Positions 1-64,000 of a DNA stretch of 64,000 nucleotides are shown here, piece after piece (the stretch's first letter is position 1; every line of letters starts with the position of its first letter). The notes beneath the pieces are model-generated. The model ran no database searches. It saw only the letters and a list, made by a program, of their open reading frames with translations, and was not told the DNA's origin. A program made the translations under genes and the position numbers. This stretch comes from Planktothrix sp. PCC 11201 (GTDB lineage: Bacteria > Cyanobacteriota > Cyanobacteriia > Cyanobacteriales > Microcoleaceae). The DNA lies in NCBI RefSeq assembly GCF_900009135.1, contig NZ_LT797701.1, positions 734,884 through 798,883 on the forward strand, in the 5' to 3' direction.

Positions 1-18
1 ACTAATTAAAAAGGTAAT

Positions 19-3000
19 TTGCCAGTGAAAGTATTAGAATTTTTATCTTATTTGAATGGTTTAGAAATTAAACTTTGGCTTGAGGAAGATAAGTTACGCT
101 ATCATGCTCCCAAGGGCGCAATGACACCGGAAATTAAAGCAGAAATAGGGACAAGAAAAGCTGAAATTCTGGAATTTTTAAAAGACGCCAAAAAACCTTC
201 CAGTGCTGTTGAATTAGCGATTATTCCGGTTTCACGGGATCGGGATTTACCCCTTTCCTTTGCTCAACAGCGACTCTGGTTTCTGCACCAACTTTCACCC
301 GATAGTCATTCCTATAATCTCTTAGAAGCTTTGCGGTTAGCAGGCCCCTTAAATCTGGTAGCATTGGAAAAAAGTCTAACTGAATTGATTCGCCGTCATG
401 AGGTTTTAAGAACTACTTTTCCCATGGTAGAAGGAAAACCAATTCAGCGAATTGCTCCCCCCTCAATAGTAACTTTGCCGATTCAGGATTTACAGGGGTT
501 ATCGACGGAGGAACAAACCGAGCGTCTTCGAGAAGTGGCGATCGCAACTTCCTTAAAACCTTTAGATCTCGCTGGGGAATCATTGGTACAATTTACACTC
601 CTTCAACTGAGTTCCGAGGAGTATGTACTGCTGTTGAAGATGCACCACATTATCTATGATGGCTGGTCTTTGAGTATCTTTTTTCGCGAACTATCTTGTT
701 TATATGAGTCTTTTGTTCAAGGTTTACCCTCTCCCCTGGCGGAATTGCCGATCCAGTACGCTGATTTTGCGGTTTGGCAACGTCAATGGTTAACGGGTGA
801 AGTCCTCGACCGACAACTCAACTACTGGCGGGAACAGTTAGCCGGGACACCGACCGTTTTAGAACTCCCAACAGATTATCCCCGCCCCGCAGTTCAGAGT
901 TTCCGAGGTAATGGTGAGGTTTTTCGACTTGATCGAGCCTTAAGCCAACGGCTCAAGCAGTTGAGCCAGGAGTCAGGGGCAACTCTGTTTATGACCCTAT
1001 TGGCAGCTTTTTTCGTCTTAATTTCTCGTTATAGTCGTCAGTTAGATATTGTTATTGGTTCTCCGATCGCCAACCGCAATAGTTCCGCCATCGAGCAACT
1101 GATGGGATTTTTTGCGAATACCCTAGCTTTAAGGGGCGATCTCTCTGGAAACCCTAGCTTTCTGGACTTATTAGCACGGGTGAAGCAAACAACTCTAGCA
1201 GCCTACGCTCATCAGGATTTGCCCTTTGAGATGTTGGTGGAAAAGTTGCAGCTAGACCGGGATTTGAGCCGGAATCCTCTAGTACAGGTGATATTTTCTC
1301 TCCAAAATACCCCTCAATCCGATAGCAAATTGTCGGGTTTAAGTATCCAAAATTTGCCTTTATCTATTGATATTCAAGCCAGATTTGACCTGGAAGTGAA
1401 CTTCTGGGAAGTTTCCGACTGTCTGGAAGCGGTTTGGTGTTATAGCACGGATTTATTTGCTCAGGGCACGATTACACGGATGGGTGGGCATTTTCAAACT
1501 TTATTAGAAGCGATCGCAGTTAATCCCAGAATCGGAATTTTTGAGTTGCCTTTATTGAGTCAAACCGAGCGGGATCAATTATTAATTGAAAGTCACCAAA
1601 CTCCAACCGAATATCCCCAAGATCAGTGTATTCATCAGTTATTTGAAAAACAGGCAGAACTCACACCCGATGCCGTAGCAGTAGTATTTGAAAATCAACA
1701 ACTGACTTACCAACAATTGAATAATCGCGCTAATCAATTATCCCATTACCTAAAATCTTTAGGAGTAGAAATTGACAGCTTGGTCGGGATTTGTGTGGAA
1801 CGTTCTTTAGAAATGATTATAGGATTATTGGGTATTCTCAAGGCGGGTGGAGCCTATGTACCCCTCGATCCAGATTATCCCCAAGAACGTCTAAGCTTTA
1901 TGCTGACGGATACTCAGGTAAAAGTCCTGTTAACTCAGGAGTCTTTGGTTTCTTCTTTTCCAACCCATCCAGCCCGTGTCATCTGTTTAGATAAAGATTG
2001 GGAGACCATTAACCAGCAAAGTCAAGATCATCTTAATATTACGGTTTCTGCGGATAACCTAGCATACATAATTTATACCTCTGGTTCTACGGGTAAACCC
2101 AAAGGCGTTGAAATTGTTCATCGTAGCGTTAATCGTCTTTTGTTTGGCGTAAATTACGTTAATCTCGATGCCAAACAAAGATTTCTACAAATAGCAACTA
2201 TGGCGTTTGATGCTTCCACCTTTGAGATTTGGGGAGCTTTATTGCATGGGGGTAGATGTGTTCTTTTCCCGGGAAATATGCCTACAGCGAATGGTCTCAG
2301 GGATGAAATAGAGCAACATGGGATTACTATTTTATGGCTGACGGCGGCTTTATTTAACGCCATAATTGATGATCACCCCCAAGCATTATCAGGAATTAAA
2401 CAGCTACTAATTGGTGGAGAAGTGCTTTCGGTTGCTCATGTTCAGAAAGCCCTGGAAGCCCTACCATTTACGCAAATCATTAATGGATATGGCCCGACAG
2501 AAAGTACAACTTTTACTTGTTGTTATCCTATTCCTAGACAACTTGAGACCACTATAAAGTCAATTCCCATTGGGAAGGCGATCGCTAATACCCAAGTTTA
2601 CATTTTAGATAATTATTTGCAACCAGTTCCTGTAGGTGTACCAGGAGAATTACATATTGGCGGGGCTGGGTTAGCCCGGGGCTATCTTAACCGACCGGAA
2701 TTGACACAAGAGAAATTTATTTCTAATCCCTTTGGCTCTCCCCTTGACTCCTTTGAACCCCCCCAACCCCCCCTTACTAATGGGGGGCTAAAGAGCAATC
2801 TTACCAAGGGGGGGAAAATCCCCCTTGGTAAGGGGGGGCTAGGGGGGGTCAAAGCCGGGGCTAGTAAACTATATAAAACCGGGGATTTAGCTCGATATTT
2901 ACCCGATGGGAATATTGAGTATATTGGACGTATTGATCATCAGGTGAAAATACGGGGCTTTCGGATTGAGTTGGGGGAAATCGAAGCCATACTGAGTCAA

Positions 3001-6000
3001 CAGGTTGGTGTCCAATCAGCTTGTGTGATTGTCAGGGAAGATACACCAGGGGATAAACGTCTAGTCGCTTATGTTGTCCCAAAACCAGAGGTAACGCTGG
3101 AAATAGATGTAATACGTCAATTCCTCAAGGCTAAATTGCCCGATTACATGATTCCCAGTGCTTTTGTGATGCTCGAAGCTCTACCTTTGACTCCCAATGG
3201 CAAAATTGATCGCGCCGCCCTACCCGCCCCCGATTCCCAGGGCCAAGGTGAATATCTGGCTCCCCGTAATCCCATTGAAGAAAAACTAGCCCAGATTTGG
3301 TCTGAAGTCCTGAAATTAGAACGGGTCAGCATTGAAGATAACTTCTTTGAAATAGGAGGTCATTCTCTGTTAGCTACCCAAGTTATTTCTCGCTGTCAAC
3401 AGGCTTTTGATATTGCCTTGCCGTTACGTTATCTGTTTGAATATCCAAAAATTTCTCAGTTAAGTAATATAATTTTAGATGAATTGCAAACTGGATTAGG
3501 TCTAAAGGTTCCGGCGATTGTGCCTGTTGATCGAGACCAAGATATTCCCCTATCCTGGGCGCAGGAACGTCTGTGGTTTGTGAATCAATTAGAGGGAGAA
3601 AGTGGAGCCTACACCATTGATTTAACCCTACGTTTGGTAGGCGATCTCAATATAAAAGCCTTAGAACAGGCTTTTAAAACCCTTGTCCAACGCCATGAAC
3701 CTCTACGGACTCAGTTTAAACTCAAGGATAATAAACCCATCCAGGCGATCGCTCCTAGTATAAATTTCACATTGCCTGTCGTTAATATTCAGCCTGGACA
3801 ACAATTAGAAACTCTGTTAACAGCAGCCGTCTGTGAACCCTTCGATTTAGCCAATGGTTCCGTTTTGCGAGTCAAATTATGGCAAGTGGCAAACAACGAG
3901 TATGTCCTGTTATTAGCCATTCACCATATCGCGGCGGATGGTTGGTCGTTGGGGGTTTTAATCAGTGAATTATCAGCCTATTATCGAAGTTTCTCCACAG
4001 AAACAGTAGCCGATTTACCCCCTCTACCAATACAATATGCCGACTTTGCGGTATGGCAACGCCAGTGGTTGACAAATGAGATATTAGAGCGTCAATTAAG
4101 TTACTGGGAACAACAGTTAACCGGAGTGCCACTTCTGCACCAACTCCCCACAGACCGCCCCCGTCCAGCTATACAGAGTTTTCGAGGCGCTACGGAGCGA
4201 CTGCAACTCGATAATCAGCTTACACAACAACTTAAACAGCTGAGTCAAAAGTCTGGCACTACCCTGTTTATGACTTTGTTGGCGGGTTTTGCCGTCTTAC
4301 TGTCTCGCTATAGTGGACAAACGGATCTGGTGGTTGGCTCACCGATCGCTAATCGTAACCGTACAGACATTGAGGGATTAATTGGCTTTTTTGTCAATAC
4401 TCTGGCTTTAAGGTTTGATCTGTCCAAGGAACCAAGTTTTGAGGCTTTTCTGGCCCAGGTACGACAAACTACCCAAAACGCCTATGACCATCAGGATTTG
4501 CCCTTCGAGATGTTAGTCGAAGAATTGCAATTAGAACGACATTTGGATCGTAATCCTTTAGTACAAATTGTCTTTGCTCTCCAGAATGCTCCCGATTCCG
4601 CCTGGGATTTGCCCGGGGTCAAAGTTGAAGATATGGCATCGGGACTAGATTCGGTGCGGGTTGACCTGGAGGTCTATCTATGGGATTTACCCGATGGATT
4701 AAGTGGCTACTGCTCTTACAACCGTGATTTATTTGATCCTGAGACCATCTCCCGGATGATGGAACATTTCCAGACTTTGTTAGCAGCAATTGTTGAGAAT
4801 CCCCAGCAATCGGTGGCCCTACTACCCTTACTGAATCCGGGCGATCGCCAGCAATTATTAGAAGCGTGGAACAATACAGAAGCCGATTATCCCTATAACA
4901 AGTGTATTCACCAGTTATTTGAAAAACAGGCACAACTTACCCCGTCATCGGTGGCGGTGGTCTTTGAAAATCAACAGTTGACCTACGCTCAATTGAATAG
5001 TCGGGCTAATCAGTTAGCCCATTATTTACGGTCTTTGGGTGTGGGAGCCGATCAGCTTGTCGGTATTTGTGTAGACCGATCGCCCTTAATGATAGTGGTA
5101 TTATTAGGAATTCTCAAGGCGGGGGGAGCTTATGTACCCCTTGACCCGGAGTATCCCATGGAGCGTCTGAGCTTTATGTTGGAAGACAGTCAAGTGGCGT
5201 TACTACTAACCGAACAAACACTAATTGAGAAGTTACCGCAACATCAAGCAAAATCCGTCTTTTTAGACAAACTCTGGGAAGAAATTAGCCAAAATCCCCA
5301 GGAAAATCTGACTACAGCCGTAACAGCTTCTAATTTAGCTAATGTGATTTACACTTCTGGCTCCACGGGTAAACCCAAAGGGGTGATGGTGGAACATCAA
5401 GGCTTGTATAACTTAGCTCAAGCTCAAATTCAGGCTTTTAGCTTGAACTCTAATAGTCGCGTTCTCCAGTTTGCCTCCTTCAGTTTTGATGCTTGTATCT
5501 CGGAAATCTTGATGGCACTGGGATCTGGAGCTACACTTTACCTGGGAACTAAAGACGCTCTGATGCCGGGTACACCTTTAATGGAGCGATTACAAGCGTA
5601 TGGCATTACCCATATTACTCTCCCACCGTCTGCCTTAGCAGTTCTGCCCTTAGAAAATTTACTTACTTTACAAACTATTATTGTTGCAGGGGAAGCCTGT
5701 GCTCCCGAACTGGTCAAACAATGGTCAGTGGGACGAAATTTCTTTAACGCCTATGGGCCAACGGAGGCCAGTGTCTGTGCAACGGTGGCAAAATTTAGTG
5801 CTTTTGATTCAAAAGTCACCATTGGTCGTCCGATTTCTAATGTCCAGGTTTATATTTTAGACTCGCACTTACAGCCCGTGCCCATTGGTGTTCCGGGGGA
5901 ATTGCATATTGGTGGGGCGGGGGTAGCCCGGGGCTATCTTAACCGCCCGGAATTGACACAAGAGAAGTTTATTTCTAATCCCTTTGGCTCTCCCCTTGAC

Positions 6001-7722
6001 TCCTTTGACCCCCCCCAACCCCCCCTTACTAATGGGGGGCTCAAGAGTAATTTCCCTCCGATTACCAAGAGAGAACTAAACAGCAATTTCCCCCCGATTA
6101 CCAAGGGAGAACTAAACAGCAATTTCCCCCCCATTACCGAGGGGGGGCTAAAGAGCAATTTTCCCCCCCTTGGTAAGGGGGGGCTAGGGGGGGTCAAAGC
6201 CGGGGCTAGTAAACTATATAAAACCGGGGATTTAGGCCGATATTTACCCGATGGGAATATTGAGTATATTGGACGGATTGATCATCAGGTGAAAATTCGG
6301 GGCTTTCGGATTGAGTTGGGGGAAATCGAAGCCGTACTGAGTCAGAATGAGGTTGTTAAAGTAGCTTGTGTGATTATCAGGGAAGATCATCCTGGGGATA
6401 AACGCCTAGTCGCTTATGTTGTACCACAACCTGATATGACACCAACAACTAGGGATTTGCGTCAGTTTCTTACCCATAAACTGCCTAGCTACATGATTCC
6501 CAGTGCTTTTGTGATTCTGGAGTCTTTGCCCCTAACTGCCAACGGCAAAGTTGATCGCAGAGCTTTGAAAGCTCCTGATAATACCAGTGATTCAGAGAGA
6601 TTTATTGAAGCGCGGAACCAATTAGAATTAAAATTGGTGCAAATCTGGTCAAAAGTGATAAAAATTGACAAAATTGGTGTGCAGGATAACTTTTTTGATC
6701 TAGGTGGTCATTCCCTTTTGGCTCCCTATTTAATGACCGAAATTAAACAGCAATTTAACAAAGATATTCCGTTAACTACGCTTTTTCAAAATCCAACTAT
6801 TGAACAGTTAGCAACAATTATCCAAACAGATTCAGATCACAATCATCAGTCCTGTTTAGTCGCTATTCAACCTAATGGTTCAAATCCACCTTTCTTTTGT
6901 GTTCCAGGAGCGGGGGGACGACCATTTTATTTATATCATTTAGGACGTTATTTGGCAGCAGCAGATCAACCCTTATACAGTTTTGAAAATGATCTGTATC
7001 GGGAATTAGGATCGATTACTAGCATTGAAGATATAGCTAGTATTTATATTAAAGCTATCCAAGATTTTCAGCCCCAAGGCCCCTACTTTTTGGGCGGACA
7101 TTCCTATGGAGGAAACGTCGCGTTTGAAATGGCTCAACAGTTGCAAAAACTGGGACAGGAGGTTGCTTTGGTAGCAATTATTGATTCTTCAGCACCGACC
7201 TATAAAGATAAGCAAATGCTGATTGATTATATTAATTGGGATCATGCAAGATGGTTAGCTGAAGTTAGCAAAGGTATAGAAGTTTATTTAGACAAGAATG
7301 TAGATATTTCCTACAATACCCTGCAACCTTTAGCTGTGGAGGAACAATTAAAATATGTTTTAACCTATTTTAAAATGGCTAATATGTTGCCTCCCCATGC
7401 CGAAACTACCGAACTGGAAAATATCGTACAAGCCTATAAAACTAGCTGTTTATGTCTGGTTGATTATTTACCAGAACAGATTTATCCGGGTCAACTTACA
7501 ATTCTACGCGCTAACGAAGATTTGCCAGAAGATCCCAATAGTGAGTTAGTTTCTGAATGTTCACAGGATTTATCTTTAGGCTGGAGTGAATTTTCTACGG
7601 AACCAGTAGATATTCATTATGTATTGGGTAATCATATCACTATTATGGCAGAACCTCATGTTCAAGTTTTAGCCGAACAGTTAAAAGTTTGCATCAATGC
7701 CAAATATTCAAAGTCCCATTAA
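19..7722 (+). CDS. Bimodular non-ribosomal peptide synthetase, docking-C-A-T-C-A-T-TE
   Basis: This enzyme should add two residues to a peptide and release it. Residues 1-55 resemble a TubC_N docking domain, implying an upstream NRPS or PKS partner outside the window. Condensation domain 1 has HHIIYDGWS near residue 209. Adenylation domain 1 has YTSGSTGKPKG near 685, and carrier 1 has GGHSLL near 1113. Condensation domain 2 has HHIAADGWS near 1302, adenylation domain 2 has YTSGSTGKPKG near 1778, and carrier 2 has GGHSLL near 2230. The thioesterase has GHSYGG near 2360. Hand alignment to GrsA gives specificity codes DAFWLGGTFK (Val-like) and DASTIAAVCK (Tyr/Phe-like). No epimerase or N-methyltransferase domain is visible. 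Both A domains carry unusual in-frame insertions before the KTGDL motif. The start is TTG at 19 after a weak AAGG; GTG at 25 is an alternative. The product is unknown. Confidence 0.93.
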   Translation: MPVKVLEFLSYLNGLEIKLWLEEDKLRYHAPKGAMTPEIKAEIGTRKAEILEFLKDAKKPSSAVELAIIPVSRDRDLPLSFAQQRLWFLHQLSPDSHSYNLLEALRLAGPLNLVALEKSLTELIRRHEVLRTTFPMVEGKPIQRIAPPSIVTLPIQDLQGLSTEEQTERLREVAIATSLKPLDLAGESLVQFTLLQLSSEEYVLLLKMHHIIYDGWSLSIFFRELSCLYESFVQGLPSPLAELPIQYADFAVWQRQWLTGEVLDRQLNYWREQLAGTPTVLELPTDYPRPAVQSFRGNGEVFRLDRALSQRLKQLSQESGATLFMTLLAAFFVLISRYSRQLDIVIGSPIANRNSSAIEQLMGFFANTLALRGDLSGNPSFLDLLARVKQTTLAAYAHQDLPFEMLVEKLQLDRDLSRNPLVQVIFSLQNTPQSDSKLSGLSIQNLPLSIDIQARFDLEVNFWEVSDCLEAVWCYSTDLFAQGTITRMGGHFQTLLEAIAVNPRIGIFELPLLSQTERDQLLIESHQTPTEYPQDQCIHQLFEKQAELTPDAVAVVFENQQLTYQQLNNRANQLSHYLKSLGVEIDSLVGICVERSLEMIIGLLGILKAGGAYVPLDPDYPQERLSFMLTDTQVKVLLTQESLVSSFPTHPARVICLDKDWETINQQSQDHLNITVSADNLAYIIYTSGSTGKPKGVEIVHRSVNRLLFGVNYVNLDAKQRFLQIATMAFDASTFEIWGALLHGGRCVLFPGNMPTANGLRDEIEQHGITILWLTAALFNAIIDDHPQALSGIKQLLIGGEVLSVAHVQKALEALPFTQIINGYGPTESTTFTCCYPIPRQLETTIKSIPIGKAIANTQVYILDNYLQPVPVGVPGELHIGGAGLARGYLNRPELTQEKFISNPFGSPLDSFEPPQPPLTNGGLKSNLTKGGKIPLGKGGLGGVKAGASKLYKTGDLARYLPDGNIEYIGRIDHQVKIRGFRIELGEIEAILSQQVGVQSACVIVREDTPGDKRLVAYVVPKPEVTLEIDVIRQFLKAKLPDYMIPSAFVMLEALPLTPNGKIDRAALPAPDSQGQGEYLAPRNPIEEKLAQIWSEVLKLERVSIEDNFFEIGGHSLLATQVISRCQQAFDIALPLRYLFEYPKISQLSNIILDELQTGLGLKVPAIVPVDRDQDIPLSWAQERLWFVNQLEGESGAYTIDLTLRLVGDLNIKALEQAFKTLVQRHEPLRTQFKLKDNKPIQAIAPSINFTLPVVNIQPGQQLETLLTAAVCEPFDLANGSVLRVKLWQVANNEYVLLLAIHHIAADGWSLGVLISELSAYYRSFSTETVADLPPLPIQYADFAVWQRQWLTNEILERQLSYWEQQLTGVPLLHQLPTDRPRPAIQSFRGATERLQLDNQLTQQLKQLSQKSGTTLFMTLLAGFAVLLSRYSGQTDLVVGSPIANRNRTDIEGLIGFFVNTLALRFDLSKEPSFEAFLAQVRQTTQNAYDHQDLPFEMLVEELQLERHLDRNPLVQIVFALQNAPDSAWDLPGVKVEDMASGLDSVRVDLEVYLWDLPDGLSGYCSYNRDLFDPETISRMMEHFQTLLAAIVENPQQSVALLPLLNPGDRQQLLEAWNNTEADYPYNKCIHQLFEKQAQLTPSSVAVVFENQQLTYAQLNSRANQLAHYLRSLGVGADQLVGICVDRSPLMIVVLLGILKAGGAYVPLDPEYPMERLSFMLEDSQVALLLTEQTLIEKLPQHQAKSVFLDKLWEEISQNPQENLTTAVTASNLANVIYTSGSTGKPKGVMVEHQGLYNLAQAQIQAFSLNSNSRVLQFASFSFDACISEILMALGSGATLYLGTKDALMPGTPLMERLQAYGITHITLPPSALAVLPLENLLTLQTIIVAGEACAPELVKQWSVGRNFFNAYGPTEASVCATVAKFSAFDSKVTIGRPISNVQVYILDSHLQPVPIGVPGELHIGGAGVARGYLNRPELTQEKFISNPFGSPLDSFDPPQPPLTNGGLKSNFPPITKRELNSNFPPITKGELNSNFPPITEGGLKSNFPPLGKGGLGGVKAGASKLYKTGDLGRYLPDGNIEYIGRIDHQVKIRGFRIELGEIEAVLSQNEVVKVACVIIREDHPGDKRLVAYVVPQPDMTPTTRDLRQFLTHKLPSYMIPSAFVILESLPLTANGKVDRRALKAPDNTSDSERFIEARNQLELKLVQIWSKVIKIDKIGVQDNFFDLGGHSLLAPYLMTEIKQQFNKDIPLTTLFQNPTIEQLATIIQTDSDHNHQSCLVAIQPNGSNPPFFCVPGAGGRPFYLYHLGRYLAAADQPLYSFENDLYRELGSITSIEDIASIYIKAIQDFQPQGPYFLGGHSYGGNVAFEMAQQLQKLGQEVALVAIIDSSAPTYKDKQMLIDYINWDHARWLAEVSKGIEVYLDKNVDISYNTLQPLAVEEQLKYVLTYFKMANMLPPHAETTELENIVQAYKTSCLCLVDYLPEQIYPGQLTILRANEDLPEDPNSELVSECSQDLSLGWSEFSTEPVDIHYVLGNHITIMAEPHVQVLAEQLKVCINAKYSKSH
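2758..2850. repeat. C/G palindromic repeat inside NRPS adenylation domain 1
   Basis: The block alternates C-runs and G-runs around CTTACTAATGG, CTTACCAAGG and CTTGGTAAGG cores, so it can fold into several hairpins. It has no stop in the NRPS frame and is read as a Pro/Gly/Lys-rich segment. Together with short flanks it adds about 43 residues between FISNPFG and KLYKTGDL. Repeats of the same style lie between genes around argF. Confidence 0.8.
6009..6196. repeat. C/G palindromic repeat inside NRPS adenylation domain 2
   Basis: It sits at the same domain position as the repeat in adenylation domain 1 and has nearly identical borders. It is expanded, giving about 74 residues between FISNPFG and KLYKTGDL against 43 in domain 1. 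The frame stays open throughout. It contains a four-unit tandem array. Confidence 0.8.
6043..6186 (+). repeat. Four tandem 36-bp units coding for 12-residue repeats in the NRPS
   Basis: The units start at 6043, 6079, 6115 and 6151, each exactly 36 bp. They code for variants of a 12-residue unit of the form (K/N)SNFPPITKGEL. The last unit carries the PPLGKGGL variant that also ends the insertion of domain 1. An exact multiple of three keeps the NRPS frame. Confidence 0.85.
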
Positions 7723-7776
7723 TCCAGAAGTATTAAGACAAGTCCCAATATCTGAAAATACTATCTTTTCGTGAAA

Positions 7777-9768
7777 TTAATGCAGATAAGTATAACGTCG
7801 CAAACTGCGTTCATAGTTTTGTAATAGCAGTTGAGCTTCTTCTAAACTAATCCGACTGTGTTCTAATGCTTGTTCGGTCTGGCGACGAATACTTTCAATT
7901 AAATCCTCCGTATCATAATGAACATAACCCAAAACTTCGTGCATAGTATCTCCTTTAATCACGGATTCAATTTGATATCCTTGAGGAGTAAGTTTAATAT
8001 GAACAACATTCGTATCCCCAAATAAATTATGTAGATTTCCCATAATTTCTTGATAGGCACCCGCTAAAAACATTCCCAAATAATAGGGTTGTTTTTCATT
8101 GGGATTTTGAGATAAATCGTCACTCTGTTCTAAAGAATGTAATTCTAAAACGTATTTCACATCTCGTAAATCAATAAACTGATCAATTTTGCCATCACTA
8201 TCACAGGTTAAATCCGCTAAAGTTGCCCGTTTTGTCGGTTCTTCATCTAATCGATGAATCGGCATTATGGGGAATAATTGATCAATCGCCCAAGTATCAG
8301 GGGCGGATTTGAAGACGGAAAGATTGACATAATAAATTGAAGCCATAATCTTTTCCAAGTCTTCTAATTCATCGGGAATATAATCGGAATTTCTAACAAT
8401 TTCTAGGATTTTTCGACAACAGGCCCAGTGAATTTTTTCAGCTTTAGCGCGATCGCTTAAACTTAAATAACCAAACCCAAATAAACTAATCGCTTCCCCC
8501 TTAAATTGAGTAGCATCGTGATAGGCTTCTTGGTAATTATCCTCATTAATAGATTGATAAGTGTCATCCAAATTCCTTAAAATTAGATGATCTTTTTCAG
8601 CAATAGCCGGGGGTTCATCCATCGGAATATCACTACTTCCTAACACATCAAATACTAAAACAGATTGATGGGAAGCGATCGCCCGTCCACTTTCACTAAT
8701 TAATGTGGGAACCGGTAATTTTCGCTCCTCACAGGCTTCTTTAACCTCGGCAACAACATCATTAGCATAATTCTGCATATTGTAGTTTTTAGAGGCGTGG
8801 AAATTGGTTTTAGACCCATCATAATCGACACCTAAACCGCCCCCCACATCCAAATATTTCATATTTGCCCCTATTTTCGCCAATTCCACATAAATTTGAC
8901 TGGCTTCTTGTAGGGCATCTTTAATCACACTAATCGAAGAAATTTGAGAACCAATATGAAAATGTAACAGTTGCAAACTATCTAACATTTCGGCTTTTTT
9001 CAGCTTTTCAACCACTTCCATAATTTCAGGAATAGTTAGGCCAAATTTAGCCCGATCGCCCGTTGAACCGCCCCAACGTCCCATCCCCCTGGTACTTAAT
9101 TTAGCCCGCACTCCCACAATCGGACGAATGCCTAATTGTTGACTCGCAGCGATGACTAAATTCACTTCTTCAATTTGTTCTAAAACAATAATTGCCGTCT
9201 GTCCCAAGCGTTGAGCCAATAGGGCAGTATCAATATATTCTTGATCTTTATAACCATTACAAATTAATAGGGATTCAGGATTTTTTAGTAATGCTAAAGC
9301 GATGAGTAATTCTGGCTTTGAACCCGCTTCTAAACCAAAATTATAGGGCTGACCAAACCGGACTAAATCTTCCAGTAAATGTCGTTCTTGATTACATTTA
9401 ACCGGATAAACCCCCCGATAAACCCCCGGATAACTATAACGGGCGATCGCCTTAGCAAAACAAGCATTTAATCGTTCAATTCGGTCTTCAAGAATATCAG
9501 GAAAACGAATTAATAAAGGTAATTCAATATTGCGACTTTTCAGAGATTCGACTAATTTTAATAAATCTAAAGATCCCCCTCGGTTCGCTTTCGGGGAAAC
9601 CGTAATATTACCCACAGCATTAATCGAAAAATAAGGATCACCCCATCCCTGAATCCGATAGAGTTTTTCGCTATCTTCAATTGTCCAGGTCTTTTTCACC
9701 GTCACCTGGGGGGACTCCATTGTCACCTCGGGTGTCTGGGTTTTAGGGGCGAGTGCATTGACATCCAT
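7777..9768 (-). CDS. speA: Biosynthetic arginine decarboxylase
   Basis: This PLP enzyme decarboxylates arginine to agmatine, the entry to putrescine and spermidine synthesis. At 663 residues it has the usual length of the large biosynthetic SpeA type. The PLP lysine is K124 in GVYPVKCNQ. The alanine-racemase-fold barrel follows, with FHIGSQ and the glycine-rich LDVGGGLGVDYDG, then a C-terminal beta domain. The start is ATG at 9768; Met17 is a possible later start, as the first 25 residues look poorly conserved. It is convergent with the NRPS, 54 bp away, and divergent from ndk. Confidence 0.95.
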   Translation of the reverse strand: MDVNALAPKTQTPEVTMESPQVTVKKTWTIEDSEKLYRIQGWGDPYFSINAVGNITVSPKANRGGSLDLLKLVESLKSRNIELPLLIRFPDILEDRIERLNACFAKAIARYSYPGVYRGVYPVKCNQERHLLEDLVRFGQPYNFGLEAGSKPELLIALALLKNPESLLICNGYKDQEYIDTALLAQRLGQTAIIVLEQIEEVNLVIAASQQLGIRPIVGVRAKLSTRGMGRWGGSTGDRAKFGLTIPEIMEVVEKLKKAEMLDSLQLLHFHIGSQISSISVIKDALQEASQIYVELAKIGANMKYLDVGGGLGVDYDGSKTNFHASKNYNMQNYANDVVAEVKEACEERKLPVPTLISESGRAIASHQSVLVFDVLGSSDIPMDEPPAIAEKDHLILRNLDDTYQSINEDNYQEAYHDATQFKGEAISLFGFGYLSLSDRAKAEKIHWACCRKILEIVRNSDYIPDELEDLEKIMASIYYVNLSVFKSAPDTWAIDQLFPIMPIHRLDEEPTKRATLADLTCDSDGKIDQFIDLRDVKYVLELHSLEQSDDLSQNPNEKQPYYLGMFLAGAYQEIMGNLHNLFGDTNVVHIKLTPQGYQIESVIKGDTMHEVLGYVHYDTEDLIESIRRQTEQALEHSRISLEEAQLLLQNYERSLRRYTYLH

Positions 9769-9897
9769 CTTTTTCTATCCTTGCCGTTGAGCAACCATCA
9801 GACAGTGTAGCGGTTTAAGTTAATCTTGACCAGCCATCTGTTACCAAGGATACGGTAATCTAAATTGTGAACTTGAATCACAGTTAAGGAGATTCCC

Positions 9898-10347
9898 TTG
9901 GAACGGACATTTATTGCAATTAAACCCGATGGCGTCCAGCGTGGACTGGTGGGAGAAATTATTGGGCGCTTTGAAGCCAAAGGCTTTACCCTGATTGGTT
10001 TAAAGTTGGTGATTGCCAGCCAGGAGTTAGCCGAACGCCACTATGATATCCACAAAGAAAGACCTTTTTTCAAGGATTTAGTGTCTTTTATTACCTCCGG
10101 CCCCTTAGTAGCCATGGTCTGGGAAGGGGATGGCGTTGTAGCTTCTGCCCGGAGAATTATTGGAGCAACCAACCCCTTAACCGCCGAACCGGGTACAATT
10201 CGGGGAGATTTTGCGATTAGTATTGGCCGTAATATTATCCATGGTTCCGATGCCATTGAAACCGCACAACGGGAAATTAGTCTCTGGTTTACCGATGCTG
10301 AATTAGCCAACTGGGAATCGACGATTAAACCTTGGTTAGTTGAGTAG
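9898..10347 (+). CDS. ndk: Nucleoside-diphosphate kinase
   Basis: It transfers the gamma phosphate between nucleoside triphosphates and diphosphates through a phosphohistidine. The protein is 149 residues, the normal family length. It opens with [15 protein letters not shown], and the active-site histidine is H115 in NIIHGSD. The start is TTG at 9898, chosen because homologues begin at this point and AAGGAG lies at 9887-9892. It stands alone, divergent from speA and convergent with the TerC-like gene. Confidence 0.96.
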
Positions 10348-10393
10348 TTTTAATGGTGTTAGCGGTTAACAATTATCGGTTAACCGTTAACGA

Positions 10394-11092
10394 TTAACTA
10401 TTATTCGGGGCATCCGCAACTCGTTGGGAAAATCCCCAAGCAAATAAACTCAGAGTGAGAACAACCATTAACCATTCCGGCGGGACTAAAGCCGAATCAA
10501 TCACCCGCATTAATAATCGTAACCCCACTAAACCAACGGTTAAATATCCAGCAGTTTCTAAATAGACATATTCCTTTAACCACTTAATAAATAAACTCGC
10601 CATAAATCGCAAAATAATAATTCCGATGGTTGCCCCTGTAATTACTAGCCAAGCTCGATCTGAAATGGCAATCGCGGCAGTGACACTATCAAGAGAAAAA
10701 GCCAGATCCGTTACGGCAATCAGGGGGAGAACTTGCCAAAAAGACTTATAACGCAATACTTTTTCTGAATCATCTTCCTGACTTTTATTGAAAAAATATC
10801 GAAATACTAACCAAAGTAAATATAAAGCTCCTAATAATTCAAACTGCCAATACTTAATCACCCAAGTTGCAGTAATGATCAAGATAATTCGTAAAATAAA
10901 AGCTAAAAATAAACCAATATTTAAAGCTTTGTTTTGAAGTTTTGGATCTTCCAATCCACAGGAAATAGAAGCAAGAGCAATAGCATTATCAGCTGATAAT
11001 ACTGCTTCTAGGGCAATTAAAATCGGCAGTAATACGAGAAGATTTAACTCTATATTTCGAGAAAATTCAAGAACGTTATCAAGATCTAACAT
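10394..11092 (-). CDS. TerC-family integral membrane protein
   Basis: A 232-residue polytopic membrane protein with about seven hydrophobic segments. Two TerC signatures with acidic residues inside membrane segments are visible: LSADNAIAL near residue 33 and DLAFSLDSV near 128. Members of this family are linked to metal homeostasis and, in plants, to thylakoid biogenesis; the bacterial substrate is uncertain, though manganese export is known for some. No metal gene is adjacent. The 45 bp between it and ndk consists of TTAACCGTTAACGATTAAC-type short repeats. Confidence 0.85.
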   Translation of the reverse strand: MLDLDNVLEFSRNIELNLLVLLPILIALEAVLSADNAIALASISCGLEDPKLQNKALNIGLFLAFILRIILIITATWVIKYWQFELLGALYLLWLVFRYFFNKSQEDDSEKVLRYKSFWQVLPLIAVTDLAFSLDSVTAAIAISDRAWLVITGATIGIIILRFMASLFIKWLKEYVYLETAGYLTVGLVGLRLLMRVIDSALVPPEWLMVVLTLSLFAWGFSQRVADAPNNS

Positions 11093-11171
11093 TAACGATT
11101 GATGATTCCTATAGTGTCCTAATTTTTGATTATATTAGAGTTTGCCATCTTTGTCGCCGATTGCTCAGGAT

Positions 11172-11209
11172 GGGGGGCAGGGGGAGTAGGGGGAGCAGGG
11201 GAGGCAGGG
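11172..11209 (+). repeat. G-run tract with quadruplex-forming pattern upstream of psaM
   Basis: Five runs of three to six G are separated by spacers of two to five bases (CA, AGTA, AGCA, AGGCA). The pattern meets the usual G-quadruplex rule on the plus strand. It lies in the 261-bp gap between the TerC-like gene and psaM, about 145 bp before the psaM start. Confidence 0.7.
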
Positions 11210-11353
11210 TGTCCTCGGTTATTAACAACAGTCAAGCATTAACTGTCAAAACCCTTCGCTTTTCAACTTTTTGTTACGATACCCTTCCCAAAATGCCCAA
11301 ATTAGTTGACATTGGTTAACGATTATCTCAATTTATGAAGGAGCTATTCAAGA

Positions 11354-11449
11354 ATGGCATTAACAGATACTCAGGTGTATATTGCCCTGGTTGTTGCCTT
11401 GATCCCTGGAATTTTGGCCTTCCGTTTGGCGACCGAACTGTATAAATAG
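11354..11449 (+). CDS. psaM: Photosystem I reaction center subunit XII
   Basis: A 31-residue single-span thylakoid membrane protein that helps hold photosystem I trimers together. The sequence starts MALTDTQVYIALVVAL and ends FRLATELYK, which closely matches PsaM as I know it from other cyanobacteria. The start is ATG at 11354, with AAGGAG at 11338-11343 ten bases upstream. It has its own gap on both sides, so it is probably monocistronic. This gene is a direct marker of an oxygenic phototroph. Confidence 0.95.
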   Translation: MALTDTQVYIALVVALIPGILAFRLATELYK

Positions 11450-11701
11450 AAAATTTCGAACTTATTAGTGAAAATTCACTGGTAACTGGTCAATTTCTAA
11501 ATCTGTCTCGACAAAAATAACCCAAATAGCAGACAATTAACCCCAAATGGGATAAAGTATTGTGTGTTAACTCGGTAAAGGTGTCGGGACAGTTTTTTAT
11601 AGGGATCTGCATCGGATGTTAATTCTTTACCCGTTTTAGGGAAAGCTAAAACCCGCTACTACTGTTGGTGTTCCGTGCGTTGTGACGTTAGTGAAAAGAT
11701 C

Positions 11702-12142
11702 ATGTCTGCGATTCGACCTGTTCCCCAAATTATTCCACCCGTTTCCCCTTCTCGCCGTCCCCGTGCGCGTCGAACCTCCAAGCGCCGACCGATTCATAAC
11801 CCCGGTCTACTTACGGTGGAAACAACCGTCAAGTTAGGTGTCAATCTGATTTTATCTGCGTTTGCCCTCTCTGCCTTAATTCAGATTTTGCCCCAACATC
11901 GTTCTGCCTCAGAAAAACTTCAGGATATTCGAGCTGAGGTGAAAATCACAGAAGAAAGAGTGACCAAAGAAAGGGAAGAATTTACTCGCTATTTTGATCC
12001 CCAGCAAACTAAAAGTATTATGCAGGAACAGGGGAACCGAATTGATCCCACTCAAAAGCCGATTATTTTCTTAGAAAAACCTCCAAGCACCATAGCAGAA
12101 TCAACGGAGGAACCAACAACCACTTACGCAGGTTTAGAATAG
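11702..12142 (+). CDS. Slr1601-family protein with one membrane span
   Basis: About 146 residues, starting MSAIRPVPQ. The basic proline/arginine-rich head (SRRPRARRTSKRRP) is followed by one membrane span near residues 45-65 and a charged, coiled-coil-prone tail. This layout matches the cyanobacterial Slr1601 family, described as putative cell-division proteins; the function is not established here. The ATG at 11702 was chosen over a longer in-frame GTG at 11675 because the shorter form starts like the family. It lies between psaM and the IS-disrupted toxin gene. Confidence 0.7.
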   Translation: MSAIRPVPQIIPPVSPSRRPRARRTSKRRPIHNPGLLTVETTVKLGVNLILSAFALSALIQILPQHRSASEKLQDIRAEVKITEERVTKEREEFTRYFDPQQTKSIMQEQGNRIDPTQKPIIFLEKPPSTIAESTEEPTTTYAGLE

Positions 12143-12261
12143 AACCTAGAAAAACTTTATGCGGTGAAAGGAAAAGCAAAGCTAGTATTTATAATTAGAG
12201 AATAAACAGCGATCGCTATCCTGTACAAAAACATTGCTGACAAAAGCAATTGCCCCTTTCT

Positions 12262-12395
12262 CTAATTCACAAGATAATCACTCAGAGTTTTGAGTAAGTG
12301 TCGATGTCGCTCTGATGAAATAGCTCAAATAGAACCGATAATTTGATTACGAGGCAATACAGCAAGAAAACCTAACCGAATCAAAGATTGAGAGC
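12262..12395 (-). pseudogene. 3' half of MazF/PemK-like toxin gene, cut by the TnpB element
   Basis: Read on the minus strand from 12395, this codes SQSLIRLGFLAVLPR, then NQIIGSI, an in-frame TGA, then AISSERHRHLLK to a TAG at 12262. That is the C-terminal half expected of the MazF-like toxin whose N-terminal half lies at 13748-13949. Joining the halves gives about 111 residues. The internal TGA, probably from a GGA, shows decay beyond the insertion itself. Confidence 0.85.
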
Positions 12396-12545
12396 TTGAC
12401 ATCCGCCCCGCCGTAAACGGATGGGGATTCCATCTATTTCAACAAATCAAAAATTGATAGCTGTTGAAATGCTGGTGGGTTGACGCTTCGCCGAGATGCG
12501 CTTTCCTTGGAAAGTCTAACCTTCTCTCCACGTCCGTTTAAAGTC
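12396..12545 (-). ncRNA. Predicted omegaRNA and right end of the TnpB element
   Basis: In characterised IS200/IS605 elements the guide RNA overlaps the tnpB 3' end and runs to the right border, with the adjoining host bases as guide. Here the 120 bp after the tnpB stop are structured: a C/G hairpin at about 12405-12427 and a longer hairpin with arms near 12436 and 12465 (TTTCAACA against TGTTGAAA). The predicted guide would begin GCTCTCAATCTTTGATTCGG, the toxin-gene flank. The 5' boundary is a guess. Confidence 0.4.
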
Positions 12546-13655
12546 TCCGTGCATCCCTCCGGCGACTTTAATATTAATTGCAGCATTAACATCTCGATCA
12601 TGAGAAGTGCCACAATTCAAACAAATCCAATTTCTTACAGACAAATCTAATTTACCGATTTTAAATCCACAACAAGAGCAAGTCTTTGACGTAGGCTCCC
12701 ATCGGTCTATCACTCGGAAATCTCTACCATATTTTTCCGATTTAGCTTCTAGGAAAGTTCTAAAACTTCTCCATCCTAAATCAGAAATAGCTCTTGATAA
12801 TTTCCGGTTCTTAATCATCCCTGACACATTCAAATCTTCCAAGACTATTGTTTGGTTTTCACGAACAATCTGTGTAGATAACTTATGTAGGAAATCGGTA
12901 CGGGTATCAGAAACTTTAGCGTGAATCTTAGCTAATCTTTTTCTGGCTTTTTCATAACGCTTAGACCCCTTGGTTTTCCGAGACAATTGCTTAGAAAATT
13001 TACGAAGCTTCTTAATTCGCTGTTTTAGCGGTTTAGGGGCTTTTATTTTTTGCCCATTACTTAATGTGGCAAAGGTGGTTATTCCCAAATCAATGGCAAC
13101 TGAGTTTTCGGATTGTGGCAATATTTCGGGTTGAATTTCCACTACAAAACTCAGGAAATATCGATCAGCACTGTCTTTAATAATTGTGACCGAACTGGGT
13201 TCAGAGGGTAGTTGCCTTGACCAAACTACATCAATCTTACCAATTTTAGCGAGATAAACTTTCTCGCCTTTAAAGGAAAATCCCAACTTAGTGAAATGGG
13301 CAGACTGTTGTGATTTTCGTTTCTTGAATTTTGGAGGTTTAACCCGTTGACCTTTCCGTGTTCCTTTACAGGAATTGAAGAAATTTTGATAGGCTTGTTC
13401 TAGGTTGTTTAACGATTGTTGCAGGGGAATTGCTGAAACTTCCGATAACCATTCCCGTTCTTCTAGTTTCTTAGCTTGGGTGATGAATTGTTTCTGAAGT
13501 TCAGCATTTTTGGGCTTCTTTTTACCTCCTTTGTACTCAGAAATACAAAAAGCCAGTGTATCGTTCCACACTACCCGCACACAACCAAATAATTTGGCTA
13601 ATGCCAATTTTTGGGAAGGTGTTGGATAGCATCTATAACGATATCTGGCTTTCAT
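12516..13655 (-). CDS. tnpB: TnpB, RNA-guided nuclease of an IS1341-type element
   Basis: About 379 residues. It has an N-terminal OrfB_IS605-type domain starting MKARYRYRCYPT and a split RuvC nuclease domain. The catalytic acids are visible as D in AIDLGI, E in LEDLNV and D in HDRDVNAA. A zinc finger of two CxxC pairs (CSCC and CLNC) lies between the last two. TnpB proteins are omegaRNA-guided DNA nucleases that promote retention of their element. No disabling change is visible. ATG at 13655 was preferred over GTG at 13691, since the family starts at MKAR. No tnpA is nearby, so movement would need a transposase in trans. Confidence 0.93.
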   Translation of the reverse strand: MKARYRYRCYPTPSQKLALAKLFGCVRVVWNDTLAFCISEYKGGKKKPKNAELQKQFITQAKKLEEREWLSEVSAIPLQQSLNNLEQAYQNFFNSCKGTRKGQRVKPPKFKKRKSQQSAHFTKLGFSFKGEKVYLAKIGKIDVVWSRQLPSEPSSVTIIKDSADRYFLSFVVEIQPEILPQSENSVAIDLGITTFATLSNGQKIKAPKPLKQRIKKLRKFSKQLSRKTKGSKRYEKARKRLAKIHAKVSDTRTDFLHKLSTQIVRENQTIVLEDLNVSGMIKNRKLSRAISDLGWRSFRTFLEAKSEKYGRDFRVIDRWEPTSKTCSCCGFKIGKLDLSVRNWICLNCGTSHDRDVNAAINIKVAGGMHGDFKRTWREG

Positions 13656-13747
13656 GCTTTTGTTGCTCACGATCACTTCTTTAGTATACACTAAAATAGA
13701 ATAAAAAGCCTAAGTGGAACTTAGGGGCTTTAAACCCAAAATTTCCG

Positions 13748-13949
13748 GTAAACCACTAGCCGCAAAATCTGGGTCAGAAGGAGAAATAATATCGTCAAAA
13801 CCCTGCACTTGTTGATGTAGTTGGGTACTAACACCACAGACTAAGAAATCTTTATAAGGGGGTAATTCCCTGAGTAGGATGACTGGACGATTCTTGATTT
13901 TCCCGTCAGTTTGGGGAATTGGGGTTAGAACAATATCAGCTTCCTTCAT
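13748..13949 (-). pseudogene. 5' half of MazF/PemK-like toxin gene, cut by the TnpB element
   Basis: It codes MKEADIVLTPIPQ through RPVILLRELPPYKDFLVCGV to about SGL at residue 67, then runs into element sequence and stops after a 12-residue foreign tail at 13710. PemK/MazF toxins are small SH3-like endoribonucleases; this half holds the N-terminal core but lacks the C-terminal strand and helix, so it should be inactive. Its start overlaps the upstream antitoxin by 14 bp, the usual arrangement for a translationally coupled pair. Confidence 0.85.
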
Positions 13950-14169
13950 AGTCAGGATTTGCTATTTTAATTGCATCCAGTGGATACTCGTCATCCTGAC
14001 TATAAGCATTGTTTAGTTGATGCTTTGACAGGTACAACCAGGCTTCGTATTCTGCTGATTGTTCCGGGAGAATTGTGATAATAAGTTTTGTGTTTGGTTC
14101 AAACTTGTAGGGTTCATCTAGCTGAATAGACTGCCCATCAAAATGTGCGGACAAGGAAATAACTTTCAT
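13936..14169 (-). CDS. Putative antitoxin partner of the disrupted MazF-like toxin
   Basis: A 77-residue acidic protein starting MKVISLSAHFDGQSIQLDEP, a head seen in small cyanobacterial antitoxin-like proteins. The central ILPEQSAEYEAW leads into an acidic C-terminal half that would suit toxin binding. I cannot name a DNA-binding family with confidence. It precedes the toxin gene and overlaps it by 14 bp, and it is still intact although the toxin is broken. A TATAAT-like -10 lies about 40 bp upstream of its start. Confidence 0.65.
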   Translation of the reverse strand: MKVISLSAHFDGQSIQLDEPYKFEPNTKLIITILPEQSAEYEAWLYLSKHQLNNAYSQDDEYPLDAIKIANPDYEGS

Positions 14170-14326
14170 GGTTTGGATCTCTTTAAGATGATCGCTTTTA
14201 CCGATTGTATTATATTCTGCTTTTGCGTAGTTGGGGAGAGAAAGTAATCAGCTTCGGAGATGAGTGCCATAACTGCAATCAAAAAGCGATCGCCCTCTTT
14301 AACACAAATTTATCTTAACATCTTGT

Positions 14327-14411
14327 TCCCCCCTTTTTAATGGGCTAGGGGGGATATTTTTCGGGTAATAAGGGTGGAGATCCCCCCAACCCCCGATTGA
14401 GAAGGGGGGAT
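14327..14411. repeat. C/G palindromic repeat downstream of argF
   Basis: Runs of C and G face each other in CCCCCCTTTTTAATGGGCTAGGGGGG form and again in the following 40 bp (CCCCCCAACCCCC to GAAGGGGGG). The rest of the 282-bp gap between the antitoxin and argF holds two HIP1-type sites and no gene. The same style of repeat is found within the NRPS and on the other side of argF. Confidence 0.75.
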
Positions 14412-14451
14412 TGAAGAAGTAAGCGATCGCTTATTTCTTAGGATCTAAAGG

Positions 14452-15375
14452 TTAATCATCCCCTAATAATACGGCTAATAATGCCTTTTGAACGTGCATT
14501 CTGTTTTCCGCTTCATCCCAAACTTTTGAACGAGATCCCTCAATAACTTCATCGGTAATTTCTTCATCCCGATGGGCGGGTAAACAATGTAAAACAATCG
14601 AATTATCGGCGGTTTTTTCCATTAATTTAGTATTCACTTGATAGGGTTGAAACAGAGGAATTCTAGCTCGGGCTTCTTCTTCCTGTCCCATACTTGCCCA
14701 AACATCGGTATAAACAACATTTGCATCTTTTGCCGCTTTAATAGGATCTTCGGTAACAATTACCTCGGTTTTTCCCTGAGCAATATCTTTAGCTTGTTCA
14801 ACAATATCTGCATTGGGTAAATAGTTAGCCGGGGTAGCAATTCTAACATTCATTCCCACCATGGCACAGCCTAACAATAAAGAATGCGCCATATTATTAG
14901 CCCCATCGCCAAAATAACTTAAAGTCAAACCTTCTAAGGTGCCAAAACATTCTTTAACTGTCATTAAATCCGCTAATACTTGACAGGGATGTTCCCAATC
15001 TGTTAACGCATTAATTACCGGAATTTCGGCATAATTAGCAAAGGTTTCTAAATCCTTTTGTTCAAAGGTACGAATAGCCGTAATATCTAAATATCGATCT
15101 AATACCCTAGCCGTATCTATTAATGGTTCTCCGCGACTTACCTGGGTAACATTCGGGTTTAAATCAATCACTTGACCCCCCAATTGATACATAGCAACGG
15201 TAAAACTAACCCGGGTTCGGGTTGAAGCCTTAGAAAATATTAATCCTAATACTTTATTACGACGCAATTTAACCATTCCTGATTTTAATTTGGTCGCCAA
15301 ATCTAATAAAAAATAGAGTTCCTCAATACTAACATCCGCCAAACTTAAAAAATCCCGTCCTTTTAATGTTTCCAT
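14452..15375 (-). CDS. argF: Ornithine carbamoyltransferase
   Basis: It condenses ornithine and carbamoyl phosphate to citrulline in arginine synthesis. The protein is 307 residues, normal for the family. The carbamoyl-phosphate loop STRTR is at residues 51-55, with HPCQVLADL in the middle. The ornithine-side HCLPAHRDEE near residue 260 separates it from aspartate carbamoyltransferase. The start is ATG at 15375. It stands alone, flanked on both sides by C/G palindromic repeats. Confidence 0.96.
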   Translation of the reverse strand: METLKGRDFLSLADVSIEELYFLLDLATKLKSGMVKLRRNKVLGLIFSKASTRTRVSFTVAMYQLGGQVIDLNPNVTQVSRGEPLIDTARVLDRYLDITAIRTFEQKDLETFANYAEIPVINALTDWEHPCQVLADLMTVKECFGTLEGLTLSYFGDGANNMAHSLLLGCAMVGMNVRIATPANYLPNADIVEQAKDIAQGKTEVIVTEDPIKAAKDANVVYTDVWASMGQEEEARARIPLFQPYQVNTKLMEKTADNSIVLHCLPAHRDEEITDEVIEGSRSKVWDEAENRMHVQKALLAVLLGDD

Positions 15376-15408
15376 GATTTGTCCTAAGTTACTAACAATT
15401 ATGTTGAT

Positions 15409-15518
15409 CCCCCCTAACCCCCCTTAGAAAAGGGGGAACCGGAGTTAAAAGTTATCCTTTTTTAAGGAGGGAAACCGGACTTCAAAGTCCCCCTTTTTAG
15501 GGGGATTTAGGGGGATTT
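15409..15518. repeat. C/G palindromic repeat between argF and dusB
   Basis: Two or three hairpin units of the CCCCCTAACCCCCC and AAAAGGGGG type are joined by AACCGGAGTT and AACCGGACTT linkers. The block fills most of the 197-bp gap. Both neighbours are on the minus strand, so it lies upstream of argF and downstream of dusB and could end dusB transcripts. Confidence 0.75.
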
Positions 15519-15572
15519 CAAACCCAAGTCAAAGATTGAAAGAGATCAACGCTGTTCTAATTCTAAAGTTTT

Positions 15573-16598
15573 CTAAGCCACAAAACTGTTCCGGGATAAC
15601 TGATTTATGGCATCATCTAATAATTCCCATCCCTGAGCAACGGTTTCAATTCTGGCCAAATGATCCCGCAATTCATGGGCCCCAGGAAACCCTTTGGCAT
15701 ACCAGGTTAAATGTTTTCGAGATTGATAAATCCCCCGTTCACCCTTATATTCCCACAACGCTTGTAGGTGTTCTTTTGCACATTGCAACCGTTCAATTAC
15801 GGAGGGAAGGGTTTTAAATTCTCCCGTTTTCAAAAAATAGTCAATTTCTCCCACTAAAAACGGATAACCCAGAGTTCCCCGGGAACACATCACCCCATCA
15901 GCCCCGGTTTCTTGTAAACATTGAATCGCCGTTTCTACAGAAAAAATATCGCCATTGGCAATCACGGGAATCCTTAACTGTTCCTTAACCTGTCGAATCC
16001 AATCCCATTTTGCCTGACCGTGATAACCCTGGGCGCGGGTGCGGGCGTGAATAGTAATCATTTTTGCTCCCGCATCCTGGATTCTACGGGCAAAATCTAA
16101 AATCGTGATTTCTTCATCACTCCAACCAATCCGAGTTTTTACGGTGACAGGCACATCCACCGCCGCCACCACTGACCGAATAATAGTTTCCGCCATTTCC
16201 GGTTGTCGCAATAACGAAGACCCGCCGCCATTTTTAGTAATTTTATTAACAGGACAACCCATATTAATATCAATAGTATCGGCTCCTTCCTGGACGGCTT
16301 TTTGGGCAGCTTCGGCTAAAAAATCGGGGCGACAGTCGAATAATTGAATACTAATTGGCCGTTCGTTGGGGTCAACTTCCATGATTTTTGGAAGTCCCCG
16401 CACATGACAAACTTCGCTGGCATGAACCATTTCAGTGTACATCATGGAATCAGGGGCGTAGCGACGCACTAAACGCCGAAAAACCAAATCGGTGACACCG
16501 GATAGGGGGGATTGGAGGACACGACTGTTGACTTCTACAGTGCCAATTTTCAGGGGTGTGGATAAACGGTGTTTTAGTTCGGCGGAAAGAACAGTCAT
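15573..16598 (-). CDS. dusB: tRNA-dihydrouridine synthase, DusB type
   Basis: An FMN enzyme that reduces uridines in the tRNA D-loop. At 341 residues it has family length. Visible motifs are SPLSGVTDLVFR near the N-terminus, the INMGCPVNKITKNGGGSSLL segment with the catalytic cysteine of the GCP motif, KTRIGW, HARTRAQGYHGQAKWDW and GDIFS. The start is ATG at 16598. It is divergent from the next small membrane-protein gene. Confidence 0.93.
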   Translation of the reverse strand: MTVLSAELKHRLSTPLKIGTVEVNSRVLQSPLSGVTDLVFRRLVRRYAPDSMMYTEMVHASEVCHVRGLPKIMEVDPNERPISIQLFDCRPDFLAEAAQKAVQEGADTIDINMGCPVNKITKNGGGSSLLRQPEMAETIIRSVVAAVDVPVTVKTRIGWSDEEITILDFARRIQDAGAKMITIHARTRAQGYHGQAKWDWIRQVKEQLRIPVIANGDIFSVETAIQCLQETGADGVMCSRGTLGYPFLVGEIDYFLKTGEFKTLPSVIERLQCAKEHLQALWEYKGERGIYQSRKHLTWYAKGFPGAHELRDHLARIETVAQGWELLDDAINQLSRNSFVA

Positions 16599-16680
16599 GG
16601 TTACAAGGGAACAAATTCTGCAAGTTCGAGTATCTCTATAATAGAATGAGTTAACGGTTTAAATCATTTTGGATTCGATT

Positions 16681-16965
16681 ATGAATTTTCCTTCCAATAA
16701 TCCCGACCCGTTTCATCAAAATGGCAACGCCAATAAACTGCACTTTCCCCAACCCGAACCCAGTGAAGTTTCTGAAGAAATCGAAGATGTTAAAGGGATA
16801 AAACATGACCCTAGAACCGTAGAAATTATTCAACGTTCGTTTATTATTTTAACGGTAATTGGGTTGGTTTTTGGGGTGTTTATGGCGGCGGGGGTTTTGT
16901 ATTTAATGCAGAGATTTAATATTACCGGACATCCAGCACAATTGGAACAGCCAATCAATCGATAA
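16681..16965 (+). CDS. Unknown small single-span membrane protein
   Basis: About 94 residues, starting MNFPSNNPDPFHQNG. An acidic soluble head of about 55 residues precedes one strong membrane span near residues 57-80 (IILTVIGLVFGVFMAAGVLYL) and a short tail. I do not recognise a named family. ATG at 16681 was preferred to the in-frame TTG at 16669. It is divergent from dusB, 82 bp away, and convergent with the channel gene. Confidence 0.6.
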   Translation: MNFPSNNPDPFHQNGNANKLHFPQPEPSEVSEEIEDVKGIKHDPRTVEIIQRSFIILTVIGLVFGVFMAAGVLYLMQRFNITGHPAQLEQPINR

Positions 16966-17021
16966 ATGATCAGTGATTAGCATTTTTTATCTCATTGATG
17001 GGGCTAATCACTGGATCAAAA

Positions 17022-18392
17022 TTATTCCCGGGACTGATACCGTTTTTGGGCAATTTGTTTAACTTTTTCTGAGAATTTTGGATAATTTTCTAGGACTTTA
17101 TCGAAATCTTCCTTGTACAAAACAAATAACTCACAGTAAGTTAAGGTTTTCACCGAAGCAGTACGAGGACTATTATAAAGTAAGGCAATTTCACCAAAAA
17201 ATGAACCCGCCACCATAATGGTATAAACTTTTCCGGTTTTTTCAGAAAAGGCTTGTAATTTTCCCCGTTTGACAAAGTACATTTCATGACCCATTTGTTC
17301 TTCCCGAATTACATAGTCATTAGGGGGGAGAATTCTGGGTTTTAATTTAATTACTAAGTCTTCAATAAAACCGGGTTCAGCATTTTGAAATAGTGGAACT
17401 TTTTCTAAAAGTTCTTGATAGAGATAACAATACATTTGGGTTTTAATAGAGTGAGGAAGTTCATCCAATAAATCAAAATCTATGGAAACATCCCGATTAT
17501 ATTCCCACATATATTGGTAATAATCTAAAACATTTTTTTGTAAAGAGCGGGGGATTTTTCTTTCCCACATATAGGATTGAATTTGACCTAATTTATCTCG
17601 AAATCGGTTTTTACTAGCATCTAAATTAGCAATTATTGCCGCTACATTCCCGATAATAAAGGCATACAATGATACACCCAAAAACATGACTGTAAATGTA
17701 AAGATAAGTTCGACATTATTTTGAGGCGTAATATCACCATAACCTACCGTTGTTAAAGTTGTGATTGACCAATATAAGGAATGCAAATATTGTGTTGTTG
17801 TATTTTCTAAATATAAATCATTAATTTGTAGCCAAGATTCTCCCGATTGTCCAGTTATATTCCCAATAAGAAACCACAGACAAGCTATCCAATGATCAAT
17901 TAAAAACACAACAATTAATAACTCAAACATTCGGACAATAGCCGAATTAAAATAAACATTATTATCCCATTTTCTAAATATCAAAAGACATTGAGAAAAC
18001 CTTAAAAGCCTAGGTATTCTACATAATCCAATAAAAAACAAAGAAGTATTAGGTAAAAATAAATGAACAAATATATTGATCGGTAAACTCGCTAATAGAT
18101 TAGATTTAAAGTCTGTATTGCGATAATAATAGCTAATTTTTTGTTTATCTTTAACGACTTCTCCCTCATCAATATAGCCAATATGAAATCTTAAAAAAAT
18201 ATCTGAAATCAAAATAAAATCTGCCAGACAATCTATCAGAAACCAAAAATCAAAAATTATGGCATTAAACGCCATCCGAAAGGGAATAATAAAACAGTTA
18301 TATAGGGTAACAAAAACCAGTAATGATTCCCAGATTGTTAAGAATTTTGATTCTGGATGTAAAGACGGGATACGAGTGAGGAAAGGTAACAT
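17022..18392 (-). CDS. Cyclic-nucleotide-binding potassium-type channel
   Basis: It has six membrane segments with a pore loop reading TTVGYGDITP, the potassium-channel filter. A linker follows, then a C-terminal cyclic-nucleotide-binding domain with GSFFGEIALLYNSPRTASV, where the FGE and R-T-A residues of the phosphate-binding cassette are present. The architecture matches bacterial CNG/HCN-like and plant AKT-like channels. ATG at 18392 gives 456 residues; an in-frame TTG at 18416 would add eight, and neither has a clear ribosome site. A CHASE2 adenylate cyclase lies elsewhere in the window and could supply ligand, but that link is speculative. Confidence 0.87.
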   Translation of the reverse strand: MLPFLTRIPSLHPESKFLTIWESLLVFVTLYNCFIIPFRMAFNAIIFDFWFLIDCLADFILISDIFLRFHIGYIDEGEVVKDKQKISYYYRNTDFKSNLLASLPINIFVHLFLPNTSLFFIGLCRIPRLLRFSQCLLIFRKWDNNVYFNSAIVRMFELLIVVFLIDHWIACLWFLIGNITGQSGESWLQINDLYLENTTTQYLHSLYWSITTLTTVGYGDITPQNNVELIFTFTVMFLGVSLYAFIIGNVAAIIANLDASKNRFRDKLGQIQSYMWERKIPRSLQKNVLDYYQYMWEYNRDVSIDFDLLDELPHSIKTQMYCYLYQELLEKVPLFQNAEPGFIEDLVIKLKPRILPPNDYVIREEQMGHEMYFVKRGKLQAFSEKTGKVYTIMVAGSFFGEIALLYNSPRTASVKTLTYCELFVLYKEDFDKVLENYPKFSEKVKQIAQKRYQSRE

Positions 18393-18487
18393 TGAAATGA
18401 AAAATTGAGTCTTCAATCAGATTGTATCGCTATTCTTATGCTAAAATTAGCACAAGCTAAATATTACAGTTAATCCCCACTTAACTT

Positions 18488-19474
18488 ATGATTCAAACAA
18501 CGTTGACCCCGTTTTCACAAAAACTCGGTTTTCCCCTCACAAAACAACCGATTACAATATTACAAATTAATTTAGGAAAACGGTGTAATTTAGCGTGTCA
18601 CCATTGTCATGTCGAAGCTGGGCCAAAACGTACCGAAGAACTAGACCTAGAGATTAGTTTACAATTGATTGAATTAATTAATCGTTTTCCCCAAATTCAA
18701 ACGGTGGATTTAACCGGAGGGGCTCCAGAAATGAATTATGGATTTAAACCTTTAGTCGAAGCAGCCAGAAACCTTGAAAAACAAGTAATTGTTAGGTCTA
18801 ATTTAACCCTTTATTTTGTCCCTGGTTATGAAGATATACCCGAATATTGTGCCAATCATCAGTTAAGAATTATTGCATCTTTGCCCTGTTATTTAGAAAA
18901 TAATGTGGATAAAATGCGAGGAAATGGTGTCTATCAGGATTCCATTCAAGCCATCCAAGGGTTAAACCATTTGGGCTATGGTAAAATACCGGAATTAATC
19001 TTGGATTTGGTTTATAACCCCGCCTTACCAACGACTGAAAAATTTACCTTACCCCCTGAACAATCTCAACTTGAAAAAACCTATAAAGATTATTTAAAAC
19101 AACAGTTTGATATTCATTTTAATCAGCTATTAACGATTACCAATTTACCCATCGGGCGCACAAAATCTTATTTACAGCAGAAAAAATTAGAATCTTCCTA
19201 TTTGGAGTTTTTAGAATCTAACTATAATCCTAAAACAGTATCTAATTTAATGTGTCGAAATCAATTATCAATTGATTATCAAGGCTATATTTATGATTGT
19301 GACTTTAACCAAATGGAAAATATTCCAGCCCGGAATGCTTCGGGACAATTATTAACCGTTAGTGATTTATTAGATGCTAATAATTTAGATTTAATTGACA
19401 CCGTAAAAACAGCACCCTATTGTTATGGATGTACCGCCGGATGTGGTTCTAGTTGTGGGGGATCTTTAGTTTGA
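18488..19474 (+). CDS. arsS: Arsenosugar biosynthesis radical SAM protein ArsS-like
   Basis: A 328-residue radical SAM enzyme. The cluster-binding cysteines are C33, C37 and C40 in KRCNLACHHC. The C-terminus is Cys-rich (CYGCTAGCGSSCGGS), the mark of the radical SAM/Cys-rich ArsS family, which joins adenosine to dimethylarsenic intermediates on the way to arsenosugars. No arsM or other arsenic gene is in the window. A TVP38-type membrane protein follows 111 bp downstream on the same strand. The family call is firm; the arsenic role here is inferred. Confidence 0.88.
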   Translation: MIQTTLTPFSQKLGFPLTKQPITILQINLGKRCNLACHHCHVEAGPKRTEELDLEISLQLIELINRFPQIQTVDLTGGAPEMNYGFKPLVEAARNLEKQVIVRSNLTLYFVPGYEDIPEYCANHQLRIIASLPCYLENNVDKMRGNGVYQDSIQAIQGLNHLGYGKIPELILDLVYNPALPTTEKFTLPPEQSQLEKTYKDYLKQQFDIHFNQLLTITNLPIGRTKSYLQQKKLESSYLEFLESNYNPKTVSNLMCRNQLSIDYQGYIYDCDFNQMENIPARNASGQLLTVSDLLDANNLDLIDTVKTAPYCYGCTAGCGSSCGGSLV

Positions 19475-19585
19475 AATTATAGTTGATCTTAACAAGGGTA
19501 AAGCCAAATTTAACCACAAAGACACAAAGAAGTTTTCAAGACCAACCTGCTCCGGGATATACTTTTAAAGACTTGGGAGAATAAA

Positions 19586-20203
19586 ATGGGCGTTCAAGAC
19601 TTATTAAAAAATCTCTTAGATTGGGTTGCTAATTTGGGATTTTGGGGGCCAGTTGCTTTTATTATTATCTACAATTTAGCCACAATATTATTTGTTCCAG
19701 GTTCTTTATTGACCTTGGGCGCTGGCGTTATTTTTGGGATAGTTTGGGGTTCAATTTATGTTTCTATTGGTTCGGTGATTGGGGCTACTTTTGCCTTTTT
19801 AATTGGACGATATTTTGCCAGGAATTGGGTTGCTAAAAAACTAGAAAATCATGAACAGTTTAAAGCCATTGATCAAGCGGTAAGTCAAGAGGGATGGAAA
19901 ATAGTGGGTCTAACTCGTCTTTCCCCAATTTTTCCGTTTAATTTACTTAATTATGCTTTTGGACTGACGAATATTTCCTTAAAAGATTATTTTCTAGCCT
20001 CTTGGATTGGGATGTTACCAGGTACAATTTTATATGTTTATGTGGGATCTTTAATCGGAAGTTTAGCTCAGTTAGGAATGGGAGGGCGATCGCGTACCAC
20101 GGTAGAATGGTTATTCTATGGAATAGGATTAATCATAACGGTAATTGTTACAATTTATATCACAAAAATTTCCCAGAATGCTCTGAATCAAAAAATTAAA
20201 TAG
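19586..20203 (+). CDS. TVP38/TMEM64-family membrane protein (VTT domain)
   Basis: A 205-residue polytopic membrane protein. The VTT/DedA-type core is visible as FVPGSLLTLGAGVIFG near residue 35, GATFAFLIGRYFAR near 70 and LSPIFPFNLLNYAFGLT near 113. Related VTT proteins act in lipid scrambling or membrane homeostasis; the function of this branch in cyanobacteria is not settled. A GGGAG ribosome site precedes ATG at 19586. It follows arsS and ends at a strong shared terminator. Confidence 0.85.
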   Translation: MGVQDLLKNLLDWVANLGFWGPVAFIIIYNLATILFVPGSLLTLGAGVIFGIVWGSIYVSIGSVIGATFAFLIGRYFARNWVAKKLENHEQFKAIDQAVSQEGWKIVGLTRLSPIFPFNLLNYAFGLTNISLKDYFLASWIGMLPGTILYVYVGSLIGSLAQLGMGGRSRTTVEWLFYGIGLIITVIVTIYITKISQNALNQKIK

Positions 20204-20228
20204 GTGGAGAGTTCCACCTATTTTTATT
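20198..20228. terminator. Bidirectional Rho-independent terminator
   Basis: A perfect 11-bp stem (AAATAGGTGGA at 20198-20208 and TCCACCTATTT at 20213-20223) with a four-base loop. T-runs follow on both strands. It lies between the convergent TVP38 and DUF1269 genes. Confidence 0.85.
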
Positions 20229-20236
20229 GAGATTAA

Positions 20237-20788
20237 TTAGGCTTCCGGGGGCGTAGATTCAGCCTCAGCACTGATGGTTTTTGCCGTTGTTTCTAGTTGA
20301 GACGCAATATCCGATTTAATCGAACGTTTATACAATTTTCCGGCATACTCCTCTAAAGTTTCCGTTAATTTATCGACCCAAGTATGCTCAACTAAGGCAA
20401 TAATCGCCGAACTTCCCGGGGTTAAAGATTCCGACAGTTCTTTAAGATCTTCCTGGGGAAATCCTAAATCCATAAAATGAGTAATTAAAGCTCCAACTCC
20501 TGCCCCACCTGCGGTTAAAGCAATGACTCCCAAAGCTCCAATCGGGTTAAACAGGGCAATTAATCCCGCCGTAATCCCGCCAATAATTGCCCCCCCTTTC
20601 GCGTCCGTATCTCCAGTTTCACTAATAGCAACTTTGCCTTTTTCATTCTTAACCATGACCGCAGCATTCACAATGGAAATAATCCCTTGTGTTTGCAATT
20701 CCTTGAGTTCTTTTAAAACTTCTTTAGCTTTTTCTTGTTCCGGGTAAGCGACAACAACCAACGTTGTTAAATCTTCTGAATAAGTCAT
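20237..20788 (-). CDS. DUF1269-domain protein
   Basis: A 183-residue protein. The N-terminal ferredoxin-like part starts LTTLVVVAYPEQEKAKEVL. A glycine-rich hydrophobic stretch near residues 66-108 (GGAIIGGITAGL, ALTAGGAGVGAL) could insert in or lie on a membrane. Acidic and helical sequence follows. This layout matches DUF1269, a family of unknown function. The start is ATG at 20788. It is a single gene, convergent with the TVP38 gene. Confidence 0.8.
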   Translation of the reverse strand: MTYSEDLTTLVVVAYPEQEKAKEVLKELKELQTQGIISIVNAAVMVKNEKGKVAISETGDTDAKGGAIIGGITAGLIALFNPIGALGVIALTAGGAGVGALITHFMDLGFPQEDLKELSESLTPGSSAIIALVEHTWVDKLTETLEEYAGKLYKRSIKSDIASQLETTAKTISAEAESTPPEA

Positions 20789-20973
20789 GTTTTATTCCTC
20801 AAAATTTATGGTTTAAACAAATTAGGTTTATAGGGGCCGAAATCCCAACCCCTCCATTTTACCACACCCCCAATAACAAAGTCGATTAAAACCATGATAA
20901 ATTGACAAAAGGGGTTGTGATATTTCATTCTAAACAAAGAATCCCAGTCTTAACGGTTAAGGATTTTTATTGT

Positions 20974-22068
20974 ATGAGCTTGAGCGTGATTTTGTTGCTG
21001 ATAGCGGGTTTAGTCTTGCTGGTTTTGGGAGCAGAACTATTAGTTCGTGGTGCTTCAACCATTGCTTCAATTTTGGGAATTCCTTCCTTACTTGTGGGGC
21101 TAACAATTGTTGCTTATGGAACCAGTTCTCCAGAAATGTCCGTCAGTATTCAATCAAGTTTAGTCGGTCAAGCGGATATCGCCTTGGGAAATGTAGTTGG
21201 AAGTAATATTTTTAATGTGTTAATCATATTAGGGATTTCGGCTTTAATTGCTCCTTTAATGGTAGCCAATCAGTTAATTCGGTTAGATGTTCCGATTATG
21301 ATTGGCGTATCTGTTTTAACCTTAATGTTTGGCAGTGATGGCAAAATTAGTCGGGTTGATGGCACGATTTTATTTATTGGGGCAATTGTTTATACTCTGT
21401 TTTTAATTTATGAAGCCAAGAAACAAAAAAATGATGAACCCGACTCGGATGAATCCCAGAATATAGTTGAAAATACACCCAAAAACTGGCTGATTAATAT
21501 TAGTTTAATTGTGATTGGATTAGTGTTACTGGTTCAAGGGTCTAATTGGTTGGTTGAAAGTTCAATTTCTATTGCTAGAGCTATTGGAGTTAGTGAATTA
21601 GTCATCGGATTAACTATTGTAGCCGCAGGAACTTCCCTGCCAGAATTAGCCAGTTCTGTTGTGGCTACAATTAAAGGAGAACGGGATATTGCCGTTGGGA
21701 ATGTCATTGGAAGCAATATTTTTAATATCCTGGCGGTGTTAGGACTATCCTCTGCTATTTCCCCAGAAGGAATTAATGTTTCCCCGGCAGCTTTAAATTT
21801 TGATATTCCGGTGATGATTGCAGTGGCAATTTCCTGTTTCCCGATTTTTTATACGGGCAAATCTATTGACCGTTGGGAAGGTGTACTTTTTTTAGCATAT
21901 TATTTTGCCTATGCCATCTATTTAATCCTCGATTCTTCCAAACATTCTGAGCTTCCTCTGTTTAATTTTGTGATGATCGGTTTTGTAATTCCCATTACCA
22001 TTATCACCTTAATTGTCACCACAGTTCGTAGCTATAAAGCCAAACGCAAACGTTTAAATCCTGAATAA
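20974..22068 (+). CDS. CaCA-family calcium/sodium antiporter
   Basis: About 364 residues and ten membrane spans arranged as two homologous halves. Each half has the alpha-repeat motif: VAYGTSSPEMSVS near residue 47 and VAAGTSLPELASS near 217. The ion-binding G-T-S-x-P-E and G-N-x-x-G-S-N motifs are present in both. The type resembles YrbG and K-dependent Na/Ca exchangers. ATG at 20974, with TAAGGA about ten bases upstream, was preferred over a TTG at 20902 that would add a non-membrane head. Confidence 0.9.
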   Translation: MSLSVILLLIAGLVLLVLGAELLVRGASTIASILGIPSLLVGLTIVAYGTSSPEMSVSIQSSLVGQADIALGNVVGSNIFNVLIILGISALIAPLMVANQLIRLDVPIMIGVSVLTLMFGSDGKISRVDGTILFIGAIVYTLFLIYEAKKQKNDEPDSDESQNIVENTPKNWLINISLIVIGLVLLVQGSNWLVESSISIARAIGVSELVIGLTIVAAGTSLPELASSVVATIKGERDIAVGNVIGSNIFNILAVLGLSSAISPEGINVSPAALNFDIPVMIAVAISCFPIFYTGKSIDRWEGVLFLAYYFAYAIYLILDSSKHSELPLFNFVMIGFVIPITIITLIVTTVRSYKAKRKRLNPE

Positions 22069-22157
22069 TTCAGGGTTTATCAGGGTGAGGATATCTCGCC
22101 TCCAGCTTTAGATTAAATCCAAACTAACCTTTGAATCCTACAATTTTTAGAGAAAAT

Positions 22158-23414
22158 ATGGTTGCTGAAATTATTTGTGTCGGTACGGAATTGCTTTTGG
22201 GTGATATTCTCAATAGCAATGCTCAGTTTTTAGGGCAACAATTGGCTCAATTAGGCATTCCCCATTATTATCAAAGTGTCGTCGGAGATAATCGAGAACG
22301 CCTAAAAAAAGTAATTGCGATCGCATCTGAACGCTCTCAATTATTGATTTTTACCGGAGGTTTAGGGCCGACTCCTGATGATTTAACCGTTGAAACCATC
22401 GCTGATTTTTTTGGATTTCCCCTGATAGAAAGATCGGAAATTATTGAAGATATCACTCAAAAATTTAGTCAACGGGGAAGGGTAATGTCGGCGAGTAATC
22501 GCAAACAAGCCCTAATTCCTCAAGGGGCAGAAATTCTGGCTAACTTAACTGGAACTGCACCGGGAATTATCTGGAAACCCAGGGGAGATGGGCTGACAAT
22601 TTTAACCTTTCCCGGAGTTCCCGCCGAACTATATCAAATGTGGTCAGATGTGGCAATTCCCTATCTAAAAAATCAGGGTTGGTGTCAAGGAATTATTCAA
22701 AGTTGTACCCTAAAATTTTGGGGCATAGCCGAATCCACTTTGGCCGAAAAAGCCGCTGATTTCCTAGATCTAAAAAATCCCACCGTTGCCCCCTATGCTA
22801 ATCATGGAGAGGTGAAATTAAGAATTTCCGCCCGGGCAGACTCTCCAGAAATTGCTCAACAATTAATTACCCCCATTGAAACCCAACTCCGAGAAATTTC
22901 TGGACTCGATTGTTATGGGGCAAATGATCAAACCCTAGCCTCGGTGGTGGGGGAATTATTGCAACAACATCAAGCCACCTTGAGTGTGGCAGAATCCTGT
23001 ACTGGAGGAGGTTTAGGACACATCCTGACCCAAATTCCCGGCAGTTCTGAATATTTTCTAGGCGGTGTAATTGCCTATAATAATCGGGTGAAGGCTGCTG
23101 TCCTCCAGGTCAACCCCGATGATTTAGCCGAACACGGGGCCGTGAGTGCGGTCGTCGCCGAACAAATGGCCATCGGTGTAAAAAATCTCCTACAAACCAC
23201 TTGGGGTTTAAGTATTACCGGGATTGCCGGGCCAGGGGGAGGGACAGCGACCAAACCCGTCGGACTGGTTTACATTGGTTTAGCGACGCCCCAGGGCCAG
23301 GTAGAGAGTCTGGAATGTCGTTTTGGGGAAAAACGGAGTCGGGACTGGATACGGCGGGTCAGTAGCAGTACGGCCCTCGACCTTCTGCGTCGTCATCTGA
23401 TCGGTAAGGGTTAA
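22158..23414 (+). CDS. cinA: CinA-family protein, probable NMN deamidase
   Basis: About 418 residues in two domains. The N-terminal MoCF-like (COG1058) domain has MVAEIICVGTELLLGD and FTGGLGPTPDD. The C-terminal CinA domain has VAESCTGGGLGH, SITGIAGPGGGT and the closing RVSSSTALDLLRR. The C-terminal domain of CinA/PncC proteins deamidates nicotinamide mononucleotide in NAD recycling; the older name is competence/damage-inducible protein. ATG at 22158 was chosen over TTG at 22131 because the family starts here. Confidence 0.94.
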   Translation: MVAEIICVGTELLLGDILNSNAQFLGQQLAQLGIPHYYQSVVGDNRERLKKVIAIASERSQLLIFTGGLGPTPDDLTVETIADFFGFPLIERSEIIEDITQKFSQRGRVMSASNRKQALIPQGAEILANLTGTAPGIIWKPRGDGLTILTFPGVPAELYQMWSDVAIPYLKNQGWCQGIIQSCTLKFWGIAESTLAEKAADFLDLKNPTVAPYANHGEVKLRISARADSPEIAQQLITPIETQLREISGLDCYGANDQTLASVVGELLQQHQATLSVAESCTGGGLGHILTQIPGSSEYFLGGVIAYNNRVKAAVLQVNPDDLAEHGAVSAVVAEQMAIGVKNLLQTTWGLSITGIAGPGGGTATKPVGLVYIGLATPQGQVESLECRFGEKRSRDWIRRVSSSTALDLLRRHLIGKG

Positions 23415-23922
23415 TGAATGGTTGGGGGAAACAAGAAATTGTCAAGCTATTGCCTAAATTTGTAAAGATTCGTTATGCTGGAGGTGGTATTGTTCAATAT
23501 CATGCCTAATCATAATTGCCAAAATTGTTAAGATGAAGCTAGTACAGTGTCTCTCTAGGTTTGTTTGAGTCAGGCAGTTGCGGATTAGCGACCCTGATCA
23601 AACCAATTTTCAATTAATCCTAAATGCCCTGGCTCTAGGAGATGGTTAGGGCTGTAAAAATCCCCTAAATTAAAGAGATTATTCTAGGATGTTCTATTAC
23701 CAAATGCTTAAAATTTTAGAAACTTTTATAGAATTTTAAGCCAGAATCGGAGTAATATAATAGAATAGGAAATATAGAGGAGATATCTGTTAAGGATAAA
23801 ACTTGCTAACCCATAGCAAGCCTTGGTTTTCAGCTTTATGCGGTGATTGGGCTAACCATTCGGTTGACCTTAACCCCCAGTCCAGTTGCGTAGCTAGTTT
23901 ACAGCGAGGAGCTTTTTGTTCA
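23415..23922. other. 508-bp gap without a recognised gene
   Basis: I see no convincing gene, tRNA or palindromic repeat. There are several AT-rich stretches, one of which (TTGCCT, 18 bases, TATGCT, near 23450-23479) looks like a promoter. An upstream extension of the next small ORF to 23803 is open but lacks coding character. Confidence 0.5.
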
Positions 23923-24060
23923 ATGGAATACATTGATAGAATACTGGAAAAGTTAAAAGAATGGGCGCGGGAGCTTATTGATGCCCTATTGGGCCCGGCG
24001 ACTCAACCCGAAGCAGAGCCAATTCCTGTACCCGTGGATGAGCCCCGCCGTCGGAGGTAG
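23923..24060 (+). CDS. Unknown 45-residue cyanobacterial-type small protein
   Basis: It starts MEYIDRILEKLKEWARELID, an amphipathic helix, and ends in a proline-rich acidic and then arginine-rich tail (PVDEPRRRR). ATG at 23923 was chosen because GAGGA lies 12 bases upstream; a longer in-frame form from TTG at 23803 is unlikely. It lies 12 bp before aroQ and is probably cotranscribed with it. I recognise no function. Confidence 0.6.
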   Translation: MEYIDRILEKLKEWARELIDALLGPATQPEAEPIPVPVDEPRRRR

Positions 24061-24072
24061 TTAATTTAACAT

Positions 24073-24552
24073 TTGATTAAGGTTACTCCGTTGCTAAGTC
24101 TTTTAGTATTGCATGGCCCCAATCTGAATCTCTTGGGTCAGCGAGAACCCGAAATTTACGGGAAAACAACGTTAGAAGGAATTAATCGATTGTTGGAACA
24201 GGAAGCTCAGTTACTCCTGGTTAAACTCTCGATCATCCAGTCTAACCACGAAGGGGTTTTGGTGGATGCAATACACTCCGCATTCGGGCAACACCAGGGC
24301 TTGTTAATTAATGCCGGAGCCTATACTCACACCAGTATTGCCCTGCGAGATGCTATCTCAGGAGTCGGAATTCCGACCGTTGAAGTACATCTAAGCAATA
24401 TTTACCGTCGAGAAGCGTTCCGGCATCATTCTTTCATTGCAGCAGTGGCGATTGGACAAATTAGTGGATTTGGAGCAGAAAGTTACCGCTTGGGACTACA
24501 GGCTTTGGTTCATCATTTGCAGGGGCAAAAACCTTTAGAATCCTCTCCATGA
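24073..24552 (+). CDS. aroQ: Type II 3-dehydroquinate dehydratase
   Basis: It dehydrates 3-dehydroquinate in the shikimate pathway. At about 159 residues it has type II length. The catalytic tyrosine loop follows [18 protein letters not shown]. Also visible are [27 protein letters not shown] and [17 protein letters not shown] with the catalytic histidine. The start is TTG at 24073; a second TTG at 24091 is closer to homologue starts and is about equally likely. Its last codons overlap the next gene by 4 bp (ATGA). Confidence 0.94.
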
Positions 24553-25532
24553 AACCCTATTCACTATCTGGCCAATTTCAAGGGTCTTTTCTAGGAATAG
24601 TCCTTGGTTATCGGTTGGGTCAACTGATGAAACTCAGGTCTGAAACCCGATCTCCCGGTTCGTCCCTAAATGGGGGGGGACTGATTCCCGGACTCGCTCA
24701 AAGCTTAATTCAACATCAGGGATTTCATCCCCTTGATTACTGGTCGTTAGTAACGAACCAGAGGGAAGAACCTCTAAAATGGGAAATATCTCAAAAACCC
24801 GCGATCACATTGCCCCAGGGGTTAAATTCAGGCAGTGAGGTGGCTATTGTTGGCTTTCCACTAGCCCTATTTTTTCACGATAATTTGAGTTGCTTACAAA
24901 AGTTAAGATCGAATAGCCCGGAACAGTTTGCCAGTGTCTGGGATGGGGTTTTGGTCATGGCGGTTGCGATCGCACAGACCCTAACTCAAAATCCAGAACT
25001 CCCCCAACTCATTCCCAATTTGTTAAAGCTGTTACCTACCGAATCCGCTTTAACGGCTCAATTAGACCAAGTTCAAACCCTCCTACAGCAAAAAGCCAGC
25101 TTGGAAACGGCCGTTCGTCAACTGACCCAGACCCCAAAACTGAGTCGTTCTCCTCAACCGACTATTCCGACCGATTTTGATCCACAGAATTGGACGGCCT
25201 TAGCCCTGGGCTTCTATTGTTTCCTCAGCACCCCAGAAGACTATTCTTTAACGGTTTTGAGATCGCTACAAACCAGATACCACCCTGAAATCACCGCAGC
25301 CATTAGTGGGGCTTTATCCGGTGCCTATCAGGGCTTAATCGCAATTCCAGTCAAATGGCGTTTGGAGTTTCAAGACCACTCTATTTGGCCTTCAACTGCT
25401 CCAGAAACCGAAAATAATCCTGTAAAACTCAACCCCACCCAGGAAGAACTGCTACAGTTGGCTCAGAATCTGTTTGCCCTTTGGTCAGGGATATATCGCC
25501 CTTTCAAACCAATGGTCACTGGCTTTCCTTAA
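24549..25532 (+). CDS. Unknown protein resembling ADP-ribosylglycohydrolases
   Basis: A 327-residue soluble protein. The N-terminal [19 protein letters not shown] and the later [22 protein letters not shown] recall the first and last helices of the ADP-ribosylglycohydrolase fold. The Mg-binding acidic motifs of active members are not visible, so it may be a degenerate, non-catalytic relative. It overlaps aroQ by 4 bp, indicating translational coupling. The family call is tentative. Confidence 0.55.
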
Positions 25533-25601
25533 AAACTCAAAGCAATACTATACAATTAAATTCAAACGGCTGCTAAACCCCTTGATCTAGTTTCCAAGCA
25601 G

Positions 25602-28076
25602 ATGAATACGCTCCATAGTCTGACGCAACAGATTGAACGGCTTTGTCGCCGCGCCCATTTCGCCTCGCCTCCTACACAGCCTTCACCCACGAAGCTATCT
25701 GGTTCCAACCCTTCATTGTTAAATCGTCAACCCCGAAAAGTCAAAAAAAAATTTAGTTCCCTCACCAGTCCAAGCTTTTTTCTGGTGAGTGTGGTTTCCC
25801 TAACCAGCGTTATCGGCGTTCGATTTTACAACCAACCCAAATTAGATGTCGGTCGCATTGCCGAGGAAACCATTAACGCCCCCTGGGATGCCAGTGTTCC
25901 TGACCTGAAAACCACCGATGAAAAACGCAAAGCCTCTGAAATTGGTGCCATTCCCGTTTTAGTGATTGACGGTGCCGTTAATCAAGATATTGAGCAAACC
26001 ATTCAAAAGGTATTAGCCCAGGGGACATCTATCCGCAATATCGCCGAACCTTTTCCATTTGTGAATACGGGAATTTTATCCACGGAAGTTCAGCATTACT
26101 TGCGCGGGGTTCCAGAACGAGAATGGCAAGATTTAATCGCCCAAGTTGAACAGGTGAGTGTACAAATTCCCTCAACTACCCCACCAAAAACTCCAAATAA
26201 AAAAAACCCGACAAAATTTACCGATTGGCAAGAAGCCAATTTAGTCGAAATTCGCCAACACACCCTCACACAATTACAGGCTTACCGTCAGGGAACCACC
26301 CCGGTTGAATTTTCACAATTATTATCCGATGTGACCCAAGCCCGTTGGCAATATGCCGCATCATTAAATGCCTTTTCTCAGGAATCCTCTATTGATCAAA
26401 CAGTCTTTTATAGTGAGTCCATCTTTAGCTGGTCTGAGCAAATTTGGTTACAAACCCAACAAGGAATTGCTCAAATTACCGAGGAGATGTTAGCCCAGGG
26501 GATTGCTCCTGGCGTACCCGATGAAATTCTGAAAAAAGCCATTGAAGTCCATGTTAAATATACGATTCCTTTAGAAACTCAATTATTTGCGACTAATTTG
26601 TTAGATCAAGTTTTGAAAGCAAATTTAGTTAAAGATCCCGAAGCCACCCGTCGTCGAGCAGAGTTGGTTGCACAAAAAATTGAACCTGTTTTAGTCAATA
26701 TTAATAAGGGAGAAGTTATTGTTAACAAAGGACAAAAAATTACTCAACGGGATTTTGTCTTACTGGATTATTTTGGTTTGAGTGAACGGGGAATTAATTC
26801 AAAAGGATTAATTAAGTTAGTGGGGTTAGTTAGTGCCGGAGTTGGAATTGTTTTATTGGTTGAGTGGAGATTTCATCGGGGCTTACGTCGTCGAGATCGG
26901 CTTTTATTATTACTGCTAACCCTGAGTACGCCGATTATTATTTTGTTGAAATTACCTCTGATTAATTTACCTGCGGTGGGGTTATTGGTGGGCAGTTTTT
27001 ATGGCTCGGCTGTGGGGGTAACGGTTGTGGGTTTACTTTCAATTTTATTGCCGATTGGGATGGAAATTGATAGCTTTCATTTGTTAGCAAGTGTTGTAGG
27101 GGGATTAGTCGGAAGTCTTTTGGCGGGACAATCTCGGAGTCGAGAAGAATTAGCGTTACTAGGATTAGAGGTGGGAATTGCTCAAGGTGCTGTTTACTTA
27201 ATTTTTAATTTGATGGCGAGTGCCACGGCCGGATCAATTTGGTATATCATGCTCAAGATTGTGGGATTACAAGTATTAGAAGGAGTGGCTTGGAGTATTG
27301 TTGCCTTGGGGTTAAGTCCCTATTTAGAACATCTGTTTGATTTAATTACCCCGATTCGATTAGCGGAGTTAGCAAATCCCAATCGACCGTTATTAAAAAA
27401 ATTAGCGACCGTAGCGCCTGGAACGTTTCAACATACAATGTTTGTGGCAACTTTAGCCGAAGCCGCCGCTCAAGAATTGGGCTGTAATGTGGAATTGGTC
27501 AGAACGGGAACTTTATATCATGATATTGGAAAAATGCACGACCCTTTAGGATTTATTGAAAATCAAATGGGGGGAACGAATAAACATGATACGATTGATG
27601 ACCCTTGGAAAAGTGCCAAAATTATTAAAAAGCACGTTAGTGAGGGGTTAGTAATGGCGAAAAAATATCGTTTACCCAAAGCAATTCAAGCGTTTATTCC
27701 TGAACATCAAGGCAGTATGCAGATTGCCTATTTCTATTATCACGCCCAACAACTGGCTAAAGAAAATCCTGAATTGGAAGTCCGGGAAGATGATTTTCGC
27801 TATGATGGGCCGATTCCCCAATCGAAAGAAACGGGTATTGTCATGTTAGCAGATTCCTGTGAGGCGGCATTGCGATCGCTCAAAGATGCCACCCACGAAG
27901 AAGCATTAAATATGGTGAATAAAATATTAAAGGCTCGATGGCAAGATAATCAATTAATTGATTCGGGTTTAACCCGGGCAGAAATGGCAAAAATTGCTGA
28001 AATCTTTGTGCGGGTTTGGGAACAAGTTAATCATAAACGGATTGCTTATCCAAAAGCCGCACTCAGTTGTCGATAA
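25602..28076 (+). CDS. 7TM-HD family membrane phosphohydrolase (PgpH-like)
   Basis: An 824-residue membrane protein. One span near residue 60 precedes a large outer domain (about 80-400, 7TMR-HDED type). About seven spans follow, then a cytoplasmic HD domain with TLYHDIGKMHDP near residue 640 and further histidines in VSEGLVMAK and PEHQGS. The closest characterised relatives are PgpH-type c-di-AMP phosphodiesterases; that activity is inferred. ATG at 25602 was used. It is probably separate from the upstream operon, 69 bp away. Confidence 0.88.
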   Translation: MNTLHSLTQQIERLCRRAHFASPPTQPSPTKLSGSNPSLLNRQPRKVKKKFSSLTSPSFFLVSVVSLTSVIGVRFYNQPKLDVGRIAEETINAPWDASVPDLKTTDEKRKASEIGAIPVLVIDGAVNQDIEQTIQKVLAQGTSIRNIAEPFPFVNTGILSTEVQHYLRGVPEREWQDLIAQVEQVSVQIPSTTPPKTPNKKNPTKFTDWQEANLVEIRQHTLTQLQAYRQGTTPVEFSQLLSDVTQARWQYAASLNAFSQESSIDQTVFYSESIFSWSEQIWLQTQQGIAQITEEMLAQGIAPGVPDEILKKAIEVHVKYTIPLETQLFATNLLDQVLKANLVKDPEATRRRAELVAQKIEPVLVNINKGEVIVNKGQKITQRDFVLLDYFGLSERGINSKGLIKLVGLVSAGVGIVLLVEWRFHRGLRRRDRLLLLLLTLSTPIIILLKLPLINLPAVGLLVGSFYGSAVGVTVVGLLSILLPIGMEIDSFHLLASVVGGLVGSLLAGQSRSREELALLGLEVGIAQGAVYLIFNLMASATAGSIWYIMLKIVGLQVLEGVAWSIVALGLSPYLEHLFDLITPIRLAELANPNRPLLKKLATVAPGTFQHTMFVATLAEAAAQELGCNVELVRTGTLYHDIGKMHDPLGFIENQMGGTNKHDTIDDPWKSAKIIKKHVSEGLVMAKKYRLPKAIQAFIPEHQGSMQIAYFYYHAQQLAKENPELEVREDDFRYDGPIPQSKETGIVMLADSCEAALRSLKDATHEEALNMVNKILKARWQDNQLIDSGLTRAEMAKIAEIFVRVWEQVNHKRIAYPKAALSCR

Positions 28077-28077
28077 T

Positions 28078-28101
28078 CTTATTCCCTATTCCCTGTTCCC
28101 T
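28078..28101. repeat. Short heptamer-like tandem repeat
   Basis: TATTCCC, TATTCCC and TGTTCCC follow each other directly after the phosphohydrolase stop. Heptamer repeats of this kind are common between genes in filamentous cyanobacteria. Confidence 0.6.
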
Positions 28102-28114
28102 TCTATACTATTTT

Positions 28115-28450
28115 TCAACCATTAGAGGAAGGAATCTTAGGTTTAATTAACCGTTGAATACTAACGTAAAAAGCTAATCCGATTAATCCTACGGCCAGGA
28201 AAGAAAATAAAACCGTTCCCATCGTCAATACACCAACCACCAGAGTCCTAACGGCTGCTGACATTTGGATCACGGTAAAATTCTCAGAATGGATAGGTTT
28301 GGCTGCAAACTTTCCAGAAATATTATGGGTTAAATTATAAAGACCGAAGGCAATGGCGGCATAAATCCCCGCATTACTAATACAACGGAATAAATTAACT
28401 GAATCCGTTTTTGAGGAAATTTCGGAGGTTTTAGGAGTATTTTGAGTCAT
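28115..28450 (-). CDS. DUF3082-domain membrane protein
   Basis: A 111-residue protein with two or three hydrophobic segments: around residue 28 (AGIYAAIAFGLYNL) and near 70-100 (TLVVGVLTMGTVLFSFLAVGLIGLAFY, here joined). It matches DUF3082, a cyanobacterial and plastid-lineage family of unknown function. It lies 3 bp after ispE on the same strand and is almost surely cotranscribed with it. Confidence 0.75.
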   Translation of the reverse strand: MTQNTPKTSEISSKTDSVNLFRCISNAGIYAAIAFGLYNLTHNISGKFAAKPIHSENFTVIQMSAAVRTLVVGVLTMGTVLFSFLAVGLIGLAFYVSIQRLIKPKIPSSNG

Positions 28451-28453
28451 GGT

Positions 28454-29401
28454 TTATAATTGGGCTAAACGAATACCAGTGGAGACAAATTTTGCAGTCC
28501 AAAACTCTAATTCCGGGTTAGCTATTTGGGTTTTAACTGCTTCTAAAACCCGTAATGCTTCGGCTTCAGATTCGGTTAAGGCGAAAACCGTTGGCCCGGA
28601 ACCGGACATCATGGTTCCCAGAACCCCCTGGGACTCAAAGGCTTGTCGCAGTTCCAGGACTTGGGGATGTTCGGGTAAGGCAACTTTCTCTAAATCATTG
28701 TGCAGTAATTTACCAATTTCCGCGCCATTTCCGTGCATAATGGCAGAAACCATTGGCCCCGAATGGACTCGGTGTTGACGAGTTTCTAAATCTTCAGCTT
28801 GGGAAATATAGGTCTGGCTAAACTGTTGACGATAGGTTTTATAGGCCCAAATCGTAGAAATTCCCAAGTTCCGATATTTGGCTAAAACCACATACAAATG
28901 ATCTAAATTTTTCAGGGGAGAAAGTTCTTCCCCCCGTCCGGTAGCTAAGGCTGTTCCTCCTTGAATACAAAAGGGAACATCGGAACCAATTTGAGCCCCT
29001 AATACTTCTAATTCGCTTTGAGTTAAGCCCAATTGCCACATCAGATCTAAACCTACTAAAACCGCCGCTGCATCGGTGGAACCTCCGGCTAACCCTGCGG
29101 CAATGGGAATATTTTTTTTGATGTTAATTTCTACTCCCCCAAATTGTGCCATAGCCTCGGGGAATTGTTTAGCTAATAACGCCGCCGCTCGATAGGCTAA
29201 ATTGGTGTGATCATTAGGAACTTCTGCATGATCACAACGGACACTAATGGTGTCAATTCCAATCGATTGAATATCAATTTGATCAGCTAAACTGATACTT
29301 TGTAACACCATCGCCAGTTCGTGATATCCGTCGGGGCGATCGCCTATAATCTCTAAGTAAAGGTTGATTTTTGCCGGAGCAATTAAAGAATAGGAACGCA
29401 T
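28454..29401 (-). CDS. ispE: 4-diphosphocytidyl-2-C-methyl-D-erythritol kinase
   Basis: A GHMP kinase that phosphorylates CDP-methylerythritol in the MEP isoprenoid pathway. At 315 residues it has family length. Visible motifs are APAKINLYLEI at the N-terminus, the ATP loop IPIAAGLAGGSTDAAA near residue 95 and the C-terminal MSGSGPTVFAL. The start is ATG at 29401. It lies between rsmA and the DUF3082 gene, all on the minus strand; an ispE-rsmA neighbourhood is common in bacteria. Confidence 0.96.
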   Translation of the reverse strand: MRSYSLIAPAKINLYLEIIGDRPDGYHELAMVLQSISLADQIDIQSIGIDTISVRCDHAEVPNDHTNLAYRAAALLAKQFPEAMAQFGGVEINIKKNIPIAAGLAGGSTDAAAVLVGLDLMWQLGLTQSELEVLGAQIGSDVPFCIQGGTALATGRGEELSPLKNLDHLYVVLAKYRNLGISTIWAYKTYRQQFSQTYISQAEDLETRQHRVHSGPMVSAIMHGNGAEIGKLLHNDLEKVALPEHPQVLELRQAFESQGVLGTMMSGSGPTVFALTESEAEALRVLEAVKTQIANPELEFWTAKFVSTGIRLAQL

Positions 29402-29424
29402 TTTTATTCGGAATTAGGATAGAT

Positions 29425-29448
29425 AGACGCGCCGTGGCACGTCTCTAC
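29425..29448. repeat. Dispersed palindrome of the GACGTGCC/GGCACGTC type
   Basis: AGACGCGCC and GGCACGTCTCTAC form an imperfect hairpin between ispE and rsmA. It resembles a dispersed intergenic palindrome known from many cyanobacterial genomes. No gene fits in this 75-bp gap. Confidence 0.55.
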
Positions 29449-29476
29449 AGGGGGGAAGGAAATAGATAGACTGTTT

Positions 29477-30313
29477 TTAATCAGTGACTAAATCCGTTAT
29501 TTCCATCAAGTTAGCTAAATTAACCCATTGTTCAACGCTGAGGTCTTCGGCGCGAACTTGGGGGTTAATCTCTAATTGTTCCAGTAATTGGGTTAATTGA
29601 TCTCGACTGATCACACTTTGTAAATTATTTCTTAACATTTTTCGTTTACTGGAAAATCCTAATTTGAGTAAGGTTTCCAAATATTGGGGGTTGGTGGCGG
29701 GATGGGCAATGGCACGGGGACTTAAACGCAACACCGCAGAATCGACTTTTGGGGCTGGATAAAAGGCCTTGGCGGGGACATCACAGATATATTCACAGTT
29801 AGCCAAATATTGGACTCGCACCGACAACGCCCCAAAGGTTTTAGACCCAGCATTGGCCGTGATTCGTTGGGCGACTTCTTTTTGAACTAACAGGACAATT
29901 AATTCATAAGGGTGAGGATTAGGCTCAGAAATCGTTCCTAACAATTGTTCAACAATCGGCCCAGTAATATTATAGGGAATATTGGCAACGACTTTATTCG
30001 GATTTTGAAACTTAGGAAAACCCTGGAGTTGACCCTGAATATCTAAGGTCAAAATATCCCCTTCTAGTAATAAAAAATTATCCCGATTACCGAATCTTTT
30101 AACTAGATTTTGAGATAAATCCCGATCAATTTCCACCGCCACAACCGACCGAGCTACCGATAATAATTGCGTGGTTAAAATCCCAGTTCCTGGGCCAATT
30201 TCCAAGAGACAATCCGATGGGGATAATAGGGCAGATTTAACAATTTTACTCAGGGCTTTTTCACTGCGTAACCAATGTTGAGCGAATTGTTTGCGGGGTT
30301 GGGGCGATCGCAT
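29477..30313 (-). CDS. rsmA: 16S rRNA dimethyladenosine transferase
   Basis: It dimethylates two adjacent adenines near the 3' end of 16S rRNA. The protein is 278 residues. The SAM site LEIGPGTGILT lies near residue 38 and the NIPYN catalytic motif near 110. The substrate-side segment ending in PAPKVDSAVLRL is near 190. The start is ATG at 30313, which overlaps a HIP1 site. It is divergent from the TPR gene. Confidence 0.96.
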   Translation of the reverse strand: MRSPQPRKQFAQHWLRSEKALSKIVKSALLSPSDCLLEIGPGTGILTTQLLSVARSVVAVEIDRDLSQNLVKRFGNRDNFLLLEGDILTLDIQGQLQGFPKFQNPNKVVANIPYNITGPIVEQLLGTISEPNPHPYELIVLLVQKEVAQRITANAGSKTFGALSVRVQYLANCEYICDVPAKAFYPAPKVDSAVLRLSPRAIAHPATNPQYLETLLKLGFSSKRKMLRNNLQSVISRDQLTQLLEQLEINPQVRAEDLSVEQWVNLANLMEITDLVTD

Positions 30314-30474
30314 ATAAATAATTAAATAAAAGGAATTACGAATTACGAATGGGGAAATCCGATCAACCGGATAGCTTCACAAATGGCCCGAAGTATGTCA
30401 GTATCAATTTCACCCCTAACCATCGGTTAGGAACTCCTGTGACAACTCGCTCAACTTCTCACACAAAATAGGCC

Positions 30475-31581
30475 GTGTCAAATCGAACTCAATTATTAAT
30501 CAGTAGTGTATTTATGGCTGTGATTGCCATAAGTACACCCCAAATTGCTCAAGCTACGGAAATTGTAGCTCAAGCCAACCCCCAAGCTAACAAACAGCTT
30601 AATGATTTGTTAGAACAGGGTCGGAAGTTGGTGGATTCGGGAGATGTGGAAAATGCCATTAGCATCTATACCCAGGCCGTTACTTTAGATCCTAGAAACC
30701 CGAAAATTTATTCTGGGATTGCCTACCTAGAAGCATTACGCGGTAACTTCCAAGTAGCAGCCCAATATTATCAAAACGCCTTAATCCTAGAACCCAATAA
30801 TGCTGATTTTCAGTACGGTTTAGGGTTTACCCTCGCCAATTTACAACAATATGATGCGGCGGCGGACGCCTATCGTCGAGCCACAATGCTCAAACGAGAC
30901 AATATCCAAGCTCACCAGGGATTAGCAGCCACCCTATTTCGCAAAGGGGACTATGCCGGGGCAATCCGAGCCTATCAAACCCTCCTGACCGTTGATCCGA
31001 GGAATTGGCAAGCCTATTCCGCCATGGGCATGGCGTTTCTGAAGCAAGAGAATGTGATGAAGGCTTTAGAAGTGCTACAACAGGCGGAGATGTTAGCCCC
31101 GAATGAAGCCAGTATCCAGATTAAATTGGGGGCCGCTTTACTCAAATATGGCGATCGCAATGGCGGAATTGCAGCCTTTGAAAAAGCCGCCCAACTCGCC
31201 CCCCGGGATGGCGATGTGCAATTCCAAATCGGTGAAATTTTCAAGGTGGAACAGAACTTTGAAGCCGCCAGCCAAGCCTATGAACGGGCTTTAGCCTTAA
31301 AACCGACCCTGATGGCAGCCAATGCAGCCCTAGGGGAAATTCAACTGGCGAAAGAAGATTATGTCGGGGCAATTATTAGTTATCGTCGGGTGATTGAAAA
31401 TAATCCCGAGGATGCCGGAGCCCACTTTAATATGGGAATGGCCCTCAAAGGTCGGGGAAGTCGGGAGTCACAGGCGATCACATTTTTCCAAAAAGCCCTG
31501 GAACTTTATCAACAACAAGGAAATACTGAAGGGGTGCAAAAAGCCCAAGCTGCCTTAAAGGAATTGCAAAAGAAAAAGTAA
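30475..31581 (+). CDS. Exported tetratricopeptide-repeat protein
   Basis: A 368-residue protein. A signal-peptide-like head ends near QIAQA at residue 27. About eight TPR units follow from residue 45 to the end, with typical A-x-x-x-Y/F and P-x-N/D features (for example ALILEPNNADFQYGLGF). The start is GTG at 30475. TPR proteins are scaffolds, so the partner cannot be read from sequence. A weak hairpin terminator follows, then an L,D-transpeptidase gene, so an envelope role is plausible. Confidence 0.85.
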   Translation: MSNRTQLLISSVFMAVIAISTPQIAQATEIVAQANPQANKQLNDLLEQGRKLVDSGDVENAISIYTQAVTLDPRNPKIYSGIAYLEALRGNFQVAAQYYQNALILEPNNADFQYGLGFTLANLQQYDAAADAYRRATMLKRDNIQAHQGLAATLFRKGDYAGAIRAYQTLLTVDPRNWQAYSAMGMAFLKQENVMKALEVLQQAEMLAPNEASIQIKLGAALLKYGDRNGGIAAFEKAAQLAPRDGDVQFQIGEIFKVEQNFEAASQAYERALALKPTLMAANAALGEIQLAKEDYVGAIISYRRVIENNPEDAGAHFNMGMALKGRGSRESQAITFFQKALELYQQQGNTEGVQKAQAALKELQKKK

Positions 31582-31591
31582 ATAGAAAACC

Positions 31592-31615
31592 GGGGCAGTA
31601 ACTCGCTGCTGCCCT
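31592..31615 (+). terminator. Hairpin after the TPR gene
   Basis: GGGCAG at 31593-31598 pairs with CTGCCC at 31609-31614. The T-tract is short and delayed (ACTTTTC), so it is a weak terminator candidate. Confidence 0.45.
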
Positions 31616-31706
31616 GCTATGATACTTTTCAATTAAGGAACAGTTTGATTTTTACCCAGTCGTATTTTGTAAATACTAAATATTATTTCTAAGTGAGGAG
31701 TCAAAT

Positions 31707-32327
31707 ATGACCATCAAAGTCAGCGCTCAAAGTTTATCTCAATATTTGATTAGCGCTGGTATCGCAATAGCCACGTTATTTTTAGGGGGACAGCAACCCG
31801 GTACCGCCCAAACCGCCCCTGCCACGGAAACCCTGAGTGCGGCTTCCTCTACCCCCATGCCGATTATTCCGAGTCAGTCCCTCAACCCCATGGTTCCCCC
31901 CTTGGATAACCCGGGCTTGTTTTTGCCCTCCTTAGAACAGCCCAAGCGTGTAATTTTACGGTTAGGTCAGCGCCGGGTTTATCTCTATCAAGGAGAACAG
32001 GTGATTGCCAGTTATCCGGTGGCAGTGGGGAAAGAGGGATGGGAAACCCCAACCGGGAATTTTAAAGTCATGCAAAAAATTGAAAACCCGGTTTGGCAAG
32101 ATCCCTGGACGGGAGAAGTCCGTTCTCCCGGGCCAAATACAGCCTTGGGATTGCGTTGGATTGGCTTCTGGACAGATGGAAAAGATTCAATTGGATTCCA
32201 TGGCACCCCCACGGTAAACTCCATCGGACAGGCAGCTTCCCATGGCTGTGTGCGGATGCGAAATGAGGATGTTGTTGCCTTATTTGAACAGGTTGATGTC
32301 GGAACTCCGGTTATTGTTGAACCTTAA
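31707..32327 (+). CDS. L,D-transpeptidase (YkuD domain), exported
   Basis: A 206-residue protein. The signal-like hydrophobic head ends near TAQT at residue 36, followed by a Ser/Pro-rich linker to about residue 78. The YkuD domain runs from residue 80 to the end and holds the catalytic set H165, H179 and C181 in FHGT and SHGCVRM. Such enzymes make 3-3 crosslinks or attach proteins in peptidoglycan. AGTGAGGAG precedes ATG at 31707. A strong terminator follows. Confidence 0.92.
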   Translation: MTIKVSAQSLSQYLISAGIAIATLFLGGQQPGTAQTAPATETLSAASSTPMPIIPSQSLNPMVPPLDNPGLFLPSLEQPKRVILRLGQRRVYLYQGEQVIASYPVAVGKEGWETPTGNFKVMQKIENPVWQDPWTGEVRSPGPNTALGLRWIGFWTDGKDSIGFHGTPTVNSIGQAASHGCVRMRNEDVVALFEQVDVGTPVIVEP

Positions 32328-32353
32328 TCTAGTTTAGATATTATTGAGATTTT

Positions 32354-32396
32354 GGGGAATCAGGGAATGTTAAAGTCTCTCCTGATTCCTTTTTTT
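32354..32396 (+). terminator. Rho-independent terminator after the L,D-transpeptidase
   Basis: GGAATCAGG at 32356-32364 pairs perfectly with CCTGATTCC at 32381-32389, followed by eight T with one break. Confidence 0.8.
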
Positions 32397-32458
32397 ATTG
32401 TCTCTCAAGGGCAGATTAGGGTTATGATTTGGAAATCAATACTCATTCAAGGGGAAGA

Positions 32459-33016
32459 ATGATGGTGCGGAAACGTCTTTCCGATATGGTACGCCAGGAA
32501 ACGGAAAAAAGTTCAACGGCTGAAGTGGAAATTGTCCCGAATGAAAGTGTGGTGGTGACTGAATCAACCGCCTCACCTACAACATCGGTGATACAACCGG
32601 ACTTAGAGGAGAAAATTGTTGAGTTGAAATCGGCTTTAGAAACGGTTCAAAATCAAGAGCGATCGCTTCAAGAAAAAATATTACAATTACAAGCGGAATT
32701 AAACGACAGAAATCAATTTATTGCTCGGATGAAAACTGAAATTCAAGAAGCGGATTTAAAAGGAAAATTACAAAAAGCTCAAGATGCAGCCTTACAATTA
32801 TCTGAGGTGAATTCTAAATTAATTGCGGAATTGAAAACCCTAAAACAAGAAAATGAATCGTTGAAAACAGCCTTGGAACCCAAAGCTCAACCTTTACCTT
32901 TGCCCCCGAAAGCGATCGAAAAACCCAAAGCCCATCCATTAGCCCGTCGTCCCTATTCTTCCACATCTCAACCCGTTTCCGGTGAGGATTTTTCTGATAG
33001 CACTTGGTTACTTTAG
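32459..33016 (+). CDS. Unknown coiled-coil protein
   Basis: About 185 residues. A basic N-terminus (MMVRKRLSDMVRQE) leads into an acidic low-complexity part. A long heptad-rich coiled coil spans about residues 55-145 (EEKIVELKSALETVQ and similar), and the tail is Pro/Ser-rich. The start is ATG at 32459 after GGGGAAG; an in-frame TTG at 32429 has no ribosome site. I recognise no family; a structural or partner-binding role is possible. Confidence 0.7.
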   Translation: MMVRKRLSDMVRQETEKSSTAEVEIVPNESVVVTESTASPTTSVIQPDLEEKIVELKSALETVQNQERSLQEKILQLQAELNDRNQFIARMKTEIQEADLKGKLQKAQDAALQLSEVNSKLIAELKTLKQENESLKTALEPKAQPLPLPPKAIEKPKAHPLARRPYSSTSQPVSGEDFSDSTWLL

Positions 33017-33055
33017 ATCCCTATAGCAATCCTAAATGATTGGTGATAAATATAA

Positions 33056-33074
33056 GGGCGAGAAAACCTCGCCC
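33056..33074. repeat. GGGCGAG/CTCGCCC dispersed hairpin
   Basis: A perfect 7-bp palindrome with a five-base loop, between the coiled-coil gene and the split protease gene. A near copy is at 47327-47345. The convergent position suggests use as a terminator. Confidence 0.65.
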
Positions 33075-33104
33075 CTACAATGACGATGATAAATCGGTTA
33101 ATAT

Positions 33105-33820
33105 CTAAGCGGGATTAGCTTGCAAAGATTCATCTAACAGACGACGAATTGATGCTTTTTCAATAAACCCCACTAACACCCCATTCCGAACAACTGGGAC
33201 TTCATTTAACTGTTGTTGTTCCAGTAAATTCACGACTTCTAATAGGGATTGTTTAGCATCAATGATTGTTGTGAATTCAACGGGTTTCATGACTGTTTCA
33301 ATATGAGTTAACGGCCATTGCGCGGTGGGAATAAGTTTAAGGTCATCTCCGCTAATTTGACCGACTAATTTGCCTACTTCATTGATGACTAAAAATTGTT
33401 GAATTGCAGGTTTCCCAATAATATAATCATTGACAAAGTTTCTTAATGAAATGTCTTGAGAAACCACGGAATTTTGATTCACTAAAGCATCCTCGGCGGT
33501 AAAACCCGATAATTTATTCCGCAGCTTGGCATCTTTGGCTAAAATCCCGGCATTACTAAATACAAACCACCCAATCAAAATTGTCCAGAAATTAGGAGAC
33601 CCACCGGAGGTTAACAGAGGTAAAAATCCCAAGGAAATTCCGATTAAACCTAATCCTTGACCCGCCCGACTGGCAAAGATAGTCCCCTGATATTGATTCC
33701 CGGTAATTTTCCAAACCAACGCCTTGAGAATATTCCCACCATCAAGGGGTAAACCAGGAATTAAATTAAAGACCGCTAAGGCTAAATTAACATAAGCTAA
33801 AAGATTTACTAAAGCCGATA
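33105..33820 (-). pseudogene. Site-2-protease/CBS gene, 3' part, cut by IS630-type element
   Basis: From the border it reads SALVNLLAYVNLALAVFNLIPG (in two parts), then LPLDGGNIL, the second M50 motif, whose aspartate binds the zinc of HExxH in the intact enzyme. Two CBS domains fill the C-terminal 130 residues (ending near residue 373 of the joined protein). Removing the element and one TA joins it in frame with 35008-35415. Alone it lacks HExxH and should be inactive, although an internal ATG near the border is open. Confidence 0.9.
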
Positions 33821-35007
33821 AGCTGTTAAGCATCTAAATAGGGTATAATGAAAAACTAAGTTTAGAAAAATCAATAAAAATATGCCTGCTAAAAATCACT
33901 TAAATGAAAAGCAAGTAGAGAAACTACAGAAAAGATTGAAAGAGGAAGAAAATGGACAAATTAGAGAAAGAATCTTGATTCTACTATTGCTAAATGATGG
34001 TAAAAAACAAAGTGAAATTGCCAATTTTTTGGGATGTTCAATAAATAAAGTATGTTATTGGTGTGTACATGGAGATCCGGACAAGTTAGAAAGCCTAAAA
34101 GATGAAAGAATGAAAGGAAATTATAGAAAAGCCACAGATAAATATATAGAGATATTATTAGAAACTGTAGAAAAAGAACCGGAAGAATTAGGATATGAAT
34201 TTGGGAGATGGACAGGAGAAAGATTGGCAACTTATTTAGAACAAATCACAGAAATAAAATTAAGTGGTTCACAAGTGAGAAGGATATTAAAGAAAAAAAA
34301 GTATGTTTACTTGTGGGCAAAGTATAGCTTGGAAGAGAAAAGAGATCCAGAAAAAAGGAAATTATTTAAAAATAAAATAGAAGAGTATTTAAAAATAACA
34401 AAAGAAAGTCCAGAACAATTACAGGTATGGTTTTGGGATGAAAGTGGATTTAATTTAAGAGTAATAAAAAGAAAGAACTGGTGTAAAAAAGGAAAGAGGA
34501 GAAAGATTAGAGGAGACAGAAGAAAAGGAAAAGTTAATGTTATGGGAGGATTGAGGTACTCGGACAAAAAAAGATTTGTAGAATTTCTGGATAAAGGGAA
34601 TGCAAATAATTTTTATCAAGTGTTAAAAAGTTTTTATCAAGAGCTAATTCATGAGTGGGTATTAGCGGGAAATCAAGCAGAAGAATTTGTAGAAAAAGGA
34701 GCCAAGATTGTCATTATTCTTGATAATGCAAGTTTTCACAAAAAAGAAGAATACCTAGAAAAAATCAAAGCAGAAATGCCGAATATCTATTTAGAATTTC
34801 TTCCAGAATATAGTCCAGATTATAATTTAATTGAATTGGTCTGGCATTCAGCTAAAGAATATATTGCTAATCGACTCTTTAAATCAGTTGATGAGCTAGA
34901 GTGTTTATTGCATCAGCTTTTAAATGAGGGACAGTTATCTATTAAATGGGGACGTAAACTTAAAAACAAAGGTAATGCTATAATCACAGTTTAAATGCAC
35001 AACAGCT
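33821..35007 (+). mobile_element. IS630-family insertion sequence
   Basis: A 1187-bp element flanked by TA at 33819-33820 and 35008-35009, the target duplication of the IS630/Tc1 group. The ends are inverted repeats: the left begins AGCTGTTAAGCATCTAAA and the right, read inward, AGCTGTTGTGCATTTAAA, with two or three mismatches. It carries one intact transposase gene and is visibly more AT- and purine-rich than its surroundings. It looks recent. Confidence 0.93.
33882..34994 (+). CDS. IS630-family transposase
   Basis: A 370-residue DDE transposase. The N-terminal helix-turn-helix region is near residues 25-60 (KKQSEIANFLGCSINKV). The catalytic acids are D in FWDESGF near 182, D in IILDNASFH near 280 and E in YSPDYNLIELVWHSAKEY near 318, in the D-D-E spacing of the family. 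It is a single open frame without the frameshift found in some relatives. The gene nearly fills its element and disrupts a membrane protease gene. Confidence 0.95.
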   Translation: MPAKNHLNEKQVEKLQKRLKEEENGQIRERILILLLLNDGKKQSEIANFLGCSINKVCYWCVHGDPDKLESLKDERMKGNYRKATDKYIEILLETVEKEPEELGYEFGRWTGERLATYLEQITEIKLSGSQVRRILKKKKYVYLWAKYSLEEKRDPEKRKLFKNKIEEYLKITKESPEQLQVWFWDESGFNLRVIKRKNWCKKGKRRKIRGDRRKGKVNVMGGLRYSDKKRFVEFLDKGNANNFYQVLKSFYQELIHEWVLAGNQAEEFVEKGAKIVIILDNASFHKKEEYLEKIKAEMPNIYLEFLPEYSPDYNLIELVWHSAKEYIANRLFKSVDELECLLHQLLNEGQLSIKWGRKLKNKGNAIITV

Positions 35008-35415
35008 TAAAGCACCCGTTACTATCAAATAGGAGCCAATAAAATGCAACCCCAAAAATAATAATAAACTGACTAAAGGCCCGGCAATGGCAATCCAAAA
35101 AGCCCCGGCGGGTGTTTTCGCTTCTTGGTCTAACCCGGCTAATCCCCCAAATAAAAATAACGTAATAGATTTAACCTGAATTCCTTGTTTGATTGCTACA
35201 AAACTATGTCCTAATTCATGGGCTAAAACCGAAGCAAATAGGAGTAATGCGGCAATTAATCCGAGGAATAATGACAGTCCTAAACCTAATTGGGGAAATT
35301 GAGACCCCAAATTCCCCCCATAACTGAGGGTCATTAATCCCAGAATCAGAAACCAAGAAAGGTTAATATAAAATGGGATACCGAATAAATTACCGACGCG
35401 AATAGAGCCATTCAT
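35008..35415 (-). pseudogene. Site-2-protease/CBS gene, 5' part, cut by IS630-type element
   Basis: It codes the first 136 residues of an M50 metalloprotease: MNGSIRVGNLFGIPFYINL, membrane segments, HELGH at residues 66-70 with the catalytic glutamate, and AIAGPLVSLLLF. It then runs into the IS end and adds a short foreign tail to 34984. Intramembrane proteases of this group cut membrane-bound regulators. The rest of the protein is at 33105-33820; the joined product would be about 373 residues. Confidence 0.9.
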
Positions 35416-35580
35416 GTTGGCTACCTCTTATTAATTATCCAGAAGTAGATTCAACCTCTGGTCTTTTATAAACCTATTGTAACGAATTGTAAACAAACTT
35501 GGCAATCTCCTCTAGGTTGTATATACCAACCTATCAAGTACGGTTTTCCGCTTTTACAATACCGTCACTATCTTTATTCT

Positions 35581-36039
35581 TCAAAATTCTTCAAAGTTTC
35601 CAATAGAGGAATCTTCTACAAGTTCTTTAAAACTATCTGGAAACTTTCCACTTTCAACCATTTTAGTAAAAACCGTATAGCAATCCTTTTTATCTCCTTG
35701 TTTTCGAGGAAACCCTAACCATAAAATAACAATTTCTTTTTCATCTTCATTATACTTAAAAAATAACCTATGTCGCTTCTCTAGGCCCATCTTTTTCACC
35801 CGTTTATAATTAGACAAATCACCATGTAGTTGAAAATAGGTGGCAGTTGGATCTGCGGGAATGATCTCTGTTATTAGTCTTATTAATGATTTTAGCAACT
35901 TGACTTCCGGGTGTTTAGCAAATTCATCTGGGTTTCGCTTTGATTCTAACTTCTTTACCCTAGAAACTAATTCATTATAATATCCTAAAAAAGCGGGATG
36001 AAAGTAGATTTTACACCCATTACAAAGTAGAAAGTTCAT
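35581..36039 (-). CDS. YhaV-like toxin of a type II toxin-antitoxin system
   Basis: A 152-residue protein. It starts LLCNGCKIYFHPAFLGYYNEL, matching the NGW-x-I-x-xHPxF head of YhaV. Later it has RHRLFFKYNEDEKEIVILWL and KKDCYTVFTKMVESGKFPDS, which match the YhaV C-terminal half (FFRY, D-x-Y-x-VF-x-KMLESG). YhaV toxins are RelE/ParE-fold ribonucleases. It lies 14 bp after an unknown 229-residue gene, its likely partner, rather than after a PrlF-type antitoxin. The family is assigned from memory of motifs. Confidence 0.75.
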   Translation of the reverse strand: MNFLLCNGCKIYFHPAFLGYYNELVSRVKKLESKRNPDEFAKHPEVKLLKSLIRLITEIIPADPTATYFQLHGDLSNYKRVKKMGLEKRHRLFFKYNEDEKEIVILWLGFPRKQGDKKDCYTVFTKMVESGKFPDSFKELVEDSSIGNFEEF

Positions 36040-36053
36040 AGTGTTTGATCTGC

Positions 36054-36743
36054 TTAAATCCCCTTAAGAAGTTGATTCAACTCCAAATTCATTTCCTCTG
36101 TATAAGGAACCAAATTATCATGATTTTTTTTAACATCCTCATTTATAAAGTTAAGAAATTCGCGACAATGACCATCATCTAAAAATAACTTTTCGTCTTC
36201 AGGATCATCAGCGTTAACCACAGCATTTATAAACTTTGAAGCAGTTTTAAATAAATGAAAATAAACTTTCTTAAAGGGAGGTAAATAACCAGAGTTTTTC
36301 TTATCGTTAAGCAAACCTTCGACTAAAATATCTGGTTTAAGTAATGCCAGTGAGGTAGTTAGTTCCTCAAAGTTTTCTCTCTGTTTACAGGGAAGATCGC
36401 ACCAATACTGTTCAACAATTTCTATCAAAATTAAATTAATAGCCACCAGTATTTCAAGTTGACGCTTAAGCTTTTTATTGATTTTACGAATATTTTTTGT
36501 TCTAAGAGGGCGGATACTTCTGCAAAGCTCGGTTTGAAGAGCTAGTAAGCGATTTCTTTTCTTAAAAAAGGGTTCAACCTCTTTTATTTTTTTTCTATAC
36601 ACACCAGGGTTTGCAGCTAGTTCTGTTATGCACTGATGATCTTCTGCTTCAACAACATTAGAGTTAAAACAACGCTCAAACAAATCTATCAAAGATTTTG
36701 GAATCTTTTGGAGTTCGTTTTCCCGCTCTATTATTGTAGTCAC
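36054..36743 (-). CDS. Unknown protein, candidate partner of the YhaV-like toxin
   Basis: A 229-residue, mostly helical, charged protein starting MTTIIERENELQKIPKSLID. The middle is strongly basic (RTKNIRKINKKLKRQLEIL) and the C-terminal third is acidic (NADDPEDEKLFLDDGH). I see no AbrB/SpoVT swapped-hairpin, RHH or HTH motif. It ends 14 bp before the YhaV-like gene on the same strand, the position an antitoxin would take. The start is GTG at 36743. No homologue was recognised. Confidence 0.6.
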   Translation of the reverse strand: MTTIIERENELQKIPKSLIDLFERCFNSNVVEAEDHQCITELAANPGVYRKKIKEVEPFFKKRNRLLALQTELCRSIRPLRTKNIRKINKKLKRQLEILVAINLILIEIVEQYWCDLPCKQRENFEELTTSLALLKPDILVEGLLNDKKNSGYLPPFKKVYFHLFKTASKFINAVVNADDPEDEKLFLDDGHCREFLNFINEDVKKNHDNLVPYTEEMNLELNQLLKGI

Positions 36744-36933
36744 TTGGTTTAAAGGTTCCTTGCAATGACATTCAGAGTTGGCATCTTTTTCTATGCACTA
36801 TTCCCAGAGTATAGAAAAGTGCAGGCACTTCCATAATAGCATTCTATATTGAAGTATTGCAACTATTCGTGAAAAATCTTGCCATTTTGGGTAAAACAGC
36901 ATACTCGCGAATAACGCTACAGTAATTTTCGAC

Positions 36934-37920
36934 TTAAACCTGATAATAGGAGCGATACCATTCTACAAAGCGTTGGACTCCGACTTCTATAGAAGTATTG
37001 GGTTGAAAGTTGATATCTTGAATTAAAGCATCGACATCCGCATAGGTTATAGGGACATCTCCGGGTTGAATGGGCATGAAATTTTTGATTGCGGGTTTAC
37101 CCAATGCCGTTTCTAAGACTTCAATCAAATGTAATAATTCAATCGGTTGATTATTCCCGATATTATAAAGTTTATAGGGTGCGTTTGTATGTGGGTTTTC
37201 ACCGGATTGGGGAATTCTATCTAATGTTCTAATTACTCCTTCTACGATATCGTCAATATAGGTAAAATCCCGCTGCATTTTGCCATAGTTAAACACATCA
37301 ATGGGTTTTTCTTCGAGAATGGCTTTGGTGAAAATAAACATCGCCATATCAGGACGATACCAAGGCCCATAAACAGTGAAAAATCGTAATCCTGTCATCG
37401 GAATATGATATAAATGACTGTAGCTGTGGGCGATTAATTCATTAGATTTTTTGGTTGCTGCATATAAACTAATCGGATAATCTACATTATCTTCTACTGA
37501 AAACGGTATTTTTTTATTTGCCCCATAAACGGAACTGGAAGACGCATAAACTAAATGTTTAATTGGGGAATAGCGACACCCTTCTAAAATATTGATAAAC
37601 CCCACTAGGTTACTATTAATATAAGCATAGGGATTTTTTAAAGAATATCTTACCCCGGCTTGGGCAGCAAGATGGGCAACTTGTTCAAAATTTCCCTGAA
37701 CAAATAACTGATTGATTCCCTCTCTATCCGCTAAATCTAGTTTTTGAAAGGAAAATCCTGTTCGGTTTTTTAACTGTTCTAAACGGGCTTGTTTCAGAGA
37801 AACATCATAATAATCACTGAGATTATCAATTCCGATGATGGTGTCCCCTCGGTCTAACAAACGTTGACACAGGTGAAATCCAATAAATCCCGCCACCCCG
37901 GTCACTAATAAGTTAGCCAT
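36934..37920 (-). CDS. NAD-dependent epimerase, UDP-glucuronate 4-epimerase type
   Basis: About 328 residues, an extended short-chain dehydrogenase. The NAD loop is GVAGFIG near residue 8. The catalytic serine lies in YASSSSVYG and the Y-x-x-x-K pair in YAATKK near 145-150. GIDNLSDYYDVSLKQAR and the TVYGPWYRPDMA segment match CapI/LspL-type UDP-glucuronate epimerases of surface polysaccharide pathways. ATG at 37920 was chosen because GGGGA precedes it; an in-frame upstream start would add 13 residues. No other sugar gene is adjacent. Confidence 0.87.
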   Translation of the reverse strand: MANLLVTGVAGFIGFHLCQRLLDRGDTIIGIDNLSDYYDVSLKQARLEQLKNRTGFSFQKLDLADREGINQLFVQGNFEQVAHLAAQAGVRYSLKNPYAYINSNLVGFINILEGCRYSPIKHLVYASSSSVYGANKKIPFSVEDNVDYPISLYAATKKSNELIAHSYSHLYHIPMTGLRFFTVYGPWYRPDMAMFIFTKAILEEKPIDVFNYGKMQRDFTYIDDIVEGVIRTLDRIPQSGENPHTNAPYKLYNIGNNQPIELLHLIEVLETALGKPAIKNFMPIQPGDVPITYADVDALIQDINFQPNTSIEVGVQRFVEWYRSYYQV

Positions 37921-38031
37921 TTTTCCCCATATAAACTTCAATAACGAAAAGAAAAACAATAACTGATCCTGTTAGAATCAATTCATTATTGTAGTATAGC
38001 AGAGAACGGGAAATAGAGAAAGAGGTTAATT

Positions 38032-40578
38032 ATGTTAAATAAAGGTTTAATGAGTTTAGGAATTTTACCCATTGTATTATTCAATAATTTTACCCTGAAT
38101 TTGGGCAATTTTCAACCGCCAACAAATAACACTATTGTTCAAAATAATACCCAGGATACAACGGCTTTATTTCAACAGGGAAAACAATATTACAATCAGG
38201 GACAATATATTGACGCGGCTGAAATTTTACAACGGGCAATTTTAGGTTTTTCTCAACAGGGAGATCGGGTGAATCAAGCGATCGCTTTAAGTAACCTCTC
38301 TTTGGTCTTTCAGCAATTAGGACAATGGCAGAAAGCCGAAAAAACCCTGGAAGAAAGTTTGGGATTGATTCAGGATTCATCTTTTTCTAAACAACCTTTA
38401 ATTCTAGCTCAAATCTTAGATATTCAAGGTCAATTACAACTAACAACAGGACAGCCTGAACAAGCTATTAAAACCTGGAAACAAGCCTTTAAACTCTATG
38501 CTGAAGCAGGAAATTGGTTAGGAAAAATTACCAATCAAATTAATCAATCAATTGCTTTACAAAGTTTAGGACTTTATCGACAATCTTTAAAAACCTTAAC
38601 AGAAGTCAACGAAACTCTAAAATCACAACCGGATTCTTTAATTAAAGCAACGGCTTTATTGAGTTTGGGAAATACCTTAAAACAGGTGGGAGATTTAACA
38701 ACTTCTGAAAAGGTTTTAAAACAAAGTTTAGAATTAGCTAAAACCTTAAATAACTGGCAGTTATTAAGTCAAGTTTATTTGAGTTTAGCCAATCTTAATC
38801 GCAGTCAAAATAATTTGGATCTGGCTTTAAACTATTATCAAAATGCCACCAAAATTGCTCCCGATGCCTCGGGAAAAATCCAAGCCCTAATTAATCAATA
38901 TAGTTTACTGATTGACTTAAACAAACAAACGGAAGCTGAAACTTTGTCAAATCAAATTCAATCTTTTCTGCCACAAGTTCCCGTCAGTCGGAGTTCAATT
39001 TATGCTAAAGTTAATTTTAGTAATTATTTAATCAAAGCTGAAAAAAAATCAGAGGGTAATTTTTCTGAAGTGATTGCCCTGATTAATACGGCAATTCAAG
39101 ATGCTAAAAATCTACAGGATTTGCGAGCAGAATCCTACGCATTAGGAAGTTTGGGCAAGTTTTATGAACAAAATCAACAACCCTTAAAAGCCCAAGAGTT
39201 AACGGAAAAAGCATTGCTAATTGCCCAATCTATTAATGCCTCCGATATTGCCTATCAATGGCAATGGCAGTTAGGAAGACTGCTCAAACAACAAAATCAC
39301 AAAAACGAAGCGATCACCGCCTATACAGAAGCCGTTAATAACCTAAAATCCCTGAGAAAAGACCTAGTATCCATTGACCAAAATGTGCAGTTTTCCTTTC
39401 GGGAAAGTGTGGAACCTGTCTATCGAGAATTAGTCGATTTAATTTTACAATCTCCCACCCAGGAAAACCTGAAAATCGCCCGGGAACTGATAGAATCCCT
39501 ACAGGTCGCAGAACTCGATAACTTTTTCCAAGAAGCCTGTTTAGATCAAAAAATTAAACCCCAACAAATTGATCAAATCGATTCCCAAGCCGCCGTAATT
39601 TATCCGATTATTTTAGCGAATCGATTAGAAGTAATTATCTCAATTCCTGGTAAACCCTTACAACAGTATTCCACCACAATTCCTCAAGAACAAGTTGAAA
39701 ATATCCTGCGGAAATTACGACTATCTTTCCAACCGATTTTTTCCACAAAAGAGCGGATAGAATTATCTCAACAGGTTTATGAATGGCTGATTCGTTCAGC
39801 CGAACAGGATCTCAAAAATAATTCGATTAAAACCTTGGTTTTTGTCTTAGATGGTTCCCTGCGGAATATCCCCATGGCTGCCCTATATGATGGTAAAAAA
39901 TATCTCGTTGAAAACTATAATCTAGCCCTAACCCCCGGTTTACAACTCCTGGCTTCTCGCTCCCTAAAACCGAATCAACTACAAACCTTAACCGTCGGAT
40001 TAAGTGAAGCTCGCCAAGGATTTTCCGCCTTACCTGCGGTTGCCTCGGAAATTCAACAAATTCAGGAAAATATTCCCACAAAAGTTTTATTGAATCAACA
40101 ATTTACCCGGGATGCCGTTGAACAACAAATTCAAAAAAACGCCTTTCCTATCGTACATTTAGCCACCCATGGACAATTTAGTTCTAAAGCCGAAGATACA
40201 TTTTTATTAACTTGGGAAAGTCGAATTAATGTTAAAGATTTAGATTATCTGCTTCGTAGTCGCCAACCCGGAGAACAAAACCCTGTGGAATTACTGGTTT
40301 TGAGTGCCTGCGAAACCGCCACCGGAGATCAACGAGCCGCTTTAGGGTTAGCGGGGGTAGCCGTGCGTTCGGGGGCGCGGAGTACCTTGGCGACCTTATG
40401 GCAAGTTAATGATACCTCCACCGCCTCCTTGATGGCACAATTCTATCAAGAATTAATACGGCCCCAAGTCACTAAATCCCAAGCCCTGCGCCAAGCCCAG
40501 TTAAAACTGTTACAGCAGCCTGAATATCAAGATCCCTATTATTGGGCTCCCTTTGTTTTAGTAGGAAATTGGCAGTGA
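38032..40578 (+). CDS. Exported TPR-CHAT protein
   Basis: 848 residues. A hydrophobic signal-like head covers about the first 25 residues. TPR units of the tetratricopeptide type run from about 45 to 450. A CHAT caspase-like domain fills about 540-845, with the dyad H713 in HLATHGQF and C760 in VLSACETA, then GVAVRSGARSTLATLW. The dyad is intact, so protease activity is plausible. CHAT/TPR proteins are common and mostly uncharacterised in cyanobacteria. It is followed by DUF928 and CHASE2-cyclase genes on the same strand. Confidence 0.9.
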   Translation: MLNKGLMSLGILPIVLFNNFTLNLGNFQPPTNNTIVQNNTQDTTALFQQGKQYYNQGQYIDAAEILQRAILGFSQQGDRVNQAIALSNLSLVFQQLGQWQKAEKTLEESLGLIQDSSFSKQPLILAQILDIQGQLQLTTGQPEQAIKTWKQAFKLYAEAGNWLGKITNQINQSIALQSLGLYRQSLKTLTEVNETLKSQPDSLIKATALLSLGNTLKQVGDLTTSEKVLKQSLELAKTLNNWQLLSQVYLSLANLNRSQNNLDLALNYYQNATKIAPDASGKIQALINQYSLLIDLNKQTEAETLSNQIQSFLPQVPVSRSSIYAKVNFSNYLIKAEKKSEGNFSEVIALINTAIQDAKNLQDLRAESYALGSLGKFYEQNQQPLKAQELTEKALLIAQSINASDIAYQWQWQLGRLLKQQNHKNEAITAYTEAVNNLKSLRKDLVSIDQNVQFSFRESVEPVYRELVDLILQSPTQENLKIARELIESLQVAELDNFFQEACLDQKIKPQQIDQIDSQAAVIYPIILANRLEVIISIPGKPLQQYSTTIPQEQVENILRKLRLSFQPIFSTKERIELSQQVYEWLIRSAEQDLKNNSIKTLVFVLDGSLRNIPMAALYDGKKYLVENYNLALTPGLQLLASRSLKPNQLQTLTVGLSEARQGFSALPAVASEIQQIQENIPTKVLLNQQFTRDAVEQQIQKNAFPIVHLATHGQFSSKAEDTFLLTWESRINVKDLDYLLRSRQPGEQNPVELLVLSACETATGDQRAALGLAGVAVRSGARSTLATLWQVNDTSTASLMAQFYQELIRPQVTKSQALRQAQLKLLQQPEYQDPYYWAPFVLVGNWQ

Positions 40579-40756
40579 ATTTGTGACTCTGACCGTAGGT
40601 TATTAAAGATTTAATTGCGTTTGCTATCCTGGTTTTTAGATAGGTTTTTGATAAAATTAAAATATTAGTGCATCACCCGGGACAAATTCATCTCAGACCA
40701 GTCCCGTTGAATCTGATTCCATGATTTATTGGTATTCTTTGGAGACTTATACTTTT

Positions 40757-41551
40757 ATGCCTCGGAAACATTTGCACCAACATTGGATTAGCCTGTCTCT
40801 CCTTACCCTTGTGGGAGGAGCTTTTGTTCCCCAACTGTCTGTTATCGCCCAGCCTAACAGTGCTGAGGGCATCCGAATCAGTATGGCTTTTGAACCCCCA
40901 GCCGGGGAAGGAATGCCCAGCCGCACCGCCGGGGGAGGTTCTCGCGGTCAATGCCCTAATGTTGCCCAGGGAATCAACCCCCCCTTAATGGCTTTAGTTC
41001 CGGCTTTTTCGACTCAGCCGAATAGCAAACAAACGGATATTAAAGGGTTGACGGTGGCAGCAACTCCGACCTTCTTTTTTTATGTTCCCCCAATTCCGGC
41101 AACCAAAGCCGCTTTTAGTCTGAAAGATCAAAACAACAACGACATTTACCAAACCAATGTGGCGATTTCTGATCAACAGGGAATTGTTAGTATTGAAATT
41201 CCCAAAGACACCCCGCCCTTAAAAGTTGGTCAAACCTATCGTTGGTCATTTGGGGTAATTTGTAGTGCGGAAAATACCACCGAACCTAAAGTTGTGTTTG
41301 TGACTGGGGAAATCAAAAGAACCGAACCCGATGCCAGCTTAAAGGCAAAATTGCAACAAGCTAAACCCTTGGAACAGGCTAAAATTTATGCTGAAAATGG
41401 GATTTGGTTTGAGAGTTTAACCACCTTAGCCAAATTGCGTCAAACTCAACCAACCGATAGCAATTTAACTCAAGAATGGAAACAACTTTTGGAATCCGTT
41501 GGTTTAGAAACGATTGCCAATCAACCATTTGTAAATACCCTTGATCATTAA
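40757..41551 (+). CDS. DUF928-domain exported protein
   Basis: About 264 residues. A signal-like head (MPRKHLHQHWISLSLLTLVGG) is followed by SAGGGSRGQCP-like sequence, here RTAGGGSRGQCPN, and FFFYVPPIPATKAAFSL, both typical of DUF928. The function is unknown; such genes often lie beside CHAT, TPR and CHASE2 genes in cyanobacteria. ATG at 40757 was chosen because GGAGA lies 11 bases upstream and the signal peptide then starts properly; ATG at 40721 would add 12 residues. It lies 16 bp before the cyclase gene. Confidence 0.8.
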   Translation: MPRKHLHQHWISLSLLTLVGGAFVPQLSVIAQPNSAEGIRISMAFEPPAGEGMPSRTAGGGSRGQCPNVAQGINPPLMALVPAFSTQPNSKQTDIKGLTVAATPTFFFYVPPIPATKAAFSLKDQNNNDIYQTNVAISDQQGIVSIEIPKDTPPLKVGQTYRWSFGVICSAENTTEPKVVFVTGEIKRTEPDASLKAKLQQAKPLEQAKIYAENGIWFESLTTLAKLRQTQPTDSNLTQEWKQLLESVGLETIANQPFVNTLDH

Positions 41552-41567
41552 TTAAGGTTAAACTCCC

Positions 41568-43526
41568 ATGCAGTATGAAGTTATGAAATCAAAAAAAACC
41601 GCCTTCAGACTTCATACTTTAAGAATGCGAGTTTCTTGGCAAGGGCTGAAGTTATTCCGTTATTTATGGTTAAGTCCATTGATAACCGCTTCAGTCATTG
41701 CCTTGCAAAGTACAGGTTTTTTACAACTTTTAGATTGGGCAACTTTTGATCAATTTGTCCGTTGGCGACCCCTGGAAGCTCCCGACCCTCGAATCGTTAT
41801 TGTTACGATTGATGAACCGGATTTAAAAAAGCTCGGACAATGGCCAATTCCTGATGCTATTTTAGCAAAATTAATTAAGAAAATCAAGCAACAACACCCC
41901 GTTGCCATTGGCTTAGATATTTATAGAAACTTACCCGTTGAACCAGGGAATAAGGACTTAGTTACTGTTTTTAAAACTACTCCCAATTTAATTGGTGTAG
42001 AAAAAGTTGTTGAGGATCAAAATCGAGCTTCTATTGAACCCCCACCCATCTTAAAAGAGAAAGATCAAGTGGGGGCTGCGGATTTAATTTTAGATGCCGA
42101 TGGCAAAATTCGTCGGGCATTATTATCCATAAAACCCCCGAATAGTCCTACAATTCTTAATTTGGGGGCGCGGGTTGCTCTGATGTATTTAGAAGCTCAA
42201 GGAGTGACACCGGAAATGACGGCAAATCATCAGGTGAAATTAGGAAAAGCCGAATTCATTAGATTTACTAAAAATGATGGCGGTTATGTTCGTGCTGATG
42301 ATAAGGGGTATCAAATCCTATTAAATTATCGAGGATCGCAGGATAATTTTAATAAAATTTCGATAACGGAGGTTTTAAATAATCAAATTCCTCCAGATTT
42401 TTTTAAAAATAAAATTGTATTAATTGGCCCCTTTGCTCAAAGTTTAAATGATTTATTTTTTACTCCCTATACCAGTAATTTATTTAGTATCAGCGATCGA
42501 ACTCCTGGGGTGATTATTCATGCCAATATTGCCAGTAAAATCATTAGTAGCGCCTTAGATGGACGGCCTTTAATTTATGTTTGGTCAGATCGAATGGAGT
42601 GGTTTTGGGTATTTGTTTGGTCAACTTTAGGAAGTAGCTTAGGCTGGGTTTATGGGGGAACCCGTTGGACTGCCTATTGTTTGATTTTAGCGACCGGGAG
42701 TTTAATTCTGATTTCCTACTGGGCTTTTTTAAGTGGATGGTGGCTCCCCTTAATTTCTCCTCTATTAGCATTAGTTAGTTCGGGAATGGTGGTCACAGCT
42801 TATATTGCTAATGTTGAACGTCAAGACCGGAAAATGGTAATGACTTTATTTCAACGTTATGTGACTCCTAAAATTGCCGAAACAATTTGGCAAAATCGAG
42901 AGGATTTATTAGAAAAAGGTCAAATCATGGGACAGAAAATGATTGCTACTGTCCTATTTACTGATATTAGAGGATTTAGTACCATTGCTGAACAAATGGA
43001 ACCAGCTATGTTAATGGGTTGGTTAAATGAATATATGAATGCTATGGCTAATACTGTGTTTGAACATGATGGAGTTGTGGATAAATTTATGGGGGATGCT
43101 GTGATGGCGGTTTTTGGAGTTCCTATTCCTAGAAATTCCGATCAAGAAATTGCTCAAGATGCCACATCGGCGGTATCCTGTGCTTTAGCAATGGGGGAAA
43201 AATTGCGCTCTCTAAATCAACATTGGAAACAACAAAATCAACCCATAATTTCTATGAGAATTGGGATTGCGACCGGAATTGTCGTAACCGGAAGTTTAGG
43301 AAGTTCTCAACGAATGGAATACACAACTTTAGGGGATAGTGTTAATATTGCGGCTCGCTTAGAAAGTTATGATAAATCGTTTTATAATCAAGGAATCTGT
43401 CGGATATTAATTAATGAAGAAACCCATAAACAAATTGATAGTAGGTTTCCTACCTGTTATGTTGGTCGGGTTCAATTACATGGACGTCAACAGTTAATTA
43501 ATATTTATCAAGTCCTGAATGATTAA
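41568..43526 (+). CDS. CHASE2-domain adenylate cyclase
   Basis: 652 residues. One span near residue 40 precedes an extracytoplasmic CHASE2 sensor (about 55-330: LLDWATFDQFVRWRP, GLDIYRNLP). Three spans near 345-420 lead to a class III cyclase domain (about 455-650). The metal aspartates are in FTDIRGFS and GDAVMAVFG. The purine-selecting lysine (VDKFMGD) and aspartate (TTLGDSVNIAARLE) favour ATP over GTP. Signals in the periplasm would control cAMP. It is coupled to the DUF928 gene. Confidence 0.9.
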   Translation: MQYEVMKSKKTAFRLHTLRMRVSWQGLKLFRYLWLSPLITASVIALQSTGFLQLLDWATFDQFVRWRPLEAPDPRIVIVTIDEPDLKKLGQWPIPDAILAKLIKKIKQQHPVAIGLDIYRNLPVEPGNKDLVTVFKTTPNLIGVEKVVEDQNRASIEPPPILKEKDQVGAADLILDADGKIRRALLSIKPPNSPTILNLGARVALMYLEAQGVTPEMTANHQVKLGKAEFIRFTKNDGGYVRADDKGYQILLNYRGSQDNFNKISITEVLNNQIPPDFFKNKIVLIGPFAQSLNDLFFTPYTSNLFSISDRTPGVIIHANIASKIISSALDGRPLIYVWSDRMEWFWVFVWSTLGSSLGWVYGGTRWTAYCLILATGSLILISYWAFLSGWWLPLISPLLALVSSGMVVTAYIANVERQDRKMVMTLFQRYVTPKIAETIWQNREDLLEKGQIMGQKMIATVLFTDIRGFSTIAEQMEPAMLMGWLNEYMNAMANTVFEHDGVVDKFMGDAVMAVFGVPIPRNSDQEIAQDATSAVSCALAMGEKLRSLNQHWKQQNQPIISMRIGIATGIVVTGSLGSSQRMEYTTLGDSVNIAARLESYDKSFYNQGICRILINEETHKQIDSRFPTCYVGRVQLHGRQQLINIYQVLND

Positions 43527-43545
43527 AATTATGGCGTTGTTGCCC

Positions 43546-43653
43546 GTTGTTGCGCTTCAGCGCACTCTTGATCAGAGTGTTCATCCCAACAACCAAAAAC
43601 ATTTGTTGTTGTGCTTCAGTGCCCTCATAAAGATTGCGCTGAAGCGCAACAAC
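43546..43653. repeat. 19-bp perfect inverted repeat between cyclase and mntC
   Basis: GTTGTTGCGCTTCAGCGCA at 43546-43564 is the exact inverse of 43635-43653. A degenerate third copy (TTGTTGTGCTTCAGTGCC) lies at about 43605-43622. The block fills the gap between convergent genes. Confidence 0.8.
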
Positions 43654-43659
43654 AAACTT

Positions 43660-44631
43660 TTAATTAGGATTAAAAGGAGTATATTTTCCCCCCAATGCTT
43701 CCACAATAGTTTTAGTATTTTTAACCAACATTTTAATATAGGTTTCTCCCGCACTTCCTGGAATTCCAATCGAATCAGAATATAACTGCTCTGGAGCTAA
43801 TTTAACTCCCGATTCTTCCGCAACCGTTGTAATTAATTGCGGGTTAATAGTGGTTTCCGCAAAAATAGCTGGAACTCCCGCTTGTTGAATCGAACTCGCT
43901 AAAGTTTTAACAGTTTTTGCACTCGGTTGTTCTTCCGTACTAATCCCAATTAATGTACCAATAACCTCTAATTTATAGTCATGGGCATAATATTGAAACG
44001 CATCATGGGTTGTCACTAACTTTCTATTTTTAGGGGGAATAGTTGCGATTTGTTCTTGAATCCAAGTATCTAATTGAGTTAACTCCCGTGTCAATTTTGC
44101 TGCATTTTTATTGAAAATCTCCCGATCTTCAGGAGATAAAATAATCAACTCATCCCTAATTTTATTCGCCATTAAAATAGCATTTTTAGCCGTTCCCCAA
44201 ACATGAGGATCGGGTTGTTTTTGTCCTTTATATTGAAAATCCAAAGGTTTAACTACCTCCCCCACAGCCACTTTTTTTCCTTGAGTTCCCGCCGCCCTAA
44301 TTAACTTAATTAATCCCGGTTCTAAATTATAACCATTATAAAAAATTAAATCCGCCTTTTCTAAAGCAATACTATCTTGAGGAACAGGTTCATAAACATG
44401 GGGATCTGTACCCGGCTTTAAAATTCCTAGATGTTCAATTTCATCCCCAGCAATTTGTTCAGTTAAATCAGCAATAATGGTACTCGTAGATACTACTTTT
44501 GGTTGATTGCTATTAACAGAAAGGTCGGTTTTCCCTTGAGTACAACTACTTAATCCCGTTAACAGAATCCCGAAAAAAATACCCCTAAACCTTATAGAAA
44601 AGGACTTTTGAGCAATTATTGGCAACATCAT
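43660..44631 (-). CDS. mntC: Mn/Zn ABC transporter substrate-binding lipoprotein
   Basis: A 323-residue cluster A-I metal-binding protein. A lipobox-like GLSSC puts the lipidated cysteine at C30. The metal ligands are suggested by H78 in TDPHVYEP, a histidine in DPHVWG, then E/H in the central part (TTHDAFQYYAHDY) and D in QLYSDSIG. The absence of a long His-rich loop favours manganese over zinc, but this is not decisive. It is divergent from the ATPase gene with an 88-bp gap, not in the usual one-direction operon. Confidence 0.87.
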   Translation of the reverse strand: MMLPIIAQKSFSIRFRGIFFGILLTGLSSCTQGKTDLSVNSNQPKVVSTSTIIADLTEQIAGDEIEHLGILKPGTDPHVYEPVPQDSIALEKADLIFYNGYNLEPGLIKLIRAAGTQGKKVAVGEVVKPLDFQYKGQKQPDPHVWGTAKNAILMANKIRDELIILSPEDREIFNKNAAKLTRELTQLDTWIQEQIATIPPKNRKLVTTHDAFQYYAHDYKLEVIGTLIGISTEEQPSAKTVKTLASSIQQAGVPAIFAETTINPQLITTVAEESGVKLAPEQLYSDSIGIPGSAGETYIKMLVKNTKTIVEALGGKYTPFNPN

Positions 44632-44638
44632 TTTATGA

Positions 44639-44662
44639 TTTTCATAATCTTTTCATTTTCAT
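44639..44662. promoter_or_regulatory. Direct TTTTCAT repeats in the divergent mntC-mntA promoter region
   Basis: TTTTCAT occurs at 44639, 44650 and 44656, ending in TTTTCATGAT. The gap between the two divergent metal-uptake genes is only 88 bp, so one regulator bound here could control both. The repeats do not form a clear Fur/Zur-type palindrome. The regulator is unknown. Confidence 0.4.
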
Positions 44663-44719
44663 GATAGACTAGAAACATCATCCTCCCCCAAAAGGGAATA
44701 AAAAACACAGCAAACGCCG

Positions 44720-45481
44720 ATGAACATTATAGACTTCCCCCATCCTAACCCAGCCTTAACTATCGACCACCTTAGCGTCAACTATCGCGGGGTAGAAGCA
44801 TTGCGAGATATCTGTTTAAACATCCAACCCAGACGACTAACCGGGATTATTGGGCCGAATGGGGCGGGGAAAAGTACCTTAATGAAGGCGATGTTGGGGT
44901 TAATTCCCATGGGCAAGGGTGCGGTGGTCTATGACGGAAAACCCCTAATTCAGCAACGTCAACGGGTCGCCTATGTTCCTCAGCGATCGCAAATTGACTG
45001 GAACTATCCAGCAACAGTTTGGGATATTGTGATGATGGGGAGAGTGCGGAAAACCGGGTGGTTGCGTCCTTTTTCTGGAGTCAGTCGTCGCATCGCCACC
45101 CAAGCGTTAGAAAGGGTAGGAATGGTTGAATATAAACATCGCCCCATTGGTCAACTGTCGGGCGGTCAACAACAGCGCGTATTTTTAGCCCGATCTTTAG
45201 CCCAGGAAGCGGAGATTTTTTGTTTTGATGAACCCTTTGTCGGGATTGATCAAAAAACCGAAGCGGTGATTTTTAGTTTATTTCGAGAGTTAGCCGAATC
45301 GGGTAAAATTGTAATTGTGATTAACCATGATTTGGGGGAATCCATTGTTAATTTTGATGATTTGGTTCTTCTCAATCAAGAAGTCATTGCTATGGGCAAT
45401 CGTCAACAAGTTTTGAAAGAAGATTATCTACAACAAGCCTATGGCGGAAAGGTATTTTTCTTTTCTGAAAATGTAGCTTAA
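44720..45481 (+). CDS. mntA: Mn/Zn ABC transporter ATP-binding protein
   Basis: A 253-residue ABC ATPase. Walker A is GPNGAGKST at residues 45-53, the signature is LSGGQQQR near 150, and Walker B is IFCFDEPF near 170, with the switch histidine in VINHDLG. The FDEPFVGID form and the sequence RVAYVPQRSQIDWNYP are typical of Mn/Zn importers. It starts 88 bp from mntC on the opposite strand. No permease gene follows; the next gene is sds on the other strand. Confidence 0.9.
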   Translation: MNIIDFPHPNPALTIDHLSVNYRGVEALRDICLNIQPRRLTGIIGPNGAGKSTLMKAMLGLIPMGKGAVVYDGKPLIQQRQRVAYVPQRSQIDWNYPATVWDIVMMGRVRKTGWLRPFSGVSRRIATQALERVGMVEYKHRPIGQLSGGQQQRVFLARSLAQEAEIFCFDEPFVGIDQKTEAVIFSLFRELAESGKIVIVINHDLGESIVNFDDLVLLNQEVIAMGNRQQVLKEDYLQQAYGGKVFFFSENVA

Positions 45482-45513
45482 TTGATTTCGGGATGCAAAC
45501 AATAACTGCCTTG

Positions 45514-45552
45514 TTAGTTAACAGTTAACTGTCATCAGTCAACTGTCAACTC
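45514..45552. repeat. Short tandem AACTGTCA-type repeat
   Basis: TAACAGTTAACTGTCA, TCAGTC and AACTGTCAACT follow each other between the convergent mntA and sds genes. It belongs to the same class of intergenic short repeats as those near 47.4 and 52.7 kb. Confidence 0.55.
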
Positions 45553-45555
45553 CTT

Positions 45556-46527
45556 TTAATACAGCCGACTTAAAACATAATCTGCTAAACCAATTAACGC
45601 CTGTCGAGATTCACAAGTTTGAAAAGATTCCAAATACTTGACCGCTTGTTGGGCATGATAAGAGGCTAATTCCCTAGAGCGTTGAATCCCGGAGCTATCT
45701 TTAATTAAGGTCAAAGCCTGTTCTAAATCTCCATCAGCAGTAAATTCCCGCTCAATTAAAGTTTCCAGGTAGGGTTTTTCTTCTAAAGCATAAAGGGTGG
45801 GTGCAGTTAAATTTCCACTTTTGAGATCAGACGCTGCGGGTTTCCCTAATTCCTCGGTTAAACCCGTAAAATCCAAAATATCATCAACAATTTGAAAGGC
45901 TAAACCTAGATAACGACCATAGTTATATAAATCTTCGGTTTGTTGCGGAGAAACTTCACTCAAAACACCTGCCGCTTTAGAACTATTGGCAATCAAAGAA
46001 GCCGTTTTATAATAACTTTTTTCTAGGTAGGCTTCAATGGATAACCCTGTATCAAACCGATTCAGACCCTGTTGAATTTCTCCTTCTGCTAAATTCATAA
46101 TCACCTGGGACAACAATTTCACCACTTCCAGGTTATCCAAATTGGCTAAATACCAAGAAGATTGGGCAAAGAGAAAGTCTCCTGCTAATACCGCAACTCG
46201 GTTATTAAACAAACTATGAACCGTGGGAACTCCCCGACGCATTTCAGAATCGTCCACGACATCATCATGGACAAGACTGGCGGTATGGATCATTTCCGTG
46301 ATTTCTGCTAACCTCCGGTGCTTGAGGGTAATATTTTGATCGGGCATTGTCATTCGGGAAATTAACAGGACAATCGCAGGACGTACCCGTTTCCCTTTGA
46401 CACTAAACAGGTGTTCTGCGGCGGCATACAAAATCGGATGTCGTGCACCGACAAGCTGTTTTAAGTTATCGGTTAACTGCCGCAGGTCTGCTTCAACTGG
46501 CGAAAATAAAAAAGTTTGCGATGTCAT
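45556..46527 (-). CDS. sds: Solanesyl/all-trans-polyprenyl diphosphate synthase
   Basis: A 323-residue trans-prenyltransferase that builds the long side chain of plastoquinone. The first aspartate-rich motif is HDDVVDDSEMRRG near residue 92 and the second VDDILDFTG near 217. Small residues before the first motif (ITEMIHTASLVHDD) fit a long-chain enzyme. The start is ATG at 46527. The sds-murI neighbourhood on one strand is common in cyanobacteria; here a 900-bp gap separates them. Confidence 0.93.
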   Translation of the reverse strand: MTSQTFLFSPVEADLRQLTDNLKQLVGARHPILYAAAEHLFSVKGKRVRPAIVLLISRMTMPDQNITLKHRRLAEITEMIHTASLVHDDVVDDSEMRRGVPTVHSLFNNRVAVLAGDFLFAQSSWYLANLDNLEVVKLLSQVIMNLAEGEIQQGLNRFDTGLSIEAYLEKSYYKTASLIANSSKAAGVLSEVSPQQTEDLYNYGRYLGLAFQIVDDILDFTGLTEELGKPAASDLKSGNLTAPTLYALEEKPYLETLIEREFTADGDLEQALTLIKDSSGIQRSRELASYHAQQAVKYLESFQTCESRQALIGLADYVLSRLY

Positions 46528-47209
46528 GGATTAGCCAACTCAGGCATTGAGTTAACAAAATTTTACATATTATAGTCTGATTCTAAGCTGTTTCGGCTCA
46601 GGGGATCGCATTTTTGCTAAAATATTGTATCGAGAACTCTCCGTAGCCGGAAGCAGTCCTCAAAAATTTAAACACCGTTAACCCTTGAAAAAGGTCGCTT
46701 CTGGTGCTTTTGCGCCCCCTTTCCCCTACTCTATTTTTTAGGCTCGGTGGGCGGATTAAATACTGAAAAAAATTTCCGTGAATAGCCTCCATTCTCTAAT
46801 TTTTATGTTATCTTGGAAGCAGGAGTTTAAGGAATTCTATACATTAGGGACAACAGGTCTAGCGACTGGGTTCAGGAGAATCTATCGCCACCTAATTAAT
46901 CTATTGGCTTAAGGATAGCCGTTAGGACTTCTCGACGAGCTTCTAACTTCATTCTGGTCATTAGGCTGTCCACAATATCGGTGAGGGGAGTCTCTATTTA
47001 GGGTTTGATGAGAGAATCCTGGGTTTTAAAGTAGGGAATCCTCTGCTGAGTTTCGGTATAAGCAATATTTCGGGGAAATGAGAATTTCCCTCGGAGATTT
47101 TCTATTTGTGGGTCATCAAGAGCGCAGGCGTTAGCGATCGCGTGTTGACCTGATGTAGCGGGTCTTAAACTTCTGTGATGCTCCTCCTCCTATTTCTTCG
47201 GGCTGACTC
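46528..47209. other. 682-bp gap between sds and a putative small membrane ORF
   Basis: No protein gene is convincing. A 64-codon minus-strand ORF at 46598-46792 lacks coding character. The plus strand holds several short hairpins (for example GGGGAAATGAGAATTTCCC near 47076-47094) and a HIP1 site at 47133. It could be a long leader or a structured RNA; I do not recognise rnpB, ssrA or 6S RNA in it. Confidence 0.4.
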
Positions 47210-47320
47210 ATGATGTTCTATAACGATATGCCTTTAACCATCCCGCTCCTGGCCGCGGGTTATGTTTTAATGATTTATTTACTCTTAGCCCTTGCTAAGT
47301 ATACGACAAACATCTCCTGA
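47210..47320 (+). CDS. Putative 36-residue single-span membrane protein
   Basis: It reads MMFYNDMPLTIPLLAAGYVL, then MIYLLLALAKYTTNIS. A proline-led hydrophobic helix of about 20 residues is followed by a short polar tail, like many small thylakoid subunits, but I cannot match it to a named Psa, Psb, Pet or Ndh protein. There is no strong ribosome site; the codon after the first ATG is a second ATG. It is on the strand opposite to sds and murI. Confidence 0.4.
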   Translation: MMFYNDMPLTIPLLAAGYVLMIYLLLALAKYTTNIS

Positions 47321-47326
47321 TCGTAG

Positions 47327-47345
47327 GGGCGAGGTCTCCTCGCCC
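47327..47345. repeat. GGGCGAGG/CCTCGCCC dispersed hairpin
   Basis: A perfect 8-bp palindrome with a three-base loop, just after the small ORF. It matches the hairpin at 33056-33074 in core and flank (GTAGGGGCGAG). Confidence 0.65.
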
Positions 47346-47367
47346 ATTACGGTGTCAGTGTAATTTG

Positions 47368-47430
47368 TTGACATCCTCACCGCCCTAGAAGTGCGGTGAT
47401 TCCTCGCCGCGCCACCGTTTTACGGATGGT
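47368..47430. mobile_element. Solo right-end remnant of an IS1341-type element
   Basis: It starts TTGACATCC, has a 7-bp C/G hairpin (TCACCGC at 47377-47383 with GCGGTGA at 47393-47399), then GATTCCTCGCC and ends near ACGGATGG. The intact TnpB element starts at its right border with TTGACATCC, then a C/G hairpin with ACGGATGGGGATTCC. No tnpB sequence remains here. Confidence 0.6.
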
Positions 47431-47457
47431 CGATAACTGATTACTGATTACTGACGG
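47431..47457. repeat. Short tandem ACTGATT repeat
   Basis: AACTGATTACTGATTACTGA units lie at the 3' border of murI. The same unit is tandem at 52736-52779. Confidence 0.6.
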
Positions 47458-48271
47458 TTACGGGTTCCATCGTGGGTAAGGTGGTGGCTTCTACTGCGGG
47501 AGTAAATCCCAACCACTGCACCGAAAGATCGGCAAACTGTTGAGGGCAGCCACTCACACAAAACCGCGTCGGTTTAGGAGACTGGGTGTTCTGCATTCCT
47601 AATAGTTCTAATTCCTTAGCAGTAGCTTTAACTAAAGAAACCGCCGGGTCAACCAACCGAACCTGAGCCGGAAGGATTGAGCGCAACACCGGGGCTAAAT
47701 GAGGATAATGGGTACAGCCATAAATCAGAGTATCAATTTGCTGCTGAATTAACGGAGTTAAATATTCCCGTGCCACTTGATAGGTATAAGGATCATGAAT
47801 TCGGTTTTGTTCAATGAGGGGAACAAATTCTGGACACCCCACTTGCCAAACCTGAACCGACGGATCGGTTTCTTGAATCGCATGGCGGTAGGCATTACTG
47901 GCGGCCGTGGCGGGGGTGGCAATTACTCCAATCCGTTTTCCTTGTCGAACTGCTGCTTGAGCACCCGGAAGAATAAGTCCTAGTATGGGGATATCAAATT
48001 CATCTTGAACTGTTTCTAAGGCCAGGGCGGAACTGGTATTACAGGCCATGAGAATCATTTTGGCGTCCTGTTGCATCGCCCAAAGAATAATCGGACGGAC
48101 AAACTGCAAGATTTCCTCTCGTGAACGGGTTCCATAGGGCAAGTGCGCCGTATCTCCAAAGTAAAGAACGGATTCATTCGGAAGTTGGCGGTACAGTTCC
48201 CTTAAAACCGTTAATCCCCCCACACCACTATCAAATATTGCGATTCTTTTTTGTCGATTGTCCGTTGTCAT
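47441..48271 (-). CDS. murI: Glutamate racemase
   Basis: It makes D-glutamate for peptidoglycan. The protein is 276 residues. The acid/cysteine set is visible: D14 in IFDSGVGGLTV, C77 in MACNTSS and C186 in YGCTHYPHL. GDTAHLPYG is near residue 40. The start is ATG at 48271. The last codons (VSNQ) come from the tandem repeat at its 3' border. It is divergent from the sulfiredoxin gene. Confidence 0.95.
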   Translation of the reverse strand: MTTDNRQKRIAIFDSGVGGLTVLRELYRQLPNESVLYFGDTAHLPYGTRSREEILQFVRPIILWAMQQDAKMILMACNTSSALALETVQDEFDIPILGLILPGAQAAVRQGKRIGVIATPATAASNAYRHAIQETDPSVQVWQVGCPEFVPLIEQNRIHDPYTYQVAREYLTPLIQQQIDTLIYGCTHYPHLAPVLRSILPAQVRLVDPAVSLVKATAKELELLGMQNTQSPKPTRFCVSGCPQQFADLSVQWLGFTPAVEATTLPTMEPVTVSNQ

Positions 48272-48444
48272 GGGTTAAAAATCTGTCTTTGATTGTCTTT
48301 TATCGAGGGTGGATAGCTCAGTTGTCAAGTCTATCGACGGTTTAAAGCCAAGTATCCTTGCCCCGACCTACCCTACTGCATTACTTCTCGCGATTCAATC
48401 ACCGATGCCGGAAACCCAACGGCTCAATTTTTGAGCTCCATGGG

Positions 48445-48473
48445 TTGTAAGTCGAAGTCATTACGAGTATGAT
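48445..48473 (+). promoter_or_regulatory. Sigma-70-type promoter of the sulfiredoxin gene
   Basis: TTGTAA at 48445-48450 and TATGAT at 48468-48473 are 17 bases apart, 33 bases before the start codon. AAGGAG follows at 48490-48495. Confidence 0.6.
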
Positions 48474-48505
48474 CTAAAAAGACAAGAACAAGGAGAATAG
48501 ACTCC

Positions 48506-48766
48506 ATGCAGGTTAAAGAAATTCCTCTCCGGCAGATTCGTCGTCCCCTGCCCCGGCAGACTGATCAAGCTAAAGTAGAACTATTAATGCAATCGATTCA
48601 AGAAATTGGGTTGCAAGAACCGATTGATGTTTTAGAAGTAGAGGGGGAATATTACGGTTTTTCTGGGTGTCATCGCTATGAAGCCTGTACAAAATTAGGG
48701 TTAGAAACCATTCGCTGTAATGTGCGAAAAGCGCCCCGTTCTATTCTGCAAAAACATCTGGCTTGA
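48506..48766 (+). CDS. srx: Sulfiredoxin
   Basis: An 86-residue ParB/sulfiredoxin-fold enzyme that repairs overoxidised 2-Cys peroxiredoxin with ATP. The catalytic cysteine is C55 in GFSGCHRYEAC, equivalent to the FGGCHR motif. LRQIRRPLPRQ and the QEPIDVLEVEG segment fit the family. The start is ATG at 48506 with AAGGAG ten bases upstream. A dps gene follows 105 bp downstream, so the two form an oxidative-stress pair. Confidence 0.9.
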   Translation: MQVKEIPLRQIRRPLPRQTDQAKVELLMQSIQEIGLQEPIDVLEVEGEYYGFSGCHRYEACTKLGLETIRCNVRKAPRSILQKHLA

Positions 48767-48871
48767 GGTAGATTTAGAAAGGTTTAAAATCCGATATAGT
48801 ACCCCTAGTTTCCTGTCTGTTTTGAAATTTTCTATTCATCCAATAAAACCTTTAAAGGAGCTTTTTTAATC

Positions 48872-49378
48872 ATGGTAACAACAAATCGTAAACAACGTCT
48901 TTATGCAACTCGAATTGATTTACCCGAAGCCACCCGCGCCAAAATTATTGAGATTCTTAATTACAGTTTAGCGACAACATTAGACTTAAAAACCCAAGTC
49001 AAACAAGCCCACTGGAATGTCAAAGGGATTAATTTCTATCAGTTGCATTTGCTGTTTGATGAAATGGCAACGGAATTAGAAGGATATGTGGATTTAATTG
49101 CGGAACGAGCGACGGCTTTGGGCGGGACAGCCATGGGAACGGCTCGGATGGCGGTTGCCGATACAATTTTACCTGAATTTCCCTTGGATCTCGCTAATGA
49201 TAAAGATTATGTGGTGGCTTTAGCCGATCGCTATGCTCCTTATGGCAAAATAGTTCGAGAAGCCATTGATAAAACAAGCGCATTGGGCGACGCGGATACC
49301 ACCGATTTGTATACTGGAATTTCCCGCGCCATTGATCAGCGCTTGTGGTTCTTAGAATCCCATTTACAAGGCAATTAA
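48872..49378 (+). CDS. dps: Dps-family ferritin-like DNA-protection protein
   Basis: A 168-residue protein forming 12-subunit shells that oxidise and store iron. The ferroxidase residues are visible: H in KQAHWNVKG near residue 50, then D-E and E in LLFDEMATELEGYVDLIAERA (split here), near 65-82. The start is ATG at 48872 after AAAGGAG. It lies between srx and an HTH/GrpE-like gene. Confidence 0.94.
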   Translation: MVTTNRKQRLYATRIDLPEATRAKIIEILNYSLATTLDLKTQVKQAHWNVKGINFYQLHLLFDEMATELEGYVDLIAERATALGGTAMGTARMAVADTILPEFPLDLANDKDYVVALADRYAPYGKIVREAIDKTSALGDADTTDLYTGISRAIDQRLWFLESHLQGN

Positions 49379-49419
49379 AGAGCCGTCAATGGCAGATAAC
49401 TCGTGAACTAAAAATTAAA

Positions 49420-50058
49420 ATGAGTGAATCTGCGTTGCCTGATTGTACTTCCCAATTGCAGGAATTAATGCAACGGGCGGGGGTTTCTAGCTTAGAAGAA
49501 CTCAGTCAAAATGCTGGGGTTTCCCCGTTACAGATTATTCGACTGCGACGGGGACTGGCGCTGCAAACCCCTGTGGGTATTTTGCTGAAAATTAGCCAGG
49601 GTTTAAAGATTTCCCTGACCGAACTCCTATCGGTGTTTGCTGCGGGTGCTGTCCCAGATGAAGAAAAAGCCTCTCCAGGGAATTTGGCACAGGAATATCA
49701 ACACTTACAAACCCAGATGGAACAGCAACGTTCTGTATTGCTGGAGGAATGGAAACGGGAAAGTCTGCACACCTTGGAGTCTTGGCTCTTACAATGGCCA
49801 ACGGTGGTCTATCGAGTTCAAGAAAATCCCCAACTCCCGGCGGTCAAATTATTACGCTTTGTAAGTCCGGTGGAACAGCTTATGGGAGAATGGGGAGTAG
49901 AAGCGATCGCACCTGTTGGGGCAGAAGTTGCTTATGATCCCCATCTTCACCAGCTTTTGGAGGGAACGGCTCAACCAGGAGAACCGGTGATTGTGCGATA
50001 TACTGGATACCGACAGGGAAGTAAACTGCTCTATCGCGCTAAGGTCAGTCCAGTATAG
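49420..50058 (+). CDS. HTH protein with GrpE-like C-terminal domain
   Basis: About 212 residues. The N-terminal part (about 20-75) looks like an XRE-type helix-turn-helix: LEELSQNAGVSPLQIIRLRRG, here split by my reading at GVS. A coiled-coil helix follows (about 85-130: LQTQMEQQRSVLLEEWKRE). The C-terminal part (about 150-212) resembles the GrpE beta domain: IAPVGAEVAYDPHLHQ, then GEPVIVRYTGYRQG. GrpE is the DnaK nucleotide-exchange factor. The start is ATG at 49420, just after dps; a longer form would overlap dps. Confidence 0.7.
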   Translation: MSESALPDCTSQLQELMQRAGVSSLEELSQNAGVSPLQIIRLRRGLALQTPVGILLKISQGLKISLTELLSVFAAGAVPDEEKASPGNLAQEYQHLQTQMEQQRSVLLEEWKRESLHTLESWLLQWPTVVYRVQENPQLPAVKLLRFVSPVEQLMGEWGVEAIAPVGAEVAYDPHLHQLLEGTAQPGEPVIVRYTGYRQGSKLLYRAKVSPV

Positions 50059-50159
50059 GCCTGTTCAAGTTAAATGGATAGATTTGGCATGGAGTTCAAC
50101 TCAAAGCTATACTAACGGAGTCGAGCGAGTCTTATGGAGGGTTCAACCCCTAAAAAACT

Positions 50160-50480
50160 ATGAGTTCTGATGTTAAAATTCTTAAACCTAACGGGATTTT
50201 GGATGGCACTAAAGCGAGTCAATTTCGGCAGGATATTGTTGCTTTAGTTGAGAAAGGAGCCAAGACCATATTAATTGACTTCCAAGATGTCACGTTTATG
50301 GATAGTTCTGGTTTGGGTGCATTAGTATTAGCTTTGAAAGCAGTCAGAGCGGCTGGAAGTCGATTATTTGTTTGTTCTATTAATGAGCAAATTAGGATTT
50401 TGTTTGAACTTACCAGCATGGATCGGGTGTTCGAGATTTTTGAAAGCCAAGAGAAATTTTTGGAATTTGTTGAAAGCTAA
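50160..50480 (+). CDS. STAS-domain anti-sigma-factor antagonist
   Basis: A 106-residue RsbV/SpoIIAA-like protein. The phosphorylation-site motif is FMDSSGLGALV near residue 50. It would bind and release an RsbW-type kinase depending on phosphorylation. It lies in a set with a PP2C phosphatase (50587-51726, minus strand) and an RsbW-like kinase (52289-52735). Confidence 0.93.
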   Translation: MSSDVKILKPNGILDGTKASQFRQDIVALVEKGAKTILIDFQDVTFMDSSGLGALVLALKAVRAAGSRLFVCSINEQIRILFELTSMDRVFEIFESQEKFLEFVES

Positions 50481-50586
50481 CCTGGTGCTATTGGGTCACT
50501 AAGACGGGGTGAAAACGGGGGTTGATCTGAATTTATGCAGATTGGTGTTTCCCAATTTCACCCTCAATTCTATTCTTGATCAAAAG

Positions 50587-51726
50587 TTAATCAAAACTTA
50601 CTTTTAGGAGTGAGAAATCATCATCAAAGGGATTGTTGGAATTATATTTTTTAACCGTATTTAATACCAATTCTAAAGTATCTGATTGTAAATGATTATA
50701 TTCTGTTAAAATAGAGATAAATCCATCTAAACCCAACATCGTATTATTCTCTGGTGGTTGGATTTCATAAACTCCGTCACTAAAAATATAAAGATTACTG
50801 AATTCTGCAATATCGTGGGTTGCATCTATATATTCAGCGTCTAAAAACATTCCGACGGGCATTCCTCGGGTTTTTAACATTTCAATTTTGAGATTTTTTG
50901 GATCTTTGCCAGTTAACAAAATAGCGGGGGGATGACCGGCGCTAGAATACAATAATTTTCGAGTGGAAAAATCATAAACCCCATACCAAATCGTAAAATA
51001 TTTATCGTTTTGGTAGGTCATTTGAAAGGTAGTATTTAAGGCTTTTAAAACGTTACTGGGTTGATAGTAATTAATATTAGGAATTGCCCTAGATCGGAGT
51101 AAATTCAGCACGGAAACTGAAGGGAGAGCCGCTTTTAAACCATGTCCTGATGTATCTAATAAATAAATTGATAAATGGTCAGAATCTAGCCAAAAATAGT
51201 CAAAGGAGTCACCGCCTAATTGACGAGAAGGAATGAATTTAGTATCAATTCTGATCGGTTCCATTAAGGGTTCGGGAAGGAGCGATCGCACATACTCAGC
51301 GGCTTCGGCTAGTTCGGCTTCAATTAGTTGTTTTTGGGTTTGTAAATCTTGACTAAGTTGATGTAATCTTAATCCAGCCCGAACTCTAGCATAGAGTTCA
51401 TTCATTTCAATGGGTTTAGAAATAAAATCATCAGCCCCCGCATCCAGCCCCGTAACCCGATCAGAAACCGAACCCAAGGAAGTTAATAGGAAAAACTGTG
51501 TGGTTGATAATTCCGGGGTAGCCTTAACTTGACGACAGACCTCAATCCCCGTTAGCCTGGGCATGATCCAATCACAAATAATTAATGCCGGACATAGCTG
51601 TTTAGCCTGTTCTATGCCTTCTTCACCATTAGTTGCCACACTGACATCATAACCCTGTTTCTTCAGCGTTCTTTTAAGAAGTTCTAAAATGGCAACATCA
51701 TCATCAATAACCAGAATTTTAAACAT
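50587..51726 (-). CDS. Response regulator with PP2C (SpoIIE/RsbU) phosphatase domain
   Basis: About 379 residues. The receiver domain (1-120) has acidic IDDD near residue 8, the phospho-acceptor D in ICDWIMP near 52 and K in ISKPIE near 104. A short coiled coil leads to a PP2C domain (about 165-379) with metal aspartates in DTSGHGLKAALPS, FSDGVYE and DDDFSLL. It should dephosphorylate a STAS antagonist when its receiver is phosphorylated. ATG at 51726 was chosen over GTG at 51750 because receivers start MFKILVIDDD. Confidence 0.92.
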   Translation of the reverse strand: MFKILVIDDDVAILELLKRTLKKQGYDVSVATNGEEGIEQAKQLCPALIICDWIMPRLTGIEVCRQVKATPELSTTQFFLLTSLGSVSDRVTGLDAGADDFISKPIEMNELYARVRAGLRLHQLSQDLQTQKQLIEAELAEAAEYVRSLLPEPLMEPIRIDTKFIPSRQLGGDSFDYFWLDSDHLSIYLLDTSGHGLKAALPSVSVLNLLRSRAIPNINYYQPSNVLKALNTTFQMTYQNDKYFTIWYGVYDFSTRKLLYSSAGHPPAILLTGKDPKNLKIEMLKTRGMPVGMFLDAEYIDATHDIAEFSNLYIFSDGVYEIQPPENNTMLGLDGFISILTEYNHLQSDTLELVLNTVKKYNSNNPFDDDFSLLKVSFD

Positions 51727-52288
51727 GAGTGTTGAGGTACGTTGGTACACCAGATGAGGGTAATCAAGGCTAAGTTAAGACTTTTCTATGAATGCTCTTT
51801 GAGTATAGTCTAATTGGAGGGTTGACTGAATTTAAGATTGAAGGAATTTAGGATGATGTTCAGTTAATATTGAAGATTCATACAGTTTGTCCCATAAAAG
51901 TTCTGATTAATCCTCTGGAATTTTAGAGCAATAATTTTGTGCAATATTAATGTTCATCCATAGAAGGTCAGTTTAATTTCCAAGGAAGGTGTTTTAACTC
52001 CTAAATAGGTTGATTTTGCTTAAAGGTTACAACAAGTCGGGGGCGATCTCTCGCGGTGGAAAGAAGTATTTTACTTGATTTGGCACAACTACGGTTCAAT
52101 CCAACTGCAAAACTTTCTAAAAATGCAGTAAAGTATAGGGAGACTCAACGAGCGATTACTGATTTCAGTCGGAATAATCAGATCGTTAGTCCCAAGCTGT
52201 CTCAGAGGTTCAACCGAGATCACTGGAGCTTGAACTTTCATTTTATGATCATAAACTTATTGTGATTGAATAAGAGGGTTTAAAACCA
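51727..52288. other. 562-bp divergent gap in the partner-switching locus
   Basis: No convincing gene. A 69-codon plus ORF at 52056-52265 lacks coding character and family similarity I can see. The gap separates the divergent phosphatase and kinase genes and must hold their promoters. Confidence 0.4.
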
Positions 52289-52735
52289 TTGCCATTACCC
52301 CAAATTACCCAACTGCAAGTTCCCTCTAGCCTAGACAGTCTAGCTAAGGTCTTGTCCTGGTTTGATCAACTGTATCAGTCCTTTATTCCTAAATCCGTTT
52401 GGTTACGCTGTCAGTTAGCTTTAGCCGAGGGGTTTACTAATGCAGTTCGTCACGCCCACCAAGGACTTTCTTCTGATTTATATATTGATTTAGAAGTTAC
52501 TATTTTAGATCGGCAAATTGAAATTCGGATCTGGGATTTTGGCGTACCTTTTGATTTAATGAAGAAAATCAAGGATATAACGAAAGAAATCAAGGATACT
52601 CCAACGGATAGTGATCCTCCTTTAGGTGGGGGTGGCACAAGAGGCTTACTATTAATGCGCGATATTGCGGACTATTTAAGTTATGAACACGGTGAAGATG
52701 GACGCAATTGTCTATTAATTATTAAGCAATTTTAA
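52289..52735 (+). CDS. RsbW-like anti-sigma factor / serine kinase
   Basis: A 148-residue GHKL ATPase. The N box is ALAEGFTNAVRHAH near residue 48, the G1 box IWDFGVPFD near 80 and the G2 region GGGTRGLLLM near 115. These proteins phosphorylate STAS antagonists and bind sigma factors or other targets. The start is TTG at 52289 after GAGGG. No sigma factor gene is in the window, so the target is unknown. Confidence 0.88.
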   Translation: MPLPQITQLQVPSSLDSLAKVLSWFDQLYQSFIPKSVWLRCQLALAEGFTNAVRHAHQGLSSDLYIDLEVTILDRQIEIRIWDFGVPFDLMKKIKDITKEIKDTPTDSDPPLGGGGTRGLLLMRDIADYLSYEHGEDGRNCLLIIKQF

Positions 52736-52779
52736 ACTGATAACTGATTACTGATTACTGATTACTGATAACTGATTAT
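52736..52779. repeat. Short tandem ACTGATT/AACTGAT repeat
   Basis: About six 7-8-bp units lie between the convergent kinase and deaminase genes. The last codons of the deaminase gene (IISYQ and stop) come from the repeat. It is a heptamer-type short tandem repeat as known in filamentous cyanobacteria. Confidence 0.75.
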
Positions 52780-53829
52780 TGGTTCGGGTTTTAATAAGCC
52801 ATGAAGAATTTGTGTAGGCGGGTTTTGATGGGGCCAGGCAAAGGCATGGCGAAAGGCGGCTTGTTGACAGGCTTCTAATTGTTCAAACTCGATAATATCG
52901 AGGGTTAATAAATTCTCGTATTCAAAAGGTAAACGAACATTATGTAACCCCGCATTATCGGTACAAATCGCAATATCAACCCCGGCCTCAAAACAGCGTT
53001 CAAAGACAATTTTTAACTGCTGAATATCCTTGAGGGTTCCCGTTTTAATATAGGTGGTGGGACAAACTTCTAAACATTGATTATTTCTGGCTAATTCCGG
53101 TAATAATTCTGGATGTAATAACGGAATTTGGATGCCATGGCCAATTCGCATTAAATAGGGTAATAATTCAGGATAACAACCTTCCGGGGTTTCATATAAA
53201 TGTCCGGTGGTTTTCAAGCCCAAGGATAGGGCATATTTGTACAAATTGATAAATTCATCCAACCGTTGAGCATAATGATTATCCCCTCCGGCGATATCAA
53301 CTGCACAGACATATTGGGGCATTTGGGCAGCCAAATTAATAATCGCTTGATTGACTTCAAACGGAAGTCGGGTGTGCATACACAAAATTTGGCTGGTGAT
53401 AATGGGGGTATCACTCAGTTGACTGGCTTTTCCCACCACCTCCACAATTTCAGCCATACAGTCAATTCTTTGGGACTGACTCAGATGTTCTGGGGTGCGT
53501 AAATAGGGTGTATAACGTAATTCTAAATAAGCTAAATTTTCAAAAGTATAAGCGCCGCGCATCAACCGATAAATAAAATAGGGGAGGGTTTCAACGGTCT
53601 GCACACTTTCCACCATGGTATGCAGTTCTAAATATTCATCTAAGGTATTGCGGGGTTTGGTATAAAAATCTTCAAACCGTTCATATTCTGCAAAACCTTG
53701 GGTAAACTGAGGGTTATGACGTTGGAAATACCGCCACAGAATGCGCGGTACAACTGAACCCCCTAAATGGCGATGTAACTCGGCGTGTAACGGCATAATA
53801 GAATGATGATGATATTGACCATTAACCAT
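52762..53829 (-). CDS. Adenosine-deaminase-family amidohydrolase
   Basis: A 355-residue TIM-barrel metal enzyme. Zinc ligands H19 and H21 are in AELHRHLGGS. The usual HAGE is replaced by GHLYE, which keeps the H-x-x-E spacing. RIGHG and CPTTYIKTG follow, where many adenosine deaminases have CPxSN. The last ligand lies in CTDNAGLH rather than the usual TDDP. Adenosine is thus not assured as substrate; other purine or modified-base deaminations are possible. It is divergent from purA, 94 bp away. Confidence 0.8.
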   Translation of the reverse strand: MVNGQYHHHSIMPLHAELHRHLGGSVVPRILWRYFQRHNPQFTQGFAEYERFEDFYTKPRNTLDEYLELHTMVESVQTVETLPYFIYRLMRGAYTFENLAYLELRYTPYLRTPEHLSQSQRIDCMAEIVEVVGKASQLSDTPIITSQILCMHTRLPFEVNQAIINLAAQMPQYVCAVDIAGGDNHYAQRLDEFINLYKYALSLGLKTTGHLYETPEGCYPELLPYLMRIGHGIQIPLLHPELLPELARNNQCLEVCPTTYIKTGTLKDIQQLKIVFERCFEAGVDIAICTDNAGLHNVRLPFEYENLLTLDIIEFEQLEACQQAAFRHAFAWPHQNPPTQILHGLLKPEPIISYQ

Positions 53830-53902
53830 AGCATAGCCCTATATTTCACAAAACTTAATTTGACAGAGTGCCTGTAATCACAGATAATCAGGATTTGTGT
53901 AA

Positions 53903-55264
<1,362 letters not shown>

Positions 55265-55279
55265 TATCTTTTTTTGTGA

Positions 55280-55310
55280 TTCCCTGGTTTCGGCCGGGGA
55301 ATACTTTTTT
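55280..55310 (+). terminator. Rho-independent terminator after purA
   Basis: TTCCCTGG at 55280-55287 pairs with CCGGGGAA at 55294-55301 (one G-T pair) around a six-base loop, followed by TACTTTTTT. Confidence 0.85.
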
Positions 55311-55405
55311 CAGGTTAGAGCTACATCTAAAACTGCTTTTGTCCATATTTAATCGAAAATTCGACCGTCTTTAAAATTTAGATAAAACACTAAAGGGGGT
55401 CTTAA

Positions 55406-55582
55406 ATGTCTAATTTCATGTCCGATGAAGATAGAATGATAGAAATATATATTAAACATAGAAATTTAAAGAGATTTGTTATAAAAAAGTTAAAAGAACA
55501 AGGAATAAATTGTCAAGAAACAACTAAAAATGAATTGCCTATGCAGAAATCCCTGAAAGCGAGTTCATGGAATCTGAAGTAG
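55406..55582 (+). CDS. Unknown 58-residue protein, first gene of a small operon
   Basis: It reads MSNFMSDEDRMIEIYIKHRN, then a basic helix (LKRFVIKKLKEQG) and a polar tail. AAAGGGGG lies about eight bases before the ATG, a good ribosome site for so short a gene. It ends 13 bp before a second unknown gene with a very strong GAGGAGGAAGGA site. I recognise no family. Base use is more AT-rich than in purA or hypD. Confidence 0.6.
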   Translation: MSNFMSDEDRMIEIYIKHRNLKRFVIKKLKEQGINCQETTKNELPMQKSLKASSWNLK

Positions 55583-55595
55583 AGGAGGAAGGATA

Positions 55596-55961
55596 ATGTT
55601 AGATATTGTGTTCTATCCTGCTAATGGTGAGTTATCTTATTCTGTTGATGTTTCAGAAGAAATTTATCAATGGTTAGCGAAATCCGAATTCTCTAAAATT
55701 GGGAAGTCGGTATTGCGAAAAATGGAGATTGATGGAGAAACAGAAAAACTATTTTTGGTTAAGTTAGGGAAAGACACTCGCAAAAAGTTCAAGAATTTTT
55801 TTCGAGATGTGATCACCCAAGAAAGTGATCAAGTGCTAACTCAACTTGGCGATTCTCCCTCGAAACAGGAGTATCAACAGGCGACATACCGCTTAAAAAT
55901 CCTGCAAGAACTCCGCAAGTGCATCGAAAATCAGGATTATCTGTATTTGCAAAGATGTTAG
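55596..55961 (+). CDS. Unknown 121-residue protein, second gene of a small operon
   Basis: It starts MLDIVFYPANGELSYSVDVS. A helical, mixed-charge middle (KLGKDTRKKFKNFFRDVI) and a helical C-terminus (YRLKILQELRKCIEN) follow. There are no signal peptide or membrane spans. GAGGAGGAAGGA precedes the ATG. It lies 13 bp after the 58-residue gene, and hypD begins 74 bp downstream. I recognise no family; a toxin-antitoxin-like or accessory pair is possible but unsupported. Confidence 0.7.
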   Translation: MLDIVFYPANGELSYSVDVSEEIYQWLAKSEFSKIGKSVLRKMEIDGETEKLFLVKLGKDTRKKFKNFFRDVITQESDQVLTQLGDSPSKQEYQQATYRLKILQELRKCIENQDYLYLQRC

Positions 55962-56035
55962 CTTTCATTCCGTGGCAGAGCCAGGGAACAAGTGTTAATA
56001 TAACGATAATTGATTGATTAGTTATAAAAAATATT

Positions 56036-57151
56036 ATGAAATTTGTTGACGAATACCGGGATGGAAAACTCGCTCAGGATTATGCCAAAGCGATCACATC
56101 AATCACCACAAAACCCTGGAAAATTATGGAGATTTGTGGAGGCCAAACCCATTCTATTGTTAAATACGGAATTGATGAACTTCTCCCCTCAGAAATTACC
56201 TTAATTCATGGCCCTGGTTGCCCCGTTTGTGTCACCGATATTAATATTATTGATCAAGCTATTGCCCTCGCTTCCTTACCTAATATTATTTTTTGTTCCT
56301 TTGGAGATATGTTGCGAGTTCCGGGGAGTGAAAAAGACCTATTAAGTGTTAAAGCTACCGGGGGAGATATCCGAATTATTTATAATCCCTTAGACTGTTT
56401 AAAAATTGCCCAACAAAACCCCACAAAACAGGTAATTTTCTTTGCCGTTGGCTTTGAAACCACTGCCCCAATCACCGCCATGGCAGTCTATCAAGCCCAG
56501 CAACAAAATATTAATAACTTCTCCCTTTTAGTCTCCCATGTTCTGGTGCCTCCGGCGATGGAAGCCCTCTTATCGAGTCCGAATTGTCAGGTGCAAGGGT
56601 TTTTAGCCGCGGGTCATGTTTGTACCGTCATGGGATATAAGGAATATGAACCGATTGTTGATAAATATAAGATTCCAATTGTGGTGACAGGGTTTGAACC
56701 CATTGATATTTTACAAGGAATTTATTTATGTATTCAACAACTGGAAAAAGGAGAATATAAATTAGAAAATCAATATAATCGTTCCGTGCGTCGAGGGGGA
56801 AATGAAACCGCTCAAACGATTATTCAAGAAGTATTTGAAATTGTCCCCAGGGAATGGCGAGGACTGGGAGAAATTCCCCAAAGTGGGTTAGGAATTAAAC
56901 AAAAATATATTAATTTTGATGCTCAAAAACGCTTTAATTCTCAACAGTTAATTCCCGTTTCTTCCCCCTGCCAAGATTGTATTAGTGGTGAAATTCTCCA
57001 AGGGATTAAAAAACCCCAGGAATGTCCGGTTTTTGCAACCCGTTGTACTCCCGAACATCCTTTAGGGGCGCCAATGGTTTCCTCTGAAGGCGCTTGTGCC
57101 GCCTATTATCGCTATCGTCAACAAACTAAAATCCCTGTCCTCCAAGGTTAA
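56036..57151 (+). CDS. hypD: Hydrogenase maturation protein HypD
   Basis: A 371-residue iron-sulfur scaffold on which the Fe(CN)2CO group of [NiFe]-hydrogenase is built with HypC. Visible motifs are [15 protein letters not shown] near residue 28, [12 protein letters not shown] near 58 and [15 protein letters not shown] near 85. The C-terminal cysteines ([32 protein letters not shown] in parts) bind the 4Fe-4S cluster. No other hyp or hydrogenase gene is in the window. Confidence 0.96.
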
Positions 57152-57187
57152 AGGAGGAGGTTCAGGGTATTCAAATAATTGGTGTAA

Positions 57188-58033
57188 TTAGGAATAATGG
57201 AAGGGGACGGTAATCCAAGGTAAACAGACCCAAAATAGTAATATCCAGACCCACCATCCCCAGGTTAAAGGAACAGAATCTTCCGTTAAAATTGCATCTA
57301 TTCTTTCCTCTAAACGACTACTCCGAATCGAACAACTAAAGGATAAATTGCCATAATCAGGGGATTTAAACGGAGCTTTGGCGAGATATAATAGGGATTC
57401 TGCTAATACTAAAGCGTCAACTTGTTGGGTTGCGTAACGGTCAGCCCGCATTTCCCTTAATAATAGTAATTCTTGCCAGAGTTGGTTGGTATTAGGAAGC
57501 CAACAGGTTAAAGTTTGTAGCCAACCCAAGGTAAAAAACCAAAAAGTATCTCGATAGTTTAAATGGGCTTGTTCATGGGCAATTACTGCTTCTAAATGAG
57601 TCTCATCTAAGAGGTTTAATAATCCTTGGCTGACTACCAATTCCGGTTGCCAAAATCCAATCTGAGCACTATAGGGAAAATCATCTTCTAAAATTCTCGC
57701 TGTTTTTCCCATAACAACCTGTTGAGATAAGCGATGAATTCGGCATTGAGATTGCCACAATTGACCGATTAACTGAATAACCGTTAATATTCCCCAACCG
57801 ACAAATCCCAAAGCCAAAAAATAACTAAACCAACTGGCTTCAAGTCCCAACATTTCCCCCTTTGTTCCCATCGATAATACCGCCAAGGCTGTCATTAATA
57901 AAACCAAAGGCGGACAGACAAACAAAAATAGAGATTTTTGCCAGCGTTGATGCCAACTTCCCCCTTGAGGTAAGGGGATAAGTCGCAAACCAACCGCGCA
58001 TCCTAGGGCGAATAAAATAATCATTAAGTGCAT
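57188..58033 (-). CDS. petP: BlaR1/M56-type membrane protease, PetP-like
   Basis: A 281-residue membrane metalloprotease. It has spans near residues 5, 38 and 78, the zinc motif HEQAH at 153-157 followed by an E in the helix beyond, and further spans near 168 and 265. It lacks the outer penicillin-sensor domain of true BlaR1. Its ATG overlaps the stop of the BlaI-type gene (TAATG). In Synechocystis, PetP is an M56 protease that degrades the repressor PetR when copper is present. The petJ neighbour makes the same role likely here. Confidence 0.82.
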   Translation of the reverse strand: MHLMIILFALGCAVGLRLIPLPQGGSWHQRWQKSLFLFVCPPLVLLMTALAVLSMGTKGEMLGLEASWFSYFLALGFVGWGILTVIQLIGQLWQSQCRIHRLSQQVVMGKTARILEDDFPYSAQIGFWQPELVVSQGLLNLLDETHLEAVIAHEQAHLNYRDTFWFFTLGWLQTLTCWLPNTNQLWQELLLLREMRADRYATQQVDALVLAESLLYLAKAPFKSPDYGNLSFSCSIRSSRLEERIDAILTEDSVPLTWGWWVWILLFWVCLPWITVPFHYS

Positions 58034-58455
58034 TATTGTTGTCCCTCCCGTTGGCGACGAATAGCATCAAGGCGTGAGGCAATGGCATCAATTTGATCTA
58101 AACTTGCGGTATCCAAACTATCAGCAAAAGAAGCAACTATATCGGGATTACCTATGGCTAAAAATCGATTTAAACGATCATAAGCTAAAATAGCCTGGGC
58201 TTGTTCACGGGTGACTAAAGCTTGCCAATAAAAAGCCCGTTCCTGTTTATTGCAAACTAACCAACCCTTATCTGTTAAACGACGCAATACGGTGGTTACT
58301 GAAGTATAGGCTAATTCTCGGTTCGGGTCAGATAAAATCCGTTCATGGACATCTTTCACCGTGGTTATACCCAATTCCCAGACTATTTCTAGGATTTCGG
58401 TTTCTAAAGGGCCGAGGGAAAGTTGCCGAGGACGATAATTAGGCAGAGGAGCCAT
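58033..58455 (-). CDS. petR: BlaI/MecI-family repressor, PetR-like
   Basis: A 140-residue winged-helix repressor. The DNA-binding part (about 10-85) has LGPLETEILEIVWEL, TTVKDVHERI and TSVTTVLRRLTDKGWL. A helical dimerisation tail follows. It lies 170 bp after petJ on the same strand and is coupled to the PetP-like gene. In Synechocystis, PetR represses petJ and activates the plastocyanin gene; here linkage to petJ supports the same task. Plastocyanin is not in the window. Confidence 0.85.
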   Translation of the reverse strand: MAPLPNYRPRQLSLGPLETEILEIVWELGITTVKDVHERILSDPNRELAYTSVTTVLRRLTDKGWLVCNKQERAFYWQALVTREQAQAILAYDRLNRFLAIGNPDIVASFADSLDTASLDQIDAIASRLDAIRRQREGQQ

Positions 58456-58473
58456 AGAGAATCCATAAAAATA

Positions 58474-58496
58474 CTATTATTGAATTAGTGTAATAG
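58474..58496. promoter_or_regulatory. Candidate operator upstream of the PetR-like gene
   Basis: CTATTA at 58474-58479 and TAATAG at 58491-58496 form a perfect inverted repeat with an 11-base spacer, ending 19 bp before the repressor start. Self-regulation is common in BlaI-type genes. I see no clear second copy at petJ, so the assignment is weak. Confidence 0.35.
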
Positions 58497-58552
58497 ATGA
58501 TTTGAATAAAAATCAAGTTGTTCTGATTTCTCCACTCAATATCTAAAAACAG

Positions 58553-58595
58553 AAAACCCCCCAAACTCTAATTAATTATAGAGAGTAAGAGGTTT
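58553..58595 (-). terminator. Terminator of petJ
   Basis: Read on the minus strand, AAACCTC...ACTCT pairs with AGAGT...GGGGTTT around an AT loop, followed by a short T-run. It separates petJ from the petR-petP pair. Confidence 0.6.
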
Positions 58596-58625
58596 AACTG
58601 TATTAAAATTCAGGGTTAATTTATA

Positions 58626-58961
58626 TTACTTTTTCCATTCTTTATCCGCTTGAGCTAATACATAAGCTGCAACATCAGCAATTTGATCGTCTTTTAAACG
58701 ACCTTTGAAACTGGGCATTGCAGCTTTACCATTTGTCACTTGGGTTTTGATTTTCTCGACATCATACATCCCATATTTTTCGAGATCGGCTTTTTTCAAA
58801 CTTTTCGCAGCATTGATCAGGTTTTTACCCCCAGCATGACAAGAAGCGCAATTTGCTGAAAATACTTTAGCCCCACTTGCTAAATCGGCGGCGAAGGCAT
58901 TAGGAACAAAACTTAAAACAGTTACAGCAATGATTAACAAGGCTGAGATTAACTTTTTCAT
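58626..58961 (-). CDS. petJ: Cytochrome c6
   Basis: A soluble lumenal electron carrier between cytochrome b6f and photosystem I, the alternative to plastocyanin. 111 residues. The signal peptide ends after AFA at 24. Haem attaches at CASCH (38-42), and the axial methionine is M82 in [10 protein letters not shown]. The start is ATG at 58961 with AGGAG upstream; an in-frame longer form would add ten residues before the signal peptide. It is probably under control of the adjacent petR-petP genes. Confidence 0.95.
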
Positions 58962-59163
58962 CAATATTCTCCTGTGAGGAAATTTAATCAATTATTCTAT
59001 GGTGCAAAAGGGTTTTCCCCTTGTCAAAAGACAGGCCGTCAAACTTGTCCAGCTTTAAAATTTAACTTCATATTAATTAATGAAAATCAAACAAAAAAAG
59101 TAGTATGGTGAGTGCGCTTCCCTTTCGCAACTCCGATCAATTAAAAATCATTAATATAATCCT

Positions 59164-61065
59164 TCAATCTGGACTAGGAGAAATCTGTTGAATTTCTTCA
59201 ATATTAGCCGTTTTAATAATTTGTTTTGCTGCTAAATCTTTAACGCGATTAGATTTTAAACCTTCTAACCACTTAACTAAAATTAGTTCGGCATCATCAA
59301 CAATTTGTTCTTTTTGTAATTCCATTCTTAATGTATCTACAAACTGTCGTGTTAAGCGTTTTTGTAACTGCATAGCGATAAAATCAGGGGGTTTATTTTT
59401 CCCGGCTTCCAGAGATTTTTTAGGACTTTCTGAAATGGTAATTGCAATCTTTTTCACAACACTATCAGCAACTTGTTGAGGCAAATGTCCGATCAAAGGA
59501 ATTTTATTTAATCCTTTATAAATCAGAGACTGTTGAATAGAGTTAGTGACTTGATAGTGTAGGTAAGCCTCTAATTCAGGACGAATGGTGGGTAAAACTT
59601 TAGAAATTGTAATCTCAACAATTTGGTTGGAAATTCCGGGGGGAGACTGGGATTCAAGTTCAATAGCTTCTAAGGAAATCGATTGATAGGAGGAAGGCGG
59701 ATTAACTAACTTTTTCAGGCTTCCTTGTTTAACAAAATTTTGAATTTTATCAACCCCTTGATTGACTAAAACCTGAACTAATTCTTGAGCAAAACTATAG
59801 ATTATTTTTAATTTTAGGTAATCAATCGTCGGTTGTAAACTCGGAAAATTGGCTCGATTTAAGTGATAAATGGCTGAAATAAAACGCAAAAATAATAATT
59901 TAGGAATTAACAAAAATACATAATACCATAATTTTAAAATTGCCTCCCTTAGTGTTAGTTGAGGTTGGCGAGACCGGAGGACATATATTTCCATTAAAAA
60001 TATTAAGAAAAACAGGTTGATCCAAGGTAAATCAATCAACCAAAATCGATTCACAAATTGACCATTTAAACTCAATTGTCGAAAATAGAATGACTCCATT
60101 AAATCTTGAATGTCATTTTCAAAAAATTCGAGTTCTTTTTCCCATCCTTGTTTTTCTAAATTTTCCACACTCCAAAAGACATAAAAAGCCTGTCTGGAGG
60201 ATCGATCTGACCAAATTAACTCAGGGGCTAAAAAATTTAACAGTTTAATTTTATATAAAAATTTTAGAGTCGGTGTTAGCCGGGTTGTTACTTTGGGATC
60301 TCGGCTATAGATATGATCAATCATGCGATATTTCGCTGCGGTTAATGGCCCCAAATTATGTTCTAATTGTAAGAAATAACTGCGGTCAATAATCTTAGCA
60401 CTTGATTCTCGAAGTTCTTTAAGTAAAGCCTGGGATTTAGGTGTATCCAAACCATTGTATTTTAAATAAACTTTTAATTCTGAAACTTTAACTAAATAAC
60501 TTTGAGTTAATCGATCGGGTTCAATCCCTTTAATGATATCATAGGTTAAACTGGGTTCATTAAATAAAATTAAAAACCTGATATTTTTATTAAAAAAATC
60601 TAACTCTTTTTGCCATTGTTTTTGATTGAAAAAACTGGGACTCCAGAATTTTTCTAACGCTTGCTGAAAATTATTAATTTTGACATGATTCTGAAAGCGA
60701 TTTTGAATTTCTGCTAAAGTTCCATAGGAATTGAGAACCCGAAACGGGGGATTTTCTATCAATAATTCTAAACTAGACTCACGAATATCGGTTAATGCTA
60801 ACTTAACTTCTTCAGACTCAATTCCAAACTGATTAATGGTTTTTTCCAGTTGATCAACTTGCTGCAAATATTGATTTTTAGGTGTATTTTCAGATTGGGT
60901 TTGATGTTGACTCCATTGTAAATAAAATCGACGAAGTTTAATATAACTTAAATCAAAAACAACTAAACAAAAATTAGCTGTAACAATCAGAGCTAAAATT
61001 CTAGCGACGAGGAGAGATAAACCTGTGCGTTGAGTAGAAATTGGGGGTTCAAATTTCGTCGTCAT
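59164..61065 (-). CDS. Unknown large membrane-associated protein
   Basis: About 633 residues. One span lies near residues 20-42 (LLVARILALIVTANFCLVVF in one run). A mostly helical region with repeated QxxxELxFF patterns (QKELDFFNKNI, EKELEFFENDI) runs to about 340. Two further spans lie near 350-400, then a helical C-terminal domain. I recognise no family. ATG at 61065 was chosen; GTG at 61071 is an alternative. It lies 31 bp after the YbhN-like gene on the same strand and may be cotranscribed with it. Confidence 0.7.
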   Translation of the reverse strand: MTTKFEPPISTQRTGLSLLVARILALIVTANFCLVVFDLSYIKLRRFYLQWSQHQTQSENTPKNQYLQQVDQLEKTINQFGIESEEVKLALTDIRESSLELLIENPPFRVLNSYGTLAEIQNRFQNHVKINNFQQALEKFWSPSFFNQKQWQKELDFFNKNIRFLILFNEPSLTYDIIKGIEPDRLTQSYLVKVSELKVYLKYNGLDTPKSQALLKELRESSAKIIDRSYFLQLEHNLGPLTAAKYRMIDHIYSRDPKVTTRLTPTLKFLYKIKLLNFLAPELIWSDRSSRQAFYVFWSVENLEKQGWEKELEFFENDIQDLMESFYFRQLSLNGQFVNRFWLIDLPWINLFFLIFLMEIYVLRSRQPQLTLREAILKLWYYVFLLIPKLLFLRFISAIYHLNRANFPSLQPTIDYLKLKIIYSFAQELVQVLVNQGVDKIQNFVKQGSLKKLVNPPSSYQSISLEAIELESQSPPGISNQIVEITISKVLPTIRPELEAYLHYQVTNSIQQSLIYKGLNKIPLIGHLPQQVADSVVKKIAITISESPKKSLEAGKNKPPDFIAMQLQKRLTRQFVDTLRMELQKEQIVDDAELILVKWLEGLKSNRVKDLAAKQIIKTANIEEIQQISPSPD

Positions 61066-61096
61066 AGTCACCTGTAGCGAGTAAATTTTAAACGGC

Positions 61097-62050
61097 TTAG
61101 TGATGCTTTTTTAGTTCATTAATTCCTAGTAACACAGTTGCTACAATCATGGGAAGTAGATAATAAATAGCGCGATAGGCTAATAAAGATCCTAAAACAT
61201 TAGCTGGATTTACTTCTGAAGAAACCAAGGTTAAAACAACGGTTTCAAAGACCCCTAAACCTCCGGGAATATTACTAACCATACTAGCCGTCATTGCTAA
61301 TAAATAAATGCTAAAACAACTCAGATAAGAAGCGGTGCTACCTTCGGGTAATAATACATATAAAACCCCGGCGGCGGCTCCCCAATCTACGGAGGCAAAA
61401 GCAATTAAAGCCAGTGAAACACTCACGGTAGGAAAGTTTAATTCTAATTGTCCAAATTTGATAGGTTTATGATTAAAACTCGCCCATAATAGATAGACTC
61501 CAATAATTAGGAGAAAGATGATTCCCACAGGACGAACTGATACAAATGGTAAATCTAAAATACTGGGAACTTTTAAGGGGGTTAATAGAAAAACTAATCC
61601 ACAGACTCCCAATAATCCCAACCAAAATGTTAAGTTAGTAAAAGCAATTACCTGGGCAATTACACCTGGAGGAACACGCCACCTTGAATATAAGCGATAA
61701 CGAACAGCACTCCCTGTTAATAGGGCAAACCCCACATTATTACTAATGGCATAACTGATAAATGCACCGATGCCGATCTTAACGTAATTCAGTGAAAAAC
61801 CGATATAAATAAACGCTAAAATATCATAGGCTGTGGTCATCAAATAACTGAGTATCATCAGGGCAATTGCGCCTAACCTATTAATTTTAGGAAGATTAGA
61901 TAGACTAATCAAAACATCATCTATAGAATATTTTTCCAGCTTTTGGCTAATGGCCCAAATCGAGAGACAAAATAGAAAAAAGCCGAGAATAGAAGGCACA
62001 ATCTTACGCATTCGATTCATCTCGGAATTTAACCAGGAACTGGTGGACAT
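61097..62050 (-). CDS. YbhN/LPG-synthase-TM-family membrane protein
   Basis: A 317-residue protein with about eight spans. It matches the membrane part of lysylphosphatidylglycerol synthases (UPF0104/YbhN): NNVGFALLTGSAVRYRLY near residue 105 and SNIPGGLGVFETVVL near 258. There is no aminoacyltransferase domain, so lipid flipping or an unknown membrane task is more likely than LPG synthesis. Its ATG overlaps the upstream LprI-type stop (TAATG), indicating coupling. Confidence 0.83.
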   Translation of the reverse strand: MSTSSWLNSEMNRMRKIVPSILGFFLFCLSIWAISQKLEKYSIDDVLISLSNLPKINRLGAIALMILSYLMTTAYDILAFIYIGFSLNYVKIGIGAFISYAISNNVGFALLTGSAVRYRLYSRWRVPPGVIAQVIAFTNLTFWLGLLGVCGLVFLLTPLKVPSILDLPFVSVRPVGIIFLLIIGVYLLWASFNHKPIKFGQLELNFPTVSVSLALIAFASVDWGAAAGVLYVLLPEGSTASYLSCFSIYLLAMTASMVSNIPGGLGVFETVVLTLVSSEVNPANVLGSLLAYRAIYYLLPMIVATVLLGINELKKHH

Positions 62051-62460
62051 TACTTAATTTCAGCTAAATAGTTTTGTAAATCTTGAACTCTTTGCTGAGT
62101 CACTTTTGCTAAACATTGGGTTAAAAATAAAGGTTCTGCCGTACCTCCTAACACTTGACTCGATTCAAAACTACAGGTTTTGTCTCGAAAGGAAATCCAA
62201 GCCTTTTGCGCTTCAGTTAAACGTTTTTTCCGTTCTGGGGATAATTGACCGATAAGTTTTTGGTAAGTTTGATTCAGCTTTTGATCCGCTATTTGATATT
62301 GATCAGAGGCACATTTTCGCATTTCTAAAGTATTGCCATCGGGCCGACACTGAACAGTTTGGGCAATTAATATTTCAGGTGCAGCTAAACTCGGATATAC
62401 AAAAACCGTAAAGTTAGCAATTATAAACAATAGAAAATAAACTTGTAATATTTTTCTCAT
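62050..62460 (-). CDS. LprI-type (DUF1311) exported protein
   Basis: A 136-residue protein. The signal-like head ends near SLAA at residue 27. The domain has MRKCASDQYQIADQKLNQTY and LTEAQKAWISFRDKTCSFES, with paired cysteines, as in the lysozyme-inhibitor LprI-type family. It is coupled to the YbhN-like gene. A role in the periplasm is likely; inhibition of lysozyme is known only for some members. Confidence 0.85.
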   Translation of the reverse strand: MRKILQVYFLLFIIANFTVFVYPSLAAPEILIAQTVQCRPDGNTLEMRKCASDQYQIADQKLNQTYQKLIGQLSPERKKRLTEAQKAWISFRDKTCSFESSQVLGGTAEPLFLTQCLAKVTQQRVQDLQNYLAEIK

Positions 62461-62540
62461 AGGGTTAAAAAAAATGTTGTTTAAACAAAAAAGTATTAAA
62501 TTAAGACAATAATTCCTATAGGTGTCAAAGGTAAAATTGC

Positions 62541-63794
62541 TTAAAACTTAATCCTTTGTCGATAGTTGGCGACCGATTGTACAATTCCAATGGCTATCCA
62601 ATTACTCAATAATGAAGATCGACCATAACTTAAGAAAGGCAAAGGAATTCCGGTAACAGGTGCTATACCAATATTCATCCCAATGTTAACAAATACCTGA
62701 AATAATAACATACAAAGGACTCCAATAGCAATCAAAGACCCAAAAGAATCCTTAGCAGTTTGGGCAATAATCACTAAGCGTAAACAGATAAACCAAAAAA
62801 TAGCTAATACTGCAATGCAACCGATCAAGCCCAACTCCTCACCCACGGCGGAAAAGATAAAATCCGTATGTTGTTCAGGAATAAAATTCAATTGAGTTTG
62901 AGTCCCATGATTAAGTCCCCGTCCATATAATTGTCCGGCACCAATCGCAATTCGAGACTGAATTAAATGATAACCACTCCCCAAAGGATCTTGCTCAGGA
63001 TTCAAAAACCCAATCAGTCGCATTTTTTGATAATCTTGCAACACATTCCAGAGGATATGGCTTAACTCCCCGGCTGCTAAATTCACTAATAGGGCTAAAG
63101 GGCCAGTGAGCCATCGCCAGGGAAGACTCCACCAACCGACAAAACCCATTAATATAGCCCAGACAATTCCCGCTGGAAAATAGATATTAAAAACAACTGC
63201 CGTGATTACCGGAGAAAGCAGCAAAATTAGCCAACCCGGATGAATATTACCCCAATACATCATCCCCAAAGTAATCGCACCAAACACCAAAGAAGTTCCC
63301 AAGTTAGGTTCAATAAAAACCAGCCCCCAAGGAACAGCAGCGATCGCTAAAATCCGAATCATATCCCTCAAATTTGGAGTTTTTAACTCTTGAAGTAAAG
63401 CCGCTAAAGTAATAATAATTCCCACTTTAGCAAACTCCGAGGGTTGGACATGAAAACCCGCAATATTAATCCATCGTTGCGCCCCTAATGCCGTTGTCCC
63501 AATAATTTGTACCGCAATCAACAACAAATTTGTGATTCCATAAATCACCCATTTCCACTGAATTAGACGTTCATAACGACAACGGGAAAAAATTAAAGCT
63601 AAAGTAAAACCAATCGCTCCCGTCACCCAATGTTGCCACCAATCAGTTAAACCTTGGTTTAACTCCACACTGCGGATCATAATTCCCGCAAATACGGTGA
63701 GGAGAAGACAGGCTCCCATCAGCCACAAATCCGCCTCCGCCCAGGCATAAAACATTGAACTCCGGCGACTTCCCCATCGAATTTTTTGAAACAT
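62541..63794 (-). CDS. rodA: Rod-shape protein RodA, SEDS peptidoglycan polymerase
   Basis: A 417-residue protein with about ten spans. SEDS motifs are visible: GAQRWINIAGFHVQPSEFAK near residue 105 (two parts), FIEPNLGTSLV near 160, PEQHTDFIFSAVGEELG near 308 and GIPLPFLSYGRSSLLSNW near 385. RodA polymerises glycan strands with a class B PBP during elongation. A PBP2 or mre gene is not in the window. The start is ATG at 63794. Confidence 0.95.
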   Translation of the reverse strand: MFQKIRWGSRRSSMFYAWAEADLWLMGACLLLTVFAGIMIRSVELNQGLTDWWQHWVTGAIGFTLALIFSRCRYERLIQWKWVIYGITNLLLIAVQIIGTTALGAQRWINIAGFHVQPSEFAKVGIIITLAALLQELKTPNLRDMIRILAIAAVPWGLVFIEPNLGTSLVFGAITLGMMYWGNIHPGWLILLLSPVITAVVFNIYFPAGIVWAILMGFVGWWSLPWRWLTGPLALLVNLAAGELSHILWNVLQDYQKMRLIGFLNPEQDPLGSGYHLIQSRIAIGAGQLYGRGLNHGTQTQLNFIPEQHTDFIFSAVGEELGLIGCIAVLAIFWFICLRLVIIAQTAKDSFGSLIAIGVLCMLLFQVFVNIGMNIGIAPVTGIPLPFLSYGRSSLLSNWIAIGIVQSVANYRQRIKF

Positions 63795-63818
63795 AGTTTT
63801 TACTTAAAACACTATTAC

Positions 63819-64000
63819 TTATTTAATGGGTTCATACAGGTATTCAAAGCCATTTCCGTCAAGATCTCGCCCATAAAAGGAGGCCGTACCATCCCGATGT
63901 TCATGAATCGTTGTAACGGGAATCCCTTGGGCCTTTAGGCTGTGATAGGCACTTTCCATTTCAGTGCGATCACTAAATACAAAACCAAAGTGAGGGCCAG
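63819..64000 (-). CDS. VOC-family (glyoxalase-fold) protein, partial
   Basis: Only the last 60 codons are in the window. They code HFGFVFSDRTEMESAY, then TTIHEHRDGTASFYGRDLDG and NGFEYLYEP. The F-Y-x-R-D-x-D-G-N-x-x-E pattern is the closing half of a vicinal-oxygen-chelate module; the E is a usual metal ligand. The substrate cannot be told. The start lies beyond the window edge. Confidence 0.8.
   Translation of the reverse strand, partial: GPHFGFVFSDRTEMESAYHSLKAQGIPVTTIHEHRDGTASFYGRDLDGNGFEYLYEPIK

Follow-up and report, generated by a model that had tools for sequence, protein, structure and literature searches.

A YhaV toxin gene and its upstream partner

We analyzed a 64,000-nt stretch of contig NZ_LT797701.1 of Planktothrix sp. 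PCC 11201, referred to in the following as the window. Two adjacent genes on its reverse strand constitute a predicted toxin–antitoxin pair:

35581..36039, reverse strand: YhaV-family toxin, 152 aa, ATG start (PF11663, E = 3.6e-45)
36054..36743, reverse strand: composite antitoxin, 229 aa, GTG start (open reading frame; no Pfam match at E ≤ 1)

A first-pass annotation had described a YhaV-like toxin preceded, at a distance of 14 bp, by the gene of a 229-residue protein. Both open reading frames were found where this annotation had placed them, with the antitoxin gene directly upstream of the YhaV gene and a gap of 14 nt. The toxin lies well within the YhaV family, scoring 153.8 bits against PF11663 (cut-off 35). 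In an alignment of 60 YhaV sequences, including the window toxin, it carries the consensus residue at 24 of the 30 columns conserved to at least 90% and departs from it at the other six (C9, A16, Y20, S51, H90 and K95); all nine columns that are invariant across the 60 rows are kept, among them R80, K82 and W107. Sharing a strand and separated by only 14 nt, the two genes are presumably cotranscribed.

The partner was searched for known domains. Neither Panacea (PF13274) nor any other Pfam family matched it at E ≤ 1, PADLOC and PHROGs returned no result, and an AbrB domain was detected neither by Pfam at this threshold nor by our AbrB1 and AbrB2 models (E ≤ 1e-3), nor in the AF2 prediction, which is all-helical. 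This agrees with the original description of a helical protein lacking the usual AbrB fold or a known DNA-binding motif, and so does its charge pattern, with a basic middle (net +15, residues 48–96) and an acidic end (net −7, residues 181–229). The claim that the partner is three times larger than usual needed correction: since AbrB-type partners mostly measure about 105–118 aa, it is roughly twice the common size. The basic segment may contact nucleic acid.

36456..36602, reverse strand: basic segment, residues 48–96, net +15 (charge count)

Upstream of the antitoxin gene, we considered one candidate operator:

36787..36818, no strand: imperfect inverted repeat, 13-nt arms, 6-nt spacer (not above chance)

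It was rejected as operator evidence, as the best repeat of the region was reached by 35 of 200 shuffles. Promoter-like sites upstream were likewise dismissed, with 6 present and 6.2 expected.

Genomic site and distribution of the module

The surroundings of the pair were compared with the corresponding site in nine other genomes of the genus.

35553..36933, no strand: module-bearing segment, edges approximate (homology ends at 35552–35560 and resumes at 36934–36943)
35803..35899, reverse strand: piece of the toxin gene surviving in the scar of genome G009 (L214; 92.8% identity over 97 nt)

In eight of the nine genomes, the module is absent and the flanking M50 peptidase and epimerase genes stand side by side, with 47–130 nt between the aligned flank blocks. 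The ninth, G009, holds a scar consisting of 97 nt from the toxin gene plus a segment matching 36837–36933. Accordingly, the module either existed already in a common ancestor with G009 or also reached that genome, where it has since decayed.

Relatives of the window antitoxin were found, at the thresholds used, in none of the plasmid, phage, viral contig and genome contig collections searched, the scans of genome and viral contigs being of a kind that detects close relatives only. The window toxin matched 321 plasmid records and, in the same close-relative scan, no viral contig.

An insertion-sequence-like element was seen nearby at 33822–35007. It encodes a 370-aa transposase (DDE_3, E = 9.4e-37), is bordered by inverted repeats (33819–33838 and 34990–35009), and we take it to be IS630-like. 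This element splits an M50 peptidase gene that contains a CBS domain. The two halves of this gene adjoin in all nine of the other genus genomes, with an overlap of a few nucleotides in five of them and 16 unaligned nucleotides in four; the overlap would fit a TA target duplication.

The antitoxin ends in a PrlF-type tail

36060..36158, reverse strand: PrlF-type tail, residues 196–228 (FLNFINEDVKKNHDNLVPYTEEMNLELNQLLKG; HMM E = 2.4e-10)

An HMM built from the tails of 18 AbrB-type PrlF proteins matched residues 196–228 of the window antitoxin at E = 2.4e-10, with the best of 1000 shuffles reaching 6.9e-4. The same HMM recognized the tails of YhaV partners with Phd (L055, 2.5e-23), helical (L005, 2.6e-13) and Panacea (L204, 2.5e-13) front domains. 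The sole hint from NCBIfam was PRK09974 (PrlF), which touched residues 189–229 with 12.8 bits (cut-off 125), and PF15937 was not among the Pfam matches at E ≤ 1. On the basis of its sequence, the tail can be assigned to the PrlF type with confidence.

Given this match and the absence of a detectable AbrB domain, the partner therefore holds a PrlF tail without the AbrB domain of PrlF. The idea of a partner unrelated to PrlF is ruled out by the tail HMM, and the window partner is a variant of the PrlF–YhaV kind and not a wholly new antitoxin class, as the first-pass annotation had contemplated; what stands of that proposal is the unfamiliar N-terminal region. Likewise, a PrlF for this toxin does exist in part, inside the C-terminal tail of the partner itself.

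As to conservation of the pair, no intact orthologue was found, and the N-terminal half of the antitoxin was matched in only one of 148 genomes, its own. The end of the protein was matched in five other genomes (single-sequence search of the 148). Three of these matches lie directly before a YhaV gene, two in AbrB-type PrlF proteins (L002, L004) and one in a 174-aa helical partner (L005); the remaining matches (L003, L006) are short pieces of tail beside which a toxin was not found.

Front domains of YhaV partners

Beyond the window, YhaV genes were surveyed at two taxonomic levels. Of 386 genomes from the phylum, 63 had a PF11663 match at E ≤ 1e-3 (54 over the family cut-off); of 388 from the order, 156 did (127 over the cut-off). 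We inspected 123 loci, comprising the fetched loci of the phylum search, L005, the window and 59 lower-scoring loci of the order search; L002 and L004 were left out of the count as repeats of L069 and L036. A toxin reading frame was present in all of these loci except L206. Among the remaining 122 loci, the front end of the partner was AbrB in 107 (72 AbrB2 and 35 AbrB1), Phd in three, Panacea in one, helical in two (L005 and the window) and of another type in six, with none found in three; these proportions are not frequencies, because most of the high-scoring, AbrB1-type places of the order search were left out, and the label "helical" of the window is not independent here, as one of the 37 rows of the full-length family model that assigned it carries a PrlF tail.

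Two of the Phd assignments come from Pfam (L055, 5e-14; L193, 1e-14), the third (L203) from a shared motif, and the Panacea assignment (L204) again from Pfam (4e-16). At L204, where a Panacea front is joined to the YhaV-type tail, the toxin gene is interrupted by two stops, leaving an open piece of 99 aa. Taken together, the survey suggests that the YhaV-binding tail is a portable part of these antitoxins, able to follow at least four kinds of front domain.

Different front domains also coexist within single genomes. A second YhaV gene in the window's own genome (L032) is accompanied by a canonical AbrB-type PrlF, and genome G103 contains three YhaV modules with AbrB (L024), Phd (L055) and helical (L005) front ends. 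A tree of the toxins puts the Phd locus L055 amid AbrB2 loci. Long branches lead to the window and L005, for which a sister relation is neither supported nor rejected (p-AU 0.236). L033, L065 and L068 had no match in the toxin search and were left out of the tree, one of 61 toxins was dropped for its length, and nine rows marked "?" were typed as AbrB2 by eye.

At three loci (L033, L034 and L035), the YhaV partners measure 100–116 aa, contain ELPEDF near their end, and have an N-terminus that the AbrB models did not match; this may possibly be a degenerate AbrB domain or another front domain.

A family of helical antitoxin domains

The front domain of the 174-aa partner at L005 also occurs without a PrlF tail, in nine places. 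At E ≤ 1e-3, a profile built from six rows, one of them L005 itself, detected this domain, which has no family model, in 50 of the 388 order genomes, with partial matches among them. A 29-row profile, which includes the RelE-type tail, matched 19 out of 214 phylum genomes; in nine, the match was confined to the tail. No scanned member matched a Pfam or NCBIfam family over its cut-off; the nearest matches were CFAP47 (4.5e-4, below cut-off) and PrlF models touching the tail of L005.

Subsequently, the gene that follows was recorded at 52 helical-domain loci (reading frames over 130 aa; some of them seeds of the profile). It was RelE-like in 39 cases, as judged by a gene model built from 12 of these loci, PIN-like in five, YhaV in one and another RelE-like type in one, with none found in six. 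Helical proteins preceding the main RelE-like gene measure about 165 aa; those preceding PIN-like genes are longer. The main RelE-like gene family ends in WIYTHAEF.KRP. Among 12 of its members, Pfam gave HigB_toxin in seven (best E 0.0035), ParE_toxin in two and ParE-like_toxin in one, weak hits that tentatively point to a RelE-like identity. PDB sequence searches with the window antitoxin, the helical profile, the window toxin and the RelE-like profile returned nothing usable, so the RelE-like label stands without PDB support. The genes after the longer helical proteins appear PIN-like from a pattern of acidic residues seen by eye, and the one member scanned (L148) had no Pfam match at E ≤ 1. 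The antitoxins of this PIN type are, by profile comparison, relatives of the main helical group (hhalign probability 93, E = 2.5e-7).

For the family, AF2 gave a model with helices at residues 25–46, 49–63, 69–91 and 95–119 and a mean pLDDT of 70. With Foldseek, neither this model nor that of the window antitoxin had a PDB match at E ≤ 0.001, an absent match being no proof of a new fold, and the best VIA-align Z scores (7.2 for the window, 5.1 for the family model) are at a level common for helical bundles. In a 19-residue Kyte–Doolittle scan, 10 of 37 family rows reach 1.6, and the window reaches 1.54. The hydrophobic stretch of the family rows often lies in the third predicted helix (for example, residues 73–91 of L101), which might be buried or face a membrane.

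Relatives of individual family members were found neither in plasmids (for L088, L148 and L102) nor in viral contigs (for L101 and A7), the latter by a scan that detects close relatives only. The L005 antitoxin gave three partial matches in plasmids (22–30% coverage, best E 3e-3, at the tail) and none in the genome contig collection, again with a scan limited to close relatives.

Two further details were noted by inspection. At L243 (G021:C79), a PIN-type helical antitoxin of 282 aa with a longer C-terminus is followed by a different gene that by eye resembles a classic PIN/VapC toxin gene; the PIN partner, too, thus seems to vary. In three remnant loci (L247, L248 and L251), the reading frame of a neighbouring small protein (MNLSFKDLRF...) runs on unbroken into the RelE-type tail, which looks as though the helical domain had been deleted.

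Exchange with Panacea before a RelE-like gene

Six places at which only the tail had been matched were inspected; two of them (L252, L253) proved to carry Panacea domains, and four (L247, L248, L249, L251) are remnants. At L252 and L253, Panacea was recognized by Pfam (4e-19 and 2.8e-19) and the RelE-type tail by its HMM (4.9e-11 and 4.5e-9; best of 600 shuffles 2.9e-5), and the gene that follows is the same RelE-like gene as after the helical family. Fifteen further loci, namely 12 of the 13 tail-only places of the 29-row search and three with open frames near 200 aa or more, were all Panacea fusions according to an HMM of three sequences, with only a short Panacea piece at L272; these loci were in part picked for a Panacea-like size. 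The RelE-like gene adjoins 13 of the 15. In all, Panacea stands on the RelE-type tail at 17 loci. On the YhaV-type tail, it was found once, and the helical domain once in addition to the window.

With tail and downstream gene shared, the helical domain and Panacea thus alternate before the RelE-like gene. A relationship between the two domains themselves is unsupported: no similarity was detectable by hhalign, with a probability of 1.1 for the family and of 0.3 for the window.

Probable relationship of the window antitoxin to the helical family

36207..36500, reverse strand: predicted four-helix core, residues 82–179, proposed divergent member of the helical domain family (HMM rank, hhalign, AF2)

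With the tail removed, the window antitoxin (residues 1–185) scored 9.7 bits in total against a 37-row family model, with 8.2 bits for the best stretch; taken as a single comparison, E is 3.5e-5. None of 500 shuffles scored as high, the best reaching 5.5. Ranked against 822 other reading frames, it came first in three models (687, 669 and 694 reported), one of them built without the row of L005, and second of 651 reported in the six-row model. Its lead over background reading frames is about 1–2.5 bits, as in 9.7 versus 8.8 for the best unrelated one. In hhalign, window and family aligned over 76 columns with a score of 25.5 and E = 0.0023 at a probability of only 12.7; the best of 150 shuffles scored 17.8 and the best of 200 real reading frames 21.2. 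This alignment places W114 of the window on the conserved W of the family.

The AF2 model of the window (mean pLDDT 66) contains helices at residues 82–113, 119–133, 137–150 and 157–179, and shows the family's pattern of four helices, a W where the first core helix ends, and a tail behind them, a likeness that is not independent because the window's alignment held family rows. On the evidence of these comparisons, the part of the window antitoxin that precedes the tail is probably a divergent member of the helical family.

Comparison with known systems

YhaV has been described as an RNase of the RelE superfamily (PMC5408214; PMC11980606), with the ribosome dependence of mRNA cleavage by the E. 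coli enzyme disputed between these two papers, and PrlF as an AbrB-type DNA-binding protein that controls its own operon (PMC5408214; PMC11980606). In cyanobacteria, slr0724–slr0725 of Synechocystis is listed as an AbrB–YhaV pair (PMC4963859). The window pair shares with PrlF–YhaV of E. coli the toxin, the antitoxin gene directly upstream and the PrlF-type C-terminal tail; it differs in that its antitoxin lacks an AbrB domain, is about twice as long and has a front half predicted to be all-helical. The Phd/YefM-fronted antitoxins (L055, L193, L203) show the same swap of the N-terminus on a PrlF tail before YhaV, whereas they carry a known Pfam DNA-binding domain where the window has the helical one. 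The helical antitoxins of about 165 aa before RelE-like genes have the proposed same core with the conserved W and the same gene order with the antitoxin first, but they are shorter than the window protein and bear another tail and toxin.

A further parallel is provided by the Panacea (DUF4065/SocA) antitoxins, in which one front domain is reused across toxins and neutralizing tails (PMC8832971; PMC10440598). While the helical domain is predicted to be all-alpha, Panacea consists of seven helices and two strands (PMC10440598). The Phd-C tail of a Panacea antitoxin, when fused to SUMO, was reported to neutralize a Doc toxin without Panacea in one system, and the authors put forward the hypothesis that Panacea itself is possibly a sensor (PMC10440598). 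By term counts, YhaV, PrlF and cyanobacteri- are absent from the main text of the Panacea and NetFlax papers (PMC8832971, PMC10440598). Our search of literature titles and abstract openings, with most subscription journals outside its scope, yielded no description of the helical domain. The window pair is a PrlF–YhaV variant with a front domain that has no family model.

Proposed mode of action and alternative explanations

We consider it likely that the pair is a type II module in which the PrlF tail silences YhaV and the helical part serves as an interchangeable front domain. Going by its family, YhaV would act as an RNase. The tail of the antitoxin (about residues 190–229), homologous in sequence to that of PrlF, would bind and silence it. 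The helical N-terminal part, whose domain identity is probable, stands in place of the AbrB DNA-binding domain of PrlF; it would be one of a set of front ends (AbrB, Phd, Panacea, helical) that can be exchanged on tails specific to the toxin. Most likely, we infer, this domain contributes folding, dimerization and control of the module. Control could be exerted through the basic segment by repression of the operon, or by sensing a trigger that frees the toxin, by analogy with the proposal for Panacea. More tentatively, and with somewhat less than an even chance of being right, the helical domain would be an undescribed cyanobacterial plug-in comparable to Panacea that is swapped with AbrB, Phd and Panacea, pairs with YhaV, RelE-like and PIN-like toxins, and releases the toxin upon sensing a trigger such as phage infection, with the window carrying a highly diverged copy to which a basic segment has been added.

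The evidence leaves some room, at roughly one chance in a handful by our judgement, for the N-terminal part of the window antitoxin being an orphan helical domain outside the family, in which case the PrlF tail would still neutralize the toxin. Scores just above background and the low hhalign probability fit such a reading, as do the comparison with the PIN-type subset alone (E = 0.037) and the failure of the family profiles to pick up the window in whole-genome searches at E ≤ 1e-3. Membership in the family is favored by the best score in three of four models, above the shuffles, and by an aligned block that runs from the conserved W to the end of the domain, just before the tail, as in L005; moreover, L005 is a family member, one of the six profile seeds, with a PrlF tail before YhaV. 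A different division of labor, in which the helical domain mainly neutralizes YhaV and the PrlF-like tail is secondary, finds a precedent in the Panacea core, which directly neutralizes some toxins (PMC10440598). We regard it as improbable: the tail is the part common to the AbrB, Phd, Panacea and helical partners of YhaV, and the helical domain bears a different tail before the RelE-like gene.

Slightly less probable still is a decaying module, in which the AbrB domain was lost or written over and the two genes have ceased to function as a pair. Decay does occur around this system, since the sister genome G009 keeps fragments only, several YhaV places elsewhere are interrupted by stops, and there are tail pieces lacking a toxin (L003, L006); the six departures at conserved toxin columns point in the same direction. 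Against this, both reading frames of the window are open, the toxin keeps the nine invariant columns, the tail is well conserved, and L005, from another family of the order, has a similar architecture.

As Panacea and the helical domain stand on the same kinds of tail and often before the same RelE-like gene, they offer a natural control for the role of the front domain, a role that the authors of the Panacea study left as a hypothesis (PMC10440598). At L253 (G014), the Panacea/RelE-like pair is followed after 6 nt by a gene that resembles, by eye, a C5 DNA methyltransferase gene; the surroundings of this locus are possibly a defence neighbourhood.
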